A stretch of DNA of 64,000 bases from Maritimibacter dapengensis (GTDB taxonomy: Bacteria; Pseudomonadota; Alphaproteobacteria; Rhodobacterales; Rhodobacteraceae). The stretch spans positions 248,001-312,000 of the forward strand of contig NZ_JAHUZE010000001.1 of assembly GCF_019218265.1 (NCBI RefSeq), written 5' to 3'. The notes under the pieces are model-generated. The model did no database searches, was not told where the DNA came from, and saw only the letters and a program-made list of their open reading frames with translations. Position 1 is the stretch's first letter. Each line of letters begins with the position of its first letter. A program made the translations under genes and the position numbers. Positions 1 to 64,000 of the stretch are shown here, one piece after another.

Positions 1-1347
1 GAGGTAGTAGGCGCCACCGATGGCGGTGATCCTGTCCACGAGCGCGCGGGTCATCCGGGCCATGTCGGCCTCGCCGCGTTCGGTGAGTTCCTGGCTGAAC
101 GACATCACGGCGGCGATGCGCGGCACCGGCGCGTAGGCGAGCGTGGAGACCGGGTCGGCCGCCACGTAACGCAGGGTGACGTTCAGGAACTCCTGATAGG
201 AGGCGGGGATCACGTCGCGGCAGGCGGCGAGGAACCCGTCCCATTGGTCAAACCCGACGAAGTATTCGTGCAGAATATCGACGCGGTCGGGGTTGCGGTC
301 GTCGAGCGTGACGACGGGTTCGTTGATGAGCGTATTGCGCGTCACCGGGCCGGCGGCGAGCTTTGGGCCCAGCACCGTTTCCTGCCACCACCGCGCGCGC
401 TTCATCGGCTCGGCCCCGAGTTGGGTGCGGTAGACCCGCGAGGCGGCATGAGACATCCAGCCGGACCCGGTGGCAGGCGGCAGGTCGGACTGGTCGGCGC
501 TTTCGCGGTAGGTGATGAGGAGGGCTTCGGTGAAGAACGCGGCGCGGTCCACGTTCATGCGGCCATAGGCCATCGTGACGGCGGGATCGTCGAGCGCGGT
601 CTGAAACGCAGATGCAAAGCCGTCCGCCGGCAGCACGTCGAAGGTCGGGACGAGGCGCGTGTTCGCGACCATTTCGACCTCCATGTCCACGATGGCTCCG
701 ATCAACCCGTATCCGCCCATCGCATGTGCGAAGAGGTCCGCGTTTTCGTCTCGCGACACGGTCACGAGGTCGCCGGACGGGAGCACCATTCGGAGCGAAC
801 GCACGGTCGACCCCATGGGGCCGAAGGGCACCGGCCAGCCGTGGGCATTGACCGAAAACGTCGCGGCCACGCCGAAATCGTGGTTCGACTGCATAACCTT
901 TGGCGAGAACCCCGCCGGGTCCAGCGCCGCGATCACATCGGACCAACGCGCACCGGCATGGCAACGGTAGGTCATGGCCTCGCTGTCGATCTCGACCGAA
1001 CCGTTGGCGAAAGTGACGGCGTGCCCGCGATCCGGGATCGCCTGTCCACCCATGGAATGGCGCGCCGCGCCGATGTTGAAGGGCCGTCCCGCATCGCGCG
1101 CCTCGCGCAATTCGGCGCGGATCGCGGTGACAAGGGTATCGCCCGGATCTTCGGTCAGCGTCACATGCTTGTTGATCGGCGTGGCCGAAAGCGTACTGGC
1201 GTCGTTGAGGAAACCGTCGCCGGAGGGCACGGAAAGCCGGGTCGTGCCGTCATAGACGGGGAGCTTTCGCCCCGTCGCCTGCGCGACCCCATATCCGATG
1301 GCCGCACCACCGCCCAGAAGGACCGCTCGCCGCGTCAGCTTCCGCAT
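1..1347 (-). CDS. FAD-binding oxidoreductase, Tat-exported (C-terminus cut by window edge)
   Basis: Reading from the ATG at 1347 the frame stays open for 449 codons to the window edge, so the C-terminus is missing. The N-terminus has a twin-arginine signal (TRRAVLLGGG, residues 5-14) followed by a hydrophobic stretch, so export by Tat is likely. Residues around 85-210 match the FAD_binding_4 (PCMH/VAO) fold: ARHSMGGQ for FAD pyrophosphate binding, then the FGVAATFSVNAHGW and AMGGYGLIG segments. Proteins of this family oxidise alcohols, sugars or lactones using covalent or tight FAD; the substrate here cannot be told. No partner gene lies downstream inside the window. Confidence 0.85.
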   Translation of the reverse strand, partial: MRKLTRRAVLLGGGAAIGYGVAQATGRKLPVYDGTTRLSVPSGDGFLNDASTLSATPINKHVTLTEDPGDTLVTAIRAELREARDAGRPFNIGAARHSMGGQAIPDRGHAVTFANGSVEIDSEAMTYRCHAGARWSDVIAALDPAGFSPKVMQSNHDFGVAATFSVNAHGWPVPFGPMGSTVRSLRMVLPSGDLVTVSRDENADLFAHAMGGYGLIGAIVDMEVEMVANTRLVPTFDVLPADGFASAFQTALDDPAVTMAYGRMNVDRAAFFTEALLITYRESADQSDLPPATGSGWMSHAASRVYRTQLGAEPMKRARWWQETVLGPKLAAGPVTRNTLINEPVVTLDDRNPDRVDILHEYFVGFDQWDGFLAACRDVIPASYQEFLNVTLRYVAADPVSTLAYAPVPRIAAVMSFSQELTERGEADMARMTRALVDRITAIGGAYYL

Positions 1348-1445
1348 ATCTGCTCCGCTTTTTAGGCGCACCCTAGCAGAGCGGCGCGCCAAACGAAGCT
1401 ATTTCGTGCGGTGCCGGACACGGTGTTGCAAGGGTGAAGGGCGTC

Positions 1446-1519
1446 TGGAGCGGGCGACGGGAATCGAACCCGTATCATCAGCTTGGAAGGCTGAGGTCTT
1501 ACCATTACACAACGCCCGC
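1446..1519 (-). tRNA. tRNA-Gly (anticodon UCC)
   Basis: On the minus strand this folds as a standard 74-nt cloverleaf. The 7-bp acceptor stem is GCGGGCG/CGCCCGC, the anticodon loop CTTCCAA has UCC in the middle, the T-arm is GGTTCGATTCC-like, and the discriminator U is followed by an encoded CCA. It stands alone between the FAD oxidoreductase and the phosphatase-fold gene. No integrase or attachment-site duplication is visible next to it. Confidence 0.95.
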
Positions 1520-1736
1520 GCAGTAACGCTGTGCCTATGACAAGCGTGGTTCGAGGTCAAGTCGCTGGGCTGCATTCTGCCCACAGTGGACCATCGAGAA
1601 ATCTGCCGATGCCGCAGTGCAGCCTCTCCCGTCCGGCAATTTGTGCATTTCGCAGCAGATTGCCTGATTGTATGACCGTTGTGCGGACTTTCTTGCCCTT
1701 CAAGCCGTCAGTCTGGAAGCACGCGTTCGCAGTCGG

Positions 1737-2537
1737 TCAGAGTTCGAGGATAAGCGGGCAGTGATCTGACACTTCGGGGTCATAGATCACGTCAAAGTCC
1801 CTCACGGCGTGCTCTTGGTCGATCAGCAAATAATCGGCAAAGCGCCCCGGTTTCTTGTATTGCGAGTTGCGGGTGCTGTCGTAGCCGCGCCCCGTCACCA
1901 ATTCGGTCAGTCCGGCATTGCCGAGGATGGAAAGCGTTTCGCTGTCCGGCTCGACGTTGAAATCGCCGCAGATCACCGTGAGATCGTCCGGCTCGGTGAT
2001 GCTGCGCGACATGCCGAGCAGCTTGTGCGCTTGCTTTGCGCGCTCTGGCGTATCCATCTTGCCCCTCAGGTCACGGAGACCATGCATATGAGTGATGCTC
2101 ACGCCTCGGTTTGCGTCAAAATCCCACACCCGCACGCCATGCGCGCTACGTGAGCGCGGGTGAGCGCCATAGCCGACGGGGGAAAAGTCCTTGTGAACGA
2201 AGCCCTGCACCTGTCCGATGATTGGAAAAGAGCGATGCACGAAGGTCGCAAGGCCCCATTGCGATGGGATCGCGGTTCGGTCGTCCCACAGCTCCCCTTG
2301 CGCAGCCGGACAAAAAATCGCGACATGCTCCGGCAGAGCCGCGCTGACATCGCGAAACAAATTGGCGCGCTGCTTAAGGATGTGATCGCCGTCCCGATAA
2401 GTCAGCCAATCCTTGTCCGAGGCGGGGCTGTGGATGACCTCCTGCAAACACAGAATACCGGGGCTCGTCCCGGCGAGGTAGGTTAGCAGCGCCTCATGGA
2501 GTTTTCCGCCCCAGCCATTCAGACACATGATCTTCAT
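1737..2537 (-). CDS. Endonuclease/exonuclease/phosphatase-family protein
   Basis: The 266-residue protein starts MKIMCLNGWGG. The ATG at 2537 is preceded by a good GGGAG ribosome site 7 nt upstream, so I reject the longer frame starting at 2603. Hallmarks of the EEP metal-dependent phosphohydrolase fold appear in order: LCLQEV (metal-binding Glu, about residue 33), HMHG (about 150), GDFNVEPDS (about 190) and the terminal SDHCPL (catalytic Asp-His). Such proteins hydrolyse phosphodiesters in nucleic acids, sphingomyelin or inositol phosphates. No signal peptide is seen, so a cytoplasmic nuclease or phosphatase is likely. Neighbours give no hint of substrate. Confidence 0.85.
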   Translation of the reverse strand: MKIMCLNGWGGKLHEALLTYLAGTSPGILCLQEVIHSPASDKDWLTYRDGDHILKQRANLFRDVSAALPEHVAIFCPAAQGELWDDRTAIPSQWGLATFVHRSFPIIGQVQGFVHKDFSPVGYGAHPRSRSAHGVRVWDFDANRGVSITHMHGLRDLRGKMDTPERAKQAHKLLGMSRSITEPDDLTVICGDFNVEPDSETLSILGNAGLTELVTGRGYDSTRNSQYKKPGRFADYLLIDQEHAVRDFDVIYDPEVSDHCPLILEL

Positions 2538-3059
2538 GCTTTGCTCCCATTCTTGAGAGCGGACATTCGCTGCAACGTGCAAAAGAAGCAAGTTGGGCGC
2601 CAAGCGGACCTAACGCAATCCGGCGGGGCCATTACGGCATGCTCCCCGCGCAAGCGCCGCGTTCGGCCTGAAGCGGCGTTCCGTTGCGTTGCCGAAACCG
2701 CGATGCGCCGTCATGGAACCGGTCAATCGTGATTGTCGCAGCATGCCACGTGTCGCGAAGATCGGAATTGTGGACCATCCGAATATTCGTTGCCTTATCC
2801 CTGCGTCGCGTCGTTTTCGAACTTCGGGCGAACCGTTCGCCAATGCGAGACGAGGTCGGTTGAGCCTATCGAGAGGCATGGAAGGCACTGAAAGCCGCCT
2901 TGAGCCATTCTCGTGGGGCATGCGAGCGCACCACCGACCGGCGGTCACTGGCAAGCGGCCTGACTGCAGCCGATCGGTGTTTGGATACGTTACGGTTTGC
3001 CGACCCGATGTGATATTGGGCATCTATCGGTCAGATCAGGCAAGACGAGGCGAGGCACT
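2538..3059. other. Intergenic region between divergent genes
   Basis: About 520 bases separate the phosphatase-fold gene from the LysR gene. Open frames here (for example 2610-3023 minus) are rich in Arg, show no family motif and lack ribosome sites. The right end must hold the LysR promoter. I find no clear dyad or repeat. Confidence 0.5.
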
Positions 3060-4046
3060 ATGCGTGACATCAACATCCGTGCCACAGAGCACTTTGAAGC
3101 CGTGGCGCGACTTGGATCCGTGACGAAAGCTGCCGAGGAATTGGGGGTGTCGGCCTCTGCGGTCAGTCAGCAAGTGAAGCTGCTGGAAGAGCAGTTTGGC
3201 GTGCGGCTGTTCAGACGAGAGAAGCGCAGGCTTGTTCTGACGCTGGATGGCGATCGCCTTTTTCAGACCACGACCCAGGCCTTCAGTGCCATTCGGAACG
3301 CGCGAAGCGCGATCACGCGACAGAGGGATACCCGAAACCTGACCTTGCGTGTCAGCCCAAGCTTCGGAGTCAGGTGGCTGGGCCCGCGGATATACGACTT
3401 TGCCGAAGCCAACGCCGACTGGAACATCAGGGTCGACGCGACCCCCGACTTCAGCGCCTTCGATACCGAGGCGGTGGATTTCGATCTGCGGTACGGGCTG
3501 GGCGGCTGGACCGGGCTGTCGGTGACATGTGTCATGCGCGACCTCGTGATGCCGATGTGCAGTCCGGACTACCTCGCCAGCTTGCGCACGATTTCCGACG
3601 ATCCGCGGGAGCAGATTGCCGAAGCCAGACTGATCGACAGCGTCAAGGCTCTCTATCGTTGGGATCTCTGGCTGGCGTCGAACAAGATCGAGGTGCAGGG
3701 TCTGGAGTATCCCTTCCGGTTCGACAGGTCGTCCATGTCCATCGAACTTGCAAAGCAGGGTGGAGGCATCGCACTCGACAGTGTGACCCTCTGTCTGCCG
3801 GAGCTGCTTCGCGGCGATTTGGTCCCCTTTTCCACGTCCTTCGACGTGATTGATTTCCCGGCCTATTGGTTCGTCTGCCCGCCGCGCCACTTCAACCGTC
3901 GGATCGTCAAACGGTTCATGGAATGGCTGGGTTCGAAAGCAGAAGAACACGAAGCGCAGGCCCGGACATTTCTGACCGATGCCGGCTGCACGTTCCGGCC
4001 CGAAAGCGGGCCGGAACTGATAGAAGTGAAGCCTTGGGCCCTTTGA
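3060..4046 (+). CDS. LysR-family transcriptional regulator (GcvA-like)
   Basis: This 328-residue regulator starts MRDINIRATEHFEAVARLGS, with a GAGGC ribosome site just upstream of the ATG at 3060. Residues 5-65 form the winged helix-turn-helix typical of LysR proteins (TKAAEELGVSASAVSQQVKL). The rest is the periplasmic-binding-like effector domain, with the GcvA-type segment DFDLRYGLGGW. It ends 12 bases from the convergent stop of the TRAP large permease gene. By position it could control the minus-strand TRAP/transketolase operon, whose promoter is about 6 kb away. The effector is unknown. Confidence 0.9.
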   Translation: MRDINIRATEHFEAVARLGSVTKAAEELGVSASAVSQQVKLLEEQFGVRLFRREKRRLVLTLDGDRLFQTTTQAFSAIRNARSAITRQRDTRNLTLRVSPSFGVRWLGPRIYDFAEANADWNIRVDATPDFSAFDTEAVDFDLRYGLGGWTGLSVTCVMRDLVMPMCSPDYLASLRTISDDPREQIAEARLIDSVKALYRWDLWLASNKIEVQGLEYPFRFDRSSMSIELAKQGGGIALDSVTLCLPELLRGDLVPFSTSFDVIDFPAYWFVCPPRHFNRRIVKRFMEWLGSKAEEHEAQARTFLTDAGCTFRPESGPELIEVKPWAL

Positions 4047-4058
4047 GCCGCCTTGTCC

Positions 4059-5315
4059 TCAGTAGATCGTCAACGCGGGGACATATGAGATCAGCAACAG
4101 CACCACGATCGCCACGGCGTAGAACGGCAGGAGGGCTTTGACCGTCTCACCGATCCTCGCCCCCGAGATCGCGGCGGAAATGAACAATGTCGTTCCGACA
4201 GGCGGCGTATAAAGTCCGATGGCGAGGTTCACGACCATCATCAGCCCCAGTTGCACGAGGTCCAATCCGATGGCCTGTCCGATGGTCACGAACAGCGGTC
4301 CAAGCAGAAGGACGGCGGCTGGCAGGTCGAGAAAGGCTCCGACGACGAGCATGACGAGGTTGAGGGCGAAGATGACCATCCAGGGGTTCGAGAAGGTCGC
4401 CTGCACCCAGGCGGCAAGGTCTTGGGGAACACGTTCTGCCGTCAGCACCCATTGGATGGTGGACGAGGCCATGATGATGATCATTACCGCGCCGGTCATC
4501 ATGCCCGTGTCGACGATTGCGCGCCAAATGCCGCGCAGCGACAGGTCGCGGTAGACCAGACCACTGACCAACAGGGCGTAGGCCACCGCCATGACGCTGA
4601 CTTCGGTCGGGGTGGCGATGCCGAACCGTAGAGTGCCGATCACGAAGACGGGCATCAACAGAGCCGGAATGGCAGCTGCAATCTGCGGGCGGAAGGCCTT
4701 GAAGCCTCCAGCCAGGGGGGATCGGGGCAGGTTCCTGAAGTGGGCCACGATGGCCACAGCCGCGAACATGCCGACCCCGAGCATGACACCCGGCAGGATG
4801 CCCGCGATGAAAAGGTCCACGATGGACACGCTGGAGACGAGCCCATAGAGGATCAACGGGATCGACGGCGGGATCAGCACCGAGACTGTCGAAGACGCGC
4901 TGTTGATCGCGGCGGAAAAGCCTCGCGGATAGCCCTCTTTGGTTTGCACCGGGATCAGCGCGTTACCCAGGGCGGTCGCATCTGCCACCGCCGATCCCGA
5001 GACGCCGCCGAACATCACCGATCCGATGATGGACACCTGTCCGAGGCCGCCTTTAAAATTGCCCACGATCAGACGCGCGATGTTCACGAGATATGTTCCG
5101 AACTTGCCCGACATCATGAGATTGCCGGCGAGGATGAAGAACGGAATGGCGAGCATGGGAAAGCTTTGCGTCGGCGTATAAAGGCGCTGCGCAATCACGG
5201 CCATCGGCTTGCCGTCCAGCCACAGGGCTGCGGCGACGCCGCCCAGCATGGCATGTGCGACCGGAACGGACAGGGCGAGCAGGCCGAAGAATATCCAGAT
5301 GAGAGGTGCGGTCAT
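4059..5315 (-). CDS. dctM: TRAP transporter large permease (DctM family)
   Basis: The 418-residue, highly hydrophobic protein has about 12 predicted membrane segments. It carries DctM signatures such as MFGGVSGSAVADATALGNA and YPRGFSAAINSASSTV, and the late segment LAIGLYTPPVGTTLFI. It forms the sodium-driven channel of a tripartite ATP-independent periplasmic transporter. It is the last gene of the minus-strand operon, 12 nt behind the small permease. DctM proteins usually serve carboxylates, sulfonates or sugar acids. Confidence 0.95.
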   Translation of the reverse strand: MTAPLIWIFFGLLALSVPVAHAMLGGVAAALWLDGKPMAVIAQRLYTPTQSFPMLAIPFFILAGNLMMSGKFGTYLVNIARLIVGNFKGGLGQVSIIGSVMFGGVSGSAVADATALGNALIPVQTKEGYPRGFSAAINSASSTVSVLIPPSIPLILYGLVSSVSIVDLFIAGILPGVMLGVGMFAAVAIVAHFRNLPRSPLAGGFKAFRPQIAAAIPALLMPVFVIGTLRFGIATPTEVSVMAVAYALLVSGLVYRDLSLRGIWRAIVDTGMMTGAVMIIIMASSTIQWVLTAERVPQDLAAWVQATFSNPWMVIFALNLVMLVVGAFLDLPAAVLLLGPLFVTIGQAIGLDLVQLGLMMVVNLAIGLYTPPVGTTLFISAAISGARIGETVKALLPFYAVAIVVLLLISYVPALTIY

Positions 5316-5327
5316 GATCCTGCTCCG

Positions 5328-5900
5328 TCAGCTCAGGCTTGTGTCTTCGAGCGCGAGATCGGCAACGTCTTCGCCCGCGAGGGTCCGAAGAATGCCGAGG
5401 AACGCGATCAGGGACATGGCCCCGAATGAATAGGCGATGCTGGAGTATCCCCAGATCTGCTTGATCCCGAGCGTCGAGAGGGTTTGAAACTGGGACGCCT
5501 TGAGGATCGGGTGGCTGGACCACAGCACACTTGCCGTGATGATCAGGATCGCGGCCTGAATAAAGATGTTGAGGACAAGCCGCGCGCGCCCGGACAGCAT
5601 GTCCGACAGCAGGCTTACGGCGATGTTTCGCCCCTTGGCCGAAGCGATCACCAGACCTCCTGCAACCAGCCACGGCAGCAGGATCGCATGGATTTCATAG
5701 GCCCAGGAAATGCCCGATCCCGCTGCGTATCGCAGGATGACGTTGACGAGCAGCGCCGCGAACATCGCAGTCAGACACACCCCGACGATCAGTCGACCGG
5801 ACCAGTCAAGAAGTGCAATTGCGCCCCGAACCAGGGTGAGGAAGGGGCTGCTTTGCCCCTTCCCGCCGGTTTCCGGGGACATGTGGTCCCCGGCAGGCAT
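5328..5900 (-). CDS. dctQ: TRAP transporter small permease (DctQ family)
   Basis: The 190-residue protein has four predicted membrane helices (around residues 25-45, 65-85, 105-125 and 150-170), the DctQ architecture. I chose the ATG at 5898-5900, which overlaps the binding-protein stop as TGATG, implying translational coupling. A GTG one codon upstream is possible. It pairs with the large permease just downstream and the periplasmic binding protein just upstream. Confidence 0.9.
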   Translation of the reverse strand: MPAGDHMSPETGGKGQSSPFLTLVRGAIALLDWSGRLIVGVCLTAMFAALLVNVILRYAAGSGISWAYEIHAILLPWLVAGGLVIASAKGRNIAVSLLSDMLSGRARLVLNIFIQAAILIITASVLWSSHPILKASQFQTLSTLGIKQIWGYSSIAYSFGAMSLIAFLGILRTLAGEDVADLALEDTSLS

Positions 5901-6865
5901 CACAGGCCTGCCGCTTCACGCAGAGCTGCGACCAGCTCGGGGAAGGTTTCGGCATACTTGTCGTAAACCGGCTTGGTGGCTTCGCGATAGGCCGCCTTGT
6001 CGGCCTCAGCGAACTTCGCGCCTTCGGCTTCCATCTTGGGACGAAGATCGGCGTCCGAGGCGGCAACGAGATCCCGTTGGATCTTGCCGGCTTCAGCTGT
6101 GGCCTCCAGCGCACACGTTTGCTTCGCCTCGTCGAGGCCCGACCACCAGGCCAGTCCCGCGACGACCGGCGTCGCCTGATACTGATGGCCTGTCAGCGTC
6201 ACATAGGGCGTGATTTCGTGCAGTTTGGCCGAGTAGATGTTGACCAGCGGGTTTTCCTGACCGTCGAAGACGCCGGACTGGAGCGCCGAGGGCAGTTCGG
6301 ACCATGCGAGAGGCGCGGGCGAAGCACCGACGGATTCGAAGATGTCGATTGTCATCTGGTCCGGAGGCGTGCGGATCTGCATCCCCTCCACGTCGGCGGG
6401 GGTCGCGACGAACTTGTCGGTGTGGGTCACGTTGCGGATGCCGTTGTCCCAGAAGCCCAGAACCTTCAGTCCGGCGTTCTGCGCGCGCTCGTCGATCATC
6501 GCGCCGACGTCGCCATCCAGCACCTTCCACGCGGTCGGCAGGTCTTCGAACAGGAAGGGAAGACCCAGCAGGCCGATCTCCGGCACGATCTGGGACATGG
6601 CGCCCTGGCTGTTTGCCGTGACCTGAATGATCCCGGCAGTGGCCGAGGTCAGCATCTCTGCGTCGTCGCCCATGGTCGCGGACGGCGCATGGTTGACCGT
6701 GTCCGCACCGCCCGTGCAGTCAGTGAAGAGTTCGGCCCATTTCTCTGCCGCGACGTAGCGCGGATTGCCCGGGTTTGCGCCGTGGGCGAAGATCACTTCG
6801 TCCGCATGCGCCATTCCGGCGAGAGCAGTGGTGGTGGCCAGAATGGCCAAGAGTTGGGTCTTCAT
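5900..6865 (-). CDS. dctP: TRAP transporter solute-binding protein (DctP family)
   Basis: The 321-residue protein begins with a classical Sec signal peptide (MKTQLLAILATTTALAGMAHA, cleavage near residue 21). The DctP fold follows, with NVTHTDKFVATPADVEGMQIR, where the Arg that salt-bridges substrate carboxylate is expected, and GVFDGQENPLVNI. It captures the substrate in the periplasm for DctQM. The conserved Arg (about residue 163) suggests an organic acid. A GGGAGGAAT-like ribosome site precedes the ATG. It is transcribed with the SDR and transketolase genes upstream. Confidence 0.95.
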   Translation of the reverse strand: MKTQLLAILATTTALAGMAHADEVIFAHGANPGNPRYVAAEKWAELFTDCTGGADTVNHAPSATMGDDAEMLTSATAGIIQVTANSQGAMSQIVPEIGLLGLPFLFEDLPTAWKVLDGDVGAMIDERAQNAGLKVLGFWDNGIRNVTHTDKFVATPADVEGMQIRTPPDQMTIDIFESVGASPAPLAWSELPSALQSGVFDGQENPLVNIYSAKLHEITPYVTLTGHQYQATPVVAGLAWWSGLDEAKQTCALEATAEAGKIQRDLVAASDADLRPKMEAEGAKFAEADKAAYREATKPVYDKYAETFPELVAALREAAGL

Positions 6866-6922
6866 GGTGATTCCTCCCTTTTCGAAGACAGATTTGGCGG
6901 TCCTCCGCCCGCCAGTTGCGGT

Positions 6923-7675
6923 TCAGTGGATCAAAGAGCCGCCGTTCACATCGACCTCGGTTCCCGTGCAGTAGGCCGAGAGATCCGACGCCAGAAAAAG
7001 TGCGCAGCCCGCGACATCCGATGCTTCGCCAGCGCGTCCCATGGGGATGCCGTCGAGCACCATCCTGTGCTGTGCTTCGGACAGTTTCCCTGCGGTGATG
7101 TCGGTGGCGATAAAGCCGGGGCAGATTGAATTGACGCGGACGTTGTCAGGCGCCAGTTCGCGTGCCATCGCCTTCGTCAAACCCAGCACGCCTGCCTTGG
7201 CGGCGGAATAGTGCGGCCCGCCGAAGATCCCGCCGCCGCGCTGCGCGGAAACGGACGACAGGTTCACGATGGCGCCGGACTTCTGCGCCCGCATGGACGG
7301 GATGACCGCCTGGCTCATGTAAAGCGTGCCGCGCAGATTGACGTCCGTGACCGCGTCGTAGTTCTCGGGCGCGATCTCCATGATCTTCAGCGGCTGCGTG
7401 ATGCCCGCGTTGTTGACGAGGACATCGACCCGGCCCCAAGCCTCGATCAGTCTCTCGACGGCGGCCTCGCAGGCCGTCTTGTCGACGACGTTGCAGGCCA
7501 GTCCGATATGTCCGTGCCCCAGGTCCGCGGCAGCGGCTTCAGCGGCACCGGCATCAAGGTCCAGGATTGCGATCGTCGCACCGTGGTCCGCAAACGCCTT
7601 CGCGGTCGCCTTGCCCAGTCCGCGCGCGGATGCTGCGCCCGTCACGATGGCAAACTTGTCCTTTAGAAGTCCCAT
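6923..7675 (-). CDS. Short-chain dehydrogenase/reductase
   Basis: The 250-residue SDR has all classical elements: TGAASARGLG for cofactor binding (residues 13-22), NNAG near 89, catalytic Ser in NLSSVS (about 139), YSAAK (about 156-160) and the PGFIATD tail. An Asp after beta-2 (ILDLD) favours NAD. It lies between the transketolase pair and the TRAP genes. A likely role is oxidising or reducing a polyol or ketose that the TRAP system brings in and the transketolase cleaves. Spacing to the next gene upstream is 41 nt, consistent with one operon. Confidence 0.9.
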   Translation of the reverse strand: MGLLKDKFAIVTGAASARGLGKATAKAFADHGATIAILDLDAGAAEAAAADLGHGHIGLACNVVDKTACEAAVERLIEAWGRVDVLVNNAGITQPLKIMEIAPENYDAVTDVNLRGTLYMSQAVIPSMRAQKSGAIVNLSSVSAQRGGGIFGGPHYSAAKAGVLGLTKAMARELAPDNVRVNSICPGFIATDITAGKLSEAQHRMVLDGIPMGRAGEASDVAGCALFLASDLSAYCTGTEVDVNGGSLIH

Positions 7676-7716
7676 GACTTCCTTCCTCCCTAAGCAAATT
7701 GGTTTGGGTTCGGCTG

Positions 7717-8760
7717 TCAGAGCCAGCTTTTGATCTGGGCGGCGACCTTGTCCGTGGTCAGCCCATACATGTCGTGCAGGGTCGGCAGCGCCCCTGCCTC
7801 GAGGAATTCGTCCGGCAGCCCGATCATGCGGAACGTCGGCGTGACCCCGTTCGTCAGCAGAGTGCGCGCCACCTGTTCACCCAAGCCCCCGACGACCGTG
7901 TGGTTTTCGGCCGTGACCACAAGGCGCCCGCCCTTGCCGGCCTCGGCGAGAATGGTTTCCGTGTCGAAAGGTTTGATCGTCGGCGCATGCAGCACGGCGG
8001 CTTCGATGTTGTCGGCTTCAAGCTTCACCGCGGCATCGAGCGCCCGCATCGTCATGAAGCCCGTCGAAATGATCAGCACATCCTTTCCGTCTCGGATCAC
8101 CTGCGCCTTGCCCAGTTCGAACCTGTAGTCCGGCTTGTGGCGGGTCAGCACCGAAGGCACCTTTCCGCGCGGCAGTCGGCTGTAGACCGGGCCATCATGC
8201 GCGGCAATCTGCGGCACCATGCCCAGGATGTCGTCCGCATCGCAGGGATCGACGATCGTCATGTTGGGCAGCCCCCGGAAGATCGCCAGATCTTCTGTCG
8301 CCTGATGCGACGGACCATAGCCCGTGGTCAGACCCGGCAGGGCGCAGCAGATCTTGACAGGCAGGTTTTCCTCGGCAATCGCCATGGCGATGAAGTCATA
8401 GGCGCGGCGCGACGCGAAGACGGCGTAGGTCGTTGCAAAGGGGTTGAACCCTTCCCGCGCCAGCCCCGCTGCGGCCGACATCAGCAGCTGTTCCGCCATG
8501 CCCATCTGGTAAAAGCGGTCCGGCATCGCATTCGCAAAGACGTGCAGGTCTGTGTATTTCGCCAGATCGGCAGACAAACCGACGATCTTGTCGTCCTTGC
8601 GTGCCGCTTCCACCAGAGCGTTTCCGAATGGGGCGGGAACGCTGTCGTAGCCTTCTGCCTCGAGCGAGGCGATCATGGCGGAGGTGGCTACGCGTTCGCC
8701 GTTGGGGCCGGTGTGGACCCTGCGCGGTTCGTATTTCCGCTTCATGGATGCGAGGGTCAT
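7717..8760 (-). CDS. Transketolase-like, C-terminal subunit (split enzyme)
   Basis: The 347-residue protein corresponds to the pyrimidine-binding and C-terminal domains of transketolase. APFGNALVEAARKDDKIVGLSADLAKYT starts the Pyr domain, GMAEQLLMSAAAGLA carries the catalytic Glu that activates ThDP, and the C-terminal domain follows. The start at 8760 overlaps the stop of the N-terminal subunit (ATGA), fitting 1:1 subunit synthesis. The longer frame upstream is in the other subunit and is rejected. With the SDR and TRAP genes it suggests catabolism of a ketose or sugar-like acid; no sugar kinase is nearby. Confidence 0.9.
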   Translation of the reverse strand: MTLASMKRKYEPRRVHTGPNGERVATSAMIASLEAEGYDSVPAPFGNALVEAARKDDKIVGLSADLAKYTDLHVFANAMPDRFYQMGMAEQLLMSAAAGLAREGFNPFATTYAVFASRRAYDFIAMAIAEENLPVKICCALPGLTTGYGPSHQATEDLAIFRGLPNMTIVDPCDADDILGMVPQIAAHDGPVYSRLPRGKVPSVLTRHKPDYRFELGKAQVIRDGKDVLIISTGFMTMRALDAAVKLEADNIEAAVLHAPTIKPFDTETILAEAGKGGRLVVTAENHTVVGGLGEQVARTLLTNGVTPTFRMIGLPDEFLEAGALPTLHDMYGLTTDKVAAQIKSWL

Positions 8761-9611
8761 TGCGGCTTTCCTTCTTCCAGCTTGGCCAGAGCCTTGGCCC
8801 ATTCGTCGGCTTCGACGCGCACGAAATGCGTAATCTCGCGGCTCTCCAGAAAATCGACGCCCTTGCACATTCTGGTGTCGAAGATGATGACACGGGGTCC
8901 GGGGTGATCTGTGGTGCGGGCTGCATCGAAGGCGGCGACAACCGCATCCAGATCGTTGCCGTCAACTCGTTGGGCATGCCATCCGAAGGCCGCCCATTTC
9001 TTCTCTTCCTCGCCGGTCGCAAGCGCGTCCCGCGTGGGGCCATCGGCCTGTTGGTTGTTGAAATCGACGAGGCAGATCAGGTTGTCGAGCTTGTGCTGCA
9101 CGCCCGACATGACGGCCTCCCAGGTCGATCCCTCACCCAACTCGCCGTCGGACATCAGGTTGTAGACAAAGGCGGGGTTCGACTTCCGTTTCAGCCCCAT
9201 GGCCATTCCGACCGCGATCCCGAGACCGTGGCCGAGCGACCCACCCGTGATTTCCATTCCCGGTGTGTAAGAGGCCATCCCCGACATCGGCATGCGGGAG
9301 TCGTCCATTCCATAGGTTTCAAGTTCGTCTTCGGGCAGAATACCTGCTTCCATGAGAACCGAATAAAGAGCGATGGCGTAGTGTCCGATCGACAGCAGGA
9401 AGCGATCGCGCCCTTCCCACTCAGGATCCTCGGACCGATACTCGAGCGCGTGGAAGTAGGACGCAGCGAGGACATCCGCGACGCCGAGGGCCTGGCCAAT
9501 GTAGCCCTGACCCTGCACTTCCCCCATGAGAAGCGCCTTCCGACGGATGTTCCAGGCGCGTTGAGCAAGCGACACGTTCGATGTCGCGTGATGGCGACTT
9601 GCCTCTGTCAT
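8757..9611 (-). CDS. Transketolase-like, N-terminal ThDP-binding subunit
   Basis: The 284-residue protein is the PP domain of transketolase. It carries GHYAIALYSVL, ITGGSLGHGLGIAVGMA and the ThDP/Mg motif from SDGELGEGSTWEA to DFNNQQADG. With the next gene it makes a full transketolase of about 630 residues split in two, as in several archaeal and bacterial sugar-acid pathways. It is the first gene of the minus-strand operon 9611-4059. A GGGAGGACAT-like ribosome site lies before the ATG. Confidence 0.9.
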   Translation of the reverse strand: MTEASRHHATSNVSLAQRAWNIRRKALLMGEVQGQGYIGQALGVADVLAASYFHALEYRSEDPEWEGRDRFLLSIGHYAIALYSVLMEAGILPEDELETYGMDDSRMPMSGMASYTPGMEITGGSLGHGLGIAVGMAMGLKRKSNPAFVYNLMSDGELGEGSTWEAVMSGVQHKLDNLICLVDFNNQQADGPTRDALATGEEEKKWAAFGWHAQRVDGNDLDAVVAAFDAARTTDHPGPRVIIFDTRMCKGVDFLESREITHFVRVEADEWAKALAKLEEGKPQ

Positions 9612-9677
9612 GATGTCCTCCCGTATGGCTCGATGTGAGCCGTTGGGAGGGGTCTATCATCGGAGTCAGCCGACGTA

Positions 9678-9694
9678 TGTAACCTAAAATTACA
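9678..9694. promoter_or_regulatory. Candidate regulator dyad before the transketolase/TRAP operon
   Basis: TGTAA-N7-TTACA is a perfect 5-bp-arm dyad 67 bases upstream of the first operon gene. Its geometry fits a LysR-type T-N11-A box, which would suit the LysR gene at 3060. No TTCACA-N2-TGTGAA site of the neighbouring IclR regulon is found here. The rest of 9612-9971 holds nothing else I can name. Confidence 0.35.
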
Positions 9695-9971
9695 GACTTG
9701 TTTAGTTGAGCTAACAAAATGCCGCCTGCGGTCTCAGTGCGCTCAGGAGACGAATTGTCCAACGCGTATACTGCGGGCGACGCTTTCGCGTCTTGCCAGT
9801 TCGCTGTGAACGCCAGAGCACGCAATCCGTCCCGGCCTATGGTGATTTAAAGGCCACGCATCAAGCGCGTTTGCCCGCACCGGCCCCAATGATCGTCAGA
9901 CCAATCTCACAGAGTCTGGTCACAAATGGGGGGTCGTCGCGCGGGTGCGCAATATTTGCGGCTCGCAGGCC

Positions 9972-10751
9972 TCAGATCTCGATTTGTACCGGCGTTTCGA
10001 ATTCGTCATCTGGGGTCAAAGATTGTACGGCCGTGCGCAGCGCCCCGAGGTATTTGTCGAAGTTCTTGCGGAAACGGTAGGTAGCGCCGCCAATGGCGAG
10101 CGTGCCGGGCTGCCCCTGTACCTTCACGGGTAAAAGCACCGCGAGCGTTGCGCCACCTTCGAACGGGATGTCTTCGGCCGAGGCGTAGCCATTCTTCCGG
10201 ACTTTCTCGATCTCGACGAGAATGTCGTCAAGCTTCATCCGCTGGGACGGGTCGGACGTCGCGATGTTCGCGCGGCGCACCATGTTTTCGATCTTCGAAT
10301 CCGGCAGGGTCGATAGCAATGCCCAGCCAGCCGCTGACCGCGTGATTGGTCGGACCGACCCTTCGTCGATTTGAAAACGCAGGGCATGAAGCGAATCCTT
10401 GGTTTTCAGGTATTGAAGATAGACGTCGTTCTTGGTGCCGATAAACGTGCCTTCGTGCGTGATCGCGTGCACATCGTTGATTGCGTCGAGGATCCGGCCC
10501 GACCCGAACAGGGCGCGGGGAATCCAGTCTCCAAGCGAGGCGACTTTGGAGGTCGGGAAATAGACACGGCGCCCACGGTCGTAGTTCAGGTAGCCCATTT
10601 TTACGAGTGTTTTCAAAAGGACTGTCGTGGAGGATTGCGGATACCCAAGGTCCGCCGCCAATTCGGACATCGAGCGTTCTTGCTGGCTCAATTTGAAGTG
10701 TTCCAACACCTCAAAGGCCCGCATCGCGGACTTGACCTGTGCTTCTGACAT
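9972..10751 (-). CDS. IclR-family transcriptional regulator
   Basis: The 259-residue regulator starts MSEAQVKSAMRAFEVLEHFK, with GGAGG 4 nt before the ATG at 10751. Much longer upstream reading frames are antisense to the SDR gene and rejected. Residues 8-70 form the IclR winged helix-turn-helix (MSELAADLGYPQSSTTVLLKT), and residues about 75-250 the effector domain. It faces the plus-strand catabolic genes beginning at 10893. A palindrome 14 nt upstream of its start recurs before the CoA-ligase operon, so it probably regulates itself and the alicyclic catabolic cluster. Confidence 0.9.
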   Translation of the reverse strand: MSEAQVKSAMRAFEVLEHFKLSQQERSMSELAADLGYPQSSTTVLLKTLVKMGYLNYDRGRRVYFPTSKVASLGDWIPRALFGSGRILDAINDVHAITHEGTFIGTKNDVYLQYLKTKDSLHALRFQIDEGSVRPITRSAAGWALLSTLPDSKIENMVRRANIATSDPSQRMKLDDILVEIEKVRKNGYASAEDIPFEGGATLAVLLPVKVQGQPGTLAIGGATYRFRKNFDKYLGALRTAVQSLTPDDEFETPVQIEI

Positions 10752-10764
10752 GCTTCCTCCCAAA

Positions 10765-10778
10765 TTCACAAGTGTGAA
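10765..10778. promoter_or_regulatory. IclR operator candidate, copy 1
   Basis: TTCACA-AG-TGTGAA is a perfect 6-bp-arm palindrome 14 nt upstream of the IclR start codon, in the divergent region shared with the SDR gene at 10893. The same arms and 2-bp spacer recur at 17076-17091. Confidence 0.6.
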
Positions 10779-10892
10779 ACTTGGCCACACATATGGGTTA
10801 TTTCTAGGCAGGTCTCCGGACGCGTGACAAGCTTTGCCTGCGTCGGGTTGCCGCAGTTTTGCGTAGCCGTTCGAACGATTTGGGAGAGAGGC

Positions 10893-11651
10893 ATGTCTGG
10901 GAAGCTCGAAGGCCGCGTTGCGTTGGTAACCGGCGGCGGTCAAGGGATCGGACGGGCAATTTCCGAAAGCTTCGCGCGTGAGGGCGCCAAGGTCGGCGTG
11001 CTCGATCTGAAAACGGAACTGGCCGAGGAGGCGGTTGACGCGATCCGTGCGGCCGGTGGCACTGCGATGGCGCTCACGGCAAATGCGGGCAAACGGGATG
11101 AGGTGTTCGCGGCGGCGGAGACCCTTCGGGAGGCCTTCGGGCCGATCACGGTTCTGGTCAACAACGCGATGTTCAATCGCTATGGACCTTTGGAAGAGCA
11201 AACCGAAAAGACCATCAGCCTGATGGTCGACGTTGGCCTCAAGGGGGTCATCTGGGGGTATCAGGCGGTCCTGCCGGACATGCGTGAGGCGGGGCAGGGC
11301 GCGATCGTCAACGTGGCCTCGCCTGCGGCCGTCATCGCGATGAAGGGCGGCATCATGTATACCGCGATCAAGGCGGGCGTGGCTGCGGCCACCCGCTCGG
11401 GCGCGGCGGAATTCGGGCCGGACAACATTCGGATCAATGCGATTGCGCCGGGCCCCACTCAGACCGACGGGGCCAACCTTGTCGTAACCGAAGAGGCGTG
11501 GGAGCGGCGGCGACAGCGCGTGCCGATCGGACGTCTTGGGCAACCTCAGGATATGGCGAACGCCGCTGTGTTTCTTGCATCAGACGACGCATCTTTCATC
11601 ACGGGCGATATGCTTTTTGTCGATGGGGGTATCACTTACGCGTTCTCGTAA
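10893..11651 (+). CDS. Short-chain dehydrogenase/reductase
   Basis: The 252-residue SDR starts at MSGKLEGRVALVTGGGQ (ATG 10893, GGGAGAGAGG upstream). Cofactor motif TGGGQGIGRA is present. The usual NNAG is NNAM here (VLVNNAMFNRYG), the catalytic Ser lies in NVASPAA, and the YxxxK motif is YTAIK. The C-terminal segment FVDGGITYAFS is typical. It is the first gene of the cluster and probably interconverts an alcohol and ketone of the imported substrate. The Gly-to-Met change in NNAG and the Ala-rich Ser region are mild deviations. Confidence 0.85.
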   Translation: MSGKLEGRVALVTGGGQGIGRAISESFAREGAKVGVLDLKTELAEEAVDAIRAAGGTAMALTANAGKRDEVFAAAETLREAFGPITVLVNNAMFNRYGPLEEQTEKTISLMVDVGLKGVIWGYQAVLPDMREAGQGAIVNVASPAAVIAMKGGIMYTAIKAGVAAATRSGAAEFGPDNIRINAIAPGPTQTDGANLVVTEEAWERRRQRVPIGRLGQPQDMANAAVFLASDDASFITGDMLFVDGGITYAFS

Positions 11652-11706
11652 GGGCGCGTGCATTTGGCGCCGGGATAATCCGGTGCCGCACTTCAGGGAG
11701 GAAAAA

Positions 11707-12927
11707 ATGAAACTTCAGAAATCACTCAACGGGGCCGCGCTTCTGTTGGCGAGCACCGCTCTGGTGGCGGCGCCCGCGTTCGCCGACTTTTCGGATGACG
11801 TGATCCGCATCGGCATCATGAACGACCAATCCGGCCCCTATGCGGACAACTGTGGTCCGGGTTCCGTCACATCGGCGCGCCTTGCGGTGGAGGACCATGG
11901 CGGCGCGATTGACGGCACCCCGATCGAGATCGTCGTGGCCGATGACCAGAACAAGCCGGACATCGGTGTTTCGCAGGCGCTCAAATGGATCGAAGAGGAA
12001 GGTGTCGACGCAATCGTCGGGTGTTCGGCCTCGTCCATCGCACTTGCGGTTGCAGACATCATGGGCGAACAGAACAAGCCCTATCTCGTGGCCGGCAGCG
12101 CCACGACGGAGACCACCAACTCCAAGTGTAACGCGATGACGACCAACTGGGCGTTCAACACCTATACCCTCGCCAAAGGCTCGGTGCAGGCGCAGCTCGA
12201 TCAGGGTTTGGACAGCTGGTATTTCATCACCGTCGACTACACATTCGGGAAAGCCTGGCAAGAGGACGCCACGCGGTTCATCGAAGCGGCCGGTGGCGAA
12301 GTCGTGGGATCGACCCTGCACCCGCTGGGCGCAACCGACTTTTCCTCGCAACTCCTGCAGGCGCAGGCCTCCGGTGCGAAAGTGATCGGTATCGCGAACG
12401 CCGGTGGTGACCTTGCGAACGTGCTCAAGCAGGCGCGTGAGTTCGGCATCCTCGGCTCGGAGCAGGCGATTGCCCCGCTCGGCCTACAGGTCAACAACGT
12501 GCATGCCATCGGTCTTGGCGCGACGCAGGGCCTGACCGTGTCAGCCCCGGCCTACTGGGCGATGAACGACGAGACCAAGGCGTTTACCGAACGCTATGGT
12601 GAGGCCTTCGACGACCGGTATCCCAACGAAAGCCAGCTCGTGACCTATTCGGCGGTGAATCACCTTCTGAAGTCGATGGAAGAGACCGGCTCGGATGACG
12701 GGGAATCCGTCATGGCGGCAATGCGTGACATGCCGATTACCGACATGATCTCGGACGGCGTGTCCATCCGAGCGGATGGTGTCATCAACCGCCCGATGAT
12801 CAAGGTTCAGGTGAAGACGCCTGAAACCTCCGGTGGCGAGTGGGATTACTACGACGTGCAGGGTTGGATCGACGCGGACGACGTGTGGCCGTCGCTGGAA
12901 AACAGCGAATGCCCGCTGGTCGAGTAA
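11707..12927 (+). CDS. Branched-chain-type ABC transporter substrate-binding protein
   Basis: The 406-residue protein has a Sec signal peptide (MKLQKSLNGAALLLASTALVAAPAFA) and the type-1 periplasmic-binding fold of the LivK/Peripla_BP_6 group. Evidence is IRIGIMNDQSGPYADNCGPG at the start of the mature chain and QALKWIEEEGVDAIVGCSAS. It lacks nearby permeases, but livGFHM-like genes lie 9 kb downstream in the same strand and regulon and are probably its partners. Such proteins bind aromatic acids, bile acids or terpenoids as often as amino acids. A hairpin follows its stop. Confidence 0.9.
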   Translation: MKLQKSLNGAALLLASTALVAAPAFADFSDDVIRIGIMNDQSGPYADNCGPGSVTSARLAVEDHGGAIDGTPIEIVVADDQNKPDIGVSQALKWIEEEGVDAIVGCSASSIALAVADIMGEQNKPYLVAGSATTETTNSKCNAMTTNWAFNTYTLAKGSVQAQLDQGLDSWYFITVDYTFGKAWQEDATRFIEAAGGEVVGSTLHPLGATDFSSQLLQAQASGAKVIGIANAGGDLANVLKQAREFGILGSEQAIAPLGLQVNNVHAIGLGATQGLTVSAPAYWAMNDETKAFTERYGEAFDDRYPNESQLVTYSAVNHLLKSMEETGSDDGESVMAAMRDMPITDMISDGVSIRADGVINRPMIKVQVKTPETSGGEWDYYDVQGWIDADDVWPSLENSECPLVE

Positions 12928-12940
12928 CGACCGAAACGGT

Positions 12941-12965
12941 GGGGCGGCTCAAAACGGGCCGCCTC
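12941..12965 (+). terminator. Post-binding-protein hairpin (attenuator or mRNA 3' stabiliser)
   Basis: GGCGGC pairs with GCCGCC across a 9-nt loop, with two more flanking pairs, 14 nt after the binding-protein stop. There is no following T-run, so it is better seen as an mRNA-stabilising or attenuating hairpin than a full terminator. Confidence 0.5.
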
Positions 12966-12991
12966 GCGCAATCGTTCATGGAAACGCTGAG

Positions 12992-13885
12992 ATGACGAAG
13001 CATATCAAGACCGTGACAGCGAGCCGGATTTCGCAAGAACCGGATCTGCTGGGCGAAAGCCCGGTCTGGGACGACCAGCTTGGCCGTCTTTACTGGGTCG
13101 ACAGCGTTTCGCGGAAAATCCGCTATTACCACCCGGTTGACGATACCCATGGCGAAATCGCCGTGCCGTCGATGATCGGATCGGTCGGGCTGGGGCAGCC
13201 TGGGCATCTGGTCGCCGGGCTGGCGGATGGCATCTACGATATCGAGATCGAAACTGGCACGGCCACGCCTTTGTTCAAACCCGACCCGCCCAACGAACGG
13301 GTGCGTTTCAACGATGGCCGGATGGATCGCCAGGGACGCTTTGTGTGCGGTGGCATGGGCATCTATGCCGAGCCGCTTGGCGAGCTGGTGCGCGTGACCG
13401 CTCAGGGCGAAGCCGAAGTGCTCGCCAACGGTGTGCGTATTGCGAACACCCTGTCGTTCAGCCCGGACGGCAAGACCATGTATTTCGCTGATAGTCTCGA
13501 CCGTGTGGTGCGCGCCTATACCTACGGCGAAGGCGAAGAAGTGTTGAGTAACCCGCGGATGCTGGTGGACACAAAAACGTTTGCCTCGGGCCCGGACGGG
13601 GCCACCGTCGACAGCGATGGATTCATCTGGGTCGCTTTGGTGCAGGTCGGCAAGATCGCGCGGTTTACGCCCGATGGCGAACTTGACGCATTGATCGAAG
13701 CACCGACCGACATGCCGACCTGCATGTGTTTCGGCGGGCCGGATCTGTCCACGCTCTATGTCACTTCGATCAAGGATTCTGGGTCTGGTCGCGCGATTTC
13801 GCGACACCCGCTGGGCGGACATTTGTTTGCGATCGAAGGTCTTGGTGTCACCGGTCTTGCCGAACCCAGACTTGCGACAGTGTGA
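12992..13885 (+). CDS. SMP-30/gluconolactonase-family lactonase
   Basis: The 297-residue beta-propeller protein matches the SGL domain: LLGESPVWDDQLGRLYWVD (metal Glu near residue 18), RFNDGRMDRQGRFVCGGM, ANTLSFSPDGKTMYFADS (metal Asn) and the late TSIKDSGSGR. Family members hydrolyse lactones with a divalent metal. In this cluster a lactone would be produced by the Baeyer-Villiger-type enzyme at 25266, so ring opening of that product is a good guess. The start at 12992 is chosen because the reading frame upstream overlaps the preceding gene. Confidence 0.85.
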   Translation: MTKHIKTVTASRISQEPDLLGESPVWDDQLGRLYWVDSVSRKIRYYHPVDDTHGEIAVPSMIGSVGLGQPGHLVAGLADGIYDIEIETGTATPLFKPDPPNERVRFNDGRMDRQGRFVCGGMGIYAEPLGELVRVTAQGEAEVLANGVRIANTLSFSPDGKTMYFADSLDRVVRAYTYGEGEEVLSNPRMLVDTKTFASGPDGATVDSDGFIWVALVQVGKIARFTPDGELDALIEAPTDMPTCMCFGGPDLSTLYVTSIKDSGSGRAISRHPLGGHLFAIEGLGVTGLAEPRLATV

Positions 13886-13920
13886 CCGCCGCCGGACGAC
13901 GCAAAAGGACACAACAGCAC

Positions 13921-16020
13921 ATGGCTGACACGATTTCATCGCTCTTGGCGCCAGCGAGCGTCGCGCTGGTCGGGGCATCGGACGATGCGACCCGGATCGG
14001 GGGGCGCCCATTGAAGTATCTGCGGGAAGCGGGATTTGGGGGCGCCGTTTATCCGGTCAATCCGAAACGCAGCCGGGTGCAGGGGCTGAAGGCCTATGCC
14101 GATATTGCCTCTCTGCCCGAAGTGCCCGAAACCGCGATCCTCGCGCTGCCCGCCAGCGCAACGCTCGCGGCCGTCGAAGCCTGTGGTGACGCGGGCGTTG
14201 CATCGGCGACGGTGTTCTCGGCAGGGTTCGCCGAGGTGGGCGAAGAGGGCCGCAAGCTTCAGCAGCGGATCGTCGACACCGCGCGCGATGCCGGGATGCG
14301 GCTGCTGGGGCCCAATTGTCTTGGCGTGTTCAACCCGAGCGCTCAGTACTACGGCACGTTCTCGGTCATCCTCGACGGCACCCTGATGAAACCGGGATCG
14401 GTCGGGGTGGTATCCCAAAGCGGAGCCTATGGCGCACATCTTGCACATCTGGCGCGTGCGCGTGGCATGGGGATCAGCAAGTGGATTACGACCGGAAACG
14501 AGTCTGACATCGACGTTGCCGAAGCGCTGCACTGGATGGTCGATGACCCGGACACCAACGTCATCATGGCCTATGCCGAGGGCGTGAAAGACCGGGATCT
14601 GTTCGTCGATGCGTTGGAGCAGGCGCGGACAAAGCGCAAGGCCGTGGTTTTCATGAAAACCGGCCGCTCCTCGGTCGGGGCGGAAGCGGCGGCAAGCCAC
14701 ACGGCCGCGCTCGCGGGGTCGGACGACGTTTTCGATGCCGTCTTGCGCCAGTTCGGGGCCTATCGAGCCGAAACCACGGCGCAGCAGATCGACGTGACCT
14801 ATGCCTGTGCGTCAGGCCGGTTCCCGCAGGACAACAAACTTGGGATCTTCACCATGTCCGGGGGCTTCGGCATCCAGCTCGCCGACGACGCCGAGGCGGT
14901 TGGGCTCGACGTGGCGCCCATGCCGGATGATGCGCAGGAGGAGTTGCTGGCCGCGCTGCCCTATTCCTCGCCGCGCAACCCGGTCGATGCGACCGCGCAG
15001 GCGGTGAGCCAAATGGAGCTTTTGACGCAGTCGGTGAACCTGATCATGCAGCGTGGTGGCTACGATATGTTCGCGGCCATTCTGGGTATCGGTCCGGCAA
15101 GCCCCACGTTTTCGTCGAAGCTGCGCGAAGCGCTGATGGCGGCGGTCCCGGAGAAAGACGATCTCGTGCGTGGTCTTACCATGTCCGCACCTGTCGAAGC
15201 GGTGCGCGATTACGAGAAAGACGGATTTCTGGTGTTCGAGGATGGCACGGCGCTGGCCAAGGCGTTTGGCGCGCTGGCCGGTTTTGGCCGGGCCTTCGAC
15301 CGGCCCGCGTCCGAGCGAGAAGCGTTGTGGATGGAGCCGCTCGACCTCCCGACCGGCCCGGTGAGCGAAGCGGGGGCCAAGGCGATCCTGTCCAAGGCCG
15401 GGATCGCGTTTCCCGAAGAGAGATTGGTGAAGACCGGGGCCGAGGCTGCCCAAGCAGCCCGAGACTTCGGAACGCCCGTGGTCATGAAGATCTGTTCGCC
15501 CGAGATCCTGCACAAGACCGAGGTGGGCGGCGTGGCCGTGAACCTTCTGGCAGACGACGTCGAGGACCGGGCTGACGAGATGTTCGCGGCGGTGGCAAGG
15601 GCCGCGCCGGACGCGACGATCGAAGGGCTGCTGATTGCGCCGATGGTGGGCGACGGGGTGGAGACGATCGTCGGCGTGAGCCGCGATCCGGTGCTGGGTC
15701 CGATCGTGATGTTCGGCTTGGGCGGGGTGTTCGTCGAGGTGTTGAAGGACGTGACGTTCCGCGCCGCGCCCTTCGACGTGGATGAGGCCCATCGCATGAT
15801 CCGCGAAATTCGCGGCTTTCCGCTTCTGGAAGGGGTGCGCGGCGCGAAACGCGCGGACATTGATGCGCTCGCCCGGTTGCTGTCGGATCTGTCGCGCTTT
15901 GCCTATGCGCACCGCGAGGCGGTGAAGGGGGTCGATCTGAACCCCGTACGGGTCATGCCCGAGGGAGAAGGTGTCATCGCGCTCGATGCGTTGATCGAAT
16001 TTGGAGGGGACGGGGCATGA
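13921..16020 (+). CDS. ADP-forming acyl-CoA synthetase / CoA ligase (acetate-CoA ligase family)
   Basis: The 699-residue protein has the fused two-part layout of NDP-forming acyl-CoA synthetases. The CoA-binding domain (residues 1-135, with VALVGASDDATRIGGRP) is followed by succinyl-CoA-ligase-like domains with the catalytic His in SHTAALAGSDDVFDAV (about residue 260). A C-terminal ATP-grasp domain (about 470-690) carries GTPVVMKICSPEILHKTEVGG. It makes or breaks an acyl-CoA thioester with ATP. Within this cluster it may activate the acid from lactone hydrolysis or recover energy at the end of the path. The start at ATG 13921 is clear; the longer frame from 13726 overlaps the lactonase. Confidence 0.9.
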   Translation: MADTISSLLAPASVALVGASDDATRIGGRPLKYLREAGFGGAVYPVNPKRSRVQGLKAYADIASLPEVPETAILALPASATLAAVEACGDAGVASATVFSAGFAEVGEEGRKLQQRIVDTARDAGMRLLGPNCLGVFNPSAQYYGTFSVILDGTLMKPGSVGVVSQSGAYGAHLAHLARARGMGISKWITTGNESDIDVAEALHWMVDDPDTNVIMAYAEGVKDRDLFVDALEQARTKRKAVVFMKTGRSSVGAEAAASHTAALAGSDDVFDAVLRQFGAYRAETTAQQIDVTYACASGRFPQDNKLGIFTMSGGFGIQLADDAEAVGLDVAPMPDDAQEELLAALPYSSPRNPVDATAQAVSQMELLTQSVNLIMQRGGYDMFAAILGIGPASPTFSSKLREALMAAVPEKDDLVRGLTMSAPVEAVRDYEKDGFLVFEDGTALAKAFGALAGFGRAFDRPASEREALWMEPLDLPTGPVSEAGAKAILSKAGIAFPEERLVKTGAEAAQAARDFGTPVVMKICSPEILHKTEVGGVAVNLLADDVEDRADEMFAAVARAAPDATIEGLLIAPMVGDGVETIVGVSRDPVLGPIVMFGLGGVFVEVLKDVTFRAAPFDVDEAHRMIREIRGFPLLEGVRGAKRADIDALARLLSDLSRFAYAHREAVKGVDLNPVRVMPEGEGVIALDALIEFGGDGA

Positions 16021-16541
16021 CCTATAGCGTTGAAACACTTGTCGACCGCGAGATGATCCGTGATTGCCTGTATCGCTACGCACGCGGGGTGGACCGCGCG
16101 GACGAAGAGGCGCTGCGCAGTGCCTATTGGCCTGATGCCCATGATTGCCACGGTGCTTACGACGGGCCGATCGAAGGGTTCATCGAATGGGCGCGCAAGG
16201 TCTGGGCGGCGAAGGCGCGCAACGTCCATGCGATCAGCAATATCCTTATCGAATTCGAGACCGAAACGGTGGCGCAGGTCGAAAGCTATTTTCTTGCGCT
16301 GCAACGAGGGCCGGCTCCGGATGGGGGCGAGGCGCAGTTCATGCTGGCGGGACGGTATTGTGACCGGTTCGAGAAGCGCGGGGCCGACTGGCGGATCGCC
16401 GATCGCATGGTGATCTACGATTGGGTCGACGAACAGCAGGCGCCCGAGGCCGATGAGACGACCCGCTTTGGCGCCCGCCAACCGATCGGCGCGCCGTATC
16501 CCGGTGACGTGATTTACAGGTTCAAGGAAAGGGCGGGCTGA
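16017..16541 (+). CDS. NTF2/SnoaL-like protein
   Basis: The 174-residue protein overlaps the preceding stop (ATGA). It matches the SnoaL_4-type NTF2 fold seen in ring-hydroxylating enzyme small subunits and hydratases: LVDREMIRDCLYRYARGVDR at residues 7-26, then HDCHGAYDG and RYCDRFEKRGADWRIADR. Members act as hydratases, cyclases or dehydratases, or as structural subunits. The conserved Asp and His of family catalytic pockets are present in the N-terminal part. Its role in this pathway cannot be told from sequence. Confidence 0.75.
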   Translation: MTYSVETLVDREMIRDCLYRYARGVDRADEEALRSAYWPDAHDCHGAYDGPIEGFIEWARKVWAAKARNVHAISNILIEFETETVAQVESYFLALQRGPAPDGGEAQFMLAGRYCDRFEKRGADWRIADRMVIYDWVDEQQAPEADETTRFGARQPIGAPYPGDVIYRFKERAG

Positions 16542-17053
16542 TGATGAAAATCGCGACCGAAACCCCGATGCCGTCACGGCTTGTCGATGAATACAAGACC
16601 GCGATGCGGCATGTGGCCTCGCAGGTCGCCGTAGTGACCTTTCCCACCGAGACCGGGCGCAGCGGCATTACCTGTACGGCGATCTGTTCCGCGTCGACAG
16701 AGCCGCCCGCGTTGGTCGTGTCGGTCAACAGAAGCACTGAGGCATGTGAGGCAATCGCCAAAGCCGGTGTCTTCGTGGTCAACCATCTCAGCGACGAGCA
16801 ATCCGAGATCGCGCGCCAGTTCTCAAGCTCGGGCGACGCAGCGCGGAGGTTTTCGGTCGGATATTGGCAGGTCGGGGAGACCGGTGCGCCGATCCTGGAG
16901 GCGGCCACTGCGAATTTCGAATGCCGTGTCGAGGAGGCGATGGATTTCGGAGAGCACCGCATGTTCGTGGGCACCGTGGTCAGCGTGCGGATCGACGACG
17001 GCAGCGCGCTTCTGTATCGCGACGGGTTTTTCAGACGACTCGTCTTGGAATAG
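16541..17053 (+). CDS. Flavin reductase-family protein
   Basis: The 170-residue protein overlaps the previous stop and has the FMN-binding split-barrel of the flavin reductase-like domain: HVASQVAVVTF, GITCTAICSASTEPPALVVSVN and GVFVVNHLSDEQSEIARQFSS. These proteins supply reduced flavin to a partner monooxygenase. No two-component (bacterial luciferase or HpaB type) monooxygenase exists in the window, so its partner is unknown. It ends the first sub-operon, 137 bases before the CoA ligase. Confidence 0.85.
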   Translation: MMKIATETPMPSRLVDEYKTAMRHVASQVAVVTFPTETGRSGITCTAICSASTEPPALVVSVNRSTEACEAIAKAGVFVVNHLSDEQSEIARQFSSSGDAARRFSVGYWQVGETGAPILEAATANFECRVEEAMDFGEHRMFVGTVVSVRIDDGSALLYRDGFFRRLVLE

Positions 17054-17075
17054 CTCGCAGCGACGACCCCCGCTT

Positions 17076-17091
17076 TTTCACAGGTGTGAAA
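17076..17091. promoter_or_regulatory. IclR operator candidate, copy 2
   Basis: TTTCACA-GG-TGTGAAA is a perfect 7-bp-arm palindrome about 100 bases before the CoA-ligase gene and has the same arms and spacing as the site at 10765-10778. It probably places the 17190-29324 operon under the IclR protein encoded at 9972. Confidence 0.6.
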
Positions 17092-17189
17092 GTAAACTTC
17101 AGCGGGTCGAATAATCTTGGTCCGGATGCCGACGTAAGACAATCTGAACCAAGCGCCCAACTCGAAAAACGACGGGCGAGGGAGGAAAA

Positions 17190-18821
17190 ATGCTGGGACT
17201 CATGCAGGACAGGCAGTTGCTTGTCTCTGGATTGCTGACACATGCCGAGCAGTATCATCCAGACGTGGAAATCGTGTCCAAGACCTGTGAGGGCGACATC
17301 GTTCGCTCCTCGTACCGGGTGCTTTCGGCACGGGTTCGACAACTGTCGCGCGCGTTGGAGCGCATGGGGGTCAAACCCGGTGACCGGGTTGCGACGTTGG
17401 CATGGAACACGCACCGCCATATGGAGCTTTACTTTGCGGTCTCAGGCATCGGTGCGGTTCTGCACACCGTGAACCCGCGGCTTTTCCCGGAGCAGATCGA
17501 CTACATCGTCAACCACGGCGGCGCCAAGGTTTTGTGCTTCGACATCACGTTCGGCGATCTGGTCGCGTCGCAGCGCGACAGGTTCGACGCGGTCGAAACG
17601 CTGATCGCGCTGACGGATGCCGATCATCTTGGCGACATGCCGGAGGGTACGCTGGCGTATGAGGATGTGATCCGCGACGAGGATGCAGGTGCGTTCGACT
17701 GGCCGGAGTTCGACGAAAAGACCGCTTCGGCGCTATGCTATACTTCGGGGACGACGGGCAATCCGAAGGGCGTACTTTATTCGCACCGTTCGACCGTGCT
17801 GCATTCTTTCCTCGTGTGTCAGGCTGACGGGCTGAAGCTTTCCAACCGGGATAGCACGCTTCTGGCCGTGCCGCTGTTTCACGTCAACGCTTGGGGCATT
17901 CCCTATGCATCGGCCATGTGTGGTGCGAAACTGGTGCTTCCGGGTCCGCAACTGGACGGCAAGAGCCTGTTCGAATTGGCGAAAGTCGAGCGATGCACGC
18001 TGTCCCTCGGGGTGCCGACCGTCTGGCTCGGCTTTTTCCAGCACCTCGATGCGGACTCGTCGGCCAACGCCGGAGACCTGTGCCTCGAACGGGTCGTGAT
18101 CGGAGGGTCCGCGCCGCCGCGCGCTTTGATCGAGCGGTTCCGGAAAATCGGCGTCGAGGCAAATCAAGCCTGGGGCATGAGTGAAACCGGCCCGGTGGCC
18201 ACCGTGTGCAATCTGCTCGCGCGTCAGGAAACGCTGCCGGAAAAAGAGCAGGTAGATGTTCTCACGCTTCAGGGGCGCGGGATGTACGGGGTCGAGCTGC
18301 GCGTCGTTGATGACGACGGCAACGTGCTCGATCGTGACGGGGTCAAATCGGGGGATTTGCAGGTTCGCGGGCCGTGGGTCACGTCGGGGTATTTCCGGGG
18401 CGAGGGTGGCGCGGTTCTCGACGAGGACGGCTGGTTTTCGACCGGGGACGTGGCGACGATCAACCCGGACGGCTTCGTGCGCCTCACCGACCGCTCGAAG
18501 GACGTCATCAAATCCGGGGGCGAATGGATCAGTTCCATCGACCTTGAAAACGCCGCCATGTCACACCCGTCGGTTCAGGAAGCTGCCGTGATCGCGCGCC
18601 CGCATCCCAAGTGGCAGGAGCGCCCGCTTCTGGTCGTGGTGCGCAAGACCGGCGCGGATGTCAGCCATGAAGAGTTGATCGCGCATCTCGAAGGTCTGGT
18701 CGCGAAATGGTGGCTCCCGGATGACACGGTGTTCGTGGATGAGCTGCCCCACACGGCGACCGGCAAGCTTCAGAAAATGAAGCTTAGAGAGCAGTTCGCG
18801 GATTATGAATTGCCCGCCTGA
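17190..18821 (+). CDS. AMP-forming acyl-CoA synthetase (fatty-acid/medium-chain type)
   Basis: The 543-residue ANL-family ligase has the P-loop motif [16 protein letters not shown] (about residue 185), [11 protein letters not shown] (about 325), [22 protein letters not shown] (about 420-440) and the C-terminal catalytic Lys in [14 protein letters not shown]. It is closest in style to AlkK-like medium-chain ligases. It begins the second operon after the IclR palindrome and would activate the ring-opened acid to a CoA thioester before the two dehydrogenases and crotonase that follow. A GAGGGAGGAAAA ribosome site is strong. Confidence 0.9.
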
Positions 18822-18847
18822 CGGACGGCGCGAGGAAGGACGAATAC

Positions 18848-19960
18848 ATGCCAAGACTTATTCTCGATGACCCGGATCAGACGTTGGAGATGCTGCGCGA
18901 CAGTGTCGCGACGCTGGCCGAACGTGTCGATGGTGCCGAGGTGTTCCGGTCCCGAAGGGCGCGGGACGCCGAACTGGACCGCGATCTCTGGTCAGAAATG
19001 GCTACGGCCGGTTGGCTGGGTCTTTTGTTGCCCGAATCCATGGGCGGCTCGGAGCTGGGCGCAGGCGAACTTACGGTTCTGGCCGAAGCCTTTGGCCGCG
19101 CGCTGATCACCGAACCATTCGCGGCACTGGCGGTGCTGCCGGGGCGAATTCTGGCGAATATCGGGGGCGCGGCAGCCGGAGAGATAGCCACGGGCATTGC
19201 GGACGGGTCGCGGATCGTCCCGTTTCTCTGGCAGGACACGCGCGGGGCGCGCGCCCCGATGACGCTCAGTGCCGAGGGCACGCTTTCGGGTCAGGTCGAT
19301 CTGGTCACGGCCGCGTACGCCGCGACCGACTATCTCGTGCTGTGCAAACAGGACGGGGAGTTGGCGCTCGTCCACCTCCCAGCCAGGTCCGAGAGGTTCT
19401 CCCTTTCCTCTCGCCCCGGTTTGGACGCAGCGATGATCGGACAGGTGACGGCCAAGGGCGTTTCTGTCGATGCGGGTTCTATCCTCGCCCGCGGTGCGAC
19501 GCTCGACGCCGCCCTGTCCGATGCGATCGAGATGACGCGACTCGCGCTGGCCGCCGAGCTTGCAGGGGTCGGGGCGAAGGCTTTGGAAGAGACCGTGGCC
19601 TACACGAAAGAACGAGTGCAGTTCGGCAAACCCATTGCAAGCTTCCAGGTCATTCAGCACCGGTTGGTCGATATGTGGGGAGACGCGGAGTTTGCCTGTG
19701 CCGCCGTGACCAATGCGGTGGAGATGATGCGAGACGCCACCCCCGAAGAGGCCGGTCAGTCCGTGCTCGCGGCCAAGGCGCGCGCGGGGGACAGTGCGGT
19801 GACGATCACGCGCCGGGCGATCCATCTGCATGGGGCGATGGGGTTCACCGACGAGTGCAACATCGGCCTCTACAACAAACGTGCGATCACGCTGAATGCA
19901 GCGCTTGGACAGGCCGAAGAACTTCGGCTGGAGTTCCTCGCGCGGGAAACGGCGGCTTGA
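18848..19960 (+). CDS. Acyl-CoA dehydrogenase (small, possibly partner subunit)
   Basis: The 370-residue ACAD has the N-terminal helical domain (LWSEMATAGWLGLLLPESMGG), a shortened and diverged middle beta domain without the usual flavin-contact motif, and the C-terminal bundle (YTKERVQFGKPIASFQ, IHLHGAMGFTDECNIG). The usual active-site region near the C-terminus (xYEGTxxIQR) is absent. It is paired with a second, better conserved ACAD at 20754 across the crotonase gene. This layout resembles heteromeric alpha2beta2 ACADs for steroid or terpenoid chains, where one subunit is non-catalytic. Confidence 0.85.
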   Translation: MPRLILDDPDQTLEMLRDSVATLAERVDGAEVFRSRRARDAELDRDLWSEMATAGWLGLLLPESMGGSELGAGELTVLAEAFGRALITEPFAALAVLPGRILANIGGAAAGEIATGIADGSRIVPFLWQDTRGARAPMTLSAEGTLSGQVDLVTAAYAATDYLVLCKQDGELALVHLPARSERFSLSSRPGLDAAMIGQVTAKGVSVDAGSILARGATLDAALSDAIEMTRLALAAELAGVGAKALEETVAYTKERVQFGKPIASFQVIQHRLVDMWGDAEFACAAVTNAVEMMRDATPEEAGQSVLAAKARAGDSAVTITRRAIHLHGAMGFTDECNIGLYNKRAITLNAALGQAEELRLEFLARETAA

Positions 19961-19971
19961 AAGGAACGAAA

Positions 19972-20757
19972 ATGCGAAACGAACTGATCAAAACCACGAT
20001 TGAAGACCACGTGGCGGTCGTCACCCTCGACAACCCGCCCGTCAATGCACAGTCGAAAGAGTTCATGGAAGAGCTGATCGAAGTCTTCGACGAGCTCAAC
20101 GAAACCAAGGGAATACGCTGCATCGTTCTGACCGCCGCGGGCAAGGTGTTCAGCGCGGGCGCCGATATCAAGATGCGCGCCAAGATGGCCAGCGAAGCGG
20201 TCGAGGGCGACACCTATCGCCACCTGCGCCGGGCGCGCGAAGTCGGATTCGTCATCATGGAATCGAACATCCCTGTAATTGCTGCGGTCAACGGAGCGGC
20301 TTTGGGTGCGGGCATGGGCATCGCGATCATGTCGGACATCATCGTCGCCTCGAACACCGCAAAATTCGGTTTGCCGGAAATTGACGTTGGTCTGATGGGG
20401 GGCGTGCGTCACACGCAGCGCGTGTTCCCCGTGGGCTTGACCCGGCGCATGGTTCTGACGGGCTGGCGCGTGCCGGCCGAGGAGCTGTACCGCCGCGGGT
20501 TGATCGAAGCCTGCGTCGAGCCCGAGGAGCTGATGGACACCGCCATGGAAATCGCGCGGGACATTGCGTCGAAAAGCCCGACCGCCGTGCGCAAGGCCAA
20601 GCGCGCGCTGAACACGGTGGAAACCATGGGGCTGAAGGACGGTTATCGGTTCGAACAGAACCTGACCGTGGAGATGACCCGCCACGAAGACAGCAAGGAA
20701 GCCATGCGCGCTTTCATGGAAAAACGCGCGCCCAAGTTCTCGGATGAGATCTCATGA
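19972..20757 (+). CDS. Enoyl-CoA hydratase/isomerase family (crotonase)
   Basis: The 261-residue crotonase starts MRNELIKTTIEDHVAVVTLD. It carries FSAGADIKM (CoA-binding and oxyanion hole) and KFGLPEIDVGLMGG with the second catalytic Glu. The first catalytic Glu, normally in a GGGxEL motif, is replaced: the site reads AALGAGMGIAIMSD. It may therefore be an isomerase, hydrolase or unusual hydratase. It overlaps the next ACAD start by four bases (ATGA). I reject the longer frame from 19012, which is antisense-like relative to the ACAD. Confidence 0.85.
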   Translation: MRNELIKTTIEDHVAVVTLDNPPVNAQSKEFMEELIEVFDELNETKGIRCIVLTAAGKVFSAGADIKMRAKMASEAVEGDTYRHLRRAREVGFVIMESNIPVIAAVNGAALGAGMGIAIMSDIIVASNTAKFGLPEIDVGLMGGVRHTQRVFPVGLTRRMVLTGWRVPAEELYRRGLIEACVEPEELMDTAMEIARDIASKSPTAVRKAKRALNTVETMGLKDGYRFEQNLTVEMTRHEDSKEAMRAFMEKRAPKFSDEIS

Positions 20758-21917
20758 CCCAAGAGCGAGACTGGAACGCGTTGTCGGACGACGAATTTCG
20801 CGTGATCTTTCGCGAGTGGGTGGATGCGAATTGTCCTGAGCATCTGCGCTTCATGCGCAAACAGCGTCCGACCTTCGATGAAGTCGCCGAGTGGTATCAC
20901 GCGCTCAACGACAAGGGTTGGCTGTCGCCCGTGTGGCCGGTGGAATACGGCGGCATGGGTTTGGATGCGGGCAAGCATATCGTCTATGTCGAAGAGTGGG
21001 CCCGTCTGGGTTGTCCGCGTATCCCGGACCATGGCATCGGGCTGACCGGACCGCTTCTGATCGAGCATGGGACCGAGGCACAGAAGGCCGAATTCCTGCC
21101 GAAAATCCTGACCGGCGAACACGTCTGGTGTCAGGGGTATTCAGAGCCGGGGGCGGGGTCCGATCTGGCCAGCCTTCGCACCCAAGCGGTGCGTGACGGC
21201 GATGATTTCATCATCAACGGACAGAAGATCTGGACGACGTTGGCGCATTGCGCGAACTGGATCCTGCTGCTCGTGCGGACCACCAATTCGGACAAACGAC
21301 AGCACGGGATAACCGTGATCCTCGTAGAACTTTCCTCGCCGGGCGTGCTGGTGCGCCCGATCAAGAACCTTCGCGAAGAAGAGGATTTCTGCGAAGTGTT
21401 CTTCGAAAATGTCCGAGTGCCGGCGAAGAACGTTGTCGGCGATGTCGATGCGGGATGGGCACTGGCCAAGACGGTTCTGGGACACGAGCGAATTTTTCTC
21501 GGGGCGCCATCGCGCCCGGAATACGCGCTCACGCGGCTGGAGATACTCGCCAAGGATCGCGGGGCGTTCGAGGACGCGGCGTTTCGGTCACGGTTTGCGA
21601 AGCTCCGGCTCGATCTCTACGACCTCGGCTCGGCGTTCGAACGCTTTGCCAAGGTGTTGCGCGAAGGTGGGACGCTGGGCGCAGATGTGTCGGTGCTCAA
21701 AATCTTTTGCAGTGAGCTGTATCAGCGCATCACAGAAGAGATGCTGACCGTCGCGGGCGAAGAGGCCCGGTTCTACGACGATCTGATGGTCGGAGATCGG
21801 GGCATCGACGCCATGAACCTTTATCTCGACAGTCGCGCCCCGGCGATCTTTGGCGGCTCCAATGAAATTCAACGCACCATTTTGGCAAAAGCGGTGCTTG
21901 GTCTGCCTTCGGGCTGA
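20754..21917 (+). CDS. Acyl-CoA dehydrogenase
   Basis: The 387-residue ACAD has a complete layout. SPVWPVEYGGMGLDA is in the N-domain, CQGYSEPGAGSDLASLRTQA and DFIINGQKIWTTLAHCANWI form the middle domain and flavin contacts, and APAIFGGSNEIQRTILAKAV ends the C-domain. The C-terminal motif has Gly where medium-chain dehydrogenases carry their catalytic Glu, as in many FadE enzymes for branched or cyclic acyl chains. It probably functions with the smaller ACAD at 18848. It overlaps the crotonase and precedes the Liv transporter genes by 18 nt. Confidence 0.9.
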   Translation: MTQERDWNALSDDEFRVIFREWVDANCPEHLRFMRKQRPTFDEVAEWYHALNDKGWLSPVWPVEYGGMGLDAGKHIVYVEEWARLGCPRIPDHGIGLTGPLLIEHGTEAQKAEFLPKILTGEHVWCQGYSEPGAGSDLASLRTQAVRDGDDFIINGQKIWTTLAHCANWILLLVRTTNSDKRQHGITVILVELSSPGVLVRPIKNLREEEDFCEVFFENVRVPAKNVVGDVDAGWALAKTVLGHERIFLGAPSRPEYALTRLEILAKDRGAFEDAAFRSRFAKLRLDLYDLGSAFERFAKVLREGGTLGADVSVLKIFCSELYQRITEEMLTVAGEEARFYDDLMVGDRGIDAMNLYLDSRAPAIFGGSNEIQRTILAKAVLGLPSG

Positions 21918-21935
21918 GACGGGAAGGGAGGAGAC

Positions 21936-22712
21936 GTGGCTCATTCGACGAACACCGCGAGCGACTACGCGCTCGAAGCCAGGGGACTGAGCAAGGCCTT
22001 CGGCGCGTTCAATGCGGTCAAGGACGTTGACCTGAAGGTTAAGCGCGGCTCGATCCATGCGCTGATCGGGCCGAATGGCGCGGGCAAGACGACGTGTTTC
22101 AACCTGCTTACGAAAACGCTGACGCCCACGGCCGGCCAGGTGATTTTCGAAGATCGCGACATCACACGTCTGCGCACGGCGCAGGTCGCCCGCCTTGGCC
22201 TGGTTCGCAGCTTCCAGATTTCGGCGACCTTCCCGCATCTCACCTGCCTTGAAAATGTCCGCGTCGCTCTTCAGTCCGGCTTTGACAAGTCGTTCCGCTT
22301 CTGGTCGTCGCTGGCCGCCATTCGCCCGCTCGACGCCCGGGCAATGGAGCTTCTGGACCAAGTGGGTCTGGCGGATCGCGCGCAGGCCAAAGCGACGGAG
22401 TTGTCTTACGGGAAGAAGCGTGCGCTCGAGATCGCGACGACGCTCGCGCTCGATCCCAAAGTCATGCTTTTGGACGAGCCGACCGCGGGCATGGGTCACG
22501 AAGATATCGAACCGATCACGGACCTGATCCGCAAGGTTTCGGAAGGTCGCACGACGCTCATCGTCGAACACAACCTTTCCGTGGTTTCCAGCCTTTGCGA
22601 ACGGATCACTGTGCTCCAGCACGGCGAGGTTCTGGTCGAAGGCACCTACGACGATGTGTCGAGCAACGAAGATGTCATCAAAGCCTATATGGGAGGTGTC
22701 GATGCCCACTGA
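21936..22712 (+). CDS. livG: ABC transporter ATP-binding protein, LivG type
   Basis: The 258-residue ATPase starts with GTG at 21936 behind GGGAGGAGAC. Walker A is GPNGAGKTT (about residue 48), the signature is LSYGKKRALEIATTLA, and Walker B is VMLLDEPTAGMG. It energises the Liv-type importer with LivF and LivHM. The matching binding protein is most likely the orphan at 11707. It overlaps livF by 11 bases. Confidence 0.9.
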   Translation: MAHSTNTASDYALEARGLSKAFGAFNAVKDVDLKVKRGSIHALIGPNGAGKTTCFNLLTKTLTPTAGQVIFEDRDITRLRTAQVARLGLVRSFQISATFPHLTCLENVRVALQSGFDKSFRFWSSLAAIRPLDARAMELLDQVGLADRAQAKATELSYGKKRALEIATTLALDPKVMLLDEPTAGMGHEDIEPITDLIRKVSEGRTTLIVEHNLSVVSSLCERITVLQHGEVLVEGTYDDVSSNEDVIKAYMGGVDAH

Positions 22713-23415
22713 TCCCAAGCCCATCATGCAGGTGAAAAATCTCGAAGCGTGGTACGGTGAGAGCAAAGCGCTGCACGGGATGACCTTCGACGTTCATGAA
22801 GGCGAGTTGGTGACCCTGATCGGACGCAACGGGGCCGGCAAAAGCTCGACCCTGCGCTCGATCATGGGAATCGTCGGCAACCGCACGGGGTCGATACGGT
22901 TTCACGATCAGGAACTGATCCGCAAACGCACGTTCCAGATCGCGCGGGCTGGCATTGCTTATTGTCCCGAAGAACGAGCGATTTTCGCCGGGCTGACAGT
23001 GGCGGAGAACATGACGCTTCCGCCAATCCTCAGCCCAGGTGGTTTGACCGATACGCAACTCTTGGAGACCTTTCCCAACCTCAAGGCCCGCCGCAAGAGC
23101 GGGGGCAGCAAGTTGTCCGGTGGCGAACAGCAGATGCTCGCGATCGCGCGCATTCTGCGCACCGGGTCGCGGTTCATCCTGTTGGACGAACCGAGCGAGG
23201 GGCTCGCCCCGGTCATCGTCAAGGAAATCGGCGCACAGATCCAGAAGCTCAAGGAACAGGGCTACACGATCGTGCTCGTCGAACAGAACCTGCAATTCGC
23301 GCGCCTCGTCGCCGACCGCCATGTGGTCGTCGAAAACGGCGAAGTCGTGGACACGCTGACGAACGAGGATCTCGCCTCGAACCTCGAACGCGTCAAAACC
23401 TATCTGGGGGTGTGA
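22702..23415 (+). CDS. livF: ABC transporter ATP-binding protein, LivF type
   Basis: The 237-residue ATPase starts MPTDPKPIMQVKNLEAWYGE at ATG 22702, inside the end of livG. Walker A GRNGAGKSSTL, signature KLSGGEQQMLAIARIL and Walker B FILLDEPSEGLAP are all present, the last being the LivF-specific form. The longer upstream frame is rejected because it lies within livG. The gene is 3 nt from livH. Confidence 0.9.
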   Translation: MPTDPKPIMQVKNLEAWYGESKALHGMTFDVHEGELVTLIGRNGAGKSSTLRSIMGIVGNRTGSIRFHDQELIRKRTFQIARAGIAYCPEERAIFAGLTVAENMTLPPILSPGGLTDTQLLETFPNLKARRKSGGSKLSGGEQQMLAIARILRTGSRFILLDEPSEGLAPVIVKEIGAQIQKLKEQGYTIVLVEQNLQFARLVADRHVVVENGEVVDTLTNEDLASNLERVKTYLGV

Positions 23416-23418
23416 GAA

Positions 23419-24303
23419 ATGTTTGATGGTATCTCGACCCAACTCCTGTTCGGTCAAGTGTTGATCGGTCTGATCAACGGATCGTTCTACGCGATGCTGT
23501 CCATGGGGCTCGCCATCATCTTCGGTCTGATGTCCGTGGTGAACTTTGCCCATGGCGCACAATACATGCTGGGCGCTTTCGTCGCTTGGGCGCTCTTGAA
23601 CTATCTCGGTATTCCCTACTGGGGTGCGCTGTTCATCGCGCCGGTGGTTGTCGGGGTTTTCGGCTTGTTCATGGAGCGCACGATCCTGAGGCCGATCCAG
23701 AACCTTGACCATCTCTATTCGCTGCTGGCCACCTTTGCTGCGGTACTCATCATCGAAGGTCTGGTGCGGCAGGAATTCGGGTCGACCGGGTTGCCCTATA
23801 ATTCGCCGTTGCCCGGCGGGGTGAACCTCGGGTTCATGTTCATGCCCTGGTATCGGCTCTGGGTGGTTCTGTTTTCAGTGGTGGTCTGCTTCGGCACATA
23901 CATCCTGATCGAACACACCAAGCTCGGAGCCTATCTGCGGGCGGCTAACGAGAAGCCGGAAATCGTCGAAAGCTTCGGGATCAACGTGCCGCGTATGATC
24001 AGCCTGACCTATGCCTTCGGTGTCGGCTTGGCGGGGCTGGGCGGGGTGCTGGCCGCCCCGATCTATCAGGTTTCGCCCTCGATGGGCTCCAACCTGATGA
24101 TCGTGATTTTCGCGGTCGTCGTCATCGGGGGCATGGGGTCGATCCTCGGAGCCATCCTGACCGGTTATCTCATCGGTTTGGTCGAGGGGCTGACCAAAGT
24201 GTTCTACCCCGAAGCCGCCAATCTCGTGATCTTCGTCATCATGATCTTCGCTTTGATCCTGCGACCGAACGGACTGTTTTCGGGCAAGGAGGGTTTGAAA
24301 TGA
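23419..24303 (+). CDS. livH: Branched-chain-type ABC permease LivH
   Basis: The 294-residue protein has about eight membrane segments and the LivH signatures GLINGSFYAMLSMGLAIIFG and SVVNFAHGAQYMLGAF. The conserved coupling-loop region ANEKPEIVESFGINV contacts the ATPases. It overlaps livM by four bases. Confidence 0.92.
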   Translation: MFDGISTQLLFGQVLIGLINGSFYAMLSMGLAIIFGLMSVVNFAHGAQYMLGAFVAWALLNYLGIPYWGALFIAPVVVGVFGLFMERTILRPIQNLDHLYSLLATFAAVLIIEGLVRQEFGSTGLPYNSPLPGGVNLGFMFMPWYRLWVVLFSVVVCFGTYILIEHTKLGAYLRAANEKPEIVESFGINVPRMISLTYAFGVGLAGLGGVLAAPIYQVSPSMGSNLMIVIFAVVVIGGMGSILGAILTGYLIGLVEGLTKVFYPEAANLVIFVIMIFALILRPNGLFSGKEGLK

Positions 24304-25235
24304 ACCGGTATCTCTGGCTTGCCGCCATCGCGGTCGCGCTGACCGCCGCGCCGTTCTTCGTCTATCCGGTGCTCTTGATGTCGATCCTGTGTTTCGTAAT
24401 CTTCGCGTCGTCCTTCAACCTGTTGCTGGGATATGCCGGACTGCTGTGCTTTGGTCAGGCGATGTTCTTCGGGACGGCCGCCTATGTCGCGGGCTTCGTG
24501 CTCAAGACCTATGGCGTATCGCTGGAAATCGCACTTTTGTCGGGCATCGCCGTGTCGGCAGCCATGGGGTACGTGGTCGGGGTGATCTCGGTGCGCCGCA
24601 GCGGCATTCAGTTCGCGATGATCACGCTTGCGATTTCGCAGTTCGTCTATTTCCTGCTGCTTCAGGCCGAGTTCACCGGTGGTGAGGACGGGATGCAGCG
24701 GATTCCGCGCAGCGCGCTCTTCGGCCTTTTCGACGTGAGCGATCACCTTCACTTCTATTACGTCACGCTCGCGGTCACCGTGTTGGCGGTCGCCTTTTTC
24801 TACCGGGTGGTGCATTCGCCCTTTGGCGAGCTGTTGCGTGCCATCCGCGATAACGAACCGCGAGTCGAAAGCCTCGGGTTCCGTCCTGAGCGCTACAAAA
24901 TTGTGGCGATGACCCTGTCGGCCGGGCTGGCCGGGCTTGCCGGTGCGTTGAAGGCGATGGTCTTTCAGTTCGCGACGTTGACCGACGTGTCCTGGCCGAT
25001 CTCGGCTGAAGTGATCCTGATGACGCTGCTCGGTGGCCTTGGCACCCTGACCGGTCCGATGCTGGGCGCGGGTGTCGTGATCCTGATGAACGACGAGCTG
25101 GCACAGTTCGGTGAATGGGCGCTCATCACGCAGGGCGCGATCCTGTTGCTCGTAATCATATTTTTCCGGCGCGGTGTCGTGGGCGAAACATCTGCTTTGC
25201 TGCGCAAGCTGCGCACGCGCCAAGACCAATCCTGA
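24300..25235 (+). CDS. livM: Branched-chain-type ABC permease LivM
   Basis: The 311-residue hydrophobic protein has LivM features: SSFNLLLGYAGLLCFGQAMF, RRSGIQFAMITLAISQFVYF and the coupling loop RDNEPRVESLGFRPERYK. It completes the importer core livGFHM. It is 30 bases from the monooxygenase gene and clearly in the same transcript. Confidence 0.92.
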   Translation: MNRYLWLAAIAVALTAAPFFVYPVLLMSILCFVIFASSFNLLLGYAGLLCFGQAMFFGTAAYVAGFVLKTYGVSLEIALLSGIAVSAAMGYVVGVISVRRSGIQFAMITLAISQFVYFLLLQAEFTGGEDGMQRIPRSALFGLFDVSDHLHFYYVTLAVTVLAVAFFYRVVHSPFGELLRAIRDNEPRVESLGFRPERYKIVAMTLSAGLAGLAGALKAMVFQFATLTDVSWPISAEVILMTLLGGLGTLTGPMLGAGVVILMNDELAQFGEWALITQGAILLLVIIFFRRGVVGETSALLRKLRTRQDQS

Positions 25236-25265
25236 ACGCCGAAAGAATTCGAGAGGAGACAAACC

Positions 25266-26900
25266 ATGGTTGATGCAAACGAAAATGGCAGCGCCGAACG
25301 TGTCGACATCATCGTCGTCGGTGCGGGGTTCGGGGGCATGTATGCGGTCTATAAATTCCGAGAAATGGGCAAGAACGTTGTCGGTATAGAAGCTGGCAGC
25401 GACGTGGGAGGCGTGTGGTATTGGAACCGCTATCCCGGCGCGCGCTGCGACCTGATGAGCGTGGATTACAGCTACGGATTCTCGCCCGAGATCGAACAGG
25501 AATGGACCTGGTCCGAGCAATTCGCGGCACAGCCGGAAATCCTCGAATATGCCAATTTCGTCGCCGACCGGCTCGACCTGCGCAAGAACTTCAGGTTCGA
25601 CACCCGCGTGACCTCGGCGATCTGGGACGAAGAGCGGAAGCTATGGGTCGCGAAGACCGACGGAGGTGCGGTTCTCGAAGCACCCTATGCGATCATGTCG
25701 ACCGGCCCGCTGTCGATCCCGAAAGATCCCGATATTCCCGGCATCGACCGGTTCAAGGGTGAATTGTACCGCGCGCAAAAATGGCCACATCACGAGGTCG
25801 ATTTCACAGGAAAACGGGTCGGCGTCATCGGCACAGGCTCGACCGGTATTCAGATCATTCAGGAAGTCGGGCCCCAAGCTGGCGAATTGTTTGTTTTCCA
25901 GCGCACACCGAGCTTCACCCTGCCGATGCGGAACCGGGATCTGTCACCCGAATACGTGGCCGAGATGAAGAAGCATTATCGTCAAATGCGTGCGGCAATG
26001 AAGATGAACCCGACCGGCGGCACCCGCCCGGTCACCTCGCGCCCATTCTATTCGCTCCCGCCCGATCAGCGCGAAGAGGCGATGGAGCAGGCGTGGCAGA
26101 ACGGCGGCCACACCTTCCTCGGGACGTTCGCCGACCTGATGGTCAACGAGGAAGCGAACGAGGCGGTGGCCGATTTCGTGCGCGGCAAGATTGGCGAGAT
26201 CGTGGACGATCCGAAAACCGCCGAGGCCTTGAAACCGCGCGGCTACCCGATCTTTGCCCGACGGCCCTGTCTCGATACCGAATATTATGAGACCTACAAT
26301 CGGCCGAACGTTCATCTGATCAACTGTAAAGAGGACCCGATCCTCGAAATCACCGAGAAGGGTATTCGCACGGAAAGCGGTGAACACGAGCTCGACATGT
26401 TGATCTTTGCGACCGGTTACGATGCGCTGACCGGGGCACTTCTGGCCTTCGACGTGGTGGGCCGAGACGGGCTGACGCTCAAGGAAAAGTGGAAAGACGG
26501 GCCACGCTCGCACCTCGGGATCGCGATGGCGGGGTTTCCCAACCTCTTCGCCACGACCGGGCCAAACGGTCCGGCCGCGCTCGCCAATATCATCACAATC
26601 AGCGAGAACGACGTCGACTGGATTGCAGATCTGATTACCTACATGGAAGACAAGAACCTGTCGGCGGTCGAACCGACCCAGGAGGTCGAAGACGCCTGGA
26701 TGGATCACGTCGCCGCACTCGCCGCGCCGTCCCTGATCCGCAAGGCAAACACCTGGTGGGTGGGTGCGAATGTGAAGGGTAAGCCAACCGGACTGACCAT
26801 GTTCGTCGGTGGTTTTGCGAAGTACCGCGAAGCCTGCGAAGCGGTGGCGGCGTCGAAATATGCCGACTACAGCTTTGATCGCATAACCGAGCCAGCGTGA
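25266..26900 (+). CDS. Baeyer-Villiger-type flavin monooxygenase
   Basis: The 544-residue protein has two Rossmann motifs, VVGAGFGGMYAVYKFREMG (FAD, about residue 20) and GVIGTGSTGIQIIQEVG (NADPH, about 190). It also carries the type-I BVMO segment GGVWYWNRYPGARCD and the ATG motif DMLIFATGYDA. The BVMO fingerprint FxGxxxHxxxWP reads FKGELYRAQKWP, so the central His is Arg. Such enzymes insert oxygen into ketones to give esters or lactones, fitting the SMP-30 lactonase and CoA ligases of this cluster. It could also be an N- or S-oxidising relative. A GAGAGGAGAC ribosome site precedes the ATG. Confidence 0.88.
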   Translation: MVDANENGSAERVDIIVVGAGFGGMYAVYKFREMGKNVVGIEAGSDVGGVWYWNRYPGARCDLMSVDYSYGFSPEIEQEWTWSEQFAAQPEILEYANFVADRLDLRKNFRFDTRVTSAIWDEERKLWVAKTDGGAVLEAPYAIMSTGPLSIPKDPDIPGIDRFKGELYRAQKWPHHEVDFTGKRVGVIGTGSTGIQIIQEVGPQAGELFVFQRTPSFTLPMRNRDLSPEYVAEMKKHYRQMRAAMKMNPTGGTRPVTSRPFYSLPPDQREEAMEQAWQNGGHTFLGTFADLMVNEEANEAVADFVRGKIGEIVDDPKTAEALKPRGYPIFARRPCLDTEYYETYNRPNVHLINCKEDPILEITEKGIRTESGEHELDMLIFATGYDALTGALLAFDVVGRDGLTLKEKWKDGPRSHLGIAMAGFPNLFATTGPNGPAALANIITISENDVDWIADLITYMEDKNLSAVEPTQEVEDAWMDHVAALAAPSLIRKANTWWVGANVKGKPTGLTMFVGGFAKYREACEAVAASKYADYSFDRITEPA

Positions 26901-26909
26901 GATAGAGGC

Positions 26910-28133
26910 ATGTCAAAGACCTGCGCGCTCGTCACCGGTGGAGCAGACGGGATCGGCTGGTCCATCTGCCAAACCCTCGTCGCGCAGGGGTATCTGTGTG
27001 CCGTGGCTGACATCGACGGAGAGAAAGCGCAGGCTCGAGCGGCGACGCTGGGTCCGGGCAACGTGGCGCTCACCGTCGATTTGTCGGATGTCGAGGCTGC
27101 GCGCGCGTTGCCGGATCGGGCGCGTCGGGCGCTCGGGGATTTACATCTGGTCGTCAACAATGCGGGCATAACCGACAACGCCGGGCGGACGATCCCGGAT
27201 ATGGACGAGAGAAAATTCAACGAAATCGTTACGGTGAACCTCGACAGCGTCGCTGCGATCTGTCGAGCCGGGGCCGAGGTGATGGGACCTGCGGGCCGGA
27301 TCGTCAACCTCGCGTCCGGCGCGTCTTTCCGCCCCCTGCCGCTACGGGGACCGTACAGCGCCACGAAGGCCGGAATCGTCGAATTGACACGTGCGCTGGC
27401 GAGAGAGTGGCGCGGCGCACCTTTCGTGAGCGCGGTGGCGCCGGGATACATTCGCACGCCCCTTGTCGAAGACCTGATCGCGAATGGTCGGATCGACCCT
27501 GAGGCCGTGGCGAAGGGAATTCCTCGTGGGAGACTGGGGCAATCGCAGGATATCGCAAACGCGGTCGCCTTCCTCGCGGGTCCTGCTGGCGCGGTCATGA
27601 ACGGGCAGTGTCTTTCGGTAGATGGCGGCGTGTTGGCGGCAGCCGGCGCGGGCTATGGCCATAGGGACGGACAACCGACGACGGATGAGCCGGTCCTCGT
27701 GATCGGCGAGGGCGGCTTGGCGACGGCGCTCGCGTCGGCGCTCCCCGGTGCGCGGCGCGTGGATATGAGCGCGGTTCGGTTCACATCGGATGCGCCGTTG
27801 ATCGTCGTGATCGACGTGGATGCGCCCGCTTGGGCTTCCCCCTTGGAACACCTTCGCAAACTCGAAGGCGCGCGGGTCGCCGGCGGTTCCACCGCTCCCG
27901 TTCTGTTCGTGTGCGAAGAACAGGCAGAGGCCCGTGCCGAGCAGCGCGCATTGAATCAAGCGATCGGCATGTTTGCGCGGACGCGGGCGCTGGAAGAGGC
28001 AGAGCGCGGCACACGGATCAATGCGCTCATCGTTCCACAGGGCGACACGAGCGCGGTCCCGCTGGCTGCGTTTCTTGTTTCTGAGGCCGCGGATTACGTG
28101 CAGGCGCAATCCATCAACGTTGTCGCAAATTAG
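26910..28133 (+). CDS. Two-domain SDR: active dehydrogenase fused to a degenerate SDR-like domain
   Basis: The 407-residue protein is 1.6 times the usual SDR length. Residues 1-245 form a normal SDR: TGGADGIGWS, NNAGITDNAG, Ser in LASGASF, YSATK and the closing LSVDGGVLA. From about residue 260 a second part begins, VLVIGEGGLATALASALPG, and ends with RTRALEEAERGTRINALIVP and SEAADYVQAQSINVV. These mimic the late SDR helices and beta strand, but there is no TGxxxGxG, NNAG or YxxxK. I infer a decayed second SDR copy or structural domain. It sits between the monooxygenase and the OYE gene with short gaps. Confidence 0.8.
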   Translation: MSKTCALVTGGADGIGWSICQTLVAQGYLCAVADIDGEKAQARAATLGPGNVALTVDLSDVEAARALPDRARRALGDLHLVVNNAGITDNAGRTIPDMDERKFNEIVTVNLDSVAAICRAGAEVMGPAGRIVNLASGASFRPLPLRGPYSATKAGIVELTRALAREWRGAPFVSAVAPGYIRTPLVEDLIANGRIDPEAVAKGIPRGRLGQSQDIANAVAFLAGPAGAVMNGQCLSVDGGVLAAAGAGYGHRDGQPTTDEPVLVIGEGGLATALASALPGARRVDMSAVRFTSDAPLIVVIDVDAPAWASPLEHLRKLEGARVAGGSTAPVLFVCEEQAEARAEQRALNQAIGMFARTRALEEAERGTRINALIVPQGDTSAVPLAAFLVSEAADYVQAQSINVVAN

Positions 28134-28142
28134 GAACGCAAT

Positions 28143-29324
28143 ATGGCCGTTCTATTCGACCCCCTCACCATCGGAGGTGTGACGCTCCCCAACCGGATAC
28201 AGGTCAGTCCGATGTGCCAATACAGTGCCGTGGACGGCGTGTTGCAGGACTGGCACCTGATTCACCTTGGGGGGCTCATGCTGTCGGGAGCGGGGCTGGT
28301 CTTCGCTGAAGCCACCGCTGTCGAGGCGCGCGGGCGGATCACCCACGGGTGCGTTGGTTTGGAAAACGACGTTCAAGAGAGGGCGCTCGCCGATCTCGTC
28401 GCGCGTCTGCGCCCCCTGTCGGAGGCGCGGATCGGTTTGCAACTGAGCCACGCAGGGCGGCGTGGCTCGGCGCGGTCGATCGCAGATCGTTCGAAGGGCG
28501 AAAGCCTACCCGCCGATGAGAGGGCCTGGCTGACGCGGGGGCCGAGCGCTCTGCCATACAACGAAACCTGGGCCACCCCCGAAGAGATGACGCCGGACGA
28601 CATCGCCACGGTGATCGCGGCCTTTGCCGATGCAAGCCGCCGGGCGGTGCGTGCGGGCGTGGACGTGATCGAATGTCATGCCGCACATGGGTATCTGTTG
28701 CATCAATTTTTTTCCCCGCGTACGAACCTTCGCCGGGATGCCTACGGCGGGTCTTTGAAAAACCGGATGCGCTTTCCCTTGGAAGTCATTGCGGTCATGC
28801 GTGACGCGATCGGGCCTGACCGGGCGCTTGGGGTGCGGGTCAACAGCACGGATTGGCATCCCGAAGGTGCGACCCTGGACGATGCGGTGCTCTTCGCGAA
28901 AGAGCTGGAGGCGCTTGGCGTCGACTACGTGACCATGTCGGCTGGCAACCTGGTGTCCGACGCTGTCATTCCCAAGGCGACGCCCGGTCATCAAGTCGGC
29001 TTCAGCGAGCGGGTTAAGGCAGAAACGGGGCTTACCACGGCCGCGGTAGGCCTGATTACCGATCCGCATCAGGCCGAAGCTATCCTGCGCGAGGGGCGCG
29101 CCGACATGGTCGCCATCGCGCGGGGGTTTCTGGATAACCCCCGTTGGGGTCTTCACGCCGCCGCCGCTCTGGGGGTCGACGTGCCCTATCCGCAGCAATA
29201 CATCCGCGCGCGACCGAACAACTGGACTGCGTTCAAACGCGTGCACCCTGAAGCGCCGAGCGTGGCATCGACGCATCAGGCGGACCGCCCCTCAGGGTCG
29301 ACATGGGACCGGCCCGATCAGTAG
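28143..29324 (+). CDS. Old Yellow Enzyme, YqjM-like ene-reductase
   Basis: The 393-residue flavoprotein is a TIM-barrel NADH:flavin oxidoreductase. VSPMCQYSAVDG carries the Cys typical of thermophilic-like OYEs, and QLSHAGRRG, ECHAAHGYLLHQFFSPRTN (substrate His-His pair) and ADMVAIARGFLDNP follow. These enzymes reduce activated C=C bonds such as cyclic enones. In this cluster it would saturate an enone before Baeyer-Villiger oxidation. It is the last gene of the operon. Confidence 0.92.
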   Translation: MAVLFDPLTIGGVTLPNRIQVSPMCQYSAVDGVLQDWHLIHLGGLMLSGAGLVFAEATAVEARGRITHGCVGLENDVQERALADLVARLRPLSEARIGLQLSHAGRRGSARSIADRSKGESLPADERAWLTRGPSALPYNETWATPEEMTPDDIATVIAAFADASRRAVRAGVDVIECHAAHGYLLHQFFSPRTNLRRDAYGGSLKNRMRFPLEVIAVMRDAIGPDRALGVRVNSTDWHPEGATLDDAVLFAKELEALGVDYVTMSAGNLVSDAVIPKATPGHQVGFSERVKAETGLTTAAVGLITDPHQAEAILREGRADMVAIARGFLDNPRWGLHAAAALGVDVPYPQQYIRARPNNWTAFKRVHPEAPSVASTHQADRPSGSTWDRPDQ

Positions 29325-29389
29325 GGTTGGGAGCCTTAGGTCAAACATTGGTTTCGACCCAAAAAATGAAATGTCCCTTGCGCGTGACC

Positions 29390-29540
29390 GACTGAAGGTG
29401 TCGCGCAACGTGATCTCACCACACCCGGTTTCTTCCGTTAGTCGTGCCATGCCAGGAATGCATTGGCCGGAGTTTGGGTTCTGGAGCGCGATCAAGTAGG
29501 TCAGAATGCGGAGTTCAGAACTCTTCAGTTTGCGATCCGG
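29390..29540 (-). pseudogene. Helix-turn-helix protein fragment
   Basis: The minus-strand frame reads KLKSSELRILTYLIALQNP followed by SGQCIPGMARLTEETGCGEI. This resembles the helix-turn-helix of plasmid/phage-type HTH proteins (a 'KLKxxExRVLxYLxxxQNPxTGQC' style). It has no good start, and the C-terminal part loses the pattern, so I take it as a gene remnant. It lies in the 480-base gap between the catabolic operon and the Rieske cluster. Confidence 0.3.
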
Positions 29541-29639
29541 CCTGCAACTTGCCAAGAAGATCCAGAGGTTCCGGGAAGTCCTCTGAGACGCGCTAGCTCT
29601 GTGGGCATGCCTTCTTCAGTGCGCTTCTTGCACATTTGA

Positions 29640-29780
29640 CTAGATCCGGTCCGCGCGAAGTGACTTCCAGTCGACCAGATCAAAGTGCGGACCAAGGCGC
29701 ATGAGGGGCGCGTCGTTCCGGACAATGCGCGGAGCATGGTCAATGAGGTCGATCCCGGCCTGACGGGGCCAGCCGAACAT
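29640..29780 (-). CDS. Small ORF downstream of the Rieske cluster (46 aa)
   Basis: The frame begins MFGWPRQAGIDLIDHAPR and ends WKSLRADRI. Codon use is like the neighbours. The same frame is open upstream (PTGPDYDA) up to and past the stop of the unknown gene at 29806, offset by one base. It could be an independent short protein, or the true C-terminus of the 29806 product after a single-base frameshift. No family is recognised. Confidence 0.3.
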   Translation of the reverse strand: MFGWPRQAGIDLIDHAPRIVRNDAPLMRLGPHFDLVDWKSLRADRI

Positions 29781-29805
29781 TGCGTCGTAGTCTGGTCCGG
29801 TCGGG

Positions 29806-30387
29806 TCAGATCGCCCAGTCGTGGTGCAGCGCTTCTAGTTCGTTGGGCGAGGTGAGGTCGAGGGCTTCGGCTGTGGAAGCCTGCTCGGGGGCCAGTGCCT
29901 GACCGGCATAGATCGGGGTCCCATCTGCCGGAGACAGGGCGATAAACCCCGGCGCGGCGGTGTGAAAGCCCCAGAGCGAGGGTCCCGTCGGGGTGGTCAC
30001 GCGCCAGAGCGGAGCATCCGCTTCGGGCGCGTGGCGCAGCCCGATCCCACGCACGAAGGCGGGTTCCGCCAGTCGGGTGCGCGCGGTCAGTGGGCGGTCC
30101 GACACGCCGTCATGCCAGAGCCATTCACCCTGTCCCTGCGGAGATCGCCCGGTCGTGGCGCGCACCATCAGGCGGCGGATCAGGCCCGAAGTCTGTCCGC
30201 CGAGACGCAGCGGCACCGGGGCGGTGTCGGGCCGGTCGTCCAGATGCAGGATCGGCGCGTGTGTCAGCACGAACAGCGCCGTCGCGAACCCGTTTCGCTC
30301 CAGACACTGTGCGACGCTGATCCCGAGCGGGAAATACCCGTCGAGGATATCGTCGAACCGCTGGCAGGGCAGGGGGGTGCGGGGCAT
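29806..30387 (-). CDS. Unknown protein of the split-Rieske/GS-like cluster
   Basis: The 193-residue protein starts MPRTPLPCQRFDDILDGYFP one base after the GS-like stop, so it is translationally coupled. I recognise no family. It is soluble, without signal peptide or membrane segment. The N-terminal third (FATALFVLTHAPILHL) and the middle (GLIRRLMVRATTG, then GEWLWHDGVSD) look like beta strands of a small barrel. Its constant neighbours here are a glutamate-ligase-like enzyme and an oxygenase, so an accessory or product-releasing role is possible. The adjacent frame 29640-29780 may be its lost C-terminus. Confidence 0.6.
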   Translation of the reverse strand: MPRTPLPCQRFDDILDGYFPLGISVAQCLERNGFATALFVLTHAPILHLDDRPDTAPVPLRLGGQTSGLIRRLMVRATTGRSPQGQGEWLWHDGVSDRPLTARTRLAEPAFVRGIGLRHAPEADAPLWRVTTPTGPSLWGFHTAAPGFIALSPADGTPIYAGQALAPEQASTAEALDLTSPNELEALHHDWAI

Positions 30388-30388
30388 G

Positions 30389-31852
30389 TCAGAACAGGTT
30401 GAAGTATTCGGCCTGCTCCCAGTCCGAGACGGTCATCAGGTAACGTTGCCATTCGGCGCGTTTCAGGTGGGAGAGATACCCCTGGAACGCCGGGCCGAAC
30501 GCCGTTGCGAAAAGCGGGCACTCTTCGAAGGCCTCGATCGCGGCGATGAGGCTGGGCGGAAGCAGCGCCGTGTCGTCGGCATAAGGCGTGCTGGTCGGGG
30601 CGGGCGCACTCGCCCCGCGCGTGATCCCGTCCAGCCCCGAGACGATCTGCGCGGCCAGCGCGTAGTAGGGATTGGCGGTGGTGTCGGCCACCCGGTTTTC
30701 CACCCGCGAGGCCGGGTCGCCCCCGGTCAGGAGCGCGCGCAGCATGGCGCCCCGATTGTCGGTGCCCCATTGCACCCGGTTGGGGGCAAGCTGAAACGCG
30801 GTGAAGCGTTTGTAGCCGTTCACGGTGGGGTTGGTCATCAGGCACGCGGCTGCGGCATGGTCGAGCAACCCGGCGATCCACGCGCTGGCCAGATCGGTCA
30901 GGGTGCCGTCCGTCTCTGCCGTGAACACGTTTTCCCCGGTGTCGCGCGATAGGAGCGATTGGTGGATGTGCCAGCCGTTCGCCGCGCTGTTGGGCAGGCG
31001 AGGTTTGGCCATGAAGCTCGCATGAAGCCCCATGTCGTGGCAGACCTCCTTCACCATGGTGCGAAACAGCACGAAGCGGTCCGCTTGGGTCAGGGGGTCG
31101 GAGGCGTCGAAGGTGAATTCGAACTGTGACGGCCCCATTTCGATCTCCATCGACCGGGGGGCGAGGCCCATCTCCTCGGCGTAGCGACGCAGCGTATCCA
31201 GAAGCGGTTCGACCTCGCCGTAGCGGGTTTCCGACAGGTAGGACCAGCCTTGGGTCGTGTTGCGGGTGCCGCGCGGGGCCGGGGGCATAGTGGCCTCCGA
31301 ATGGTCGAGCGCGGGGTCTTCGATCTCGAACACCTGGAATTCGACCTCGAGGCCCATGACGGCATCGAACCCCGCCTGGGCCAGCCGGTCCATGGCGGTG
31401 CGCAGCACCTGGCGCGGGGCGATGGATACCGGATCGCCGTTCGTGAAAGCGAGGTCGCAGATCAGCACCGCCGAGTGCGGCGACCAGGGAAGGGGGGTCA
31501 GCCGGTCCGGATCGGGGACCAGCAGAACGTCTCCGGCCCCGGCCAGGGGGCGACCGTCCAATTCCAAAGCGCCGTTCCAGATGTCGAACACGGTCATGTT
31601 GGCCGTGTCTTTCAGAAGCAACGTCGAGGGCACGGACAGCCCGTTTTCGAACAGCGACCCGAGCGTGCGCGCGGTGATCGTCTTGCCGCGCAGCAGCCCG
31701 TGCTGATCGGGAAACAACACGCGGATGGTTTCCAATCCGTTGCCCGATGCCTCCTCCACCAGCGCGGCGGCGCGGGTGATCTGCTCCGGGGACAACAGCC
31801 CCCGGCGCGCGAGTTTGCCGCCTGCGATGCGGTCCAATGTGCTGTCGGTCAT
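30389..31852 (-). CDS. Glutamine synthetase-like gamma-glutamyl-amine ligase
   Basis: The 487-residue protein is a full-length glutamine synthetase homologue: RVLFPDQHGLLRGKTI in the beta-grasp domain, GLEVEFQVFE and EIEMGPSQFEFTF with metal Glu residues, NGWHIHQSLLS (metal His), NGYKRF and WGTDNRGAMLRAL (substrate/ATP Arg), and RVENRVADTTANPYYALAA. It lacks the GlnA adenylylation Tyr region and resembles the PuuA/GlnT/aniline-type ligases that join glutamate to amines. Coupled to an oxygenase, it suggests gamma-glutamylation of an amine before oxidation. The start at 31852 follows the oxygenase stop by 7 nt. Confidence 0.85.
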   Translation of the reverse strand: MTDSTLDRIAGGKLARRGLLSPEQITRAAALVEEASGNGLETIRVLFPDQHGLLRGKTITARTLGSLFENGLSVPSTLLLKDTANMTVFDIWNGALELDGRPLAGAGDVLLVPDPDRLTPLPWSPHSAVLICDLAFTNGDPVSIAPRQVLRTAMDRLAQAGFDAVMGLEVEFQVFEIEDPALDHSEATMPPAPRGTRNTTQGWSYLSETRYGEVEPLLDTLRRYAEEMGLAPRSMEIEMGPSQFEFTFDASDPLTQADRFVLFRTMVKEVCHDMGLHASFMAKPRLPNSAANGWHIHQSLLSRDTGENVFTAETDGTLTDLASAWIAGLLDHAAAACLMTNPTVNGYKRFTAFQLAPNRVQWGTDNRGAMLRALLTGGDPASRVENRVADTTANPYYALAAQIVSGLDGITRGASAPAPTSTPYADDTALLPPSLIAAIEAFEECPLFATAFGPAFQGYLSHLKRAEWQRYLMTVSDWEQAEYFNLF

Positions 31853-31859
31853 GGGCGGA

Positions 31860-33080
31860 TCACACCGAAGCGTCCCATGGGCAGCCTGCCCGGCGGTCGA
31901 GGTCGGCAAGGTGGCTGGCCTCGGCCCAGTCCCGAGTATCGCCGATGGCGTCGTTGGACAGGGGGCCGACGATGCGGGCCGCGCCGTCGTCCTGCATCGG
32001 CAGCGTGTCGCGGTCGTTCTGTTCCATCGCGTCCATGGCGCGGCGCAGCATCCGGCGGTAGCGGATGATCGCGACGTCCGAGCGCCCAAGGTGTTCCTGC
32101 GTGCGGTCCTGAATGGCCCCCATGCCTTCGACCGCCCATTGGTCATGCACGTTGATGTCGAGCCCCATGCCCGTGTAGGTCAGGCTCGCCTGTTCCTCCG
32201 GGTCGTAGTGATAATCGTTCTCACGGTTCTTCAGCGGCGCGTAATCCGGCAGGCGGTGTTCTTTCAGCCGCTGTTCGCGCATCAGGTCCTTGTTCACTGG
32301 CTTGTCGAAGCTGGTGAAGATGGTGAACCAATAACAGGTCTCGTCATCCACCGGGACATGCCACTGGGTGATCGTCATTTCGCGCGACATGGGAATACAG
32401 ATCGCCTCGGGGAAAATCTGGTTGGTGACGCGGACATGGGTGCGCCCGTCCTCCATGTGACGCAGCGCGGTGATCTTGAGCCCGTAGTCGGTTTCATCCA
32501 CATTGATCTCAGGGCGCGGGTAGTCGCGCAGGAGCTTGGTCATCGGAATCTCGGTCGACCCGGCCTTGTCGCGGAACTGTTTGCCATAGCCGTCGGCGGG
32601 GTCGTCATCCTCCAGAAAGCGGTGCAGGAACGAGGCGTGCGCCGGGTCGATGCCGATTTCGAGCGCCTGAAGCCAGTTGCACTCCCACAGCCCCTTGAAA
32701 GCAAAGACATGGCTGTCGGGGGCGCGGAAACAGTCGAAATTAGGGAACGGCGGCGGGGTGCCCGCGCCGAGATAGGCAAAGACCGCGCCCGCGCGCTGTT
32801 CGGCGGGATAGGTGGGGCCGGTCGGGTCGATCTCGATCTCCTCGGAGGCCGGGTAATGCGTGGGGGCTTCGTCGGCGCTGGCGATCCGGGTCGCGAGGTG
32901 GAGCGGCCCATCGTCCTGCACGAGCACCAACCGCTCGCCCAAAAGATTCACTGGCACACGCGTGCCGTGCTCCAGTTCGTCTGTCAGCGCGGCGGGCTGC
33001 CAATATTGGCGCAGCACCGCGCCCGCCGGGGTGTCGGGCCCGATTCTGGTGATCCGCTCGTTGAGTTGCGCTGAAATCAT
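31860..33080 (-). CDS. Rieske-type oxygenase catalytic subunit lacking the Rieske cluster site
   Basis: The 406-residue protein matches phthalate-type oxygenase alpha subunits from its first residues (LNERITRIGPDTPAGAVLRQ, then YWQPAALTDEL). The mononuclear iron site is intact: ECNWLQALEIGIDPAHASFL followed by His (D-x2-H-x4-H). The part that should carry CxH-x16-CxxH is missing. After LVLVQDDGPLHLA the chain runs through an Asp/Pro-rich linker to VFAYLGAGTP, and the only Cys residues there are not paired with His. The 2Fe-2S domain is instead encoded by the gene directly upstream, overlapping by ATGA. A long N-terminal frame to 33914 is rejected. Confidence 0.85.
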   Translation of the reverse strand: MISAQLNERITRIGPDTPAGAVLRQYWQPAALTDELEHGTRVPVNLLGERLVLVQDDGPLHLATRIASADEAPTHYPASEEIEIDPTGPTYPAEQRAGAVFAYLGAGTPPPFPNFDCFRAPDSHVFAFKGLWECNWLQALEIGIDPAHASFLHRFLEDDDPADGYGKQFRDKAGSTEIPMTKLLRDYPRPEINVDETDYGLKITALRHMEDGRTHVRVTNQIFPEAICIPMSREMTITQWHVPVDDETCYWFTIFTSFDKPVNKDLMREQRLKEHRLPDYAPLKNRENDYHYDPEEQASLTYTGMGLDINVHDQWAVEGMGAIQDRTQEHLGRSDVAIIRYRRMLRRAMDAMEQNDRDTLPMQDDGAARIVGPLSNDAIGDTRDWAEASHLADLDRRAGCPWDASV

Positions 33081-33478
33081 ACTGCGTCCTCCTTTTGCCC
33101 GGTCTGTGCCAGATCCGCTCCCACCAGCGCGAAAATCTCGCCGTTTTCTTCGCGGACCGGCACCATCGGCACCTTGATCTGCTCGAACATCTTCGACCCT
33201 TCCGGTTCGGCGGGCTGTTCGACGCATTGCCCGGTCCGGTCGAAGTGCCAGCCGTGGAACGGGCACCGCAGGCCATTGTCCTCCAGACGACCGTAGCACA
33301 GATCCGCGCCGCGGTGGGGGCAGTTGCGCCCGATCAGACCCAGTTCGCCCTCGTCGTCGCGAAACAGCACGAGCCGGTGGCCCTCCAGCGTGACTGGGCG
33401 CACGGGGCGGGGGATGTCCAGATCGGCGCTGGCCGCGATGCGCACCCAGGTGCCTTGAGTGTCGGTCTGGTCCGGCAT
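33077..33478 (-). CDS. Stand-alone Rieske 2Fe-2S protein, partner of the catalytic subunit
   Basis: The 133-residue protein has a full Rieske site: NCPHRGADLCYGRLEDNGLR then CPFHGW (CxH-x16-CxxH, residues about 51-73). The surrounding sequence (LVLFRDDEGELGLIGRN before, CVEQPAEPEGSKMFEQIKV after) is like the N-terminal segment of phthalate-type oxygenases rather than small ferredoxins. That is exactly the part missing from the next gene. It overlaps that gene's start (ATGA). It probably forms the electron-transfer domain in trans; no reductase gene is in the cluster. Confidence 0.85.
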   Translation of the reverse strand: MPDQTDTQGTWVRIAASADLDIPRPVRPVTLEGHRLVLFRDDEGELGLIGRNCPHRGADLCYGRLEDNGLRCPFHGWHFDRTGQCVEQPAEPEGSKMFEQIKVPMVPVREENGEIFALVGADLAQTGQKEDAV

Positions 33479-33522
33479 GTCTGTGCCTCCCTCTTTGGGG
33501 TGGTTGCGTCTTAGCGTCCATA

Positions 33523-33537
33523 GTGCGATTATCGCAC
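33523..33537. promoter_or_regulatory. IclR-type operator between the split-oxygenase operon and its regulator
   Basis: GTGCGAT-T-ATCGCAC is a perfect 15-bp palindrome in the 106-base divergent region. It lies 45 bases upstream of the Rieske gene and 47 bases upstream of the IclR start. It differs from the TTCACA palindrome of the other IclR regulon. Confidence 0.65.
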
Positions 33538-33584
33538 AATAGGGGCGTTAAATGAACTCTGTCAGAGCGAAAGGCGGCTGTCAA

Positions 33585-34364
33585 ATGAGTGATCGGACCT
33601 TCGCAGCGACCCTGGCCAAGGGGCTGGACGTGCTGGCGTGTTTCGAAGGGCGCACCGGGGTGCAGACGATGCCCGAGGTGGTCGAGCGCAGCGGGTTCGA
33701 CCGGGCCACGGTGCGCCGTCTCTGTCTGACATTGGAAGCGAGCGGCTACCTCGTCCGGGAGGGGCGGGGCTTTCGGCTGGCGCCGCGTGTTCTGGCGTTG
33801 GCGGGGGGATACCTTGCCGATCTGGACGCGGGCCGCCGGGTGCAGCCGGTGCTGCGCGACGCGGCGGAGGCGCTCGACATGGAGGTGGCGCTGGCCACCC
33901 GCGACCGGATGCAAGCAATCTACGTGGACCGGGCCGCGCCTGCTTCGGCACGCGTTACGCTGGGCCTGTCAGTGGGGAGCACGCTGCCGCTTCTGCATAC
34001 GGCGGTCGGGCGGATGCTTCTGGCGCGGTCGGCGCCGGAAATCGTGGAGGCCGCGCTGGCCAAACCGCGGGTCCGACATACGGAAAACGCGGAGACCGAC
34101 CCCGACGCACTACGGGCCACCATAGAAACGGCGCGGGCGCAGGGTTACTGCATCGCGCGGAACGAATTCGAACCGGGTGCGGCCGGTGTCGCCGTGCCGG
34201 TCGGATCGCTGGGCGATCGGCCCTTCGTTCTGGCGACCACCGCGACGGTCAACCGGTTCGACGACCCCGAGGCGCTCGACAAGGTGCTGGACGCGCTGCG
34301 CCATGCTGCGATGGTCATGGGCCGCATCGGTCACCGGGTCGAGGGGGAGAGCGGGCCGGATTAA
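33585..34364 (+). CDS. IclR-family transcriptional regulator (PcaR/PobR-like)
   Basis: From ATG 33585 (AGGCGG seven bases upstream) the protein is 259 residues and begins MSDRTFAATLAKGLDVLACF. An in-frame ATG at 33552 is an alternative that would add 11 residues. The winged helix (TMPEVVERSGFDRATVRRLC) and the effector domain (VGRMLLARSAPEIV, then EFEPGAAGVAVPVGS) are of the PcaR/PobR kind, which usually sense aromatic acids. It is divergent from the split-oxygenase operon and probably controls it through the palindrome at 33523. Confidence 0.9.
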   Translation: MSDRTFAATLAKGLDVLACFEGRTGVQTMPEVVERSGFDRATVRRLCLTLEASGYLVREGRGFRLAPRVLALAGGYLADLDAGRRVQPVLRDAAEALDMEVALATRDRMQAIYVDRAAPASARVTLGLSVGSTLPLLHTAVGRMLLARSAPEIVEAALAKPRVRHTENAETDPDALRATIETARAQGYCIARNEFEPGAAGVAVPVGSLGDRPFVLATTATVNRFDDPEALDKVLDALRHAAMVMGRIGHRVEGESGPD

Positions 34365-34501
34365 GCGCCCCGTGTCTTGAAGCGGACGGCCGTATCCGGC
34401 ATCCGCGCCAGCCACCTGCCGATTTGGGTGCGCCAACGTGGGCCGGCCTCCCGCGCGGAGGCACAGCCGTGGGCCAGATCATCAGACTGATCCTCGGCCA
34501 T
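34361..34501 (-). CDS. Possible small protein (46 aa)
   Basis: The frame MAEDQSDDLAHGCASAREAG to AVRFKTRGA has a good ribosome site (AAGGAACGAGGC) and overlaps the IclR stop tail-to-tail. The protein is basic and has no recognised family. Upstream (34502-34898) I see only decayed-looking sequence with no supported gene. Confidence 0.3.
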   Translation of the reverse strand: MAEDQSDDLAHGCASAREAGPRWRTQIGRWLARMPDTAVRFKTRGA

Positions 34502-34898
34502 CGCCTCGTTCCTTGTCTTAGGTGGCTTTGAGGCCACCTGCTCTATCGCGCCGCCGATCCGCAATGATCGACTTGTGGATGTCACAGCACTCCAGGCGCA
34601 CCGACATTCGCGCCCAATACAGTCAGGGTTTGCGCCCGCAATTGCCCCGACACCAAGCAAACGGACTCTATCTGAATGTCTGAAGTCAGCTTCGACACCG
34701 CTGCTTGATCCATGTGCAGTCGCAGCGAATGACTGCTCCCGACCCGAGGCAACCAAAATCATTTTCGGCCAAACGCAATCCCGCGGCAGCATCGGCTTCG
34801 TTGGCGCGAAGCGTCCCTACACCGGTCGTCCATAGCAACTTGCAGCATGTTCCGGGACGCATGCGACAGCCGTGCGGACAAAGCGGCCGTTGCCTACA

Positions 34899-35306
34899 TC
34901 AACTGATGTCGAGTTCGACGGTAAAACCACCGGCGATGAGTCTGCCCCCATCGAAGATTGGCTCTTCCGTCATTGTCGCTTGGATGCGCGGGTCCGAGAC
35001 GACGGCCTCAATTCCTCGATCGCGAGCCTCGCGGTCTGGCCATTCGGTGATCGAAACGACAATTGTCTCGCCATCGGCTGCACCTGCAAGTTCTCGGAAT
35101 TTCGGAAGGTTTTCATCGGCATATGTTTCCATGGCGTCTTTTGCATGGAAGTTTTCATCAGCGCTGGCTTCGGCGTCCTGCCAGAAATCTGTTACGCGCG
35201 ATGCTCCAAACTCCCGATAGATTTGCGCCATCCGCTCGGCAAAGCGAAGATAGGCTTCCTTCCTTTCGACTGCTACGGGAACGATCGTGATGTCGCAAAA
35301 TGGCAT
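34899..35306 (-). CDS. DUF1428-family protein
   Basis: The 135-residue protein starts MPFCDITIVPVAVERKEAYL. Its ferredoxin-like fold (RFAERMAQIYREFGASRVTD, then GETIVVSITEWPDREARDRG and EEPIFDGGRLIAGGF) matches DUF1428, the YbaA group. The function of the family is unknown; it belongs to the dimeric alpha-beta barrel class. The start at 35306 gives the family's usual length. It stands alone between the IclR gene and the two-component operon. Confidence 0.8.
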   Translation of the reverse strand: MPFCDITIVPVAVERKEAYLRFAERMAQIYREFGASRVTDFWQDAEASADENFHAKDAMETYADENLPKFRELAGAADGETIVVSITEWPDREARDRGIEAVVSDPRIQATMTEEPIFDGGRLIAGGFTVELDIS

Positions 35307-35416
35307 GTTCACAGTCCAGGTATCTCTATCCACTGTCCGACATCGCTGCCATCCAGACAAGGAGATCTTAAGGGCTCAAAGCGGTGATGCGACGCTCCGG
35401 CGGGTGCAACAGTGCC

Positions 35417-36454
35417 CTAAGGCGTCGGCGGTCGGGAGAAGGCATCGTTCCAGCGCGATAGGAAATCTCTTTCGATGTTGGCGTCGAGTGCCACAAGAAG
35501 GGGGGGCGCGAGTGGGATGGAGCGGCGGACGCCTTGGATGTCGCGTTGTTCGTCTGGTGCGGTCGTGTGCAGCAAGCCTGCGGCGGTCAGGGACGCTTGG
35601 CCCTCGTCGGACAACAGGAAATCGAGGAATTGTTCGGCTGCGGTGGGGTTCGTCGCGTTTTTCGGGATCATGTAGCCGCGCGACAGGAACAGCGTGTAGT
35701 CGGACGGCAGGACCACACCGACATTCACGGGCGCAGCGTTCTGCACGTAAGAGCCCAGCACGTTGTAGGCCATAAGGTATTCGCCTTTTGAGACGCTATC
35801 TATGATCTCGGCGGAGCAGCACGTGGCCACCGCCTGTGACCGGGCCAGACCCTCGAGCAGAGACCCGAAGGTGGTCGCTTCGATACTGTCGATATAGGCG
35901 AAGAGGTATCCAAGCCCCGATTCTTCGATGTCGTAGGTCGCGATCCGGGATCGGACCAGATCGGGCGCGTCCCGCATCAGATCGAGCAGATCGAAACGTG
36001 AGGTCGGGACGTCGTCGCGGGCGATAAGTTCGGTGTTGTAGATCATGACCGCGGGTTCCTGCGTCACGCCCCAAATTTCATTGCGCCAGCGGCGCGTCGC
36101 GGGCAAGGCGCGGGTGCGCTCGGAGACGTAAGGGCGCGCGCAGGCGCGGTTGACGAGCGCCACCATGAGGTGGACGGCGGATGAGAATACCGCGTCGGCC
36201 GGTCGAATGGCGCCGTCACAGGCCGCATTCGCCGTCGCGTCGAGCGCGTTCGATCCCCATTGCTCATAGGTGATCTTCAGGTCCGGTGTCCGCTCGGCAA
36301 AAGCCGTGAGCGCGGGGGCGAGAATAGCGATGTCTGTGGTCGAGCGGATGAGAAAGGGCGTGTCGCCTGCACCGAATTGCGCCGTGTCCTCCTGCGCCAT
36401 GGCTGGCGTGCCGAGTGCACAAAGCATTGCGTTAACCAAGAAAATCCGTTTCAT
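35417..36454 (-). CDS. Periplasmic substrate-binding protein coupled to the TctDE-like sensor
   Basis: The 345-residue protein has a Sec signal peptide (MKRIFLVNAMLCALGTPAMA) and a type-2 binding-protein fold like Fe(III)/spermidine-type proteins (ITYEQWGSNALDATANAACD, EIWGVTQEPAVMIYN, LFLSRGYMIPKNATNPTAAE). There is no ABC permease or ATPase nearby. Its ATG overlaps the stop of the histidine kinase gene (ATGA). It may therefore serve as a periplasmic co-sensor that presents ligand to the kinase rather than as a transporter part. A Cys pair (CC, about residue 225) is unusual. Confidence 0.8.
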   Translation of the reverse strand: MKRIFLVNAMLCALGTPAMAQEDTAQFGAGDTPFLIRSTTDIAILAPALTAFAERTPDLKITYEQWGSNALDATANAACDGAIRPADAVFSSAVHLMVALVNRACARPYVSERTRALPATRRWRNEIWGVTQEPAVMIYNTELIARDDVPTSRFDLLDLMRDAPDLVRSRIATYDIEESGLGYLFAYIDSIEATTFGSLLEGLARSQAVATCCSAEIIDSVSKGEYLMAYNVLGSYVQNAAPVNVGVVLPSDYTLFLSRGYMIPKNATNPTAAEQFLDFLLSDEGQASLTAAGLLHTTAPDEQRDIQGVRRSIPLAPPLLVALDANIERDFLSRWNDAFSRPPTP

Positions 36455-37839
36455 GACGTCTCCTCCGGAGGGATCGGCAAGGCGAGAGCGATGCGAAACC
36501 CGTCCTCTCCGAACGCCGTTTCGATGTCGCCGTCGAACGCATCCGCAACGGCGGTCACGATGGAGAGTCCAAGGCCCGCGCTGTCTTCGCGCGAGGCTGC
36601 GGTGCGCTGGAACCGTTCGCCGGTTTGCGCCAGCACGCCGGGCGGAATGCCGGGCCCCTGGTCCTCGAACCACAACAGCGCCCGGCCATTCGCCTCGGAT
36701 ACCCCCACGCGCACCGGAGGCACGCCATGCTTGATTGCGTTCGACAGGAGGTTCTTGCCCGCCTGAACGAGCGAAAACTCGTCGCCCGCCACGATGACTT
36801 CGGTTTCGCCAATGACCAGCTCGACGTCGACGCCGGGTGCGACGATTTCATGGTCCCGCGCTTCGACGATCTCGAGCGCGATCTGGCGCAGGTCGATCCG
36901 CTCACGCGCGACGGAGTCGGTGCGGTGCACGACAAGGGCACGAGACAACATCTGGTCGAGGAGCGAGCCCAGCGACCGCGTTCGGCGGGCCAGCCGACCA
37001 AGGAGCCGCGCCCGTTCGTTCGGGTCGGTCTCCTCGATGGCCGTTTCGGTCTGTGCACGGATGGCCGCGACCGGCGTGCGCAACTGATGCGCCGTGTCGG
37101 AAATCAACGACTGCATCGCGGTGAACTGCCGATCCAGACGCCCCATGAACCGGTTCATCGCATTTACGATCACCGCGATTTCGCGCGGCACGCCTTCGAC
37201 CGAGACCGGAGTCAGGTCGTAGGGGTCTCGTGCTGCCATATCCTCGGCGATGCGGTCCAGCGGGCGGACCGCGCCCCGCACGACGATGATCGAGATGAGG
37301 ATCAGGGCAACACCAGCGAGGGCGATGGGGACCAGAGCGTTCAGCATCAGGTCCACGGCGAGCGCCCGCCGCGCGATCATGGTCTGGCCCACCGTCACCC
37401 GCACGTCGCCCGAAAACTCACGCTCGGCGAAGCGGCGGGTCACGTCGACGAAGCGGGCCTGTTCGCCTTGCATTGAGCCGTCGAAGAACACCGCGTCGCG
37501 TCTCTGTGTGGCGTTCGGCGTTGGGGTTTCTGCCTGACCGGTGATCAAGCCGCCGCCCGGACCGCGCACCGCATAGCTCACACGGTCATCCGGCGCTTGT
37601 GCCAATAGCTCGAAGGCCGAGGTGGGTAACGACACGCGCGGGGTGCCGTCGACGATACGGATGGACTCGGCGATATCGTTCGCAGCTCCCAGGAGCAATC
37701 GGTCATAGGCCTCCCACGATGCTGCGCGACCGTTGAACCAGGTGGACAATGCCACGATAATTCCGCCAGCCGCGAGGATCAGAACCACGCCGGTCAGAAG
37801 GCGGGACAACAGGCTGGATCCCGGCACCTCAGTCACCAT
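36451..37839 (-). CDS. tctE: Sensor histidine kinase, TctE-like
   Basis: The 462-residue kinase has an N-terminal membrane helix (SLLSRLLTGVVLILAAGGI), a periplasmic domain of about 130 residues (TctE_N-like), a second helix (LVPIALAGVALILISIIVV), a HAMP linker, the H-box SDTAHQLRTPVAAIRAQTET (phospho-His about residue 250), N-box LLSNAIKHG and G-box FEDQGPGIPPG with GLGLSIV. I use ATG 37839, which overlaps the response regulator gene by 11 bases. By analogy with TctDE/BctDE it senses tricarboxylate-type compounds for the divergent tct transporter. Confidence 0.88.
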   Translation of the reverse strand: MVTEVPGSSLLSRLLTGVVLILAAGGIIVALSTWFNGRAASWEAYDRLLLGAANDIAESIRIVDGTPRVSLPTSAFELLAQAPDDRVSYAVRGPGGGLITGQAETPTPNATQRRDAVFFDGSMQGEQARFVDVTRRFAEREFSGDVRVTVGQTMIARRALAVDLMLNALVPIALAGVALILISIIVVRGAVRPLDRIAEDMAARDPYDLTPVSVEGVPREIAVIVNAMNRFMGRLDRQFTAMQSLISDTAHQLRTPVAAIRAQTETAIEETDPNERARLLGRLARRTRSLGSLLDQMLSRALVVHRTDSVARERIDLRQIALEIVEARDHEIVAPGVDVELVIGETEVIVAGDEFSLVQAGKNLLSNAIKHGVPPVRVGVSEANGRALLWFEDQGPGIPPGVLAQTGERFQRTAASREDSAGLGLSIVTAVADAFDGDIETAFGEDGFRIALALPIPPEETS

Positions 37840-38500
37840 GGACGATCCTGTATCCGACACCTCGCTGCGTCTCGATCCCGACGCTGCTCCCCGACAGGCG
37901 TTTGCGCAGCCGGGCGATATAAAGCTCGATGGCGTTCAACCCGACGTCGGCATCGTCGAAGGCGAACAGGCCGTCATAAAGCCGCTCTTTCGAGAGGAAT
38001 TGCTCGGGAAATCGCACCAGCAATTCAAGCAACGCGGCCTCACGGCGTGTCAGGGCCAGCTTGTCTCCGTCCAATGTCGCGCTCTTTTGTGATGGGGAAT
38101 ACGCGAGTGGGCCCAGGTGGATCGTGTCGCCTTTCTGTGTCGCTTCGCGCCGGACGAGGGCCCTTAACCTTGCTTCCAACTCGCGTTGATCGAACGGTTT
38201 CATGAGATAGTCGTCCGCGCCCAGATCGAGCGCCTTGACCCGGTTGTCGATGGACACAAGCGCGGTGAGCATCAGGACGGGGGTCCGGTCGCCGTTGGCG
38301 CGCAATCGGCGCAGAAGGTCCGTCCCGCTTCCGTCGGGCAGGTTAATGTCCAGGACCAGCGCATCATAATGCTGGACTGCCAAATGGTCCTCGGCGTCCG
38401 CTACGGTCGACGCGAGGTCGCATGCGATTCCCACCTTGGCGAGCCGCCCCGACACGGTCTCCGCGAGGTCGGTCGCGTCTTCGACCATCAACACGCGCAT
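37829..38500 (-). CDS. tctD: OmpR-family response regulator, TctD-like
   Basis: The 223-residue regulator starts MRVLMVEDATDLAETVSGRL. The receiver domain has phospho-acceptor Asp in DALVLDINLPDGSG (about residue 51), Thr in LMLTAL and Lys in LMKPFD. The C-terminal winged helix ends GIETQRGVGYRIV. It is the first gene of the regulator operon, divergent from tctC. Tandem repeats at 38535-38554 are its probable binding site. Confidence 0.92.
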   Translation of the reverse strand: MRVLMVEDATDLAETVSGRLAKVGIACDLASTVADAEDHLAVQHYDALVLDINLPDGSGTDLLRRLRANGDRTPVLMLTALVSIDNRVKALDLGADDYLMKPFDQRELEARLRALVRREATQKGDTIHLGPLAYSPSQKSATLDGDKLALTRREAALLELLVRFPEQFLSKERLYDGLFAFDDADVGLNAIELYIARLRKRLSGSSVGIETQRGVGYRIVHGD

Positions 38501-38534
38501 TCGCGGGTTCCTTTCGCGCCATGCGCTCGACGCA

Positions 38535-38554
38535 TGACAGGTTTGTGACAGGTT
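38535..38554. promoter_or_regulatory. Tandem response-regulator binding repeats
   Basis: TGACAGGTT occurs twice, 11 bases apart start to start (one helical turn), in the divergent region between the TctD-like regulator (starts 38500) and tctC (starts 38670). This is the usual arrangement for a dimeric OmpR-family regulator. Confidence 0.6.
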
Positions 38555-38669
38555 CAACCGTTACTCCCCCTCATAACCCGGCAGGGGCATGACTGAAAAG
38601 CCATGACCCGGGCGGGGAGGAGAGAGGTGTACCGCGTGGGAGTGCGGGCGCCGAAATTGGAGGACACTC

Positions 38670-39650
38670 ATGACCATCAAACTTACCCTTGCGGCCCTCG
38701 TGCTGGGCGCATCCACCCTCGGCGCAACCGCGCAGGACTTCACCCCGGAAAACCCCGAATGCATCGCGCCCGCCAACCCGGGCGGCGGCTGGGATTTCAC
38801 CTGCCGTCAGGTCGGCAAGTCCCTACAGGATCAGGGCCTTCTCGAAAAGACCATGCAGGTCGTGAACCTCGCCGGCGGCGGCGGTGGTGTGGCTTTTGCC
38901 GAAGTCGTGAACAAGCGCAGCGATGACAACGACCTGATCGTCGCGGCATCGAGCGCGACCGCGACCCGTCTGGCCCAGGGCGCATTCCCGGGCAACACCA
39001 TGGATCAGGTTCGCTGGCTCGCATCCATCGGCGCCGATTACGGCGTGATCGCCGTGGCCGCCGACAGCGAAGTCAATACGCTGCCTGAGTTGCTCGACAT
39101 GGTGAAGGCCGATCCGACTTCGGTGTCCGTCGCGGGCGGGTCCGCCGTCGGTGGCTGGGACCACCTCAAGGTTCTGATCGCGGCGAATGCCTATGGCATC
39201 GAAGACGTGCGTTCGGTCAAGTACATTGCCTTCGACGGCGGCGGCGAGGCTGTGACACAGCTACTGGCCGGATCCGTGCAGGCCTTCACCGGCGACATTT
39301 CCGAAGCCAAGGGTTTCGTGGACTCGGGTGACATCAAAGTCATCGCGATCCTGGCACCCGAACGCCTGGATGGCGAATTCGCCGACTTCCCGACCGCGAA
39401 GGAACAGGGCATCGACGCGATCGGCGCCAACTGGCGTGGGTTCTACGCGCCGGGCGACATGTCGGACGAAGCCTATGACGCATGGGTCGCGAAAATCGGC
39501 GACCTCTATGCCTCGGACGAATGGAAAGAGATCATGGCCGCCAACGGTCTGGCACCGCTGAGTTTGCAAGGTGCTGAATTCCAGGAGTTCGTCGCGAACT
39601 CGGTCCAACAGATTCAGGACATCTCGAAAGAAATCGGGATCATCAAGTAA
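38670..39650 (+). CDS. tctC: Tripartite tricarboxylate transporter binding protein TctC
   Basis: The 326-residue protein has a Sec signal peptide (MTIKLTLAALVLGASTLGAT) and the TctC/Bug fold. CIAPANPGGGWDFTCRQ opens the mature chain, and SVAGGSAVGGWDH and AFTGDISEAKGFVDSG follow. It binds carboxylates such as citrate in the periplasm. It is divergent from the TctDE-like system. A strong intrinsic-terminator-like hairpin follows, which should make TctC more abundant than TctBA. Confidence 0.92.
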   Translation: MTIKLTLAALVLGASTLGATAQDFTPENPECIAPANPGGGWDFTCRQVGKSLQDQGLLEKTMQVVNLAGGGGGVAFAEVVNKRSDDNDLIVAASSATATRLAQGAFPGNTMDQVRWLASIGADYGVIAVAADSEVNTLPELLDMVKADPTSVSVAGGSAVGGWDHLKVLIAANAYGIEDVRSVKYIAFDGGGEAVTQLLAGSVQAFTGDISEAKGFVDSGDIKVIAILAPERLDGEFADFPTAKEQGIDAIGANWRGFYAPGDMSDEAYDAWVAKIGDLYASDEWKEIMAANGLAPLSLQGAEFQEFVANSVQQIQDISKEIGIIK

Positions 39651-39671
39651 TATCTCCCACTCACGCGAACC

Positions 39672-39701
39672 GGGGCGGCGGCACTGTCGCCGCCCCTTTT
39701 T
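39672..39701 (+). terminator. Intrinsic terminator/attenuator between tctC and tctB
   Basis: GGGGCGGCG and CGCCGCCCC form a perfect 9-bp stem with a 7-nt loop, followed by five T residues, 21 nt after the tctC stop. It should terminate part of the transcripts before tctBA. Confidence 0.85.
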
Positions 39702-39728
39702 CTTCGCACGCCCGCAAAGGAGTCCGCC

Positions 39729-40160
39729 ATGAGCGATCGTATTTTCGGCGTCGTCGGCCTGCTGCTTGCCATCGGCTTCGCCGTGGCTGCCCTGAACATC
39801 GAGGAAAGCTTCCTCTCCGACGCCGTTGGCCCCAGTGGCTTCCCCCTCATAGTTGCCGCCGTGCTGGGCCTGTCCAGCATCGTGATCGCGATCAAACCCG
39901 ATGCCGCGCCCCATTGGCCAAGCCTCGGGCGGTTGGCCGAGCTTCTGGCCGCTGTCGTCATGATGGTGCTCTATGCCGAACTTCTGCCGGTCGCGGGCTT
40001 CGTGATCGCCACCGCCGTCGCTGCCGCATACCTCAGCTGGCGTCTGGGGTCAGGCATCCTCGCCTCTGTCCTGACAGGGGTCGGGTCTTCGGTCGGGATC
40101 TACGTGATCTTCCATCTCATTTTCGGCCTGTCGCTCGCGACCGGACCGCTCGGGTTCTAG
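39729..40160 (+). CDS. tctB: Tripartite tricarboxylate transporter small permease TctB
   Basis: The 143-residue protein has four predicted membrane helices and the TctB pattern (GPSGFPLIVAAVLGLSSIVI, then GFVIATAVAAAYLSWRLGS). It forms the small membrane component with TctA nine bases downstream. Confidence 0.88.
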   Translation: MSDRIFGVVGLLLAIGFAVAALNIEESFLSDAVGPSGFPLIVAAVLGLSSIVIAIKPDAAPHWPSLGRLAELLAAVVMMVLYAELLPVAGFVIATAVAAAYLSWRLGSGILASVLTGVGSSVGIYVIFHLIFGLSLATGPLGF

Positions 40161-40169
40161 GGGGGCACC

Positions 40170-41702
40170 ATGGAAACCTTTGCAAACCTGGCCGATGGTT
40201 TCGCCATCGCGCTGACGTGGAACAACCTGTGGCTTGCGCTTCTGGGCTGTTTTCTCGGCACCATCATGGGCGCGCTTCCCGGCCTCGGGCCGTCGAATGG
40301 CGTCGCCATCCTTATCCCGCTAGCCTTCACCATGGGTCTGGGCGCGACGCCCTCGCTGATCCTGCTGACGTCGGTCTATTACGGGGCGATGTACGGTGGG
40401 CGAATATCGTCGATCCTCTTGAACATTCCCGGCGACGAACCCGCCATGATGACCTGTCTCGACGGGCATCCGATGGCGAAAAAGGGACTTGCGGGCGAGG
40501 CGCTTTCGCTGTCCGGCATCGCGTCATTCGTGGGCGCGTTCCTTGCAACCTGGGGTCTGATCCTGCTGGCCCCGCAGCTTGTGAAAATCGCTCTTCTGTT
40601 CGGTCCCGCCGAGTACTTCGCACTCTTCGCGCTCGCGTTCATGACGCTGGGCGGTGTGTCGTCCACGAACCAGGCGAAATCGGCCTTTGCCGCCGCGCTC
40701 GGCCTTGGCCTCGCCATGATCGGGGTCGACACCCAGACCGGCGTGCCGCGCTTCACCTTCGGCGAAGTTCACCTCTACGACGGTCTCGACTTCCTCGTCG
40801 CCATCGTGGGTCTTTTTGCCCTGTCCGAGGTGTTCATCTTCCTCGAAGAGCGGCACGGTTCAGCGGAAGCAGACGCAAAGAAACTGACCATCGGTCGCCT
40901 TTATCCGCCCGCTTCGATGATCAAGCAGACAGCCCCGACGATGCTGCGCACCTCGGTGCTCGGTTTCATCGCGGGCGTTTTGCCGGGGGCGGGGGCGTCG
41001 CTCGGGTCCTTCATCAGCTACTCGTTCGAGAAGCGTCTGGTGGACAAGGAAAACACATTCGGGACGGGCGATCCGCGTGGCGTGGCTGCGCCGGAAGCAG
41101 GCAACAACGCCGCCGCCGGTGGAGCTCTGGTGCCGATGCTGGCGCTGGGCGTGCCGGGGTCGGGGACGACCGCCGTGCTGCTCGCGGTGCTCCTGAGCCT
41201 GAACATCACGCCCGGGCCGCTGCTCTTCACGCAGAACCCCGACGTGGTCTGGGGCCTGATCGCCGCGCTCTTCATCGCGAACTTCATGCTCTTGGCACTG
41301 AACATCCCGATGGTCGGCCTGTTCACCCGCGTCCTGCTGGTGCCCCCGCGCATCCTGATGCCGATCGTCGCGATGGTCAGCTTCGTGGGCATTTACGGCA
41401 TCTCGGGTTCGACCTTCGACCTCCTTGTGATGATTGGCTTCGGTGTGATGGGCTGGGTGCTTCGCAAGCTCGACGTGCCCTTGGTGCCGATCATTCTCGG
41501 CACGCTTCTCGGCAACGCGATGGAGAACAACCTGCGCCGCGCGATCACCATCGATAACGGCAACTGGTGGACCCTGATCGACAGCCCGCTGACGATCATC
41601 CTATGGTCCATCGCCATAATCGGCTTCATCCTCCCCATCGTCGTCGGGCGCCGCGTAAAGGCCAAGATGCGCCGGGACGAGGAAGGCGCGATCCAGGACT
41701 GA
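40170..41702 (+). CDS. tctA: Tripartite tricarboxylate transporter large permease TctA
   Basis: The 510-residue integral membrane protein has the repeated TctA signatures GALPGLGPSNGVAILIPLAF and GVLPGAGASLGSFISYSFEK, plus YYGAMYGGRISSILLNIPGD and GNNAAAGGALVPMLALGVPG. It forms the cation-coupled channel. A hairpin follows the stop. Confidence 0.95.
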   Translation: METFANLADGFAIALTWNNLWLALLGCFLGTIMGALPGLGPSNGVAILIPLAFTMGLGATPSLILLTSVYYGAMYGGRISSILLNIPGDEPAMMTCLDGHPMAKKGLAGEALSLSGIASFVGAFLATWGLILLAPQLVKIALLFGPAEYFALFALAFMTLGGVSSTNQAKSAFAAALGLGLAMIGVDTQTGVPRFTFGEVHLYDGLDFLVAIVGLFALSEVFIFLEERHGSAEADAKKLTIGRLYPPASMIKQTAPTMLRTSVLGFIAGVLPGAGASLGSFISYSFEKRLVDKENTFGTGDPRGVAAPEAGNNAAAGGALVPMLALGVPGSGTTAVLLAVLLSLNITPGPLLFTQNPDVVWGLIAALFIANFMLLALNIPMVGLFTRVLLVPPRILMPIVAMVSFVGIYGISGSTFDLLVMIGFGVMGWVLRKLDVPLVPIILGTLLGNAMENNLRRAITIDNGNWWTLIDSPLTIILWSIAIIGFILPIVVGRRVKAKMRRDEEGAIQD

Positions 41703-41709
41703 CGACTGA

Positions 41710-41734
41710 AAGGGCGGCCCAATGGGTCGCCCTT
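41710..41734 (+). terminator. Hairpin after tctA
   Basis: AAGGGCGGCCCA pairs with TGGGTCGCCCTT (one G-T wobble, one-base apical remainder) starting 8 nt after the tctA stop. There is no T-run. The remaining 41735-42022 holds no gene or clear signal. Confidence 0.55.
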
Positions 41735-42022
41735 CGGCGTGACCAAACAGGAGATCACCCTTCTTGAGGCAGCCGTAGTGCAAGGGTCACTGCCTGCGCT
41801 CTGCTGCAAATTGCGTGATGCGCAGAGAATGCAAGCTGGAGTAGCCGGGTGAGCGGACTTTGATCCAGGCATTCCCACAGTTGGAGACACGGTGAACTCC
41901 GCTTAGGGAACACAGATGGCGGATAGCGGTGCGGCATGGCAACCGCAGCAACGTCGATTGAGCCGTCACTTGAAGAACCCGCGGCGGCGCAATGGGTGGA
42001 TATTGCGCGTTCACCGGGTGGG

Positions 42023-43255
42023 TCAGCAAATCTGTTCGGCATCCAAGGTCTTGGGGTCAGTGAGAGTAGGCAGGTAGTCGATAAGCCAGAGCGTGAAGCC
42101 GGCGGCCCAGACAAGGCTTGCCAGCATATGAGGCGGCCCGGGGGGCCATGGCATCAGTCCCATCGCAGGCGCGGCACGCAGGGCGACGCCTGCACCAATG
42201 CAGAGGTAAGCACCCCGCGTCATCCAGCCTTGGCCCAGCCGTTGGCCGGTATGAAACTTGCCGGCGATGGCAAAGACCGAGATGACGCCGAACCCGATCC
42301 CGCCCATAATGGCAAGGTGATAGGTAGGGACTTCGCCCCACGGGGCACCAAGGCGAGAGGCTCCTAGGGCGATCAACCCCGCGCCTGCGAAGCCTGCCGA
42401 CGCCATGAGGCCCAGGATCTCGGTTCGAAATGCTGTGCGCCCGATGAAACCTTCGGTCATCCGGTCGACGAAAGCCGCACCGGCAGCGATCCAGAGCCAG
42501 CCTGTCACCGGACCCGACAGGCCCAGAAGCTCGCCGATCAATGCCACCGCGACCAATCCCGGCGATAGGTTGAGCTTGCCCGGATGCGGGCGAAACGGCA
42601 CCGATTCTTCGGTCGGGTCGAGCACATGGTTGGCGACAGGCACCGAAATGCGCCCGATGGCGAGGCCTAGAATTCCCATGAATATCAGACCTGTGAGCAC
42701 GATGGCCTCTTCGGCCAGTTCCACCTTGCCCACGGCCATGGAAAACCGCGCAACCGCCGCGCTCGAGGTCAGCGCCGTGATCCAGCCGATGAATGGCAAC
42801 AGCCGGTCGGTCCGCCGTGCAATCGACGTGTGGATAAGGTAATAAATCAGCGTCCCCATCCATGCGAGGTCGCAGACCAGAGACACCCACAAGAGAGTGT
42901 CCCACGCGATCAACCCCATGACCCGCGCGGTGCCCCAGAGTATCGCGATGCGCCACAGGCTCATACCGCGCAATCGCGGCGTATCGGTCCATTCAGGGGC
43001 CGATGTGGTCATGAACCCGATCAGGACCGCGCCCCACGATCCAAGGATCATTTCCGAGGCGTGCCAAAGGCTTGCGGGTATCGGATCGGCGAAGGGCAGG
43101 TCCATCGCAAGAACGACCACCCACAGGAACGGCCAGAGCGCGGCGTGAAGGGCGGCCAGCGGAAAGAACAGACGAAAGCCCTCGTCCTCGACCACACGCC
43201 ACCACGGCAACGACTGTCGCGCGAAGGGCTGGCTCAACATGGTGCGCCCGATCAT
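42023..43255 (-). CDS. nnrS: NnrS-family membrane protein
   Basis: The 410-residue protein has about 12 membrane helices and the NnrS pattern: FRLFFPLAALHAALWPFLWV, ASLWHASEMILGSWGAVLIG, LMASAGFAGAGLIALGASRL and YHLAIMGGIGFGVISVFAIA. NnrS is a haem- and copper-binding protein tied to nitric oxide metabolism in denitrifiers and to relief of nitrosative stress. Here it is the last gene of an ABC importer operon, with its start overlapping the ATPase stop (ATGA), which is an uncommon context. Confidence 0.9.
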   Translation of the reverse strand: MIGRTMLSQPFARQSLPWWRVVEDEGFRLFFPLAALHAALWPFLWVVVLAMDLPFADPIPASLWHASEMILGSWGAVLIGFMTTSAPEWTDTPRLRGMSLWRIAILWGTARVMGLIAWDTLLWVSLVCDLAWMGTLIYYLIHTSIARRTDRLLPFIGWITALTSSAAVARFSMAVGKVELAEEAIVLTGLIFMGILGLAIGRISVPVANHVLDPTEESVPFRPHPGKLNLSPGLVAVALIGELLGLSGPVTGWLWIAAGAAFVDRMTEGFIGRTAFRTEILGLMASAGFAGAGLIALGASRLGAPWGEVPTYHLAIMGGIGFGVISVFAIAGKFHTGQRLGQGWMTRGAYLCIGAGVALRAAPAMGLMPWPPGPPHMLASLVWAAGFTLWLIDYLPTLTDPKTLDAEQIC

Positions 43256-44001
43256 CGCCGTTTCCTCTCATCGACGTCATGGATATGGCGAAACAGAGGG
43301 TCGGTCTCCAGGAACCGCTGGCGCAAGGCAAAAATCTCGGCCTCGTTGCGGTCCCCCGTCCCACCCTCAAGCGCCCGCACCCCCGCGATTCCGCGACCGC
43401 GTACATCGAGCACCGCGATGCGATGGGCGATGCGGATCGCCTCCATAAGGTCGTGGGTGATAAAAAGCGCCGCGAAATGCGCCTCGCGCGCGGCGCCGAT
43501 GACAAGGTCCTGCATTCGACGTTTGAGCGCCACGTCGAGCGCGGTAAACGGTTCGTCGAAAAAGATGAAATCGGGGCGCACTGCGAGGGCGCGAGCGATG
43601 GCCACGCGCTGACGCATACCGCCAGAAAGCTCCACGGGGTATTTCCCGAGGTCGTCGCCTTCAAGCTCGGCCAGCCACGCTGCCTCTTCGATCCGCGCCT
43701 GACGGTCACGGCGCGCGACACCGGCCCGGCGCAGGGCGAAGCCGATATTCTCGCGTGCCGTTGCCCAAGGCATCAGGTTCGGTTCCTGAAAAATCATCGC
43801 CTGACGCGAAAAACCCCGCCTGATGCGCCCCTCGCGCGCATCCACCAGCCCGGCGGCGATCTGGATCAGGGTGGATTTGCCCGACCCCGACGGGCCGACG
43901 AGCGCCACGACCTCGCCCCTGCCGACCTCCAGATGGATGTCAGCGAGCACGGCCTGACCGAAATACGCATGGCCGATCCGCTCAAGCGTAAGCGCATTCA
44001 T
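43252..44001 (-). CDS. ABC transporter ATP-binding protein, nitrate/taurine (NitT/TauT) type
   Basis: The 249-residue ATPase has Walker A GPSGSGKSTLI, Q-loop MIFQEPNLMPW, signature ELSGGMRQRVAIARALA and Walker B FIFFDEPFTALD. It matches the SsuB/TauB/NrtD group. It overlaps both the permease upstream and nnrS downstream by four bases. Confidence 0.92.
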   Translation of the reverse strand: MNALTLERIGHAYFGQAVLADIHLEVGRGEVVALVGPSGSGKSTLIQIAAGLVDAREGRIRRGFSRQAMIFQEPNLMPWATARENIGFALRRAGVARRDRQARIEEAAWLAELEGDDLGKYPVELSGGMRQRVAIARALAVRPDFIFFDEPFTALDVALKRRMQDLVIGAAREAHFAALFITHDLMEAIRIAHRIAVLDVRGRGIAGVRALEGGTGDRNEAEIFALRQRFLETDPLFRHIHDVDERKRR

Positions 44002-44816
44002 CGCTTGACCCCCCAGGGCTGCGCGGCCCGGCGCCAGCGTTCCAGCTCACCCTCCATCGGGCGTACCAAGCCGTATTCGACGACAATCAGCGCGATCACC
44101 GACAGCACCACCCATGCCAGCGCCTGCGGCACATCGAGCAAAGCGCGCGCCCGCGCCAACGCCCCGCCGACGCCGCCCGCATTGGCGAGCATCTCGGCCA
44201 TAATCGCGACTTTGAAGCTTGTGCCAAGCGCCAGCGCGAGCGCCGGAAAAATCGGGCGCGACGCCTGCCTCAGATCAATGAACAGGAAGCGCCCCAAGAG
44301 CCCGTAGCCAAAGGCCTCGGCCATGTGTCCAAGCTCGCGGTCGCGGGTGGCGATGCCTTCGGCGGCTGCGACGAAGACCACGGGGGTCGCGGCGATCAGG
44401 ATCGCGACCGCCACGGTGGTGCCCGTGGTGCCAAACCACATCATCGTCAGCACGATCCACGCAATGGGCGGCACCCCCAACACCACCGTCAGCAGCGGGC
44501 GTGCCAGACGCATCACAGCAGGGGCATAGCCTGCAGTCAGACCCAGCGCCACACCGGCACCAGCCGCCATCGCGAAACCGGTGAGCGACCGTTGTGCGGT
44601 AATCAGAAGTAACGACAGGCTATCGGGATCTCCTAGCAATCCGACCGCTGCCCCCACGGTCTCCAATGGCGCGGGCAATATGAAATCGCCCCATGCCTCG
44701 TGCCCCGCTTGCCACGCCGCCGCCAGAAGCGAGAGCGCGGCAAGACCGGCCCAACCTGACCAAAGGAAGTCGAGCAGACGCCCTGCCCGGTCTGAAAGGG
44801 CCGGTCCAAGTTTCAT
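43998..44816 (-). CDS. ABC transporter permease, NitT/TauT type
   Basis: The 272-residue permease has six predicted helices and the BPD_transp_1 EAA-like loop (ELGHMAEAFGYGLLGRFLFI). LTVVLGVPPIAWIVLTMMWF is typical of SsuC/TauC relatives. It overlaps the binding-protein gene and the ATPase gene by ATGA. Confidence 0.9.
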   Translation of the reverse strand: MKLGPALSDRAGRLLDFLWSGWAGLAALSLLAAAWQAGHEAWGDFILPAPLETVGAAVGLLGDPDSLSLLLITAQRSLTGFAMAAGAGVALGLTAGYAPAVMRLARPLLTVVLGVPPIAWIVLTMMWFGTTGTTVAVAILIAATPVVFVAAAEGIATRDRELGHMAEAFGYGLLGRFLFIDLRQASRPIFPALALALGTSFKVAIMAEMLANAGGVGGALARARALLDVPQALAWVVLSVIALIVVEYGLVRPMEGELERWRRAAQPWGVKR

Positions 44817-45802
44817 AGCGCGTAGAACCCGTCGTCGGGGAGCTTACCGCCAAGGATTTCGGCATTTCCCGACTGCATGAGGCCGAACATGGCTTCCAGT
44901 GGCGCGCGAGCCTCGGAGGCTTTCGTCGCCGTCAGGTTACAGTTCGGAATCGACTCGGCGAGCATCGGCGCGGGCATTTCTAGCGCTTCTGCTGCGGCAG
45001 CGGCGGCAACTTGCGGGTTGGCTAGAACCTCGGCCGTCGAGGAGACGAGTGCTTCGTGCAGCGGTTCGACCAGATCGCCATTTGCTTCGGAGAACCCTTT
45101 GGTCACGGCAAGCCCTGCCTGCGGCACGATCGGGCCAAGCCCTGTGACAGAACCCCAAGCTTCTTGCAGGTTCACAATGCGCCGAAGGCTCGCGCCGGAC
45201 TGTTTCGCCCTCATCGAGGCGACGGTCGCCACGGGTTCGGCCAGCACGGCGGCGTCCACGCGGCCCGCCAATAGCATTTGCGCCGCTTCCATCGGTGTCG
45301 CCGGGGTCGAGAGTGTCACCTGGTCCGTCAGTTCCTCCTGCTCAAGAAGCGCGCGGATCACGAAATCGGGGGTATCGTTGGGGAACGGGACAGCCAGCGA
45401 CTTGCCCGCCAGTCCAGCCAGGCCGCCCTCGACCGCGCCCTCCTTGGCCATCACGTAGAGCAAACCATTCGTCATCACATTGACCAGCCGGATGCCCATG
45501 CCTCGATTATACAGGTTCGCAGCCGCCTGCGCGGGCACCACGGAGAGGTCGATTGCGCCCGAAGTCAGACCGGCGCGAAGTTCGTCGGGGGTGCGCCAGA
45601 CGGTGAGGCTCACAACTGCGGCGATGTCAGCCAATGCTCCGGACTTGACCGCATGCGCCAGCGTAAAGGTCGGACCAGCGGGGGGTCCATAAAGCGCCAG
45701 ACGGGCAGCCGGGGCCGCGCGCAATATGGCAGGGGCGGCGATCAGGGCCGCGGATGCACCAAGCGCGGCCAGCGCCCCACGGCGTGAAATGGAATGAGAC
45801 AT
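44813..45802 (-). CDS. ABC transporter substrate-binding protein, NitT/TauT type, Tat signal
   Basis: The 329-residue protein starts MSHSISRRGALAALGASAAL, a twin-arginine signal. I chose ATG 45802 because GGAG lies seven bases upstream. The NMT1/SsuA-like fold follows (WRTPDELRAGLTSGAIDLSV, then ARVDAAVLAEP-like GRVDAAVLAEPVATV). It is the first gene of the ABC-nnrS operon. The substrate is unknown; the Tat route suggests folding, possibly with a cofactor, before export. Confidence 0.88.
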   Translation of the reverse strand: MSHSISRRGALAALGASAALIAAPAILRAAPAARLALYGPPAGPTFTLAHAVKSGALADIAAVVSLTVWRTPDELRAGLTSGAIDLSVVPAQAAANLYNRGMGIRLVNVMTNGLLYVMAKEGAVEGGLAGLAGKSLAVPFPNDTPDFVIRALLEQEELTDQVTLSTPATPMEAAQMLLAGRVDAAVLAEPVATVASMRAKQSGASLRRIVNLQEAWGSVTGLGPIVPQAGLAVTKGFSEANGDLVEPLHEALVSSTAEVLANPQVAAAAAAEALEMPAPMLAESIPNCNLTATKASEARAPLEAMFGLMQSGNAEILGGKLPDDGFYAL

Positions 45803-45905
45803 GTCGTTCTCCAGTGTGGTGATGCGACGTGGCTCGGAGGTATCCTGGCTGGCGCGGTAATTCTTGATTATTTTTGTCAATTAACTGATCCAGACTGTCC
45901 AGAGC

Positions 45906-45919
45906 ATGATCTATATCAA
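45906..45919. promoter_or_regulatory. FNR/NnrR-type box of the ABC-nnrS promoter
   Basis: ATGAT-CTAT-ATCAA differs at one base from TTGAT-N4-ATCAA. On the minus strand its centre lies 31 bases from the centre of a TTAATT sequence (45879-45884). This fits a class II promoter with the activator at -41.5, the -10 box in place and the start near 45871. Confidence 0.6.
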
Positions 45920-46005
45920 ATTTTTGAAAGAAGTTTTCGGCTGGATTGACCCTGGGTTTCGACGGGTTCTCCATCGTATTTACCAAGAAATCTACATGCG
46001 AGGGG

Positions 46006-46227
46006 TCAGGCGGTCCGGCAACTCGCGCGAAGAAATATGGTCACGTGCAATCTCTGATCGGTCCGCAAATCACGCGCCGCAAAGCCCTTGGACCGTTCGC
46101 TTGCGAAGAAAGTGAAGCGGTCTTTGGGTGGGAACATCATCTCCTTGTGGCCCCGGTCAGATCGCACAAGAACGGTCAGAGCAAGTCCCGCCATAAAGGT
46201 CCGTCGCGTGAGGTATTGAGTTACCAT
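46006..46227 (-). pseudogene. Tat-signal ORF remnant at the end of the decayed zinc-type operon
   Basis: The frame MVTQYLTRRTFMAGLALTVL has a clear twin-arginine signal, but only about 50 unconvincing residues follow. Its ATG overlaps the stop of the preceding fragment. It is probably a truncated exported protein of the same decayed operon. Confidence 0.4.
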
Positions 46228-46340
46228 TTGCGAGCCTTGATGTCTGTGACCTCGATCTCATATCCGATTTCTCCCAGTTTCGTGGAGATCAGATTTACCT
46301 TATGTGTCACGGTCCCCCCGTTCGCATCCCACAGTATTAC
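46221..46340 (-). pseudogene. C-terminal fragment, possibly DUF3299-like
   Basis: The frame LWDANGGTVTHKVNLISTKL GEIGYEIEVTDIKARKW ends with a stop that overlaps the next ATG. The pattern (a beta-strand pair, Leu-Gly-Tyr, terminal Trp) resembles the end of DUF3299 proteins that often accompany DUF2796 zinc operons. The N-terminal part is missing. The family call is tentative. Confidence 0.35.
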
Positions 46341-46822
46341 CGTTGGGTCATGGCTTCGAGGTAGTGGCCATCGCGAACTGGGTGGGCGGCGGTGGCGCCG
46401 AGAATGCCGTCCGGCAACCCGAGGGTGGGACTGGGCTTTACCGCCTCCTCCCGCCCACCGGCGCTCCTGCTTCGAGCCTTGGCCGGTTGCAAAGGCAGCA
46501 GGATTTTATCCGCGACACTGGCATAATTCAGCAGGTTGGATTGTTAAAAAAGCTCACCATTTTGGTCTGCACGAAATCGGTCTCGCGCTCCTGGACGCAA
46601 AGTGGTCCGGTTCGTTCCGGCAACCTCGACTTGCGCGCGATCCGCCGTCACGATCCCGCAAATCAATGACAAGAGCGTCGATTTCTCCGAACCGCATTCG
46701 CCCAAGACGAAAACGCATTTACCTTGGGCCACTTCGAGCAGCGGGCACTCGATGGAAAACTCGCACCGCTCAACCAAGCGAAGGCCACGTCGATCGAGAA
46801 GAGAGCGGGTTTGGCCTTATCA
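46341..46822 (-). pseudogene. LolD-like ABC ATPase pseudogene
   Basis: An ABC ATPase can be read across broken frames. The N-terminal KPALFSIDVAFAWLSGAS is in one frame. FSIECPLLEVAQGKCVFVLG and a damaged Walker A (GECGSEKSTLL) are in another. An in-frame TAA at 46544-46546 falls where LFQQ should continue, and NLLNYASVADKILLPLQ follows the stop. The signature and Walker B regions are gone. The original ATG at 46822 overlaps the DUF2796 stop (ATGA), showing the two were coupled. Confidence 0.75.
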
Positions 46823-47468
46823 TATTAAGGGCAACTCGGAAGAACCGCGCGCAACCTCGGCGGCACCAGAGTCGGACCACGTCATATACTACGTCTCTAT
46901 TTCGCGTGCGTTTTCAAAGGCCTCGAAGAACGGAAAGCCGATTGTGGTCAGCTCTTCGGGTTGCGCGGAGTCGAAAGCATAGCTCGGGTGAAGATCGGAG
47001 TGGAAGACGCCCTCTTCTAAGCCATGATCACCCCCTTAGGCATGGTCCTTGTAGTCGTGGCCTACTTCCGCTTGTTCGTCGTGATCGTGATCGTGATCGT
47101 GATCGTGATGTTCAACTTCGGCGTACCCGTCCATATCTTCGCCGTCGTGCTTGTGGCCATGCGTGTGGGCCAGAACCTTGATCAGGCGGCACACGGCAGC
47201 CTCCGGCAGGGTCACGATTTTCCGGCGTCAGCATCGCACGGATTGCCGCTTCGAAGGAATCCTTATCTGCGTCAAAGCTGGCCTCTTTCTCGAAGCCGAC
47301 GACATCCATGCCGGGCGACAAGGGATTGATAGCGCTGTTGTCGATGGTCAGTTCCAATGTGCTGACACTATGAATATGCGTGTCAATTTCGCGGTGCTCG
47401 TCCTTTGCCCGTACTGGTGTGGACGCCAGAACGATTGTCGCGAGAGCGGTCGTGATAAAGTGCTTCAT
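46819..47468 (-). pseudogene. DUF2796 (ZrgA-like) His-rich zinc protein pseudogene
   Basis: The start MKHFITTALATIVLASTPVR is a signal peptide. THIHSVSTLELTIDNSAINP and MDVVGFEKEASFDADKDSFE match DUF2796. A one-base frameshift near 47215 moves the reading to EAAVCRLIKVLAHTHGHKHD and an HDHDHDHDHD run. In-frame stops then occur at 47036-47038 (TAA) and 46889-46891 (TAG), the frame continuing between them (FHSDLHPSYAFDSAQPEELT, FFEAFENAREIE) to the natural TGA at 46819. The gene is clearly dead but recent enough to read. Confidence 0.8.
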
Positions 47469-47803
47469 ATTGATTGCTATCTGGCTGGCCCGAAGTGGAG
47501 GCGCGCCGTCTTTGCAATGGCACGCGCGCAACGTTCCATTTCGGTGGCGCAGCACGCGGCCTGTTTGCATTCGAAGGTTCGGCGTTCGGTCCCGTCCAAA
47601 CGGTTCAGTACAACGCAAATGCTTTCGCCTCGCCGTTATGCTTGGAGATAGTCGTGTTTAATGGCTTCCGGCGACCATGGAATTGACGCGTCGGCAAATC
47701 TACGCGGCCAATCAGCGAGCAGGTGCGTGTCATCCTGACCGACGCTGCGTTCGTCGTGGCCCTGTAGGATCACCCATGCGAGCAACACAAACTGGCCGAA
47801 GAT
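47469..47803. other. Intergenic region with no supported gene
   Basis: About 335 bases separate the dead DUF2796 gene from the FGE gene stop. A plus-strand frame (47474-47686) and short coding-like fragments (for example SEQVRVILTDAAFVVAL near 47710) are visible, but none has a family match, a good start or length. This is probably further decayed sequence. Confidence 0.4.
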
Positions 47804-48745
47804 TCAGGCATCGTAGAATACCCGGAACCCGGCATTGCATCCACCGCTATCGGCGGCGGTCGATAGCCGTGCCGCGATACGGTAGCGGTAGCAATAGCTG
47901 ATATGGCACAGGAACGATCCTCCCTTCATCAGCTTCTCTCCGTCGCGGCGGGCCTGTGCGTTCCGGGCCTTTGCCGCTTTGCTTGCCGAGCGGATTTGAA
48001 ACGGCTCGGAAGTCCATTCCCAGACATTTCCAGCCATGTCGAATAGGCCCGCGTCATTTGCGGGAAACGCGCCGATGGGGGAAGTACCACGCCAACCGTC
48101 TGCGCAGACGTTCATGTCCGGAAACCGGCCTTGAAAAATGTTGCAGGGCAGAAAGTTGGTGTCGTCAGGCTCACAGTCGCCCCATGGGAAACGCGGGTCG
48201 GCGCGGCCGCCACGCGCAGCATGCTCCCATTCTGCTTCCGACGGAAGCCGCCCACCCGACCATTTTGCAAAGAACACAGCATCTTCCCATGCGATATGTG
48301 TGACAGGGTGATTGGCCAGTGTTTCCACGCTGCTGCCCGCGCCCAATGGTGCGTGCCAGCACGCGCCTTGTGAAATGCCCCACCATGGCGCGTTATCGTC
48401 GCCCGCTGCCAAGGCGCGGTCGTCCTCAAGCAAGCCGCGAAACACAGCGCTCCAGCCAAAGCGTTCGGCAACGGTAATGTAGCCTGTTTCAATCACGAAG
48501 GCCGCGAACCTTGCGTTCGTCACCGGCGCGACATCGACTCCAAACGGTTTCAGCCGATGCTGCCGGATGATCCCTTCGCCATCGGCTTTGATCTCAGGCG
48601 TTTTGGTGCCTGTATGACTGCGCGCGCCCTTGAAGGTGGCGCGGTTGGGCGCAGTCCAGTCTGCGATGTCATGGATAAAAGCGGGAAGGGCGGCAGGTGA
48701 CTTGTCCTGTGGCCCTTCACGCGAAATGCCGGAACAACAGCTCAT
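47804..48745 (-). CDS. Formylglycine-generating enzyme
   Basis: The 313-residue protein belongs to the SUMF1/FGE family: DVAPVTNARFAAFVIETGYI, NHPVTHIAWEDAVFFAKWSG, RLPSEAEWEHAARGGRADPR, NVWEWTSEPF and GGSFLCHISYCYRYRIAAR. Both catalytic copper-binding Cys residues (CHISYC) are present. It converts the active-site Cys of the neighbouring sulfatase to formylglycine. I start at MSCCSGISREG (48745); a GTG at 48760 is possible. It is 81 bases behind the sulfatase. Confidence 0.92.
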   Translation of the reverse strand: MSCCSGISREGPQDKSPAALPAFIHDIADWTAPNRATFKGARSHTGTKTPEIKADGEGIIRQHRLKPFGVDVAPVTNARFAAFVIETGYITVAERFGWSAVFRGLLEDDRALAAGDDNAPWWGISQGACWHAPLGAGSSVETLANHPVTHIAWEDAVFFAKWSGGRLPSEAEWEHAARGGRADPRFPWGDCEPDDTNFLPCNIFQGRFPDMNVCADGWRGTSPIGAFPANDAGLFDMAGNVWEWTSEPFQIRSASKAAKARNAQARRDGEKLMKGGSFLCHISYCYRYRIAARLSTAADSGGCNAGFRVFYDA

Positions 48746-48826
48746 CTCACCGGGCCGCACCGAGGCGCGTCCCGGCGATCTTCAACTTCAATGTCCGATC
48801 TGTGCGTCATTCACCCAAATACCGTG

Positions 48827-50413
48827 TCAGGCAAGCCCCGTCATATACGGTGTTTTATCCTGCATATCGATCATGAGGTTTGAAAGCGCCTCCATCATCA
48901 TTGCGCGTGTTTCCGCCTCGGCGGGGTCGTCCGCAATGTTTGTTGTTTCGCCGGGGTCGGCCCCAAGGTCGTATAGCTCGACGATGTTCGAGGGCCGGTA
49001 AATCGTCAAACGGTGTTGCGCGGTCACAATCGAACGAAGGCGCTGAGGTTGATCGAACCCAAGGTATTTCCGCTCCCGGTCGTCTTCGATCAGAACGGCA
49101 TCGCGGCCCGCGCCATCGCCGTCGATCATCGGCAGAAGGCTTTGGCCCTGCATCCCATAATAGGGTTTCAGCCCCGCCCGGTCGAGAATAGTGGCCGGTA
49201 TGTCGATGGAAGAGGCAAGCCCGTCACATTGCTGACCATCGGGCTTCTGCGCCTTCGGGTCCGACCAGATGAGCGGTACGCGCGTGGCTCCGCGATAATG
49301 CAGAGGACCCTTTAGCAAGATTCCCAATTCGCCCATCATGTCCCCGTGGTCGGATGCAAAGATCAGGACCGTATCGTCCATCAATCCCTGCTCTTCCAGC
49401 CTATCAAGCACACGCCCGACCTGATCGTCGATCATCGCGATCATCCCGTAGGTCAGCGCAATCGCTTCTTTGGCTTCCCGCGCCGAGACCGCGAATGGGA
49501 TCTGACTGTTGCGATTGTCGGTGCCTTCGCTGCGTGTGCGCCGCATATGTTCCAGTAATGCGGTGCTGCCCTGGTCGAAATTATCGGGCAAGGGAATGTC
49601 GTCGGGATCATACATATCCCAGTATTTGCCTGGTGGCGTAAACGGGTGGTGCGGGTCCGGGAATGAGACCTGAAGGAAGAAGGGTCGATGATCGCCGTCT
49701 GCCTGCCGTTGGTCGAGATATTCAAGCGTGGTGTCGCCGACGAAAGCCGATGGATAGGCGTCTTCGGGAACCGAGGTGCGCCAAGCTTGTGGCACGGCCA
49801 TATTGGAAGGCAGGGCATTATCCGCCCCACGGATCGCGTCCGGATCGCCGCAGCGTTCGGTCAACCAGCGCTCATATTCCCCACCGCATAAATCGCCATG
49901 CCACGTCGCAAGGCGAACGTGATCGAAGCCGTAGAAGGGCGTGTCGACGTGATGATTGGGGTCGTTACGCCACAGAAGGGTGTTTTCCTGTTCGTAATCG
50001 TCCCCGAACAATCCGCGCCGGACGGCCTCTTTCACCTTGCCATCTTCATCTTTCGTTGTGCCCTCGGGGTCGAACTCACGCTCACGCCCGGTCATGTTTT
50101 GAAAATGCGCTTTGCCGAAAAGCGCGGTTGCATAACCTGCGGTGCGGAGCTCTTCCACAAAGGTTCTGGCGCGCAGATCAAGCGGTATGCCATTGGCACG
50201 GACACCGTGGCATGAGGGCATCCGCCCGGTCATCATCGAGGCACGGTTCGGCATGCAAATCGGATTGGCAACAAAGCAGGACTCGAACCGGGTGCCCTTT
50301 GCTGCGATGCGGTCGATGTTCGGCGTTTTCAAGACCGGATTGCCATAGCAAGACAGATGATCTGCCCGCTGCTGATCGGTCAGAAACAAAACAAAGTTGG
50401 GTCTTTTTGCCAT
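48827..50413 (-). CDS. Type I sulfatase (formylglycine-dependent)
   Basis: The 528-residue sulfatase begins MAKRPNFVLFLTDQQRADHL with the first metal Asp residues. The formylglycine signature CMPNRASMMTG (C-x-P-x-R...TG) is near residue 53, and a second metal site FASDHGDMMGE near 353. No signal peptide is found, so it acts in the cytoplasm, after uptake by the adjacent TTT transporter. It resembles choline- or aryl-sulfatases; the substrate is not evident. The FGE next to it supports function. Confidence 0.92.
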   Translation of the reverse strand: MAKRPNFVLFLTDQQRADHLSCYGNPVLKTPNIDRIAAKGTRFESCFVANPICMPNRASMMTGRMPSCHGVRANGIPLDLRARTFVEELRTAGYATALFGKAHFQNMTGREREFDPEGTTKDEDGKVKEAVRRGLFGDDYEQENTLLWRNDPNHHVDTPFYGFDHVRLATWHGDLCGGEYERWLTERCGDPDAIRGADNALPSNMAVPQAWRTSVPEDAYPSAFVGDTTLEYLDQRQADGDHRPFFLQVSFPDPHHPFTPPGKYWDMYDPDDIPLPDNFDQGSTALLEHMRRTRSEGTDNRNSQIPFAVSAREAKEAIALTYGMIAMIDDQVGRVLDRLEEQGLMDDTVLIFASDHGDMMGELGILLKGPLHYRGATRVPLIWSDPKAQKPDGQQCDGLASSIDIPATILDRAGLKPYYGMQGQSLLPMIDGDGAGRDAVLIEDDRERKYLGFDQPQRLRSIVTAQHRLTIYRPSNIVELYDLGADPGETTNIADDPAEAETRAMMMEALSNLMIDMQDKTPYMTGLA

Positions 50414-50446
50414 CAGAGCCTCGTGATTTCATTCGTTTTTGGGGGT

Positions 50447-50476
50447 GGTCCGGCGGAAGGCGGCGACCGCCGGACC
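50447..50476 (-). terminator. Hairpin between the TTT binding-protein gene and the sulfatase gene
   Basis: GGTCCGGCGG and CCGCCGGACC form a perfect 10-bp stem with a 10-nt loop, starting 8 nt after the binding-protein stop on the minus strand. No T-run follows. It may stabilise upstream mRNA and lower sulfatase expression. Confidence 0.6.
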
Positions 50477-50484
50477 CATTGGCG

Positions 50485-51432
50485 TTACTGAACCATCGAT
50501 GCGACCGAATTCAGGCGTTCGACATTGGCGTCGATGGAGGCGCGAAACGCGTCGCCTTCAAGAAACTCGACATTCAACCCTTTGGTCTCGATGTATTCCA
50601 CCACTTCTGGCAGGCTCATCGCCTCGCGCAGCGTGTCGGACAAAAGCTGAACTCGGTCGGATGGTGTTCCTTTTGTCGTCATCCACCAGTAGTTCACGCA
50701 ACTTTCGATATCCCAACCCATTTCCTTGGCGGTCGGCACGTCCGGCATCAGATGATGACGTTCCGGTCCGAAATACAAAAGGCCATTCAGCCCCAGATCG
50801 TCGCGCGACACGTTGTAGGGAGTGATGATCATCGACTGCGTGTGGCCGCCCATGACGGATGAGATGCGCTCACCGCCGCCCCCCACGTTCACGAACCGAA
50901 TATCCGCTCCCGAGGCCGAATTCAGCATCGCGGTGGAGAAATGCGATAACGACCCAAGCAAGGTCGCATCTTTGATCGAGCCCGGCTCATCCTGCGACAT
51001 TTTCACAAGCGTTTCGATGTCGCCGATCCCGCTGTCTCCGCCGGTCGCATAGGCGACACACACGTGGTGCGTTTCGGCAATCGGATCGAAGGCTTCGGGC
51101 CCGTAATCTGAGGTGCCCATAATGTTCGACGTGATCAGGGTCTGGTGCAGATACAGCACCTTGTACCCATCCGGGTCGGCGTTTTTCACGTCTCGCGACG
51201 CTAGTGTGGTGCCCGCCCCCGGCTTGTTCACAACGACCATCGGTTGCGGCAATAGGTTGTTGTCGTTGACCGCCTGAACGATCCGGCGTGAGAACAGATC
51301 GGCCTCACCCCCGGTTTGGAACGGCACGATGACCTCGATTGGTCGGCTTGGGTAATCATCGTCCTGCGCATATCCCGGAAGCGCCAGCATGGTCGCCAGA
51401 ACAGTGGACAGTATCGTTTTGCCTTTGAGCAT
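50485..51432 (-). CDS. Tripartite tricarboxylate transporter binding protein (TctC/Bug family)
   Basis: The 315-residue protein has a Sec signal (MLKGKTILSTVLATMLALPG) and the Bug fold: PSRPIEVIVPFQTGGEADLF, VVVNKPGAGTTLASRDV and RFVNVGGGGERISSVMGGHT. It is the binding component of the second TTT system, behind its tctBA-like genes. Its ligand is probably the sulfated or carboxylated substrate of this operon. Confidence 0.92.
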   Translation of the reverse strand: MLKGKTILSTVLATMLALPGYAQDDDYPSRPIEVIVPFQTGGEADLFSRRIVQAVNDNNLLPQPMVVVNKPGAGTTLASRDVKNADPDGYKVLYLHQTLITSNIMGTSDYGPEAFDPIAETHHVCVAYATGGDSGIGDIETLVKMSQDEPGSIKDATLLGSLSHFSTAMLNSASGADIRFVNVGGGGERISSVMGGHTQSMIITPYNVSRDDLGLNGLLYFGPERHHLMPDVPTAKEMGWDIESCVNYWWMTTKGTPSDRVQLLSDTLREAMSLPEVVEYIETKGLNVEFLEGDAFRASIDANVERLNSVASMVQ

Positions 51433-51453
51433 CGTTTCTCCTCCCTGGAGTGT

Positions 51454-52971
51454 TTAGTTGTCGGTGATGCGGTCGCCCGCGGTTGCACGCTGTTTGCGAA
51501 GGGTCGAGACCAGCTTTGGGCCGACTGCCATAAACAGCGCGATGAAAAGGAACCCGAGTGCGAAAGGTCGCGTGAACAGCGGCGCGAGCGAGCCGTCATA
51601 CAGCATCAGGCCCTGGCGCAGCTCGCTTTCCCCAATTGGGGCAAGGATGTAACCCAGCACGAAGGTGCCGATGGGGATGCCGAAACGACGCAGCGCATAG
51701 CCGAAGATGCCGAAAGCAAACATGACCCAGACGTCAAACATCGAACTTGTCGACGAATAGACGCCGACGACACAGAAGAAGACGACGCTCGGCAGCAGAA
51801 AGCTTTTCGGAATCGTGCAAAGGCGTGCGATCAGGCCGGAGCCCAGTAACATCAGGATGAAAACGAAGATGTTCGCGATGAAAGCCGACGTGATGACGCC
51901 ATAGGCAACCTCGGGGCGGTTCGTGAACAGGCCCGGTCCCGGTTGCAGATCATGGATCGTCAATGCGCCAATCAAGATGGCGTCGACAACGCTGCCTGGA
52001 ATTCCTAGTGCGATCAGCGGGACCAGCGCTCCATTGACCGAGGCGTTGTTGGCGCTTTCGGCGGCGACGATCCCTTCTTCTGACCCGGTGCCGAATTCTT
52101 CCGGCGTTTTCGATGAAGTGCGGGCAACCGAATATGAGACGATTGCGGCCACCGCGCTTCCAACCCCCGGCAGGATGCCGATCCATGTGCCGATCACGGA
52201 CGAACGTATCAAATTCACACCGTGGCGAAATGTATCTCCAAGGCGTGGCATGACATCGCGTAGCCGGGCACTGGCCTGTTGCGCCACAGGTTTTTGGTCC
52301 AGAATATCCTCGATCACCTGACTGATGACAAAGACCCCAAGCAATGTGGGAAGTAAACGAAACCCGGTGTTCAGCGCATCGCTGTCAAACGTCAGACGCA
52401 TCGTGGCCGAGGCAACATCCGGCCCGACCATCGCGATTGCGAACCCGATCATCGCGCCGATCAAACCGGTCATGAGCGACCCGCTGCTGACCGCCGAAAT
52501 CGTGACCAAGGCCATGATGACGAGAGCGAGGTATTCATATGGCCCGAACCCAAGGGCGAGCTTTGCAAGCGGCGGTGACAGCAGGGCAAGAAACCCCCAC
52601 GAAATCAGGCCGCCAACGAAGGACGCAAAAATCCCAAGCGACAAAGCGCGTCCGGCCTGACCCTTCATCGCCATCGGGTAGCCGTCGAGCGTAGTCATGA
52701 TCGCGGACGGCGTGCCGGGCATCCGAAGCAGCGTGGCTGAGATCAACCCGCCGGTGACAGACCCGACATAGATCGAGACCAGAAAGATGATCGCGATGGT
52801 GCTGTCCATGTAGTAGGTGAGCGGCAGCATCAGCGATATCAGCATTGCGGCGCCAAGACCGGGAATCGCGCCCACGGTAACGCCCAGCACGGACCCGAGC
52901 GCGATGTAGAATATCGGCAGGGCGCCCATCAGATCCGAGAAACTTTGAAACAATGGTTGCATCAGGTTCAC
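51454..52971 (-). CDS. Tripartite tricarboxylate transporter large permease (TctA family)
   Basis: The 505-residue membrane protein has the duplicated signatures GAIPGLGAAMLISLMLPLTY and GILPGVGSAVAAIVSYSVAR, plus SANNASVNGALVPLIALGIP. It overlaps the TctB start by four bases (ATGA). Confidence 0.93.
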   Translation of the reverse strand: MNLMQPLFQSFSDLMGALPIFYIALGSVLGVTVGAIPGLGAAMLISLMLPLTYYMDSTIAIIFLVSIYVGSVTGGLISATLLRMPGTPSAIMTTLDGYPMAMKGQAGRALSLGIFASFVGGLISWGFLALLSPPLAKLALGFGPYEYLALVIMALVTISAVSSGSLMTGLIGAMIGFAIAMVGPDVASATMRLTFDSDALNTGFRLLPTLLGVFVISQVIEDILDQKPVAQQASARLRDVMPRLGDTFRHGVNLIRSSVIGTWIGILPGVGSAVAAIVSYSVARTSSKTPEEFGTGSEEGIVAAESANNASVNGALVPLIALGIPGSVVDAILIGALTIHDLQPGPGLFTNRPEVAYGVITSAFIANIFVFILMLLGSGLIARLCTIPKSFLLPSVVFFCVVGVYSSTSSMFDVWVMFAFGIFGYALRRFGIPIGTFVLGYILAPIGESELRQGLMLYDGSLAPLFTRPFALGFLFIALFMAVGPKLVSTLRKQRATAGDRITDN

Positions 52972-53462
52972 GCTCCGGGAAATCGAACGAGCAGGACGTC
53001 CTGCAAGACGCGGCTTGACCCGGCACCGATGACAAGCGCGACCACCGCCAACAACAAAAGCGTCTTGGCCGAGCGGGTCTTGGTCAGGACCAGACCGGTG
53101 CTGAACAGGAACAAGACGGACGCGGGGATGAAGGACAACCAGCCAAGCGAAACAATGGCGAGATAGCCGAACGTCAGGACGACAAAGACGATCAGACCCA
53201 GGCCTTTACGGGCCGTGACGCGGGTATCTTGCAAGGGTTCGTCAGGCGTCTCAATCGGCTTTGTCGGTTGAAGACGGGCAACGCGGATGGTTTCCAGTGC
53301 CGCTAGAACGATCAACGCGATGCCGACGATCCTTGGCATACCTGCCGGCCCCATTGGTTCAAAACGCGACGGCGGAAGGTTCCACGCGCCCGCAATCAAC
53401 GCGATTCCGAAGACAAGGCCCAGTAGCGCGGGCAAGGCGTCTTTGATTGACTTACCGTCCAT
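52968..53462 (-). CDS. Tripartite tricarboxylate transporter small permease (TctB family)
   Basis: The 164-residue protein has four predicted helices (LLGLVFGIALIAGAWNLPPS at the start, FVVLTFGYLAIVSLGWLSFI in the middle) and the TctB motif GPAGMPRIVGIALIVLAALE. It lies 48 nt behind the hydrolase stop and begins the transporter part of the operon. Confidence 0.88.
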   Translation of the reverse strand: MDGKSIKDALPALLGLVFGIALIAGAWNLPPSRFEPMGPAGMPRIVGIALIVLAALETIRVARLQPTKPIETPDEPLQDTRVTARKGLGLIVFVVLTFGYLAIVSLGWLSFIPASVLFLFSTGLVLTKTRSAKTLLLLAVVALVIGAGSSRVLQDVLLVRFPGA

Positions 53463-53510
53463 GAAATCACTCCTCCCAGGCGATCGGTTCTTGTATCCCT
53501 CAGGCTTCGC

Positions 53511-54671
53511 CTAAAGGTTTCGGTCCTTCATCCATGTATCGAGTATGCTTACGGCCTGTGCCTCATGTTCGGGCTGGTCGCGGTAGTAGTGCGTAGCTCC
53601 GTCGATCTTGACGTATTGCTTGTCTTTCGCGCCTGCCGCCTCGAACACCTTTTGCGGATGCGATGGCGGGACGGCATCGTCCGCCTCGTTCTCGACGACA
53701 AGCAACGGAACACTGGTCGCGGGTATCGCCTTGAGTGCATCCGCGTTTGTATGATCGGGCGACCATTGGCTCAGCCACGCGCGCAGCATCGAAAAACGTG
53801 CCAGCCCGACCGGGCCGGAATTGGCCGTCTCGGGGTTGCCCATGTAACACCAGTTCGCCTTGCGCCCATTGGGTTCCAGAGACGGGTCCAGAAACCGGGG
53901 GTCCGCCATCGTGCGATGCGTAATGAACGCGCGCTCCATTTCGGCGGTGCCGCGACGTTCAAGGTCGGACAAACGTTCTAACACCCGATCGGTGATGGAC
54001 CGGATACGAGCGCTTTGCGCTGCGCGGAATTTATTTATGAATTCAGCAGTATAAGGCGTGGAAACAGCACCGGAATATAGGTCGAGCTCAGGATTTCTTC
54101 GGTCTGGGTCTAGCTCGTCAAGAACCGATGGGTCGATCCATTCCGACAACGTGTGCGCGCGCCCGATATGCGCCGCTACGAACATCAGGGCGTCTGCGGG
54201 CGGCAGGTTCACCGCCGTCAGGTCGTACGGGTCGCCCGCAGGCGTTTGCGTGATCGTCGGGTGCTCGGCCTGCGATTGGTAAAAGGTCGCAAGCGATCCA
54301 CCACCAGACCAGCCGCACAAAACCACCTTGCCGTAGCCAAGCTGGTTGCGCGCATAGGACACATAGGCCCCCAAGTCGGCTGCGACCTTTTCCATGATGA
54401 GCGGAGCGTCGTTCTTCGCAAATCGCGACCCACAACACAAAACATGCCGTCCGGCCCGCGCCATTGCAGCGGGCAGGGGCATTAGGTTCAATGTCGTCGC
54501 AGGGTGCATGAATACCAAGACGGTGTCCGATGGCTTGCTTTTCGGGATGATACGCTGGCCCTCCAGAAAAACCTTCCCTTGGCTGCCAACAAAGCCGTAA
54601 ACCTCTGTGAACGCGGACGTTTCTTCAAAAGAAACGATGACCGGCTCTCGTTGGATATCATAGCTTTCCAC
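53511..54671 (-). CDS. Alpha/beta-hydrolase
   Basis: The 386-residue hydrolase has the nucleophile elbow GWSGGG (Ser about residue 121), an acid in VENEADDAVPP and the catalytic His in DGATHYYRDQPEHEAQ. The oxyanion region VFMHPATTLNL precedes. The start is GTG at 54671 with GGAGG ten bases upstream; there is no better ATG. It lies between the VOC protein and the TTT transporter in one operon and may hydrolyse an ester or C-C bond in the sulfated substrate path. Confidence 0.85.
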   Translation of the reverse strand: MESYDIQREPVIVSFEETSAFTEVYGFVGSQGKVFLEGQRIIPKSKPSDTVLVFMHPATTLNLMPLPAAMARAGRHVLCCGSRFAKNDAPLIMEKVAADLGAYVSYARNQLGYGKVVLCGWSGGGSLATFYQSQAEHPTITQTPAGDPYDLTAVNLPPADALMFVAAHIGRAHTLSEWIDPSVLDELDPDRRNPELDLYSGAVSTPYTAEFINKFRAAQSARIRSITDRVLERLSDLERRGTAEMERAFITHRTMADPRFLDPSLEPNGRKANWCYMGNPETANSGPVGLARFSMLRAWLSQWSPDHTNADALKAIPATSVPLLVVENEADDAVPPSHPQKVFEAAGAKDKQYVKIDGATHYYRDQPEHEAQAVSILDTWMKDRNL

Positions 54672-54689
54672 CGCTCTTACGCCTCCGAT

Positions 54690-55220
54690 TCAGCCGTGTG
54701 CGCTGTCATGCATCGGGTCGACGTCGGGTGCTTTCTTCGTGCGGGACCAGATGTCGAGCGTTTTGGGAGCCGCTTCGCGAAGCTTCTCGCCCATTTCGGC
54801 GGTAGTGGTGTCGATCGCCAGTTCAAGCCGATGGCCGCTCGGGTCGAAAAAGTAAATCGACTGGCAAATGCCATGGTCGGTCGGCCCGATCACTTCTACC
54901 CCGCCGGCCTCCAGCCTCTCACGGTAGGCTTGTTGCGTCTCGGCATCTGGGACCTTGAGCGCAAGATGCTGAACCCAAGCCGGCGTGTCCTTATCCAGCA
55001 TGTTTCCTTTGTCTTCGGGCAGTTCGAAGAAGGCAACGAAACCACCGTCGGCCATCTGAAGAAAGATGTGGATGTGGGGCGAGTACTCGCCCGTCGAAGG
55101 AACACGGTTCTCGGCGACGGCGATGTTGAAGTCGAGGTCGAGGTACTTGGAGTAGAATTCGACCGTCTCTTTCGCGTCCTTGCAGCGGTAAGCGGCATGA
55201 TGAAGCCCGGTGATGCCCAT
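54690..55220 (-). CDS. VOC-family (glyoxalase/extradiol dioxygenase-like) protein
   Basis: The 176-residue protein starts MGITGLHHAAYRCKDAKETV after a strong GGAGGATCAA site. Two beta-alpha-beta-beta-beta modules carry metal ligands of the vicinal-oxygen-chelate fold: His in the first strand (LHH), His in WVQHLALKV and Glu in HRLELAI. Dioxygenase, lyase and isomerase activities are all known for this fold. It is the first gene of the minus-strand operon ending with FGE at 47804. Confidence 0.85.
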   Translation of the reverse strand: MGITGLHHAAYRCKDAKETVEFYSKYLDLDFNIAVAENRVPSTGEYSPHIHIFLQMADGGFVAFFELPEDKGNMLDKDTPAWVQHLALKVPDAETQQAYRERLEAGGVEVIGPTDHGICQSIYFFDPSGHRLELAIDTTTAEMGEKLREAAPKTLDIWSRTKKAPDVDPMHDSAHG

Positions 55221-55262
55221 TTGATCCTCCTTGAGGTTTGATGATTCTCGCAAACTCTCCAT

Positions 55263-55328
55263 TTTTGTATCCAATACAGATTTATCTTGCAACAAAAACT
55301 ACTTTTGTGATTATTTTTGGATACAAAA
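55263..55328. promoter_or_regulatory. Paired inverted operators in the divergent promoter (GntR candidate)
   Basis: TTTTGTATCCAA (55263-55274) and its exact inverse TTGGATACAAAA (55317-55328) lie 42 bases apart between the VOC gene and the isocitrate-lyase-like gene. The first copy is part of a wider dyad TGTAT-CCA-ATACA. TTGTAT/ATACAA arms are usual for FCD-type GntR regulators, and such a gene is encoded at 56284. Confidence 0.6.
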
Positions 55329-55350
55329 TGGAATCTTGAAGGACTCAGCG

Positions 55351-56274
55351 ATGAGAAACTGTTCACAGCCCACTTCTTTCCGCGACCTATTGAGGTCGGG
55401 GAAAACGATCCTTGCGCCGGGTGCGTTCGATGCACTGTCAGCGCGGTTCGCGGCACGGGCTGGGTTCGACGCCGTGTATATGACGGGCTTTGGTGTATCC
55501 GGTTCCGTGCTGGGCATGCCGGACATCGGCCTGATGACGGCAACAGAAATGGCGGACCGCGCCCGCGCAATGGCCGACGCGACGCGACCCGCGGCCTTGA
55601 TCGCGGATGGTGACAACGGACATGGCGGCACGTTGAACGTGGAACGGCTCGTCCGACTATACGAAGCATCCGGCGTCCAATGTATCCAACTTGAGGATCA
55701 GGTTTTCCCGAAGCGCTGCGGTCATATGGGGTCGAAACAGGTCATCGACCGAACCGAAGCACGTGACAAAGTCGCTGCAGCCGTCGATGCGCGCAGATCG
55801 GATGATTTCCACATCATTGCCCGCACAGATGCCCGCGCCGTCGAGGGGTTGGACGAAGCGGTGCGGCGCGGGGAAGAGTTTCTGGCGGCGGGGGCGGATT
55901 TGTTGTTTATCGAAGCTCCGCAATCGCTGTCCGAAATGGAAGAAATCGCCACGCATTTCGCAGGCCATCATCTGGTCGCGAACATGGTCGAGGATGGAAA
56001 GACCCCCTACCTTTCGGTCGACCAACTGAACGCAATGGGGTATGTGCTGGCCCTGTATCCGGTGTCCGCGTTGCTTGCTACGGCGCGGTTGCTTGAACGG
56101 GTTTACAGTATCGTTAAGGAAAATGGTCGCTTGCCTCACGAAATCCCGCGTATGTCGTTTTCGGAATACAACACGGCCATCGGTCTGGATGATTTGCTAC
56201 CCACCGCGATTGACGACGGGGCCGAACCGGTCGCCCGGAAGATTATCTCTGACAGTCTCAGGCAGAACGGTTAG
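55351..56274 (+). CDS. Isocitrate lyase/PEP mutase-family enzyme
   Basis: The 307-residue TIM-barrel enzyme has GAFDALSARFAARAGFDAVY, metal-binding Asp residues in ALIADGDNGHGG, the catalytic loop KRCGH (residues about 127-131) and IARTDARAVEGLDEAVRRGE. It belongs to the methylisocitrate lyase/oxaloacetate decarboxylase branch. It cleaves or decarboxylates an alpha-keto or hydroxy acid, perhaps the last step of the divergent operon's pathway. ATG 55351 follows the palindromic operator region. Confidence 0.9.
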   Translation: MRNCSQPTSFRDLLRSGKTILAPGAFDALSARFAARAGFDAVYMTGFGVSGSVLGMPDIGLMTATEMADRARAMADATRPAALIADGDNGHGGTLNVERLVRLYEASGVQCIQLEDQVFPKRCGHMGSKQVIDRTEARDKVAAAVDARRSDDFHIIARTDARAVEGLDEAVRRGEEFLAAGADLLFIEAPQSLSEMEEIATHFAGHHLVANMVEDGKTPYLSVDQLNAMGYVLALYPVSALLATARLLERVYSIVKENGRLPHEIPRMSFSEYNTAIGLDDLLPTAIDDGAEPVARKIISDSLRQNG

Positions 56275-56283
56275 ACGCCGCCT

Positions 56284-56913
56284 ATGTCCAGCGCCCTTGA
56301 AAAAGCCTACGATTTCATAAAATCGGCGATCATGACCGGCACCTATCAGGCCGGAGATCGGATCAAGGAAGAATGGGTTGCCGAGCAGATTGGTGTATCG
56401 CGCACACCGATCCGCAATGCGATGCAAAAGCTGGCCGCACAAGGATTTGTCGTTGTATCGCATCACCAAGGTGGGCGTGTTGCCAATTGGTCAAGCGAAG
56501 ACCTGCGCGAGATCACCGAACTGCGCGCATTGTTGGAAAGCTTCGGGGCAGGGATCGCGGCGCGGAAGATTTCCCAGGACGAACTTGGCGCATTACGCGA
56601 TCTGGCCAGCGGCATGGAGGCTTGCGCAAGAAATCCCACGGCCGAGGATTTTGCCCGCATTACTGACCTGAACAGCCAGTTTCACATGGCGATTGTCGAA
56701 GCGTCGGGAAACCGGCGACTGGCCGAAGTGATCGGCAATCTGGCGCACCCGCTTTTGGTGCAGCGGAAGTTTTCGACATTCGACGAGGCACGGCTCGCCC
56801 GGTCGATGGCGCATCATCGCGAGTTGATCGACGCTCTGGCCGCGGGCAAAGGCGATTGGGCCAGCGCGATCATGCGTGCGCACATTCTCGCCAGTTCGAA
56901 TGCGGACGAGTGA
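56284..56913 (+). CDS. GntR-family regulator (FCD type)
   Basis: The 209-residue regulator has an N-terminal winged helix (GDRIKEEWVAEQIGVSRTPI then RNAMQKLAAQGFV) and a C-terminal all-helical FCD domain (ITELRALLESFGAGIAARKI, DLNSQFHMAIVEASGNRRL, SMAHHRELIDALAAG) with the metal-binding Asp/His set. It lies nine bases behind the lyase gene and probably represses both divergent transcription units until a pathway metabolite binds. Confidence 0.92.
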   Translation: MSSALEKAYDFIKSAIMTGTYQAGDRIKEEWVAEQIGVSRTPIRNAMQKLAAQGFVVVSHHQGGRVANWSSEDLREITELRALLESFGAGIAARKISQDELGALRDLASGMEACARNPTAEDFARITDLNSQFHMAIVEASGNRRLAEVIGNLAHPLLVQRKFSTFDEARLARSMAHHRELIDALAAGKGDWASAIMRAHILASSNADE

Positions 56914-57425
56914 CTTCGGATGACCGCGACGAGGCTGCAACGAATGGGGTGCCTGGCCAACGGTCTCCGGCTTCCATAAGCACATTTTCCTGCGGCCAAC
57001 GAGCATTGCGTTTATTGTTCGACCAAATGCCAATAATTGAAACTCGGTATCGCTTGCGCCGGCCACCCGTCATATGTCTGTCGTTAGAGGTTTTCGAACT
57101 TGTGAGCCCGCGCCCTATCGGAGGCTTTGGGTCGGTTACTGTTTGAGTTTGGGAAGCAGCGGTTTGGGGCTGCATGGGGCGCTTTCGAAATGCCCTATCT
57201 TGATTTGCTTTCTCGTTAACAGGATCTTCTCGCCGCGCCCGTAGTTTTCATTGGCGGGTATAAGAATGACATTGCATGATTTCCGACAGGCGCGTCTGCG
57301 AATGGCTCGAGAATTCGTCGCGGGGGATCCGACGAGCTTTGTTCAATGTTTCGATACCGCAACGACGTCCTGAGGATCCGCGCGGCGGACCGGCGGTATA
57401 CACCCGCGGGTCCGACGCGCGCTCG
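56914..57425. other. Intergenic region between convergent regulators
   Basis: About 510 bases with no supported gene. The best frame is a 35-residue ORF at 57266-57373 (starts MTLHDFRQARLRMAREFVAG) with a weak ribosome site; it may be a remnant. No clear terminator or repeat is visible. Confidence 0.4.
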
Positions 57426-58316
57426 TCAGGGCCAGTCCGCAAAGTCAGCGGTCCGCGGTTCGGCTTTGCCGGCCTCGACCAGCGCCTGTTTGCGAAACGC
57501 CCCCGGTGTTTCGCCCGCCATGGACTTGAAAAAATGGTTGAACTGGCTGGGCGACGAAAACCCCAGCATCGCGGCGATCCGTTCGGCGGACAGCGCCGTG
57601 CGCTGAAGCAGCACCCGCGCCTCGTGCATCGAGCGCTCGCGGGTCAGCAGGGCGGGGGGTTTGCCCACCATCCGCACGCATAGATCGTGCAGCCTGTCGT
57701 AGGTGATCCCCATCGCGTCGGCATATTGATGCGCACTCCATCGGGCGCGGAAATGCGCCTCGACCAGATTGCGGAACCGATTGATCTCGCCCAGCCCATG
57801 CCGCCGCGTGTCCTGCGGGATCACGTCACGATCGACGCTGCGCCAGAACAGGACGAGTAAGAGCCGGATATAGGCCGACAGCGCGACTTCGCTTCCGAAT
57901 TGCGGCGTCTGGGCTTCGGCGGTGATGCGCTCGAACAATCTGTCGAGCCGTTGACCAAGCGAGTCGCTGCGCTCGAACGTGGCGACGAGGTGCTGCGAAG
58001 CGAACATGCGCAGGTCCGCGCCCTCGGCAGCCAGACCGATGGCATCTTCGAAAATCGGGGTGCCGAAGAACAGGTAATAGCCCGCGCCGCCCGCCGCGAT
58101 CCGGAGCCGTGTGTGTTCGTCCAGCGGGCCCCAACGCAGGGCAGGGCCGGACATCTCGAACTCCCCATCCTGGGTCTCGGCCACCGCCTGACCGCTGTCG
58201 AGAAAGAACACGAACCATTCATGTTGCGACGCAGTCGACCTGGCCGCGACGACCCGTTCCTGAAGCGCGCATTGGATATGTCCGGTGCGGAATCGCGAAA
58301 GCGGCGAATCGAGCAT
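57426..58316 (-). CDS. AraC-family transcriptional regulator
   Basis: The 296-residue regulator has an N-terminal cupin-like sensing region (TASQHEWFVFFLDSGQAVAE, then AGGAGYYLFFGTPIF) and a C-terminal pair of helix-turn-helix motifs (WSAHQYADAMGITYDRLHDL and LSAERIAAMLGFSSPSQFNH then FFKSMAGETPGAFR). It is divergent from the aldehyde dehydrogenase/Liv operon and probably activates it. Confidence 0.92.
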   Translation of the reverse strand: MLDSPLSRFRTGHIQCALQERVVAARSTASQHEWFVFFLDSGQAVAETQDGEFEMSGPALRWGPLDEHTRLRIAAGGAGYYLFFGTPIFEDAIGLAAEGADLRMFASQHLVATFERSDSLGQRLDRLFERITAEAQTPQFGSEVALSAYIRLLLVLFWRSVDRDVIPQDTRRHGLGEINRFRNLVEAHFRARWSAHQYADAMGITYDRLHDLCVRMVGKPPALLTRERSMHEARVLLQRTALSAERIAAMLGFSSPSQFNHFFKSMAGETPGAFRKQALVEAGKAEPRTADFADWP

Positions 58317-58352
58317 TGTGTCCTCCCAAAACCGTGTTTCTGATCCATGTTA

Positions 58353-58385
58353 CCCATATTTTCGCAATCCATGCCCATATTTCGG
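58353..58385. promoter_or_regulatory. Direct repeats in the AraC/aldehyde dehydrogenase promoter
   Basis: CCCATATTTTCG (58353) and CCCATATTTCGG (58374) are near-identical direct repeats 21 bases apart (two helical turns), 37 bases upstream of the AraC start. AraC-family proteins usually bind such direct repeats. Confidence 0.55.
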
Positions 58386-58463
58386 CATTATTTCTCTGTC
58401 GAACCTCGGTCATGCTGAGGGTCACGGTCACGGTGGGGCACACCGCCGGTCCGAGGGAGGAAA

Positions 58464-59912
58464 ATGTTCGAAGCCAAGCTTCATATCCGCAGCGCGGGCG
58501 TAGAGGCACGTGACGGTGCCGTCTTCGAGCGCCTGTCGCCGGTCAGCGGCAAGCCGGTCACACGGGCTGTCGCCGCCGGACCGCGCGACGCGCAGGATGC
58601 CGCGAACGCCGCTGCCTCTGCCTTTCCGATCTGGCATGCCATGCCCAACGACGAAAAGCGTGCGTTGCTTGCCCGGGCCCGCGACGCGCTCATCGCCCAC
58701 ACCGAAGACTTCGTCGAAATCGCGCGGGAGGAACTGGGCTCCACCCCGGACTGGGTTCGTTTCAACGTCGCCATCGCGGCGGACGTGTTCAACGAGGCGA
58801 TGACGATTCCCGACCTCGTCAACGGGTCTGCCGAAGTGTCGGAGCGCGATGGTGTCCGCTCGACCGTGATCCGGGAGCCGGTTGGTGTCGTGCTCGCCAT
58901 CGCCCCGTGGAACGCGCCGGTGACGCTGGCGGTCCGGGCCATCGTCTGGCCGCTGGCTTGCGGGAACACCGTCGTGTTCAAAGGCAGCGAGCTTTGCCCC
59001 ATGCTCCACGCACGCATCGTCGATGTGCTGTGCGAGGCTGGCCTGCCCGAGGGCGCGCTCACCTCGGTGATCCATGCGCCCGAAATGGCGGAGCCGGTCG
59101 TCGACGCGCTCGCCGGGCACCCGGCGGTGCGGCGCATCAACTTCACCGGTTCCACACGGGTCGGGCGGCGTGTGGCCGAGATCGGGGCGCGGCACCTGAA
59201 ACCCTGTCTCCTTGAATTATCCGGCAAGGCCTCGCTCATCGTGCTGGAAGACGCCGATATCGAGGCAGCCGCGCTGGCTGCGACCTATGGGGCCTATTTC
59301 AACCAGGGTCAGATCTGCATGTCGACCGAACGCGTCGTGGTCGTGGAAGAGGTGGCCGACCGGTTCGTCGCAGCGATGGAAGCGCAATGCGCGGAACTCC
59401 TCGCGCGGCGGAACGGGGCCAAGGTCGGCGATCTGATCAGTGCCGATGCGGCGCGACGGGTCGGCCGTCTGATCGACGATGCGCTCGCCCGTGGGGCCAC
59501 GCTGGTCGTCGGCGGCGAGGTGTCGGGCGCATATGTGCAACCCACGCTGCTCGACCGGGTCACGCCGGAAATGCAGATCTACGGCGAAGAGAGTTTCGGG
59601 CCGATCGCCGCGATCATCCGGGTCGAGGACGAGGCAGAGGCGGTCTCGGTCGCCAACGATACGCAATACGGCCTTGCCGCTTCGGTGTTCACGGCAGACG
59701 AGGCCCGCGGGCATGCCGTTGCGCGGCGGCTCGAGACCGGCGTGTGCCACATCAACGGACCTACCGTCTACGACGATCCGTCGAAACCATACGGTGGCGT
59801 CAAGACATCCGGCTACGGCCGCTTCGGCGGAACCTCGGCCATTCAGGAATTCACCGAGCTCCGGTGGATCACCGTCCAGGAGCCAAGATCAGATTACCCG
59901 TTCTGGACGTAA
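58464..59912 (+). CDS. Aldehyde dehydrogenase (vanillin/salicylaldehyde dehydrogenase-like)
   Basis: The 482-residue NAD(P)-dependent enzyme has IAPWNAPVTLAVRAIVWPLA, NFTGSTRVGRRVAEIGARHL (cofactor), catalytic Glu in LLELSGKASLIVLEDADIEA, catalytic Cys in NQGQICMSTERVVVV and the closing PYGGVKTSGYGRFGG. The LELSGK variant replaces the common LELGGK. It is closest in style to aromatic aldehyde dehydrogenases. It starts the operon whose other genes encode a Liv-type importer, so the imported compound probably yields an aldehyde. Confidence 0.92.
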   Translation: MFEAKLHIRSAGVEARDGAVFERLSPVSGKPVTRAVAAGPRDAQDAANAAASAFPIWHAMPNDEKRALLARARDALIAHTEDFVEIAREELGSTPDWVRFNVAIAADVFNEAMTIPDLVNGSAEVSERDGVRSTVIREPVGVVLAIAPWNAPVTLAVRAIVWPLACGNTVVFKGSELCPMLHARIVDVLCEAGLPEGALTSVIHAPEMAEPVVDALAGHPAVRRINFTGSTRVGRRVAEIGARHLKPCLLELSGKASLIVLEDADIEAAALAATYGAYFNQGQICMSTERVVVVEEVADRFVAAMEAQCAELLARRNGAKVGDLISADAARRVGRLIDDALARGATLVVGGEVSGAYVQPTLLDRVTPEMQIYGEESFGPIAAIIRVEDEAEAVSVANDTQYGLAASVFTADEARGHAVARRLETGVCHINGPTVYDDPSKPYGGVKTSGYGRFGGTSAIQEFTELRWITVQEPRSDYPFWT

Positions 59913-59951
59913 TCAAAACGCGCAAGACGCGTGAATCTAGGGAGGAGACAC

Positions 59952-61151
59952 ATGAAACGGAGAACATTCTTCAAGGTGACGACCACGCTGGCAGCGACGC
60001 TGGTGGCCGGTGCGGCCTTCGCACAGGACAACATCATCGTTGGCGCCGTGGCCCCCAAGACCGGGCCGCTCGCAGGCGGTGCCGCCGTGACCCACTGGCC
60101 GAACATTCAGCTCTGGGTCGAGGAAGTGAACGAGCGCGGTGGTCTGAACGTGGGTGGCGAGCAGCGGATGCTGGAAGTCATCGAATACGACGATCAGACC
60201 AACCCAGCCGAGACGATCAAGGCGGTTCAGCGTCTGGCGCAACAGGACAACGCCGACATCATCCTTGCGCCTTACTCGACGGGTCTGAACATCGCCGCTG
60301 CGCCGATCTTCGACCGGCTCGGGTTCCCCCAGATCACATCGTCTGCCGCGACCGACCAGATCGGTGATCTCTCGGGCCAGTTCAACGACATGTTCTTCCT
60401 GCTCGGTCGCTCCACCGACCTTGCCGAAGATGCGGTGGAGGTTCTGACCGACCTGCGCGAAGCCGGTGAGATCGGCAACCGCGTGGCGATGGTCAACGTG
60501 GCCGACGCTTTCGGGATCGAGTTGATGGCGGTCGCCAAGCCCGCGGTCGAGGCCGCAGGGTTCGAGCTGGTTTATGAGACCTCGTATCCGCTCGGAACGC
60601 AGGATCTGTCGCCGATCATGAAGGCGGTCAAGGGCGCTGACCCGGATGCCTTCGTCGCATGGTCCTATCCGCCCGACACCTTCGGGCTGACCGAACAGGC
60701 GATGATCGAAGAGCTGGACGTCAAGGCGTTCTACACCGCTGTCGCAACCGCTTTCCCGGCCTTCGCCGGACGTTTCGGCGCGGCCGCCGAGGGCGTCATG
60801 GGGATCGGCGGCGTCAACACGGCGTCGCCCGAGTTCATGGATTATGCCGCGCGTCACGAGGCCGCGACCGGGGCCAAGCCGGACTACTGGGCATCGGGCA
60901 TGATGTATGCCTCGCTCCAGATCCTCGAGGAAGCGATCGAAACCACCGGCACGCTCGACATGGCCGAGGTGACGCAGTTCATCAAGGACAACGCGTTCGA
61001 GACCGTCATGGGCACCATCGACTTCGACGAGCAGAATTCCAACACCGCCTATTGGACCGTCGGTCAGTGGCAGGGGGGCGAGTTCAAGGGGATCAAGGAA
61101 ACGGGCCGCGACGGTGCCGTGGAGCCGATCCTCAAGTCCGGCTGGGAATAA
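59952..61151 (+). CDS. Branched-chain-type ABC transporter substrate-binding protein, Tat signal
   Basis: The 399-residue protein begins MKRRTFFKVTTTLAATLVAG, a consensus twin-arginine signal (RRTFFK). ATG 59952 follows GGGAGGAGACAC, so I reject the start 21 bases upstream. The Peripla_BP_6 fold follows (IIVGAVAPKTGPLAGGAAVT, EVIEYDDQTNPAETIKAVQR). It is followed by a GNRA-capped hairpin and then the permease genes. Confidence 0.92.
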   Translation: MKRRTFFKVTTTLAATLVAGAAFAQDNIIVGAVAPKTGPLAGGAAVTHWPNIQLWVEEVNERGGLNVGGEQRMLEVIEYDDQTNPAETIKAVQRLAQQDNADIILAPYSTGLNIAAAPIFDRLGFPQITSSAATDQIGDLSGQFNDMFFLLGRSTDLAEDAVEVLTDLREAGEIGNRVAMVNVADAFGIELMAVAKPAVEAAGFELVYETSYPLGTQDLSPIMKAVKGADPDAFVAWSYPPDTFGLTEQAMIEELDVKAFYTAVATAFPAFAGRFGAAAEGVMGIGGVNTASPEFMDYAARHEAATGAKPDYWASGMMYASLQILEEAIETTGTLDMAEVTQFIKDNAFETVMGTIDFDEQNSNTAYWTVGQWQGGEFKGIKETGRDGAVEPILKSGWE

Positions 61152-61165
61152 CCACTCACGACCAA

Positions 61166-61193
61166 GGCGGGTCCGGCGCAAGTCGGGCCTGCC
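61166..61193 (+). terminator. GNRA-capped hairpin after the binding-protein gene
   Basis: GGCGGGTCCGGC and GTCGGGCCTGCC pair over 12 positions (three G-U wobbles) with a GCAA tetraloop, 14 nt after the stop of the binding-protein gene. No T-run follows; this is probably an mRNA-stabilising or attenuating element. Confidence 0.6.
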
Positions 61194-61211
61194 ATCCAAT
61201 TCGGAGACGTT

Positions 61212-62078
61212 ATGGACATTCTCATCACAGGTCTCATCCTCGGCGGCACCTATGCGCTCATCGCGCTGGGGCTGAACCTGCAATACGGCGTGTCACGCAT
61301 CATGAACCTCGCCAATGGCGAGATGCTCGTGATCGGTGCCTTCGCCGCTTTCACCCTGTTCACCGTCGGTCAGGTCAGCCCGCTCTTGACCATATTTCTG
61401 GTCGCGCCGCTGGCCTATGTGCTGAACTGGCTCGTCTACCGCATCATGCTGCGGCCCTTGGTGAAACGCGCCAAGAACCGGGGAATGCTGGAAGTCGACG
61501 CGATCCTCACGACCTTCGGACTGTCGTTCGTGATGGTCGGCATCATGATCTGGGCCTTCGGAGGCGACTATTTCAGCTATTCCTACCTCGCACGGCCCAT
61601 CACCGTGTTCGGAGACAACTACGGCCTGAACCGCGTGGTGGCGTTCATCTGCGCCGCGGTGCTCTGCGCGGGTCTGTTTCTGTGGCTCAACGTCTCGCGC
61701 GCCGGGATGGCCATTCGCGCCGTCGCCGTGTCGCCGGAGAACGCGCGGCTGGTGGGCATCGACGTGCCCAAGCTATCGGCCCGGGCCTTTGCGCTGGGCG
61801 GCGCGGTGACCGCCGTGGGCGGAGCCGTGATCTCGACCTTCCTGACGCTCGATGCCTCGACGGGCGTGATGTTCACCATGAAGGCGCTCATCATCGTCAT
61901 CATGGGCGGCGTCGGTGACGTGCGCGGCACGATCCTCGCCGCTCTCGTGCTGGGCGTGGGCGAAACCTTCGTCGCCTCCGTGATCGACCCGGGCCTGACG
62001 CTCGTCGCAGCCTACGCGCTCTTCATCCTGATCCTGCTCTTCCGTCCGCAGGGCTTTTTCGGAAAGAAACCGACATGA
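61212..62078 (+). CDS. livH: Branched-chain-type ABC permease LivH
   Basis: The 288-residue membrane protein has LivH signatures GLILGGTYALIALGLNLQYG, RIMNLANGEMLVIGAF and the coupling loop AVSPENARLVGIDVPK. It overlaps livM by four bases (ATGA). Confidence 0.92.
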   Translation: MDILITGLILGGTYALIALGLNLQYGVSRIMNLANGEMLVIGAFAAFTLFTVGQVSPLLTIFLVAPLAYVLNWLVYRIMLRPLVKRAKNRGMLEVDAILTTFGLSFVMVGIMIWAFGGDYFSYSYLARPITVFGDNYGLNRVVAFICAAVLCAGLFLWLNVSRAGMAIRAVAVSPENARLVGIDVPKLSARAFALGGAVTAVGGAVISTFLTLDASTGVMFTMKALIIVIMGGVGDVRGTILAALVLGVGETFVASVIDPGLTLVAAYALFILILLFRPQGFFGKKPT

Positions 62079-63007
62079 AGCGGGCGGATTGGCAGAACCT
62101 TGGCTGGGGCGCGGCCCTGCTCGTCGTGGCGGCGCTGCTGCCGCTCACCGGTGACGGCTACCTGATCTCGCTCGGCGTCTCGATCGCGATGTACACCGTG
62201 CTCGCGACAAGCTGGGCGCTGTTCTCGGGGCCCACGCACTACATCTCGCTCGCCACGGCGGCGTTCTTCGGGATCGGCACCTATGTCATGGGGTCGGGGA
62301 TCGAATACATCAACTATTGGCTGCTTCTCCCCATCGCCGGGCTGATCGGCGGCGTAATCGCAGCCCTCGTCGGCCTTGCCACGCTGCGCCTCTCTGGCGT
62401 TTATTTCGTGATTTTCACGCTGGGGCTCGCGGAAATGACGCGCCAAGCGGTGACGTGGTATCAGAACCAGACAGGGCACAAGGGCACCTACGTGCTGACC
62501 GAGCTGACCGATCCTCACATCTACTGGCAGCTCCTGGCCCTCGCCGCGCTGGTGTTCCTCTTGGGTTGGGCCATCGGCCGCTCCAAGCTTGGCTTTGCGC
62601 TCAGGATCATCGGGGATGACGAGGATGTGGCGCGGCATGTGGGCATCAACACGGCGCTCTCCAAAGTCGCGCTCTTCGTCGTCTCGGGGGCCACTGCGGC
62701 CATCGTCGGTGCGATGATCGCGCCGCGCTACATCTACATCGAACCCGCCACCGCCTTTACGCCTATGCTCTCGTTCCAGGTCGTCATCATGGCGCTTCTG
62801 GGCGGCACCGGACGGCTCTGGGGTCCGCTCGTCGGGGTCATTCCCTTCACGCTCTTGTGGGAGGCGATCTCGTCCTCCTTCCTGAACCAGACCACGCTGC
62901 TTCTGGGTCTCAGCTTCCTCGCCATCGTCTATCTGCTGCCCGGCGGCTTCGTCGGCCTCTATGACCGGCTCAGGGGCCGCGCGAAAAAGCGGAGTGCAAT
63001 GGCATGA
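62075..63007 (+). CDS. livM: Branched-chain-type ABC permease LivM
   Basis: The 310-residue membrane protein has LivM features YISLATAAFFGIGTYVMGSG, GVYFVIFTLGLAEMTRQAVT and the coupling loop IGDDEDVARHVGINTALSK. It overlaps livG by four bases. Confidence 0.92.
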   Translation: MKRADWQNLGWGAALLVVAALLPLTGDGYLISLGVSIAMYTVLATSWALFSGPTHYISLATAAFFGIGTYVMGSGIEYINYWLLLPIAGLIGGVIAALVGLATLRLSGVYFVIFTLGLAEMTRQAVTWYQNQTGHKGTYVLTELTDPHIYWQLLALAALVFLLGWAIGRSKLGFALRIIGDDEDVARHVGINTALSKVALFVVSGATAAIVGAMIAPRYIYIEPATAFTPMLSFQVVIMALLGGTGRLWGPLVGVIPFTLLWEAISSSFLNQTTLLLGLSFLAIVYLLPGGFVGLYDRLRGRAKKRSAMA

Positions 63008-63738
63008 TGGCGAATACGGTCATATCGCTGCGTGGTGCGACCAAGCAGTTCGGCGGTCTGGTCGCGGTCGACAACGTCAGCTTCGACGTGCGCGAGCATG
63101 AGGTGCTGGGTCTGATCGGGCCAAACGGGTCGGGCAAGTCCACGACGCTGAACCTCATCTCCGGCGCGCTGCCCGCGACCGACGGAGAAATCTCCCTGCG
63201 CGGCGGCACCATCACCGGGCTGCCCGCGCGGGCCATTGCGCGCAAAGGCGTGTCGCGAACGTTCCAACTCGTCCGGCTCCTGCCCTCGATGAACGTGCTC
63301 GAAAACGTCATGGCCGGGGGCGTGTTCGGGCATCGCCGTCGCTGGGGGCAATCGGCCGAGCGCCACGCGATGCAGGTGCTCGAAATGATCGGCATGGCGG
63401 ACAAGGCCAAGTCTCATGTCGGCCAGCTGACCTACATCGACACCAAGCGTGTGGAACTCGCCCGCGCGCTGTCGGGCGAACCCGAAGTGCTCCTGCTCGA
63501 CGAATGGCTCGCGGGGCTGAACCCCACCGAACTCACCGAGGGCATCGACCTCATCCACCGCCTACGCGACGAGGGGCGTACGATCATCCTTGTCGAACAC
63601 GTCATGGATGCGATCCGCTCGCTGTGCGACAATTGCGTGGTCATGTCCTCGGGCAAGAAAATCGCGGAAGGGTCGACGGACGACGTGCTGTCCGACCCCG
63701 AAGTCATCCGCGCCTACCTGGGGGACGACGATGCTTGA
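63004..63738 (+). CDS. livG: ABC transporter ATP-binding protein, LivG type
   Basis: The 244-residue ATPase has Walker A GPNGSGKSTTL and Walker B VLLLDEWLAGLNP. Its signature region is the atypical LTYIDTKRVELARAL instead of an LSGGQ-like motif, which I recall as normal for one LivG subgroup. It ends inside the start of livF. Confidence 0.9.
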   Translation: MMANTVISLRGATKQFGGLVAVDNVSFDVREHEVLGLIGPNGSGKSTTLNLISGALPATDGEISLRGGTITGLPARAIARKGVSRTFQLVRLLPSMNVLENVMAGGVFGHRRRWGQSAERHAMQVLEMIGMADKAKSHVGQLTYIDTKRVELARALSGEPEVLLLDEWLAGLNPTELTEGIDLIHRLRDEGRTIILVEHVMDAIRSLCDNCVVMSSGKKIAEGSTDDVLSDPEVIRAYLGDDDA

Positions 63739-64000
63739 GGTGAAAGGACTCTCCGCCGCCTACGGCCAGCACCCGGCGCTGAACAAGGCATCCGTGCGCG
63801 TCGGCAAGGGCGAAATCGTCGTGATCCTCGGTGCGAATGGCGCGGGGAAATCGACGCTATTGAAGGCGATCAGCGGCATCTGCGAAGGCAAGGTCACAGG
63901 CTCGGCCCGCATGAACGGCCACGAACTCGTCGGCATGAAGCCCGACCGGATCGTGGAGGAAGGCATCGCACTGGTGCCCGAGGGGCGCGGCATTTTCGGT
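63731..64000 (+). CDS. livF: ABC transporter ATP-binding protein, LivF type (cut by window edge)
   Basis: The first 90 codons are present: MLEVKGLSAAYGQHPALNKA, Walker A GANGAGKSTLL and the LivF segment GIALVPEGRGIFG. The C-terminal half lies beyond the window. Confidence 0.9.
   Translation, partial: MLEVKGLSAAYGQHPALNKASVRVGKGEIVVILGANGAGKSTLLKAISGICEGKVTGSARMNGHELVGMKPDRIVEEGIALVPEGRGIFG

Follow-up and report, generated by a model that had tools for sequence, protein, structure and literature searches.

Genes and features of the locus

The window analyzed here is a stretch of 64,000 nucleotides from the genome of Maritimibacter dapengensis (contig NZ_JAHUZE010000001.1, positions 248,001 to 312,000). 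It harbors four adjoining genes on the minus strand, a divergent regulator, and a palindrome between the two.

29806..30387, minus strand: p193, 193 aa, with a PCC/PPC (DUF296)-like predicted fold; a partner tied to the split form
30389..31852, minus strand: GS-like amine:glutamate ligase, 487 aa, with proposed gamma-glutamylation of an amine substrate
31860..33080, minus strand: Oxy, 406 aa, a phthalate/LigXa-like catalytic subunit with the Rieske base kept and the cluster lobe deleted
33077..33478, minus strand: RieskeS, 133 aa, a free-standing complete Rieske [2Fe-2S] domain and proposed trans electron-transfer subunit
31860..33478, minus strand: the two-gene split-oxygenase core, with a 4-nt start/stop overlap
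33523..33537, no strand: palindrome GTGCGAT-W-ATCGCAC, two 7-bp arms and one central base, between regulator and operon
33552..34364, plus strand: IclR-family regulator, PcaR/PcaU/PobR-like, divergent (Pfam IclR_C, 3.9e-26)

The sequence-only reading had placed the four minus-strand open reading frames at these positions with an ATGA overlap (4 nt) between RieskeS and Oxy, and both points were confirmed; the overlap is also present in 12 of the 20 named split loci used for comparison. The IclR-family gene probably regulates the operon; it matches TIGR02431 at E 3.9e-51 with 173.8 bits, below the model cut-off of 284.75. The palindrome is a candidate operator. With no more than two mismatches, it recurs upstream of RieskeS at 5 of the 20 named split loci and at L021 and L022 among six further loci. 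It also lies a short way upstream of Oxy at 7 of the 60 fused loci, and elsewhere in five more.

The two halves of the oxygenase

Oxy matches the Pfam family LigXa_C (7.3e-29), and no Pfam Rieske match is present in its 406 residues. The AF2 model of Oxy (pLDDT 85.2) is poor at residues 141-190, the site of both iron histidine ligands, and its best Foldseek folds are isophthalate (E 4e-29) and phthalate (2e-24) dioxygenases. Phthalate-type oxygenases are the nearest solved relatives found for the split oxygenase. The closest fold matches, the isophthalate dioxygenase (9INA/9IOY) and phthalate dioxygenase (7FJL/7V25) of Comamonas testosteroni KF1, share 24-27% identity with Oxy, act on dicarboxylates according to their entry names, and differ from Oxy in carrying the Rieske lobe in the same chain.

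As the sequence-only reading held, Oxy retains the mononuclear-iron motif D-x2-H-x4-H. The bridging aspartate is kept as well; D145, H148, and H153 are present in 21/21 split and 62/62 fused sequences. In contrast, the Rieske motif is found in all 62 fused oxygenases and in none of the 21 split ones (the window and the 20 named loci), and the alignment reveals a 29-residue deletion in Oxy that takes out all four cluster ligands. The sequence-only reading is corrected in that Oxy retains the Rieske base and loses the cluster lobe only. A comparison of 20 split with 36 fused Oxy sequences yielded just two catalytic-domain columns that discriminate between them at 85%, and dN/dS values of 0.16-0.20 against three relatives indicate purifying selection. 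The sole other Rieske oxygenase of the window genome is distant (contig C9, a 455-aa frame, 32% identity).

The CxH-x16-CxxH motif is confined to the small protein and absent from the window oxygenase, an earlier observation borne out by motif search and Pfam (Rieske on RieskeS, 2.5e-22), and it occurs in the small proteins of the window and all 20 named split loci (21/21). The description of the small gene as encoding just the missing segment was wrong: it encodes a whole Rieske domain, including the beta-strands on either side of the lobe that are also still present in Oxy. RieskeS matches residues ∼27-136 of the fused relatives, and profile comparison (97.6%, E 3.1e-12) shows it to be homologous to the N-terminal region of split Oxy on either side of the lobe. 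Its cluster lobe, or tip, has a mean identity of 86% to the lobes of fused relatives, which are 89% identical among themselves, while its bases share 55 and 45% identity with fused relatives as compared with 79 and 70% among the fused forms. Hence, the part expected to face the iron site has hardly changed while the remainder is drifting, with a dN/dS of 0.18-0.34 (three relatives) that indicates purifying selection.

The assignment of the RieskeS flanks to oxygenases rather than ferredoxins is sustained by solved structures: all 28 PDB profile matches listed at E ≤ 1e-5 are chains of 334-507 aa that are oxygenases by name or length, with no ferredoxin among them, and the domain thus derives from an oxygenase. 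The top NCBIfam match is an oxygenase model at 56 bits, under its cut-off; for the ferredoxin models AndAb and HcaC the scores are 26 and 21 bits, with cut-offs of 150. An ordinary ferredoxin is ruled out by this kinship in the PDB profile matches, not by function.

A full-length oxygenase without the lobe is present in 10 of 394 family genomes, the window genome included, and the best 80 named loci comprise 20 split and 60 fused forms. When the four-gene set was sought elsewhere, RieskeS, the GS-like gene, and p193 were all found at 20/20 named split loci, with RieskeS adjoining Oxy in each; in seven, the ligase lies on the opposite strand and p193 is still behind Oxy. Isolates, MAGs, and two complete plasmids all provide further cases of the split form: in Pseudooceanicola algae p111, RieskeS and Oxy are annotated as two genes, and on the plasmid of Palleronia sp. 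LCG004 the Rieske gene is encoded in the DNA and omitted from the gene table. The fused pairs of oxygenase and GS-like gene at the other 60 loci, from Rhodobacterales and others (e.g. L060, L061), have oxygenases 58-69% identical to Oxy, with the Rieske domain in the oxygenase chain. Remoter fused pairs reside on plasmids of Polaromonas sp. JS666 (51%) and Methylobacterium nodulans (53%). Comparison with the 20 named split loci and these fused relatives supports the split Rieske oxygenase first read from the window.

In a tree with 62 fused sequences, the split sequences form one clade (SH-aLRT 100). The homology of RieskeS to the oxygenase N-terminus on both lobe sides makes it most likely that, in an oxygenase of the phthalate/isophthalate-dioxygenase type, a duplicate of the Rieske domain became a separate gene and the cluster-binding lobe was then lost from the resident copy. 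Long branches that join at the outgroup dominate the RieskeS tree, so the fused source lineage cannot be read from the Rieske domain. Split and fused forms were seen to exclude each other within genomes, yet this is the chance expectation at these numbers.

Ligase, p193, and electron supply

The ligase matches Pfam Gln-synt_C at 2.1e-82, and its best solved relative is NpaA1, a 1-naphthylamine gamma-glutamylase, with 324 bits versus 172 for the next. By sequence, it resembles this arylamine gamma-glutamylase more than ordinary glutamine synthetases, and the earlier proposal of an amine gamma-glutamylation ligase gains from that kinship, although aniline itself is not specifically indicated. 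Aligned with a numbering offset of 15 derived by hand, the NpaA1 tunnel residues F75, F86, and W235 correspond to K81, W92, and a methionine, so that the aromatic tunnel set is not matched in the window ligase (Lys, Trp, Met). Lys81, which replaces a tunnel phenylalanine of NpaA1, is present in 21/21 split and 57/59 fused ligases. The ligase is near the oxygenase in 59/60 fused loci. The ligases of split loci fall into more than one clade of the tree, and hence their inheritance is not strictly shared with the split.

The aniline and 1-naphthylamine systems (AtdA1-A5, NpaA1-A5) also place amine gamma-glutamylation by a GS-like enzyme ahead of Rieske oxygenation. They comprise a two-component oxygenase A3A4, a GAT-like A2, and a reductase A5, according to PMC11335346, and none of these three is found in the window operon. 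Aminobenzoate-like acids are a guess at the substrate. The hints behind it are the PcaR-like regulator, the conserved tunnel lysine, and pcaG, which on one plasmid lies ∼11 kb away from the split genes. A search of the open-licence PMC literature for the combination gave two papers, neither of which concerns this system, by title and abstract start.

The fourth protein, p193, had been called unknown, which holds for sequence families: Pfam and NCBIfam give no match and the best PDB match has E 0.69, while a PCC-like fold can be proposed from prediction. The top eight Foldseek rows for the AF2 model (pLDDT 76.6) are all of PCC/PPC type (prob 0.51-1.00, best E 1.6e-3) and include 2P6Y, 2NMU, 2DT4, and 2H6L; 0 of 428 matches reach E ≤ 0.001, with TM-scores of 0.27-0.37 and rmsd of 6.6-12.2. 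The predicted fold is thus weakly like that of PCC/PPC (DUF296) proteins. Pfam is silent for all ten p193 members examined, none of which reaches the cut-off for PF03479 (PCC/DUF296). The protein is present in 10/10 split genomes, and was not found in 36/36 fused genomes or at 60/60 fused loci. A weak relative outside the split genomes (G312, E 1e-6) is 264 aa long, and its second half resembles Pfam PCC at E 0.013, below the cut-off. With a dN/dS of 0.41-0.77 (three relatives), p193 is the fastest evolving of the proteins; 19 of its residues are invariant and none is a histidine.

As to the recruited reductase of the sequence-only reading, no reductase was found beside the operon of the window; of the 28 split loci scanned, five have flavodoxin and FAD reductase genes at the split genes. 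The P. algae flavodoxin retrieved no match in the window genome, and the P. algae FAD reductase retrieved partial matches at 31-34%. A GR-type reductase (40%) and nine Fer2 domains are present there but unlinked. On these grounds, no donor is named for the window genome.

Proposed mechanism and its implications

The explanation that best accounts for the locus, and is considered probable as a whole, is a split enzyme of the phthalate/isophthalate-dioxygenase type that acts after amine gamma-glutamylation and employs a non-covalent Rieske subunit. The GS-like enzyme would gamma-glutamylate an amine, and the product would be the substrate of Oxy. The conserved cluster tip of RieskeS would occupy the socket that the deletion created, and electrons would travel from it to the Oxy mononuclear iron by way of Asp145, the bridging residue that Oxy has kept. 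In ordinary alpha-3 oxygenases, electrons already cross in this way between neighboring protomers. The donor would be unlinked in the window genome, and in some relatives FAD reductase and flavodoxin would supply the electrons; p193 would most likely help to hold the separated parts together. The PPC proteins of prokaryotes are trimers (PMC4209074), and the PCC-like p193 is therefore possibly trimeric. A tentative extension is a three-protein assembly in which Oxy, RieskeS, and a trimeric PCC-fold protein are possibly present in three copies apiece. The module through which electrons enter would be detachable, the hollowed Oxy base would serve as a docking platform, and oxygen activation would be gated by subunit association rather than by conformational change within a chain. 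If so, the cell could load, exchange, or withhold the Rieske subunit.

It is conceivable, though on balance unlikely, that p193 works outside the oxygenase as an enzyme, hydrolase, or regulator that acts on the gamma-glutamyl intermediate, in a role like that of AtdA2 in the aniline system (PMC11335346). At 13 of the 20 named split loci its gene follows that of the ligase, which fits such a role, but p193 was not found at the 60 fused loci, 59 of which have the ligase, it stays behind Oxy at the 7 of 20 loci where the ligase has moved, and it matches no family.

A different and rather improbable reading takes RieskeS as a soluble ferredoxin-like shuttle that docks just transiently on an oxygenase free of a Rieske center and feeds the mononuclear iron directly, a redox partner and not a subunit. 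Rieske ferredoxins are known in three-component systems; the free-standing state and small size of RieskeS, the linked reductases of some split loci, and NCBIfam matches that all lie far under cut-off, for oxygenase and ferredoxin models alike, agree with this reading. It is opposed by the uniformly oxygenase-sized PDB matches, by the close identity of the cluster tip to the fused form, and by the flavodoxin and FAD reductase of the five loci, which could be soluble carriers themselves. A degenerate operon, whose oxygenase lost its cluster by decay and is an oxygenase no more, is highly improbable: the deletion of all four ligands would fit, but the architecture recurs in ten genomes and 20 loci as one clade, with the iron motif and bridging aspartate intact in 21/21 and under purifying selection. 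An assembly or sequencing artefact masking an intact fused gene has nothing in its favor except the unusual architecture, is contradicted by independent genomes, and has a negligible probability; recurrence and selection rule out both of these readings.

The preferred split enzyme has a precedent in the chlorophyllide a oxygenase of Micromonas pusilla (MpCAO), a two-chain Rieske oxygenase that is eukaryotic and has another substrate. The MpCAO chains are reportedly both full-length homologues, with one metal site missing from each. Here, in contrast, one chain consists of the Rieske domain only, its counterpart carries a lobe deletion, and the genes of a PCC-like partner and of a ligase are linked to them. 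A trimer of dimers was suggested for MpCAO (PMC9615114). No bacterial split, two-chain, or ligase-linked Rieske oxygenase was found in the open-licence PMC literature, by title and abstract start.

Most work on Rieske oxygenases has concerned single chains, where it is hard to vary the Rieske center independently of the catalytic iron. Here, the two iron centers have been separated by evolution, and fused sisters 58-69% identical permit direct comparison, so that mix-and-match experiments with two small proteins are feasible. The split enzyme is a natural test of the electron route in a widespread enzyme class, and brings long-standing questions within reach of such experiments: how oxygen activation is gated by the Rieske center, what the source of the two electrons per turnover is, and what the interface needs. 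It also suggests what a PCC-like protein linked to an enzyme might do, and points to oxygenation coupled with gamma-glutamylation among bacteria of the roseobacter type.

Architecture and probable origin of the split oxygenase

The locus comprises four genes on the minus strand and a divergent regulatory gene, with the following features in window positions:

33077-33478, minus strand: RieskeS, a free-standing Rieske protein of 133 aa (Pfam Rieske, 2.5e-22)
31860-33080, minus strand: Oxy, a phthalate/LigXa-like catalytic oxygenase of 406 aa, in ATGA overlap with RieskeS (LigXa_C, 7.3e-29)
30389-31852, minus strand: glutamine-synthetase-like ligase of 487 aa, a proposed amine gamma-glutamylase (Gln-synt_C, 2.1e-82)
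29806-30387, minus strand: p193, a protein of 193 aa (no Pfam match)
33523-33537, between the IclR gene and RieskeS: palindrome GTGCGAT-W-ATCGCAC, two 7-bp arms around one base
33552-34364, divergent from the operon: IclR-family gene

The sequence-only reading described an oxygenase split over two genes, and the Pfam search bears this out, placing the Rieske domain in RieskeS and finding LigXa_C and no Rieske domain in Oxy. Its claim that the small gene encodes just the missing segment has to be revised, as RieskeS aligns with residues ∼27-136 of the relatives that carry both parts in one chain (the fused form) and thus extends beyond the cluster-binding lobe. In Oxy, a 29-column gap relative to the fused proteins removes the lobe and leaves the strands before and after it. 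When RieskeS is compared by profile with residues 1-112 of split Oxy, the match extends to both sides of the gap (97.6% probability, E 3.1e-12). Given the whole-domain coverage of RieskeS, the flanking strands kept in Oxy, and the two-sided profile match, the alignments make it most likely that the Rieske domain was duplicated and that the copy remaining in Oxy was then hollowed out. This hollowed domain is predicted to fold, since the remnant base (residues 1-130) reaches a pLDDT of at least 90 in the AF2 model of Oxy (85.2 overall); the model is weak at 141-190, which hold both iron histidines, and at 301-310. By fold, the model comes closest to isophthalate dioxygenase (9INA/9IOY, E 4e-29) and to phthalate dioxygenase (7FJL/7V25).

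In the tree built from 83 oxygenases, a single branch (SH-aLRT 100) separates the 21 split Oxy sequences from the rest; they root within the fused oxygenases, nearest to the fused Mameliella-type and a few others (supports of 84-94 by a quick method); L065 and L040 form long branches. The RieskeS proteins are set apart from fused Rieske domains (support 98) in a short Rieske tree whose root is unsafe, as long branches meet the outgroup. Complete cluster ligands are present in 21/21 RieskeS, 0/21 split Oxy, and 62/62 fused Oxy, and D145, H148, and H153 are found in all 83 oxygenases (21 split and 62 fused). Against three relatives, dN/dS is 0.18-0.34 for RieskeS, 0.16-0.20 for Oxy, 0.19-0.28 for the ligase, and 0.41-0.77 for p193, rough values owing to high dS.

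Conservation differs between the lobe, or tip, and the base, the β-strands on either side of it, with boundaries drawn by hand. Lobe identity is 86% between RieskeS and fused domains, 89% among fused domains, and 90% among RieskeS proteins. For the base, the N- and C-side values are 55% and 45% between RieskeS and fused domains, 79% and 70% among the fused, and 61% and 56% among RieskeS; a single RieskeS column, A90, discriminates the two sets at 80%. Split and fused Oxy share 71% identity in the catalytic domain, 57-58% in the base, and 9% in the linker that replaces the lobe. At 85%, only four Oxy columns discriminate between the split (20 rows) and fused (36 rows) forms; two fall in the linker and two in the catalytic domain (G319 and I142, the latter three residues away from the bridging aspartate, D145). 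With the lobe at 86%, few discriminating columns in the catalytic domain, and lower values in the bases and linker, the sequences indicate that the catalytic domain expected to face the cluster tip is hardly altered, the tip is nearly frozen, and the supporting parts have drifted. In Rieske oxygenases, electrons pass between protomers, and the comparisons suggest that transfer in trans from RieskeS to Oxy is likely. The conserved aspartate joining the Rieske and iron centers is essential, according to an excerpt of PMC5033481.

Distribution and gene partners

A search with Oxy at 1e-10 matches 72 of 394 family genomes. By counts from the match table, 10 of the 394 harbor the full-length split form (window genome included; identity 72-100%) and 36 the fused form, seen as pieces flanking residues ∼65-88 and checked in 11 of the 36 by fetching and reading the sequence. 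The other 26 matching genomes contain distant oxygenases only (29-37%) or, in G245, a fragment. A fused copy is seen in none of the 10 split genomes (at most four candidates scored in most genomes), which is not significant at such numbers. The window genome has one further Rieske oxygenase, a distant one on contig C9 (32% identity). The 80 top-ranked of 579 relatives in named genomes comprise 20 split and 60 fused loci, figures that are neither totals nor rates since the ranking favors the split query. The split form among these 80 includes Pararhodobacter, Roseobacter sp. GAI101, Pseudooceanicola, Thalassovita, Alloyangia, Alterinioella, and one Granulosicoccaceae MAG. Palleronia sp. LCG004 and Pseudooceanicola algae each carry one more split locus on a complete plasmid, and nine other split loci have an Oxy identical to named-genome loci in three cases and distinct in six. 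Leaving the plasmid pair aside, distinct split Oxy sequences number at least 27.

All 20 named-genome split loci from the best 80 have RieskeS directly upstream of Oxy, together with the ligase and p193. At the 60 fused loci of the same set, the ligase is present in 59 (the exception is L072, whose contig stops there) and p193 in none within up to 8 kb on each side. With up to seven candidates scored per genome, the p193 profile matches 11 of 394 genomes, namely the 10 split genomes and, weakly, G312, and 0 of the 36 fused-form genomes. The 'hypothetical proteins' behind Oxy on both plasmids are p193 (5e-54 and 6e-48). The ligase lies on the opposite strand in 7/20 split loci (L047, L049, L050, L053, L055, L057, and L058) with p193 still behind Oxy, and split-locus ligases do not form a single clade in the tree. 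For these reasons, and from its presence at split rather than fused loci, p193 seems to accompany the split oxygenase and not the ligase.

Other neighbors vary. A 5-carboxymethyl-2-hydroxymuconate-isomerase-like gene of 112-117 aa (L125:12364-12702; L124:21024-21377) lies beside the ligase in split L027, L047, L050, L055, L057, L124, and L125, and directly behind it in fused L071, L075, L096, and L110. GcvT-, GcvH-, and GcvP-like (glycine-cleavage) genes, named by eye, are downstream of the oxygenase-ligase pair in fused L032 and L034. In the window, flavin-monooxygenase-like (named by eye), SDR, and old-yellow-enzyme genes (25266-29324, plus strand) head towards the split operon; nine other split loci show only weak SDR matches.

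The AF2 model of p193 (21 sequences) has a pLDDT of 76.6, with block means of 83-96 over residues 11-120 and 51-68 beyond. The top eight Foldseek rows are all PCC/PPC (DUF296)-type: 2P6Y, 2HX0, 2NMU, 2DT4, 3HWU, 3HTN (twice), and 2H6L (probability 0.51-1.00, E 1.6e-3 to 0.08, query TM-scores 0.27-0.37, rmsd 6.6-12.2); none of the 428 matches reaches E 0.001. The title of 2DT4 names this type, and the entries without it in the title are PCC proteins as well. The G312 relative, the sole one found outside split genomes among the 394 searched, is a 264-aa protein (L123:8558-9349) whose second half matches Pfam PCC (E 0.013). Its gene is flanked by an acyl-CoA-ligase-like gene on one side and a TRAP-type transporter on the other, neighbors named by eye. 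Since PPC proteins of prokaryotes are trimers (excerpt of PMC4209074), a PPC-like p193 trimer would suit a trimeric oxygenase, which is offered as a suggestion only.

Substrate, electron supply, and regulation

The top solved relative of the ligase (8WWU/8WWV/8X6Z; 324 bits, next 172) is NpaA1, described in an excerpt of PMC11335346 as a 1-naphthylamine gamma-glutamylase. The aromatic tunnel residues F75, F86, and W235 of NpaA1 are replaced by Lys81, Trp92, and Met in the window ligase (numbering offset 15, by hand). Lys81 is present in 21/21 split and 57/59 fused ligases, the remaining two being one Arg and one unreadable. This conserved lysine at the F75 position hints, with low confidence, at an amine bearing an acid group as substrate; there is no specific support for aniline.

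Of 28 split loci scanned, 5 (L047, L050, L055, and the plasmids L124 and L125) have genes for a flavodoxin and an FAD reductase alongside the split genes, adjoining RieskeS except in L124, where an IclR gene intervenes. On the Pseudooceanicola algae plasmid, the pair (L125:7671-9312) is divergent from the split oxygenase. Among 62 fused relatives scanned, a plant-type ferredoxin and FAD reductase occur together in L066, L067, L096, and the plasmid loci L126 and L127; L075 has a ferredoxin without the reductase. In the window genome, neither type of pair is linked to the split genes; candidates are present elsewhere. The L125 system is possibly a flavodoxin-fed Rieske oxygenase.

The palindrome is a candidate operator at which the IclR protein would bind; the similarity of this protein to PcaR/PobR regulators falls below the cut-off of that model. 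Allowing up to two mismatches, it occurs upstream of RieskeS in 5/20 named-genome split loci and 2/6 further ones (L021 and L022), in neither plasmid split locus, and within ∼120 bp upstream of Oxy in 7/60 fused loci. Other positions account for five further fused loci and one more window site, all of these being raw counts.

Precedent for two-chain Rieske oxygenases

A two-chain Rieske oxygenase is already known in Micromonas pusilla CAO, for which an excerpt of PMC9615114 reports in vitro activity and suggests a trimer of dimers. Among the open-licence titles and abstract openings that the literature searches listed, none describes a bacterial counterpart. As far as those searches extend, the new features are that the split occurs in bacteria, that its Rieske chain is minimal, that Oxy retains a hollowed Rieske base, and that a PCC-like partner is tied to the split form.
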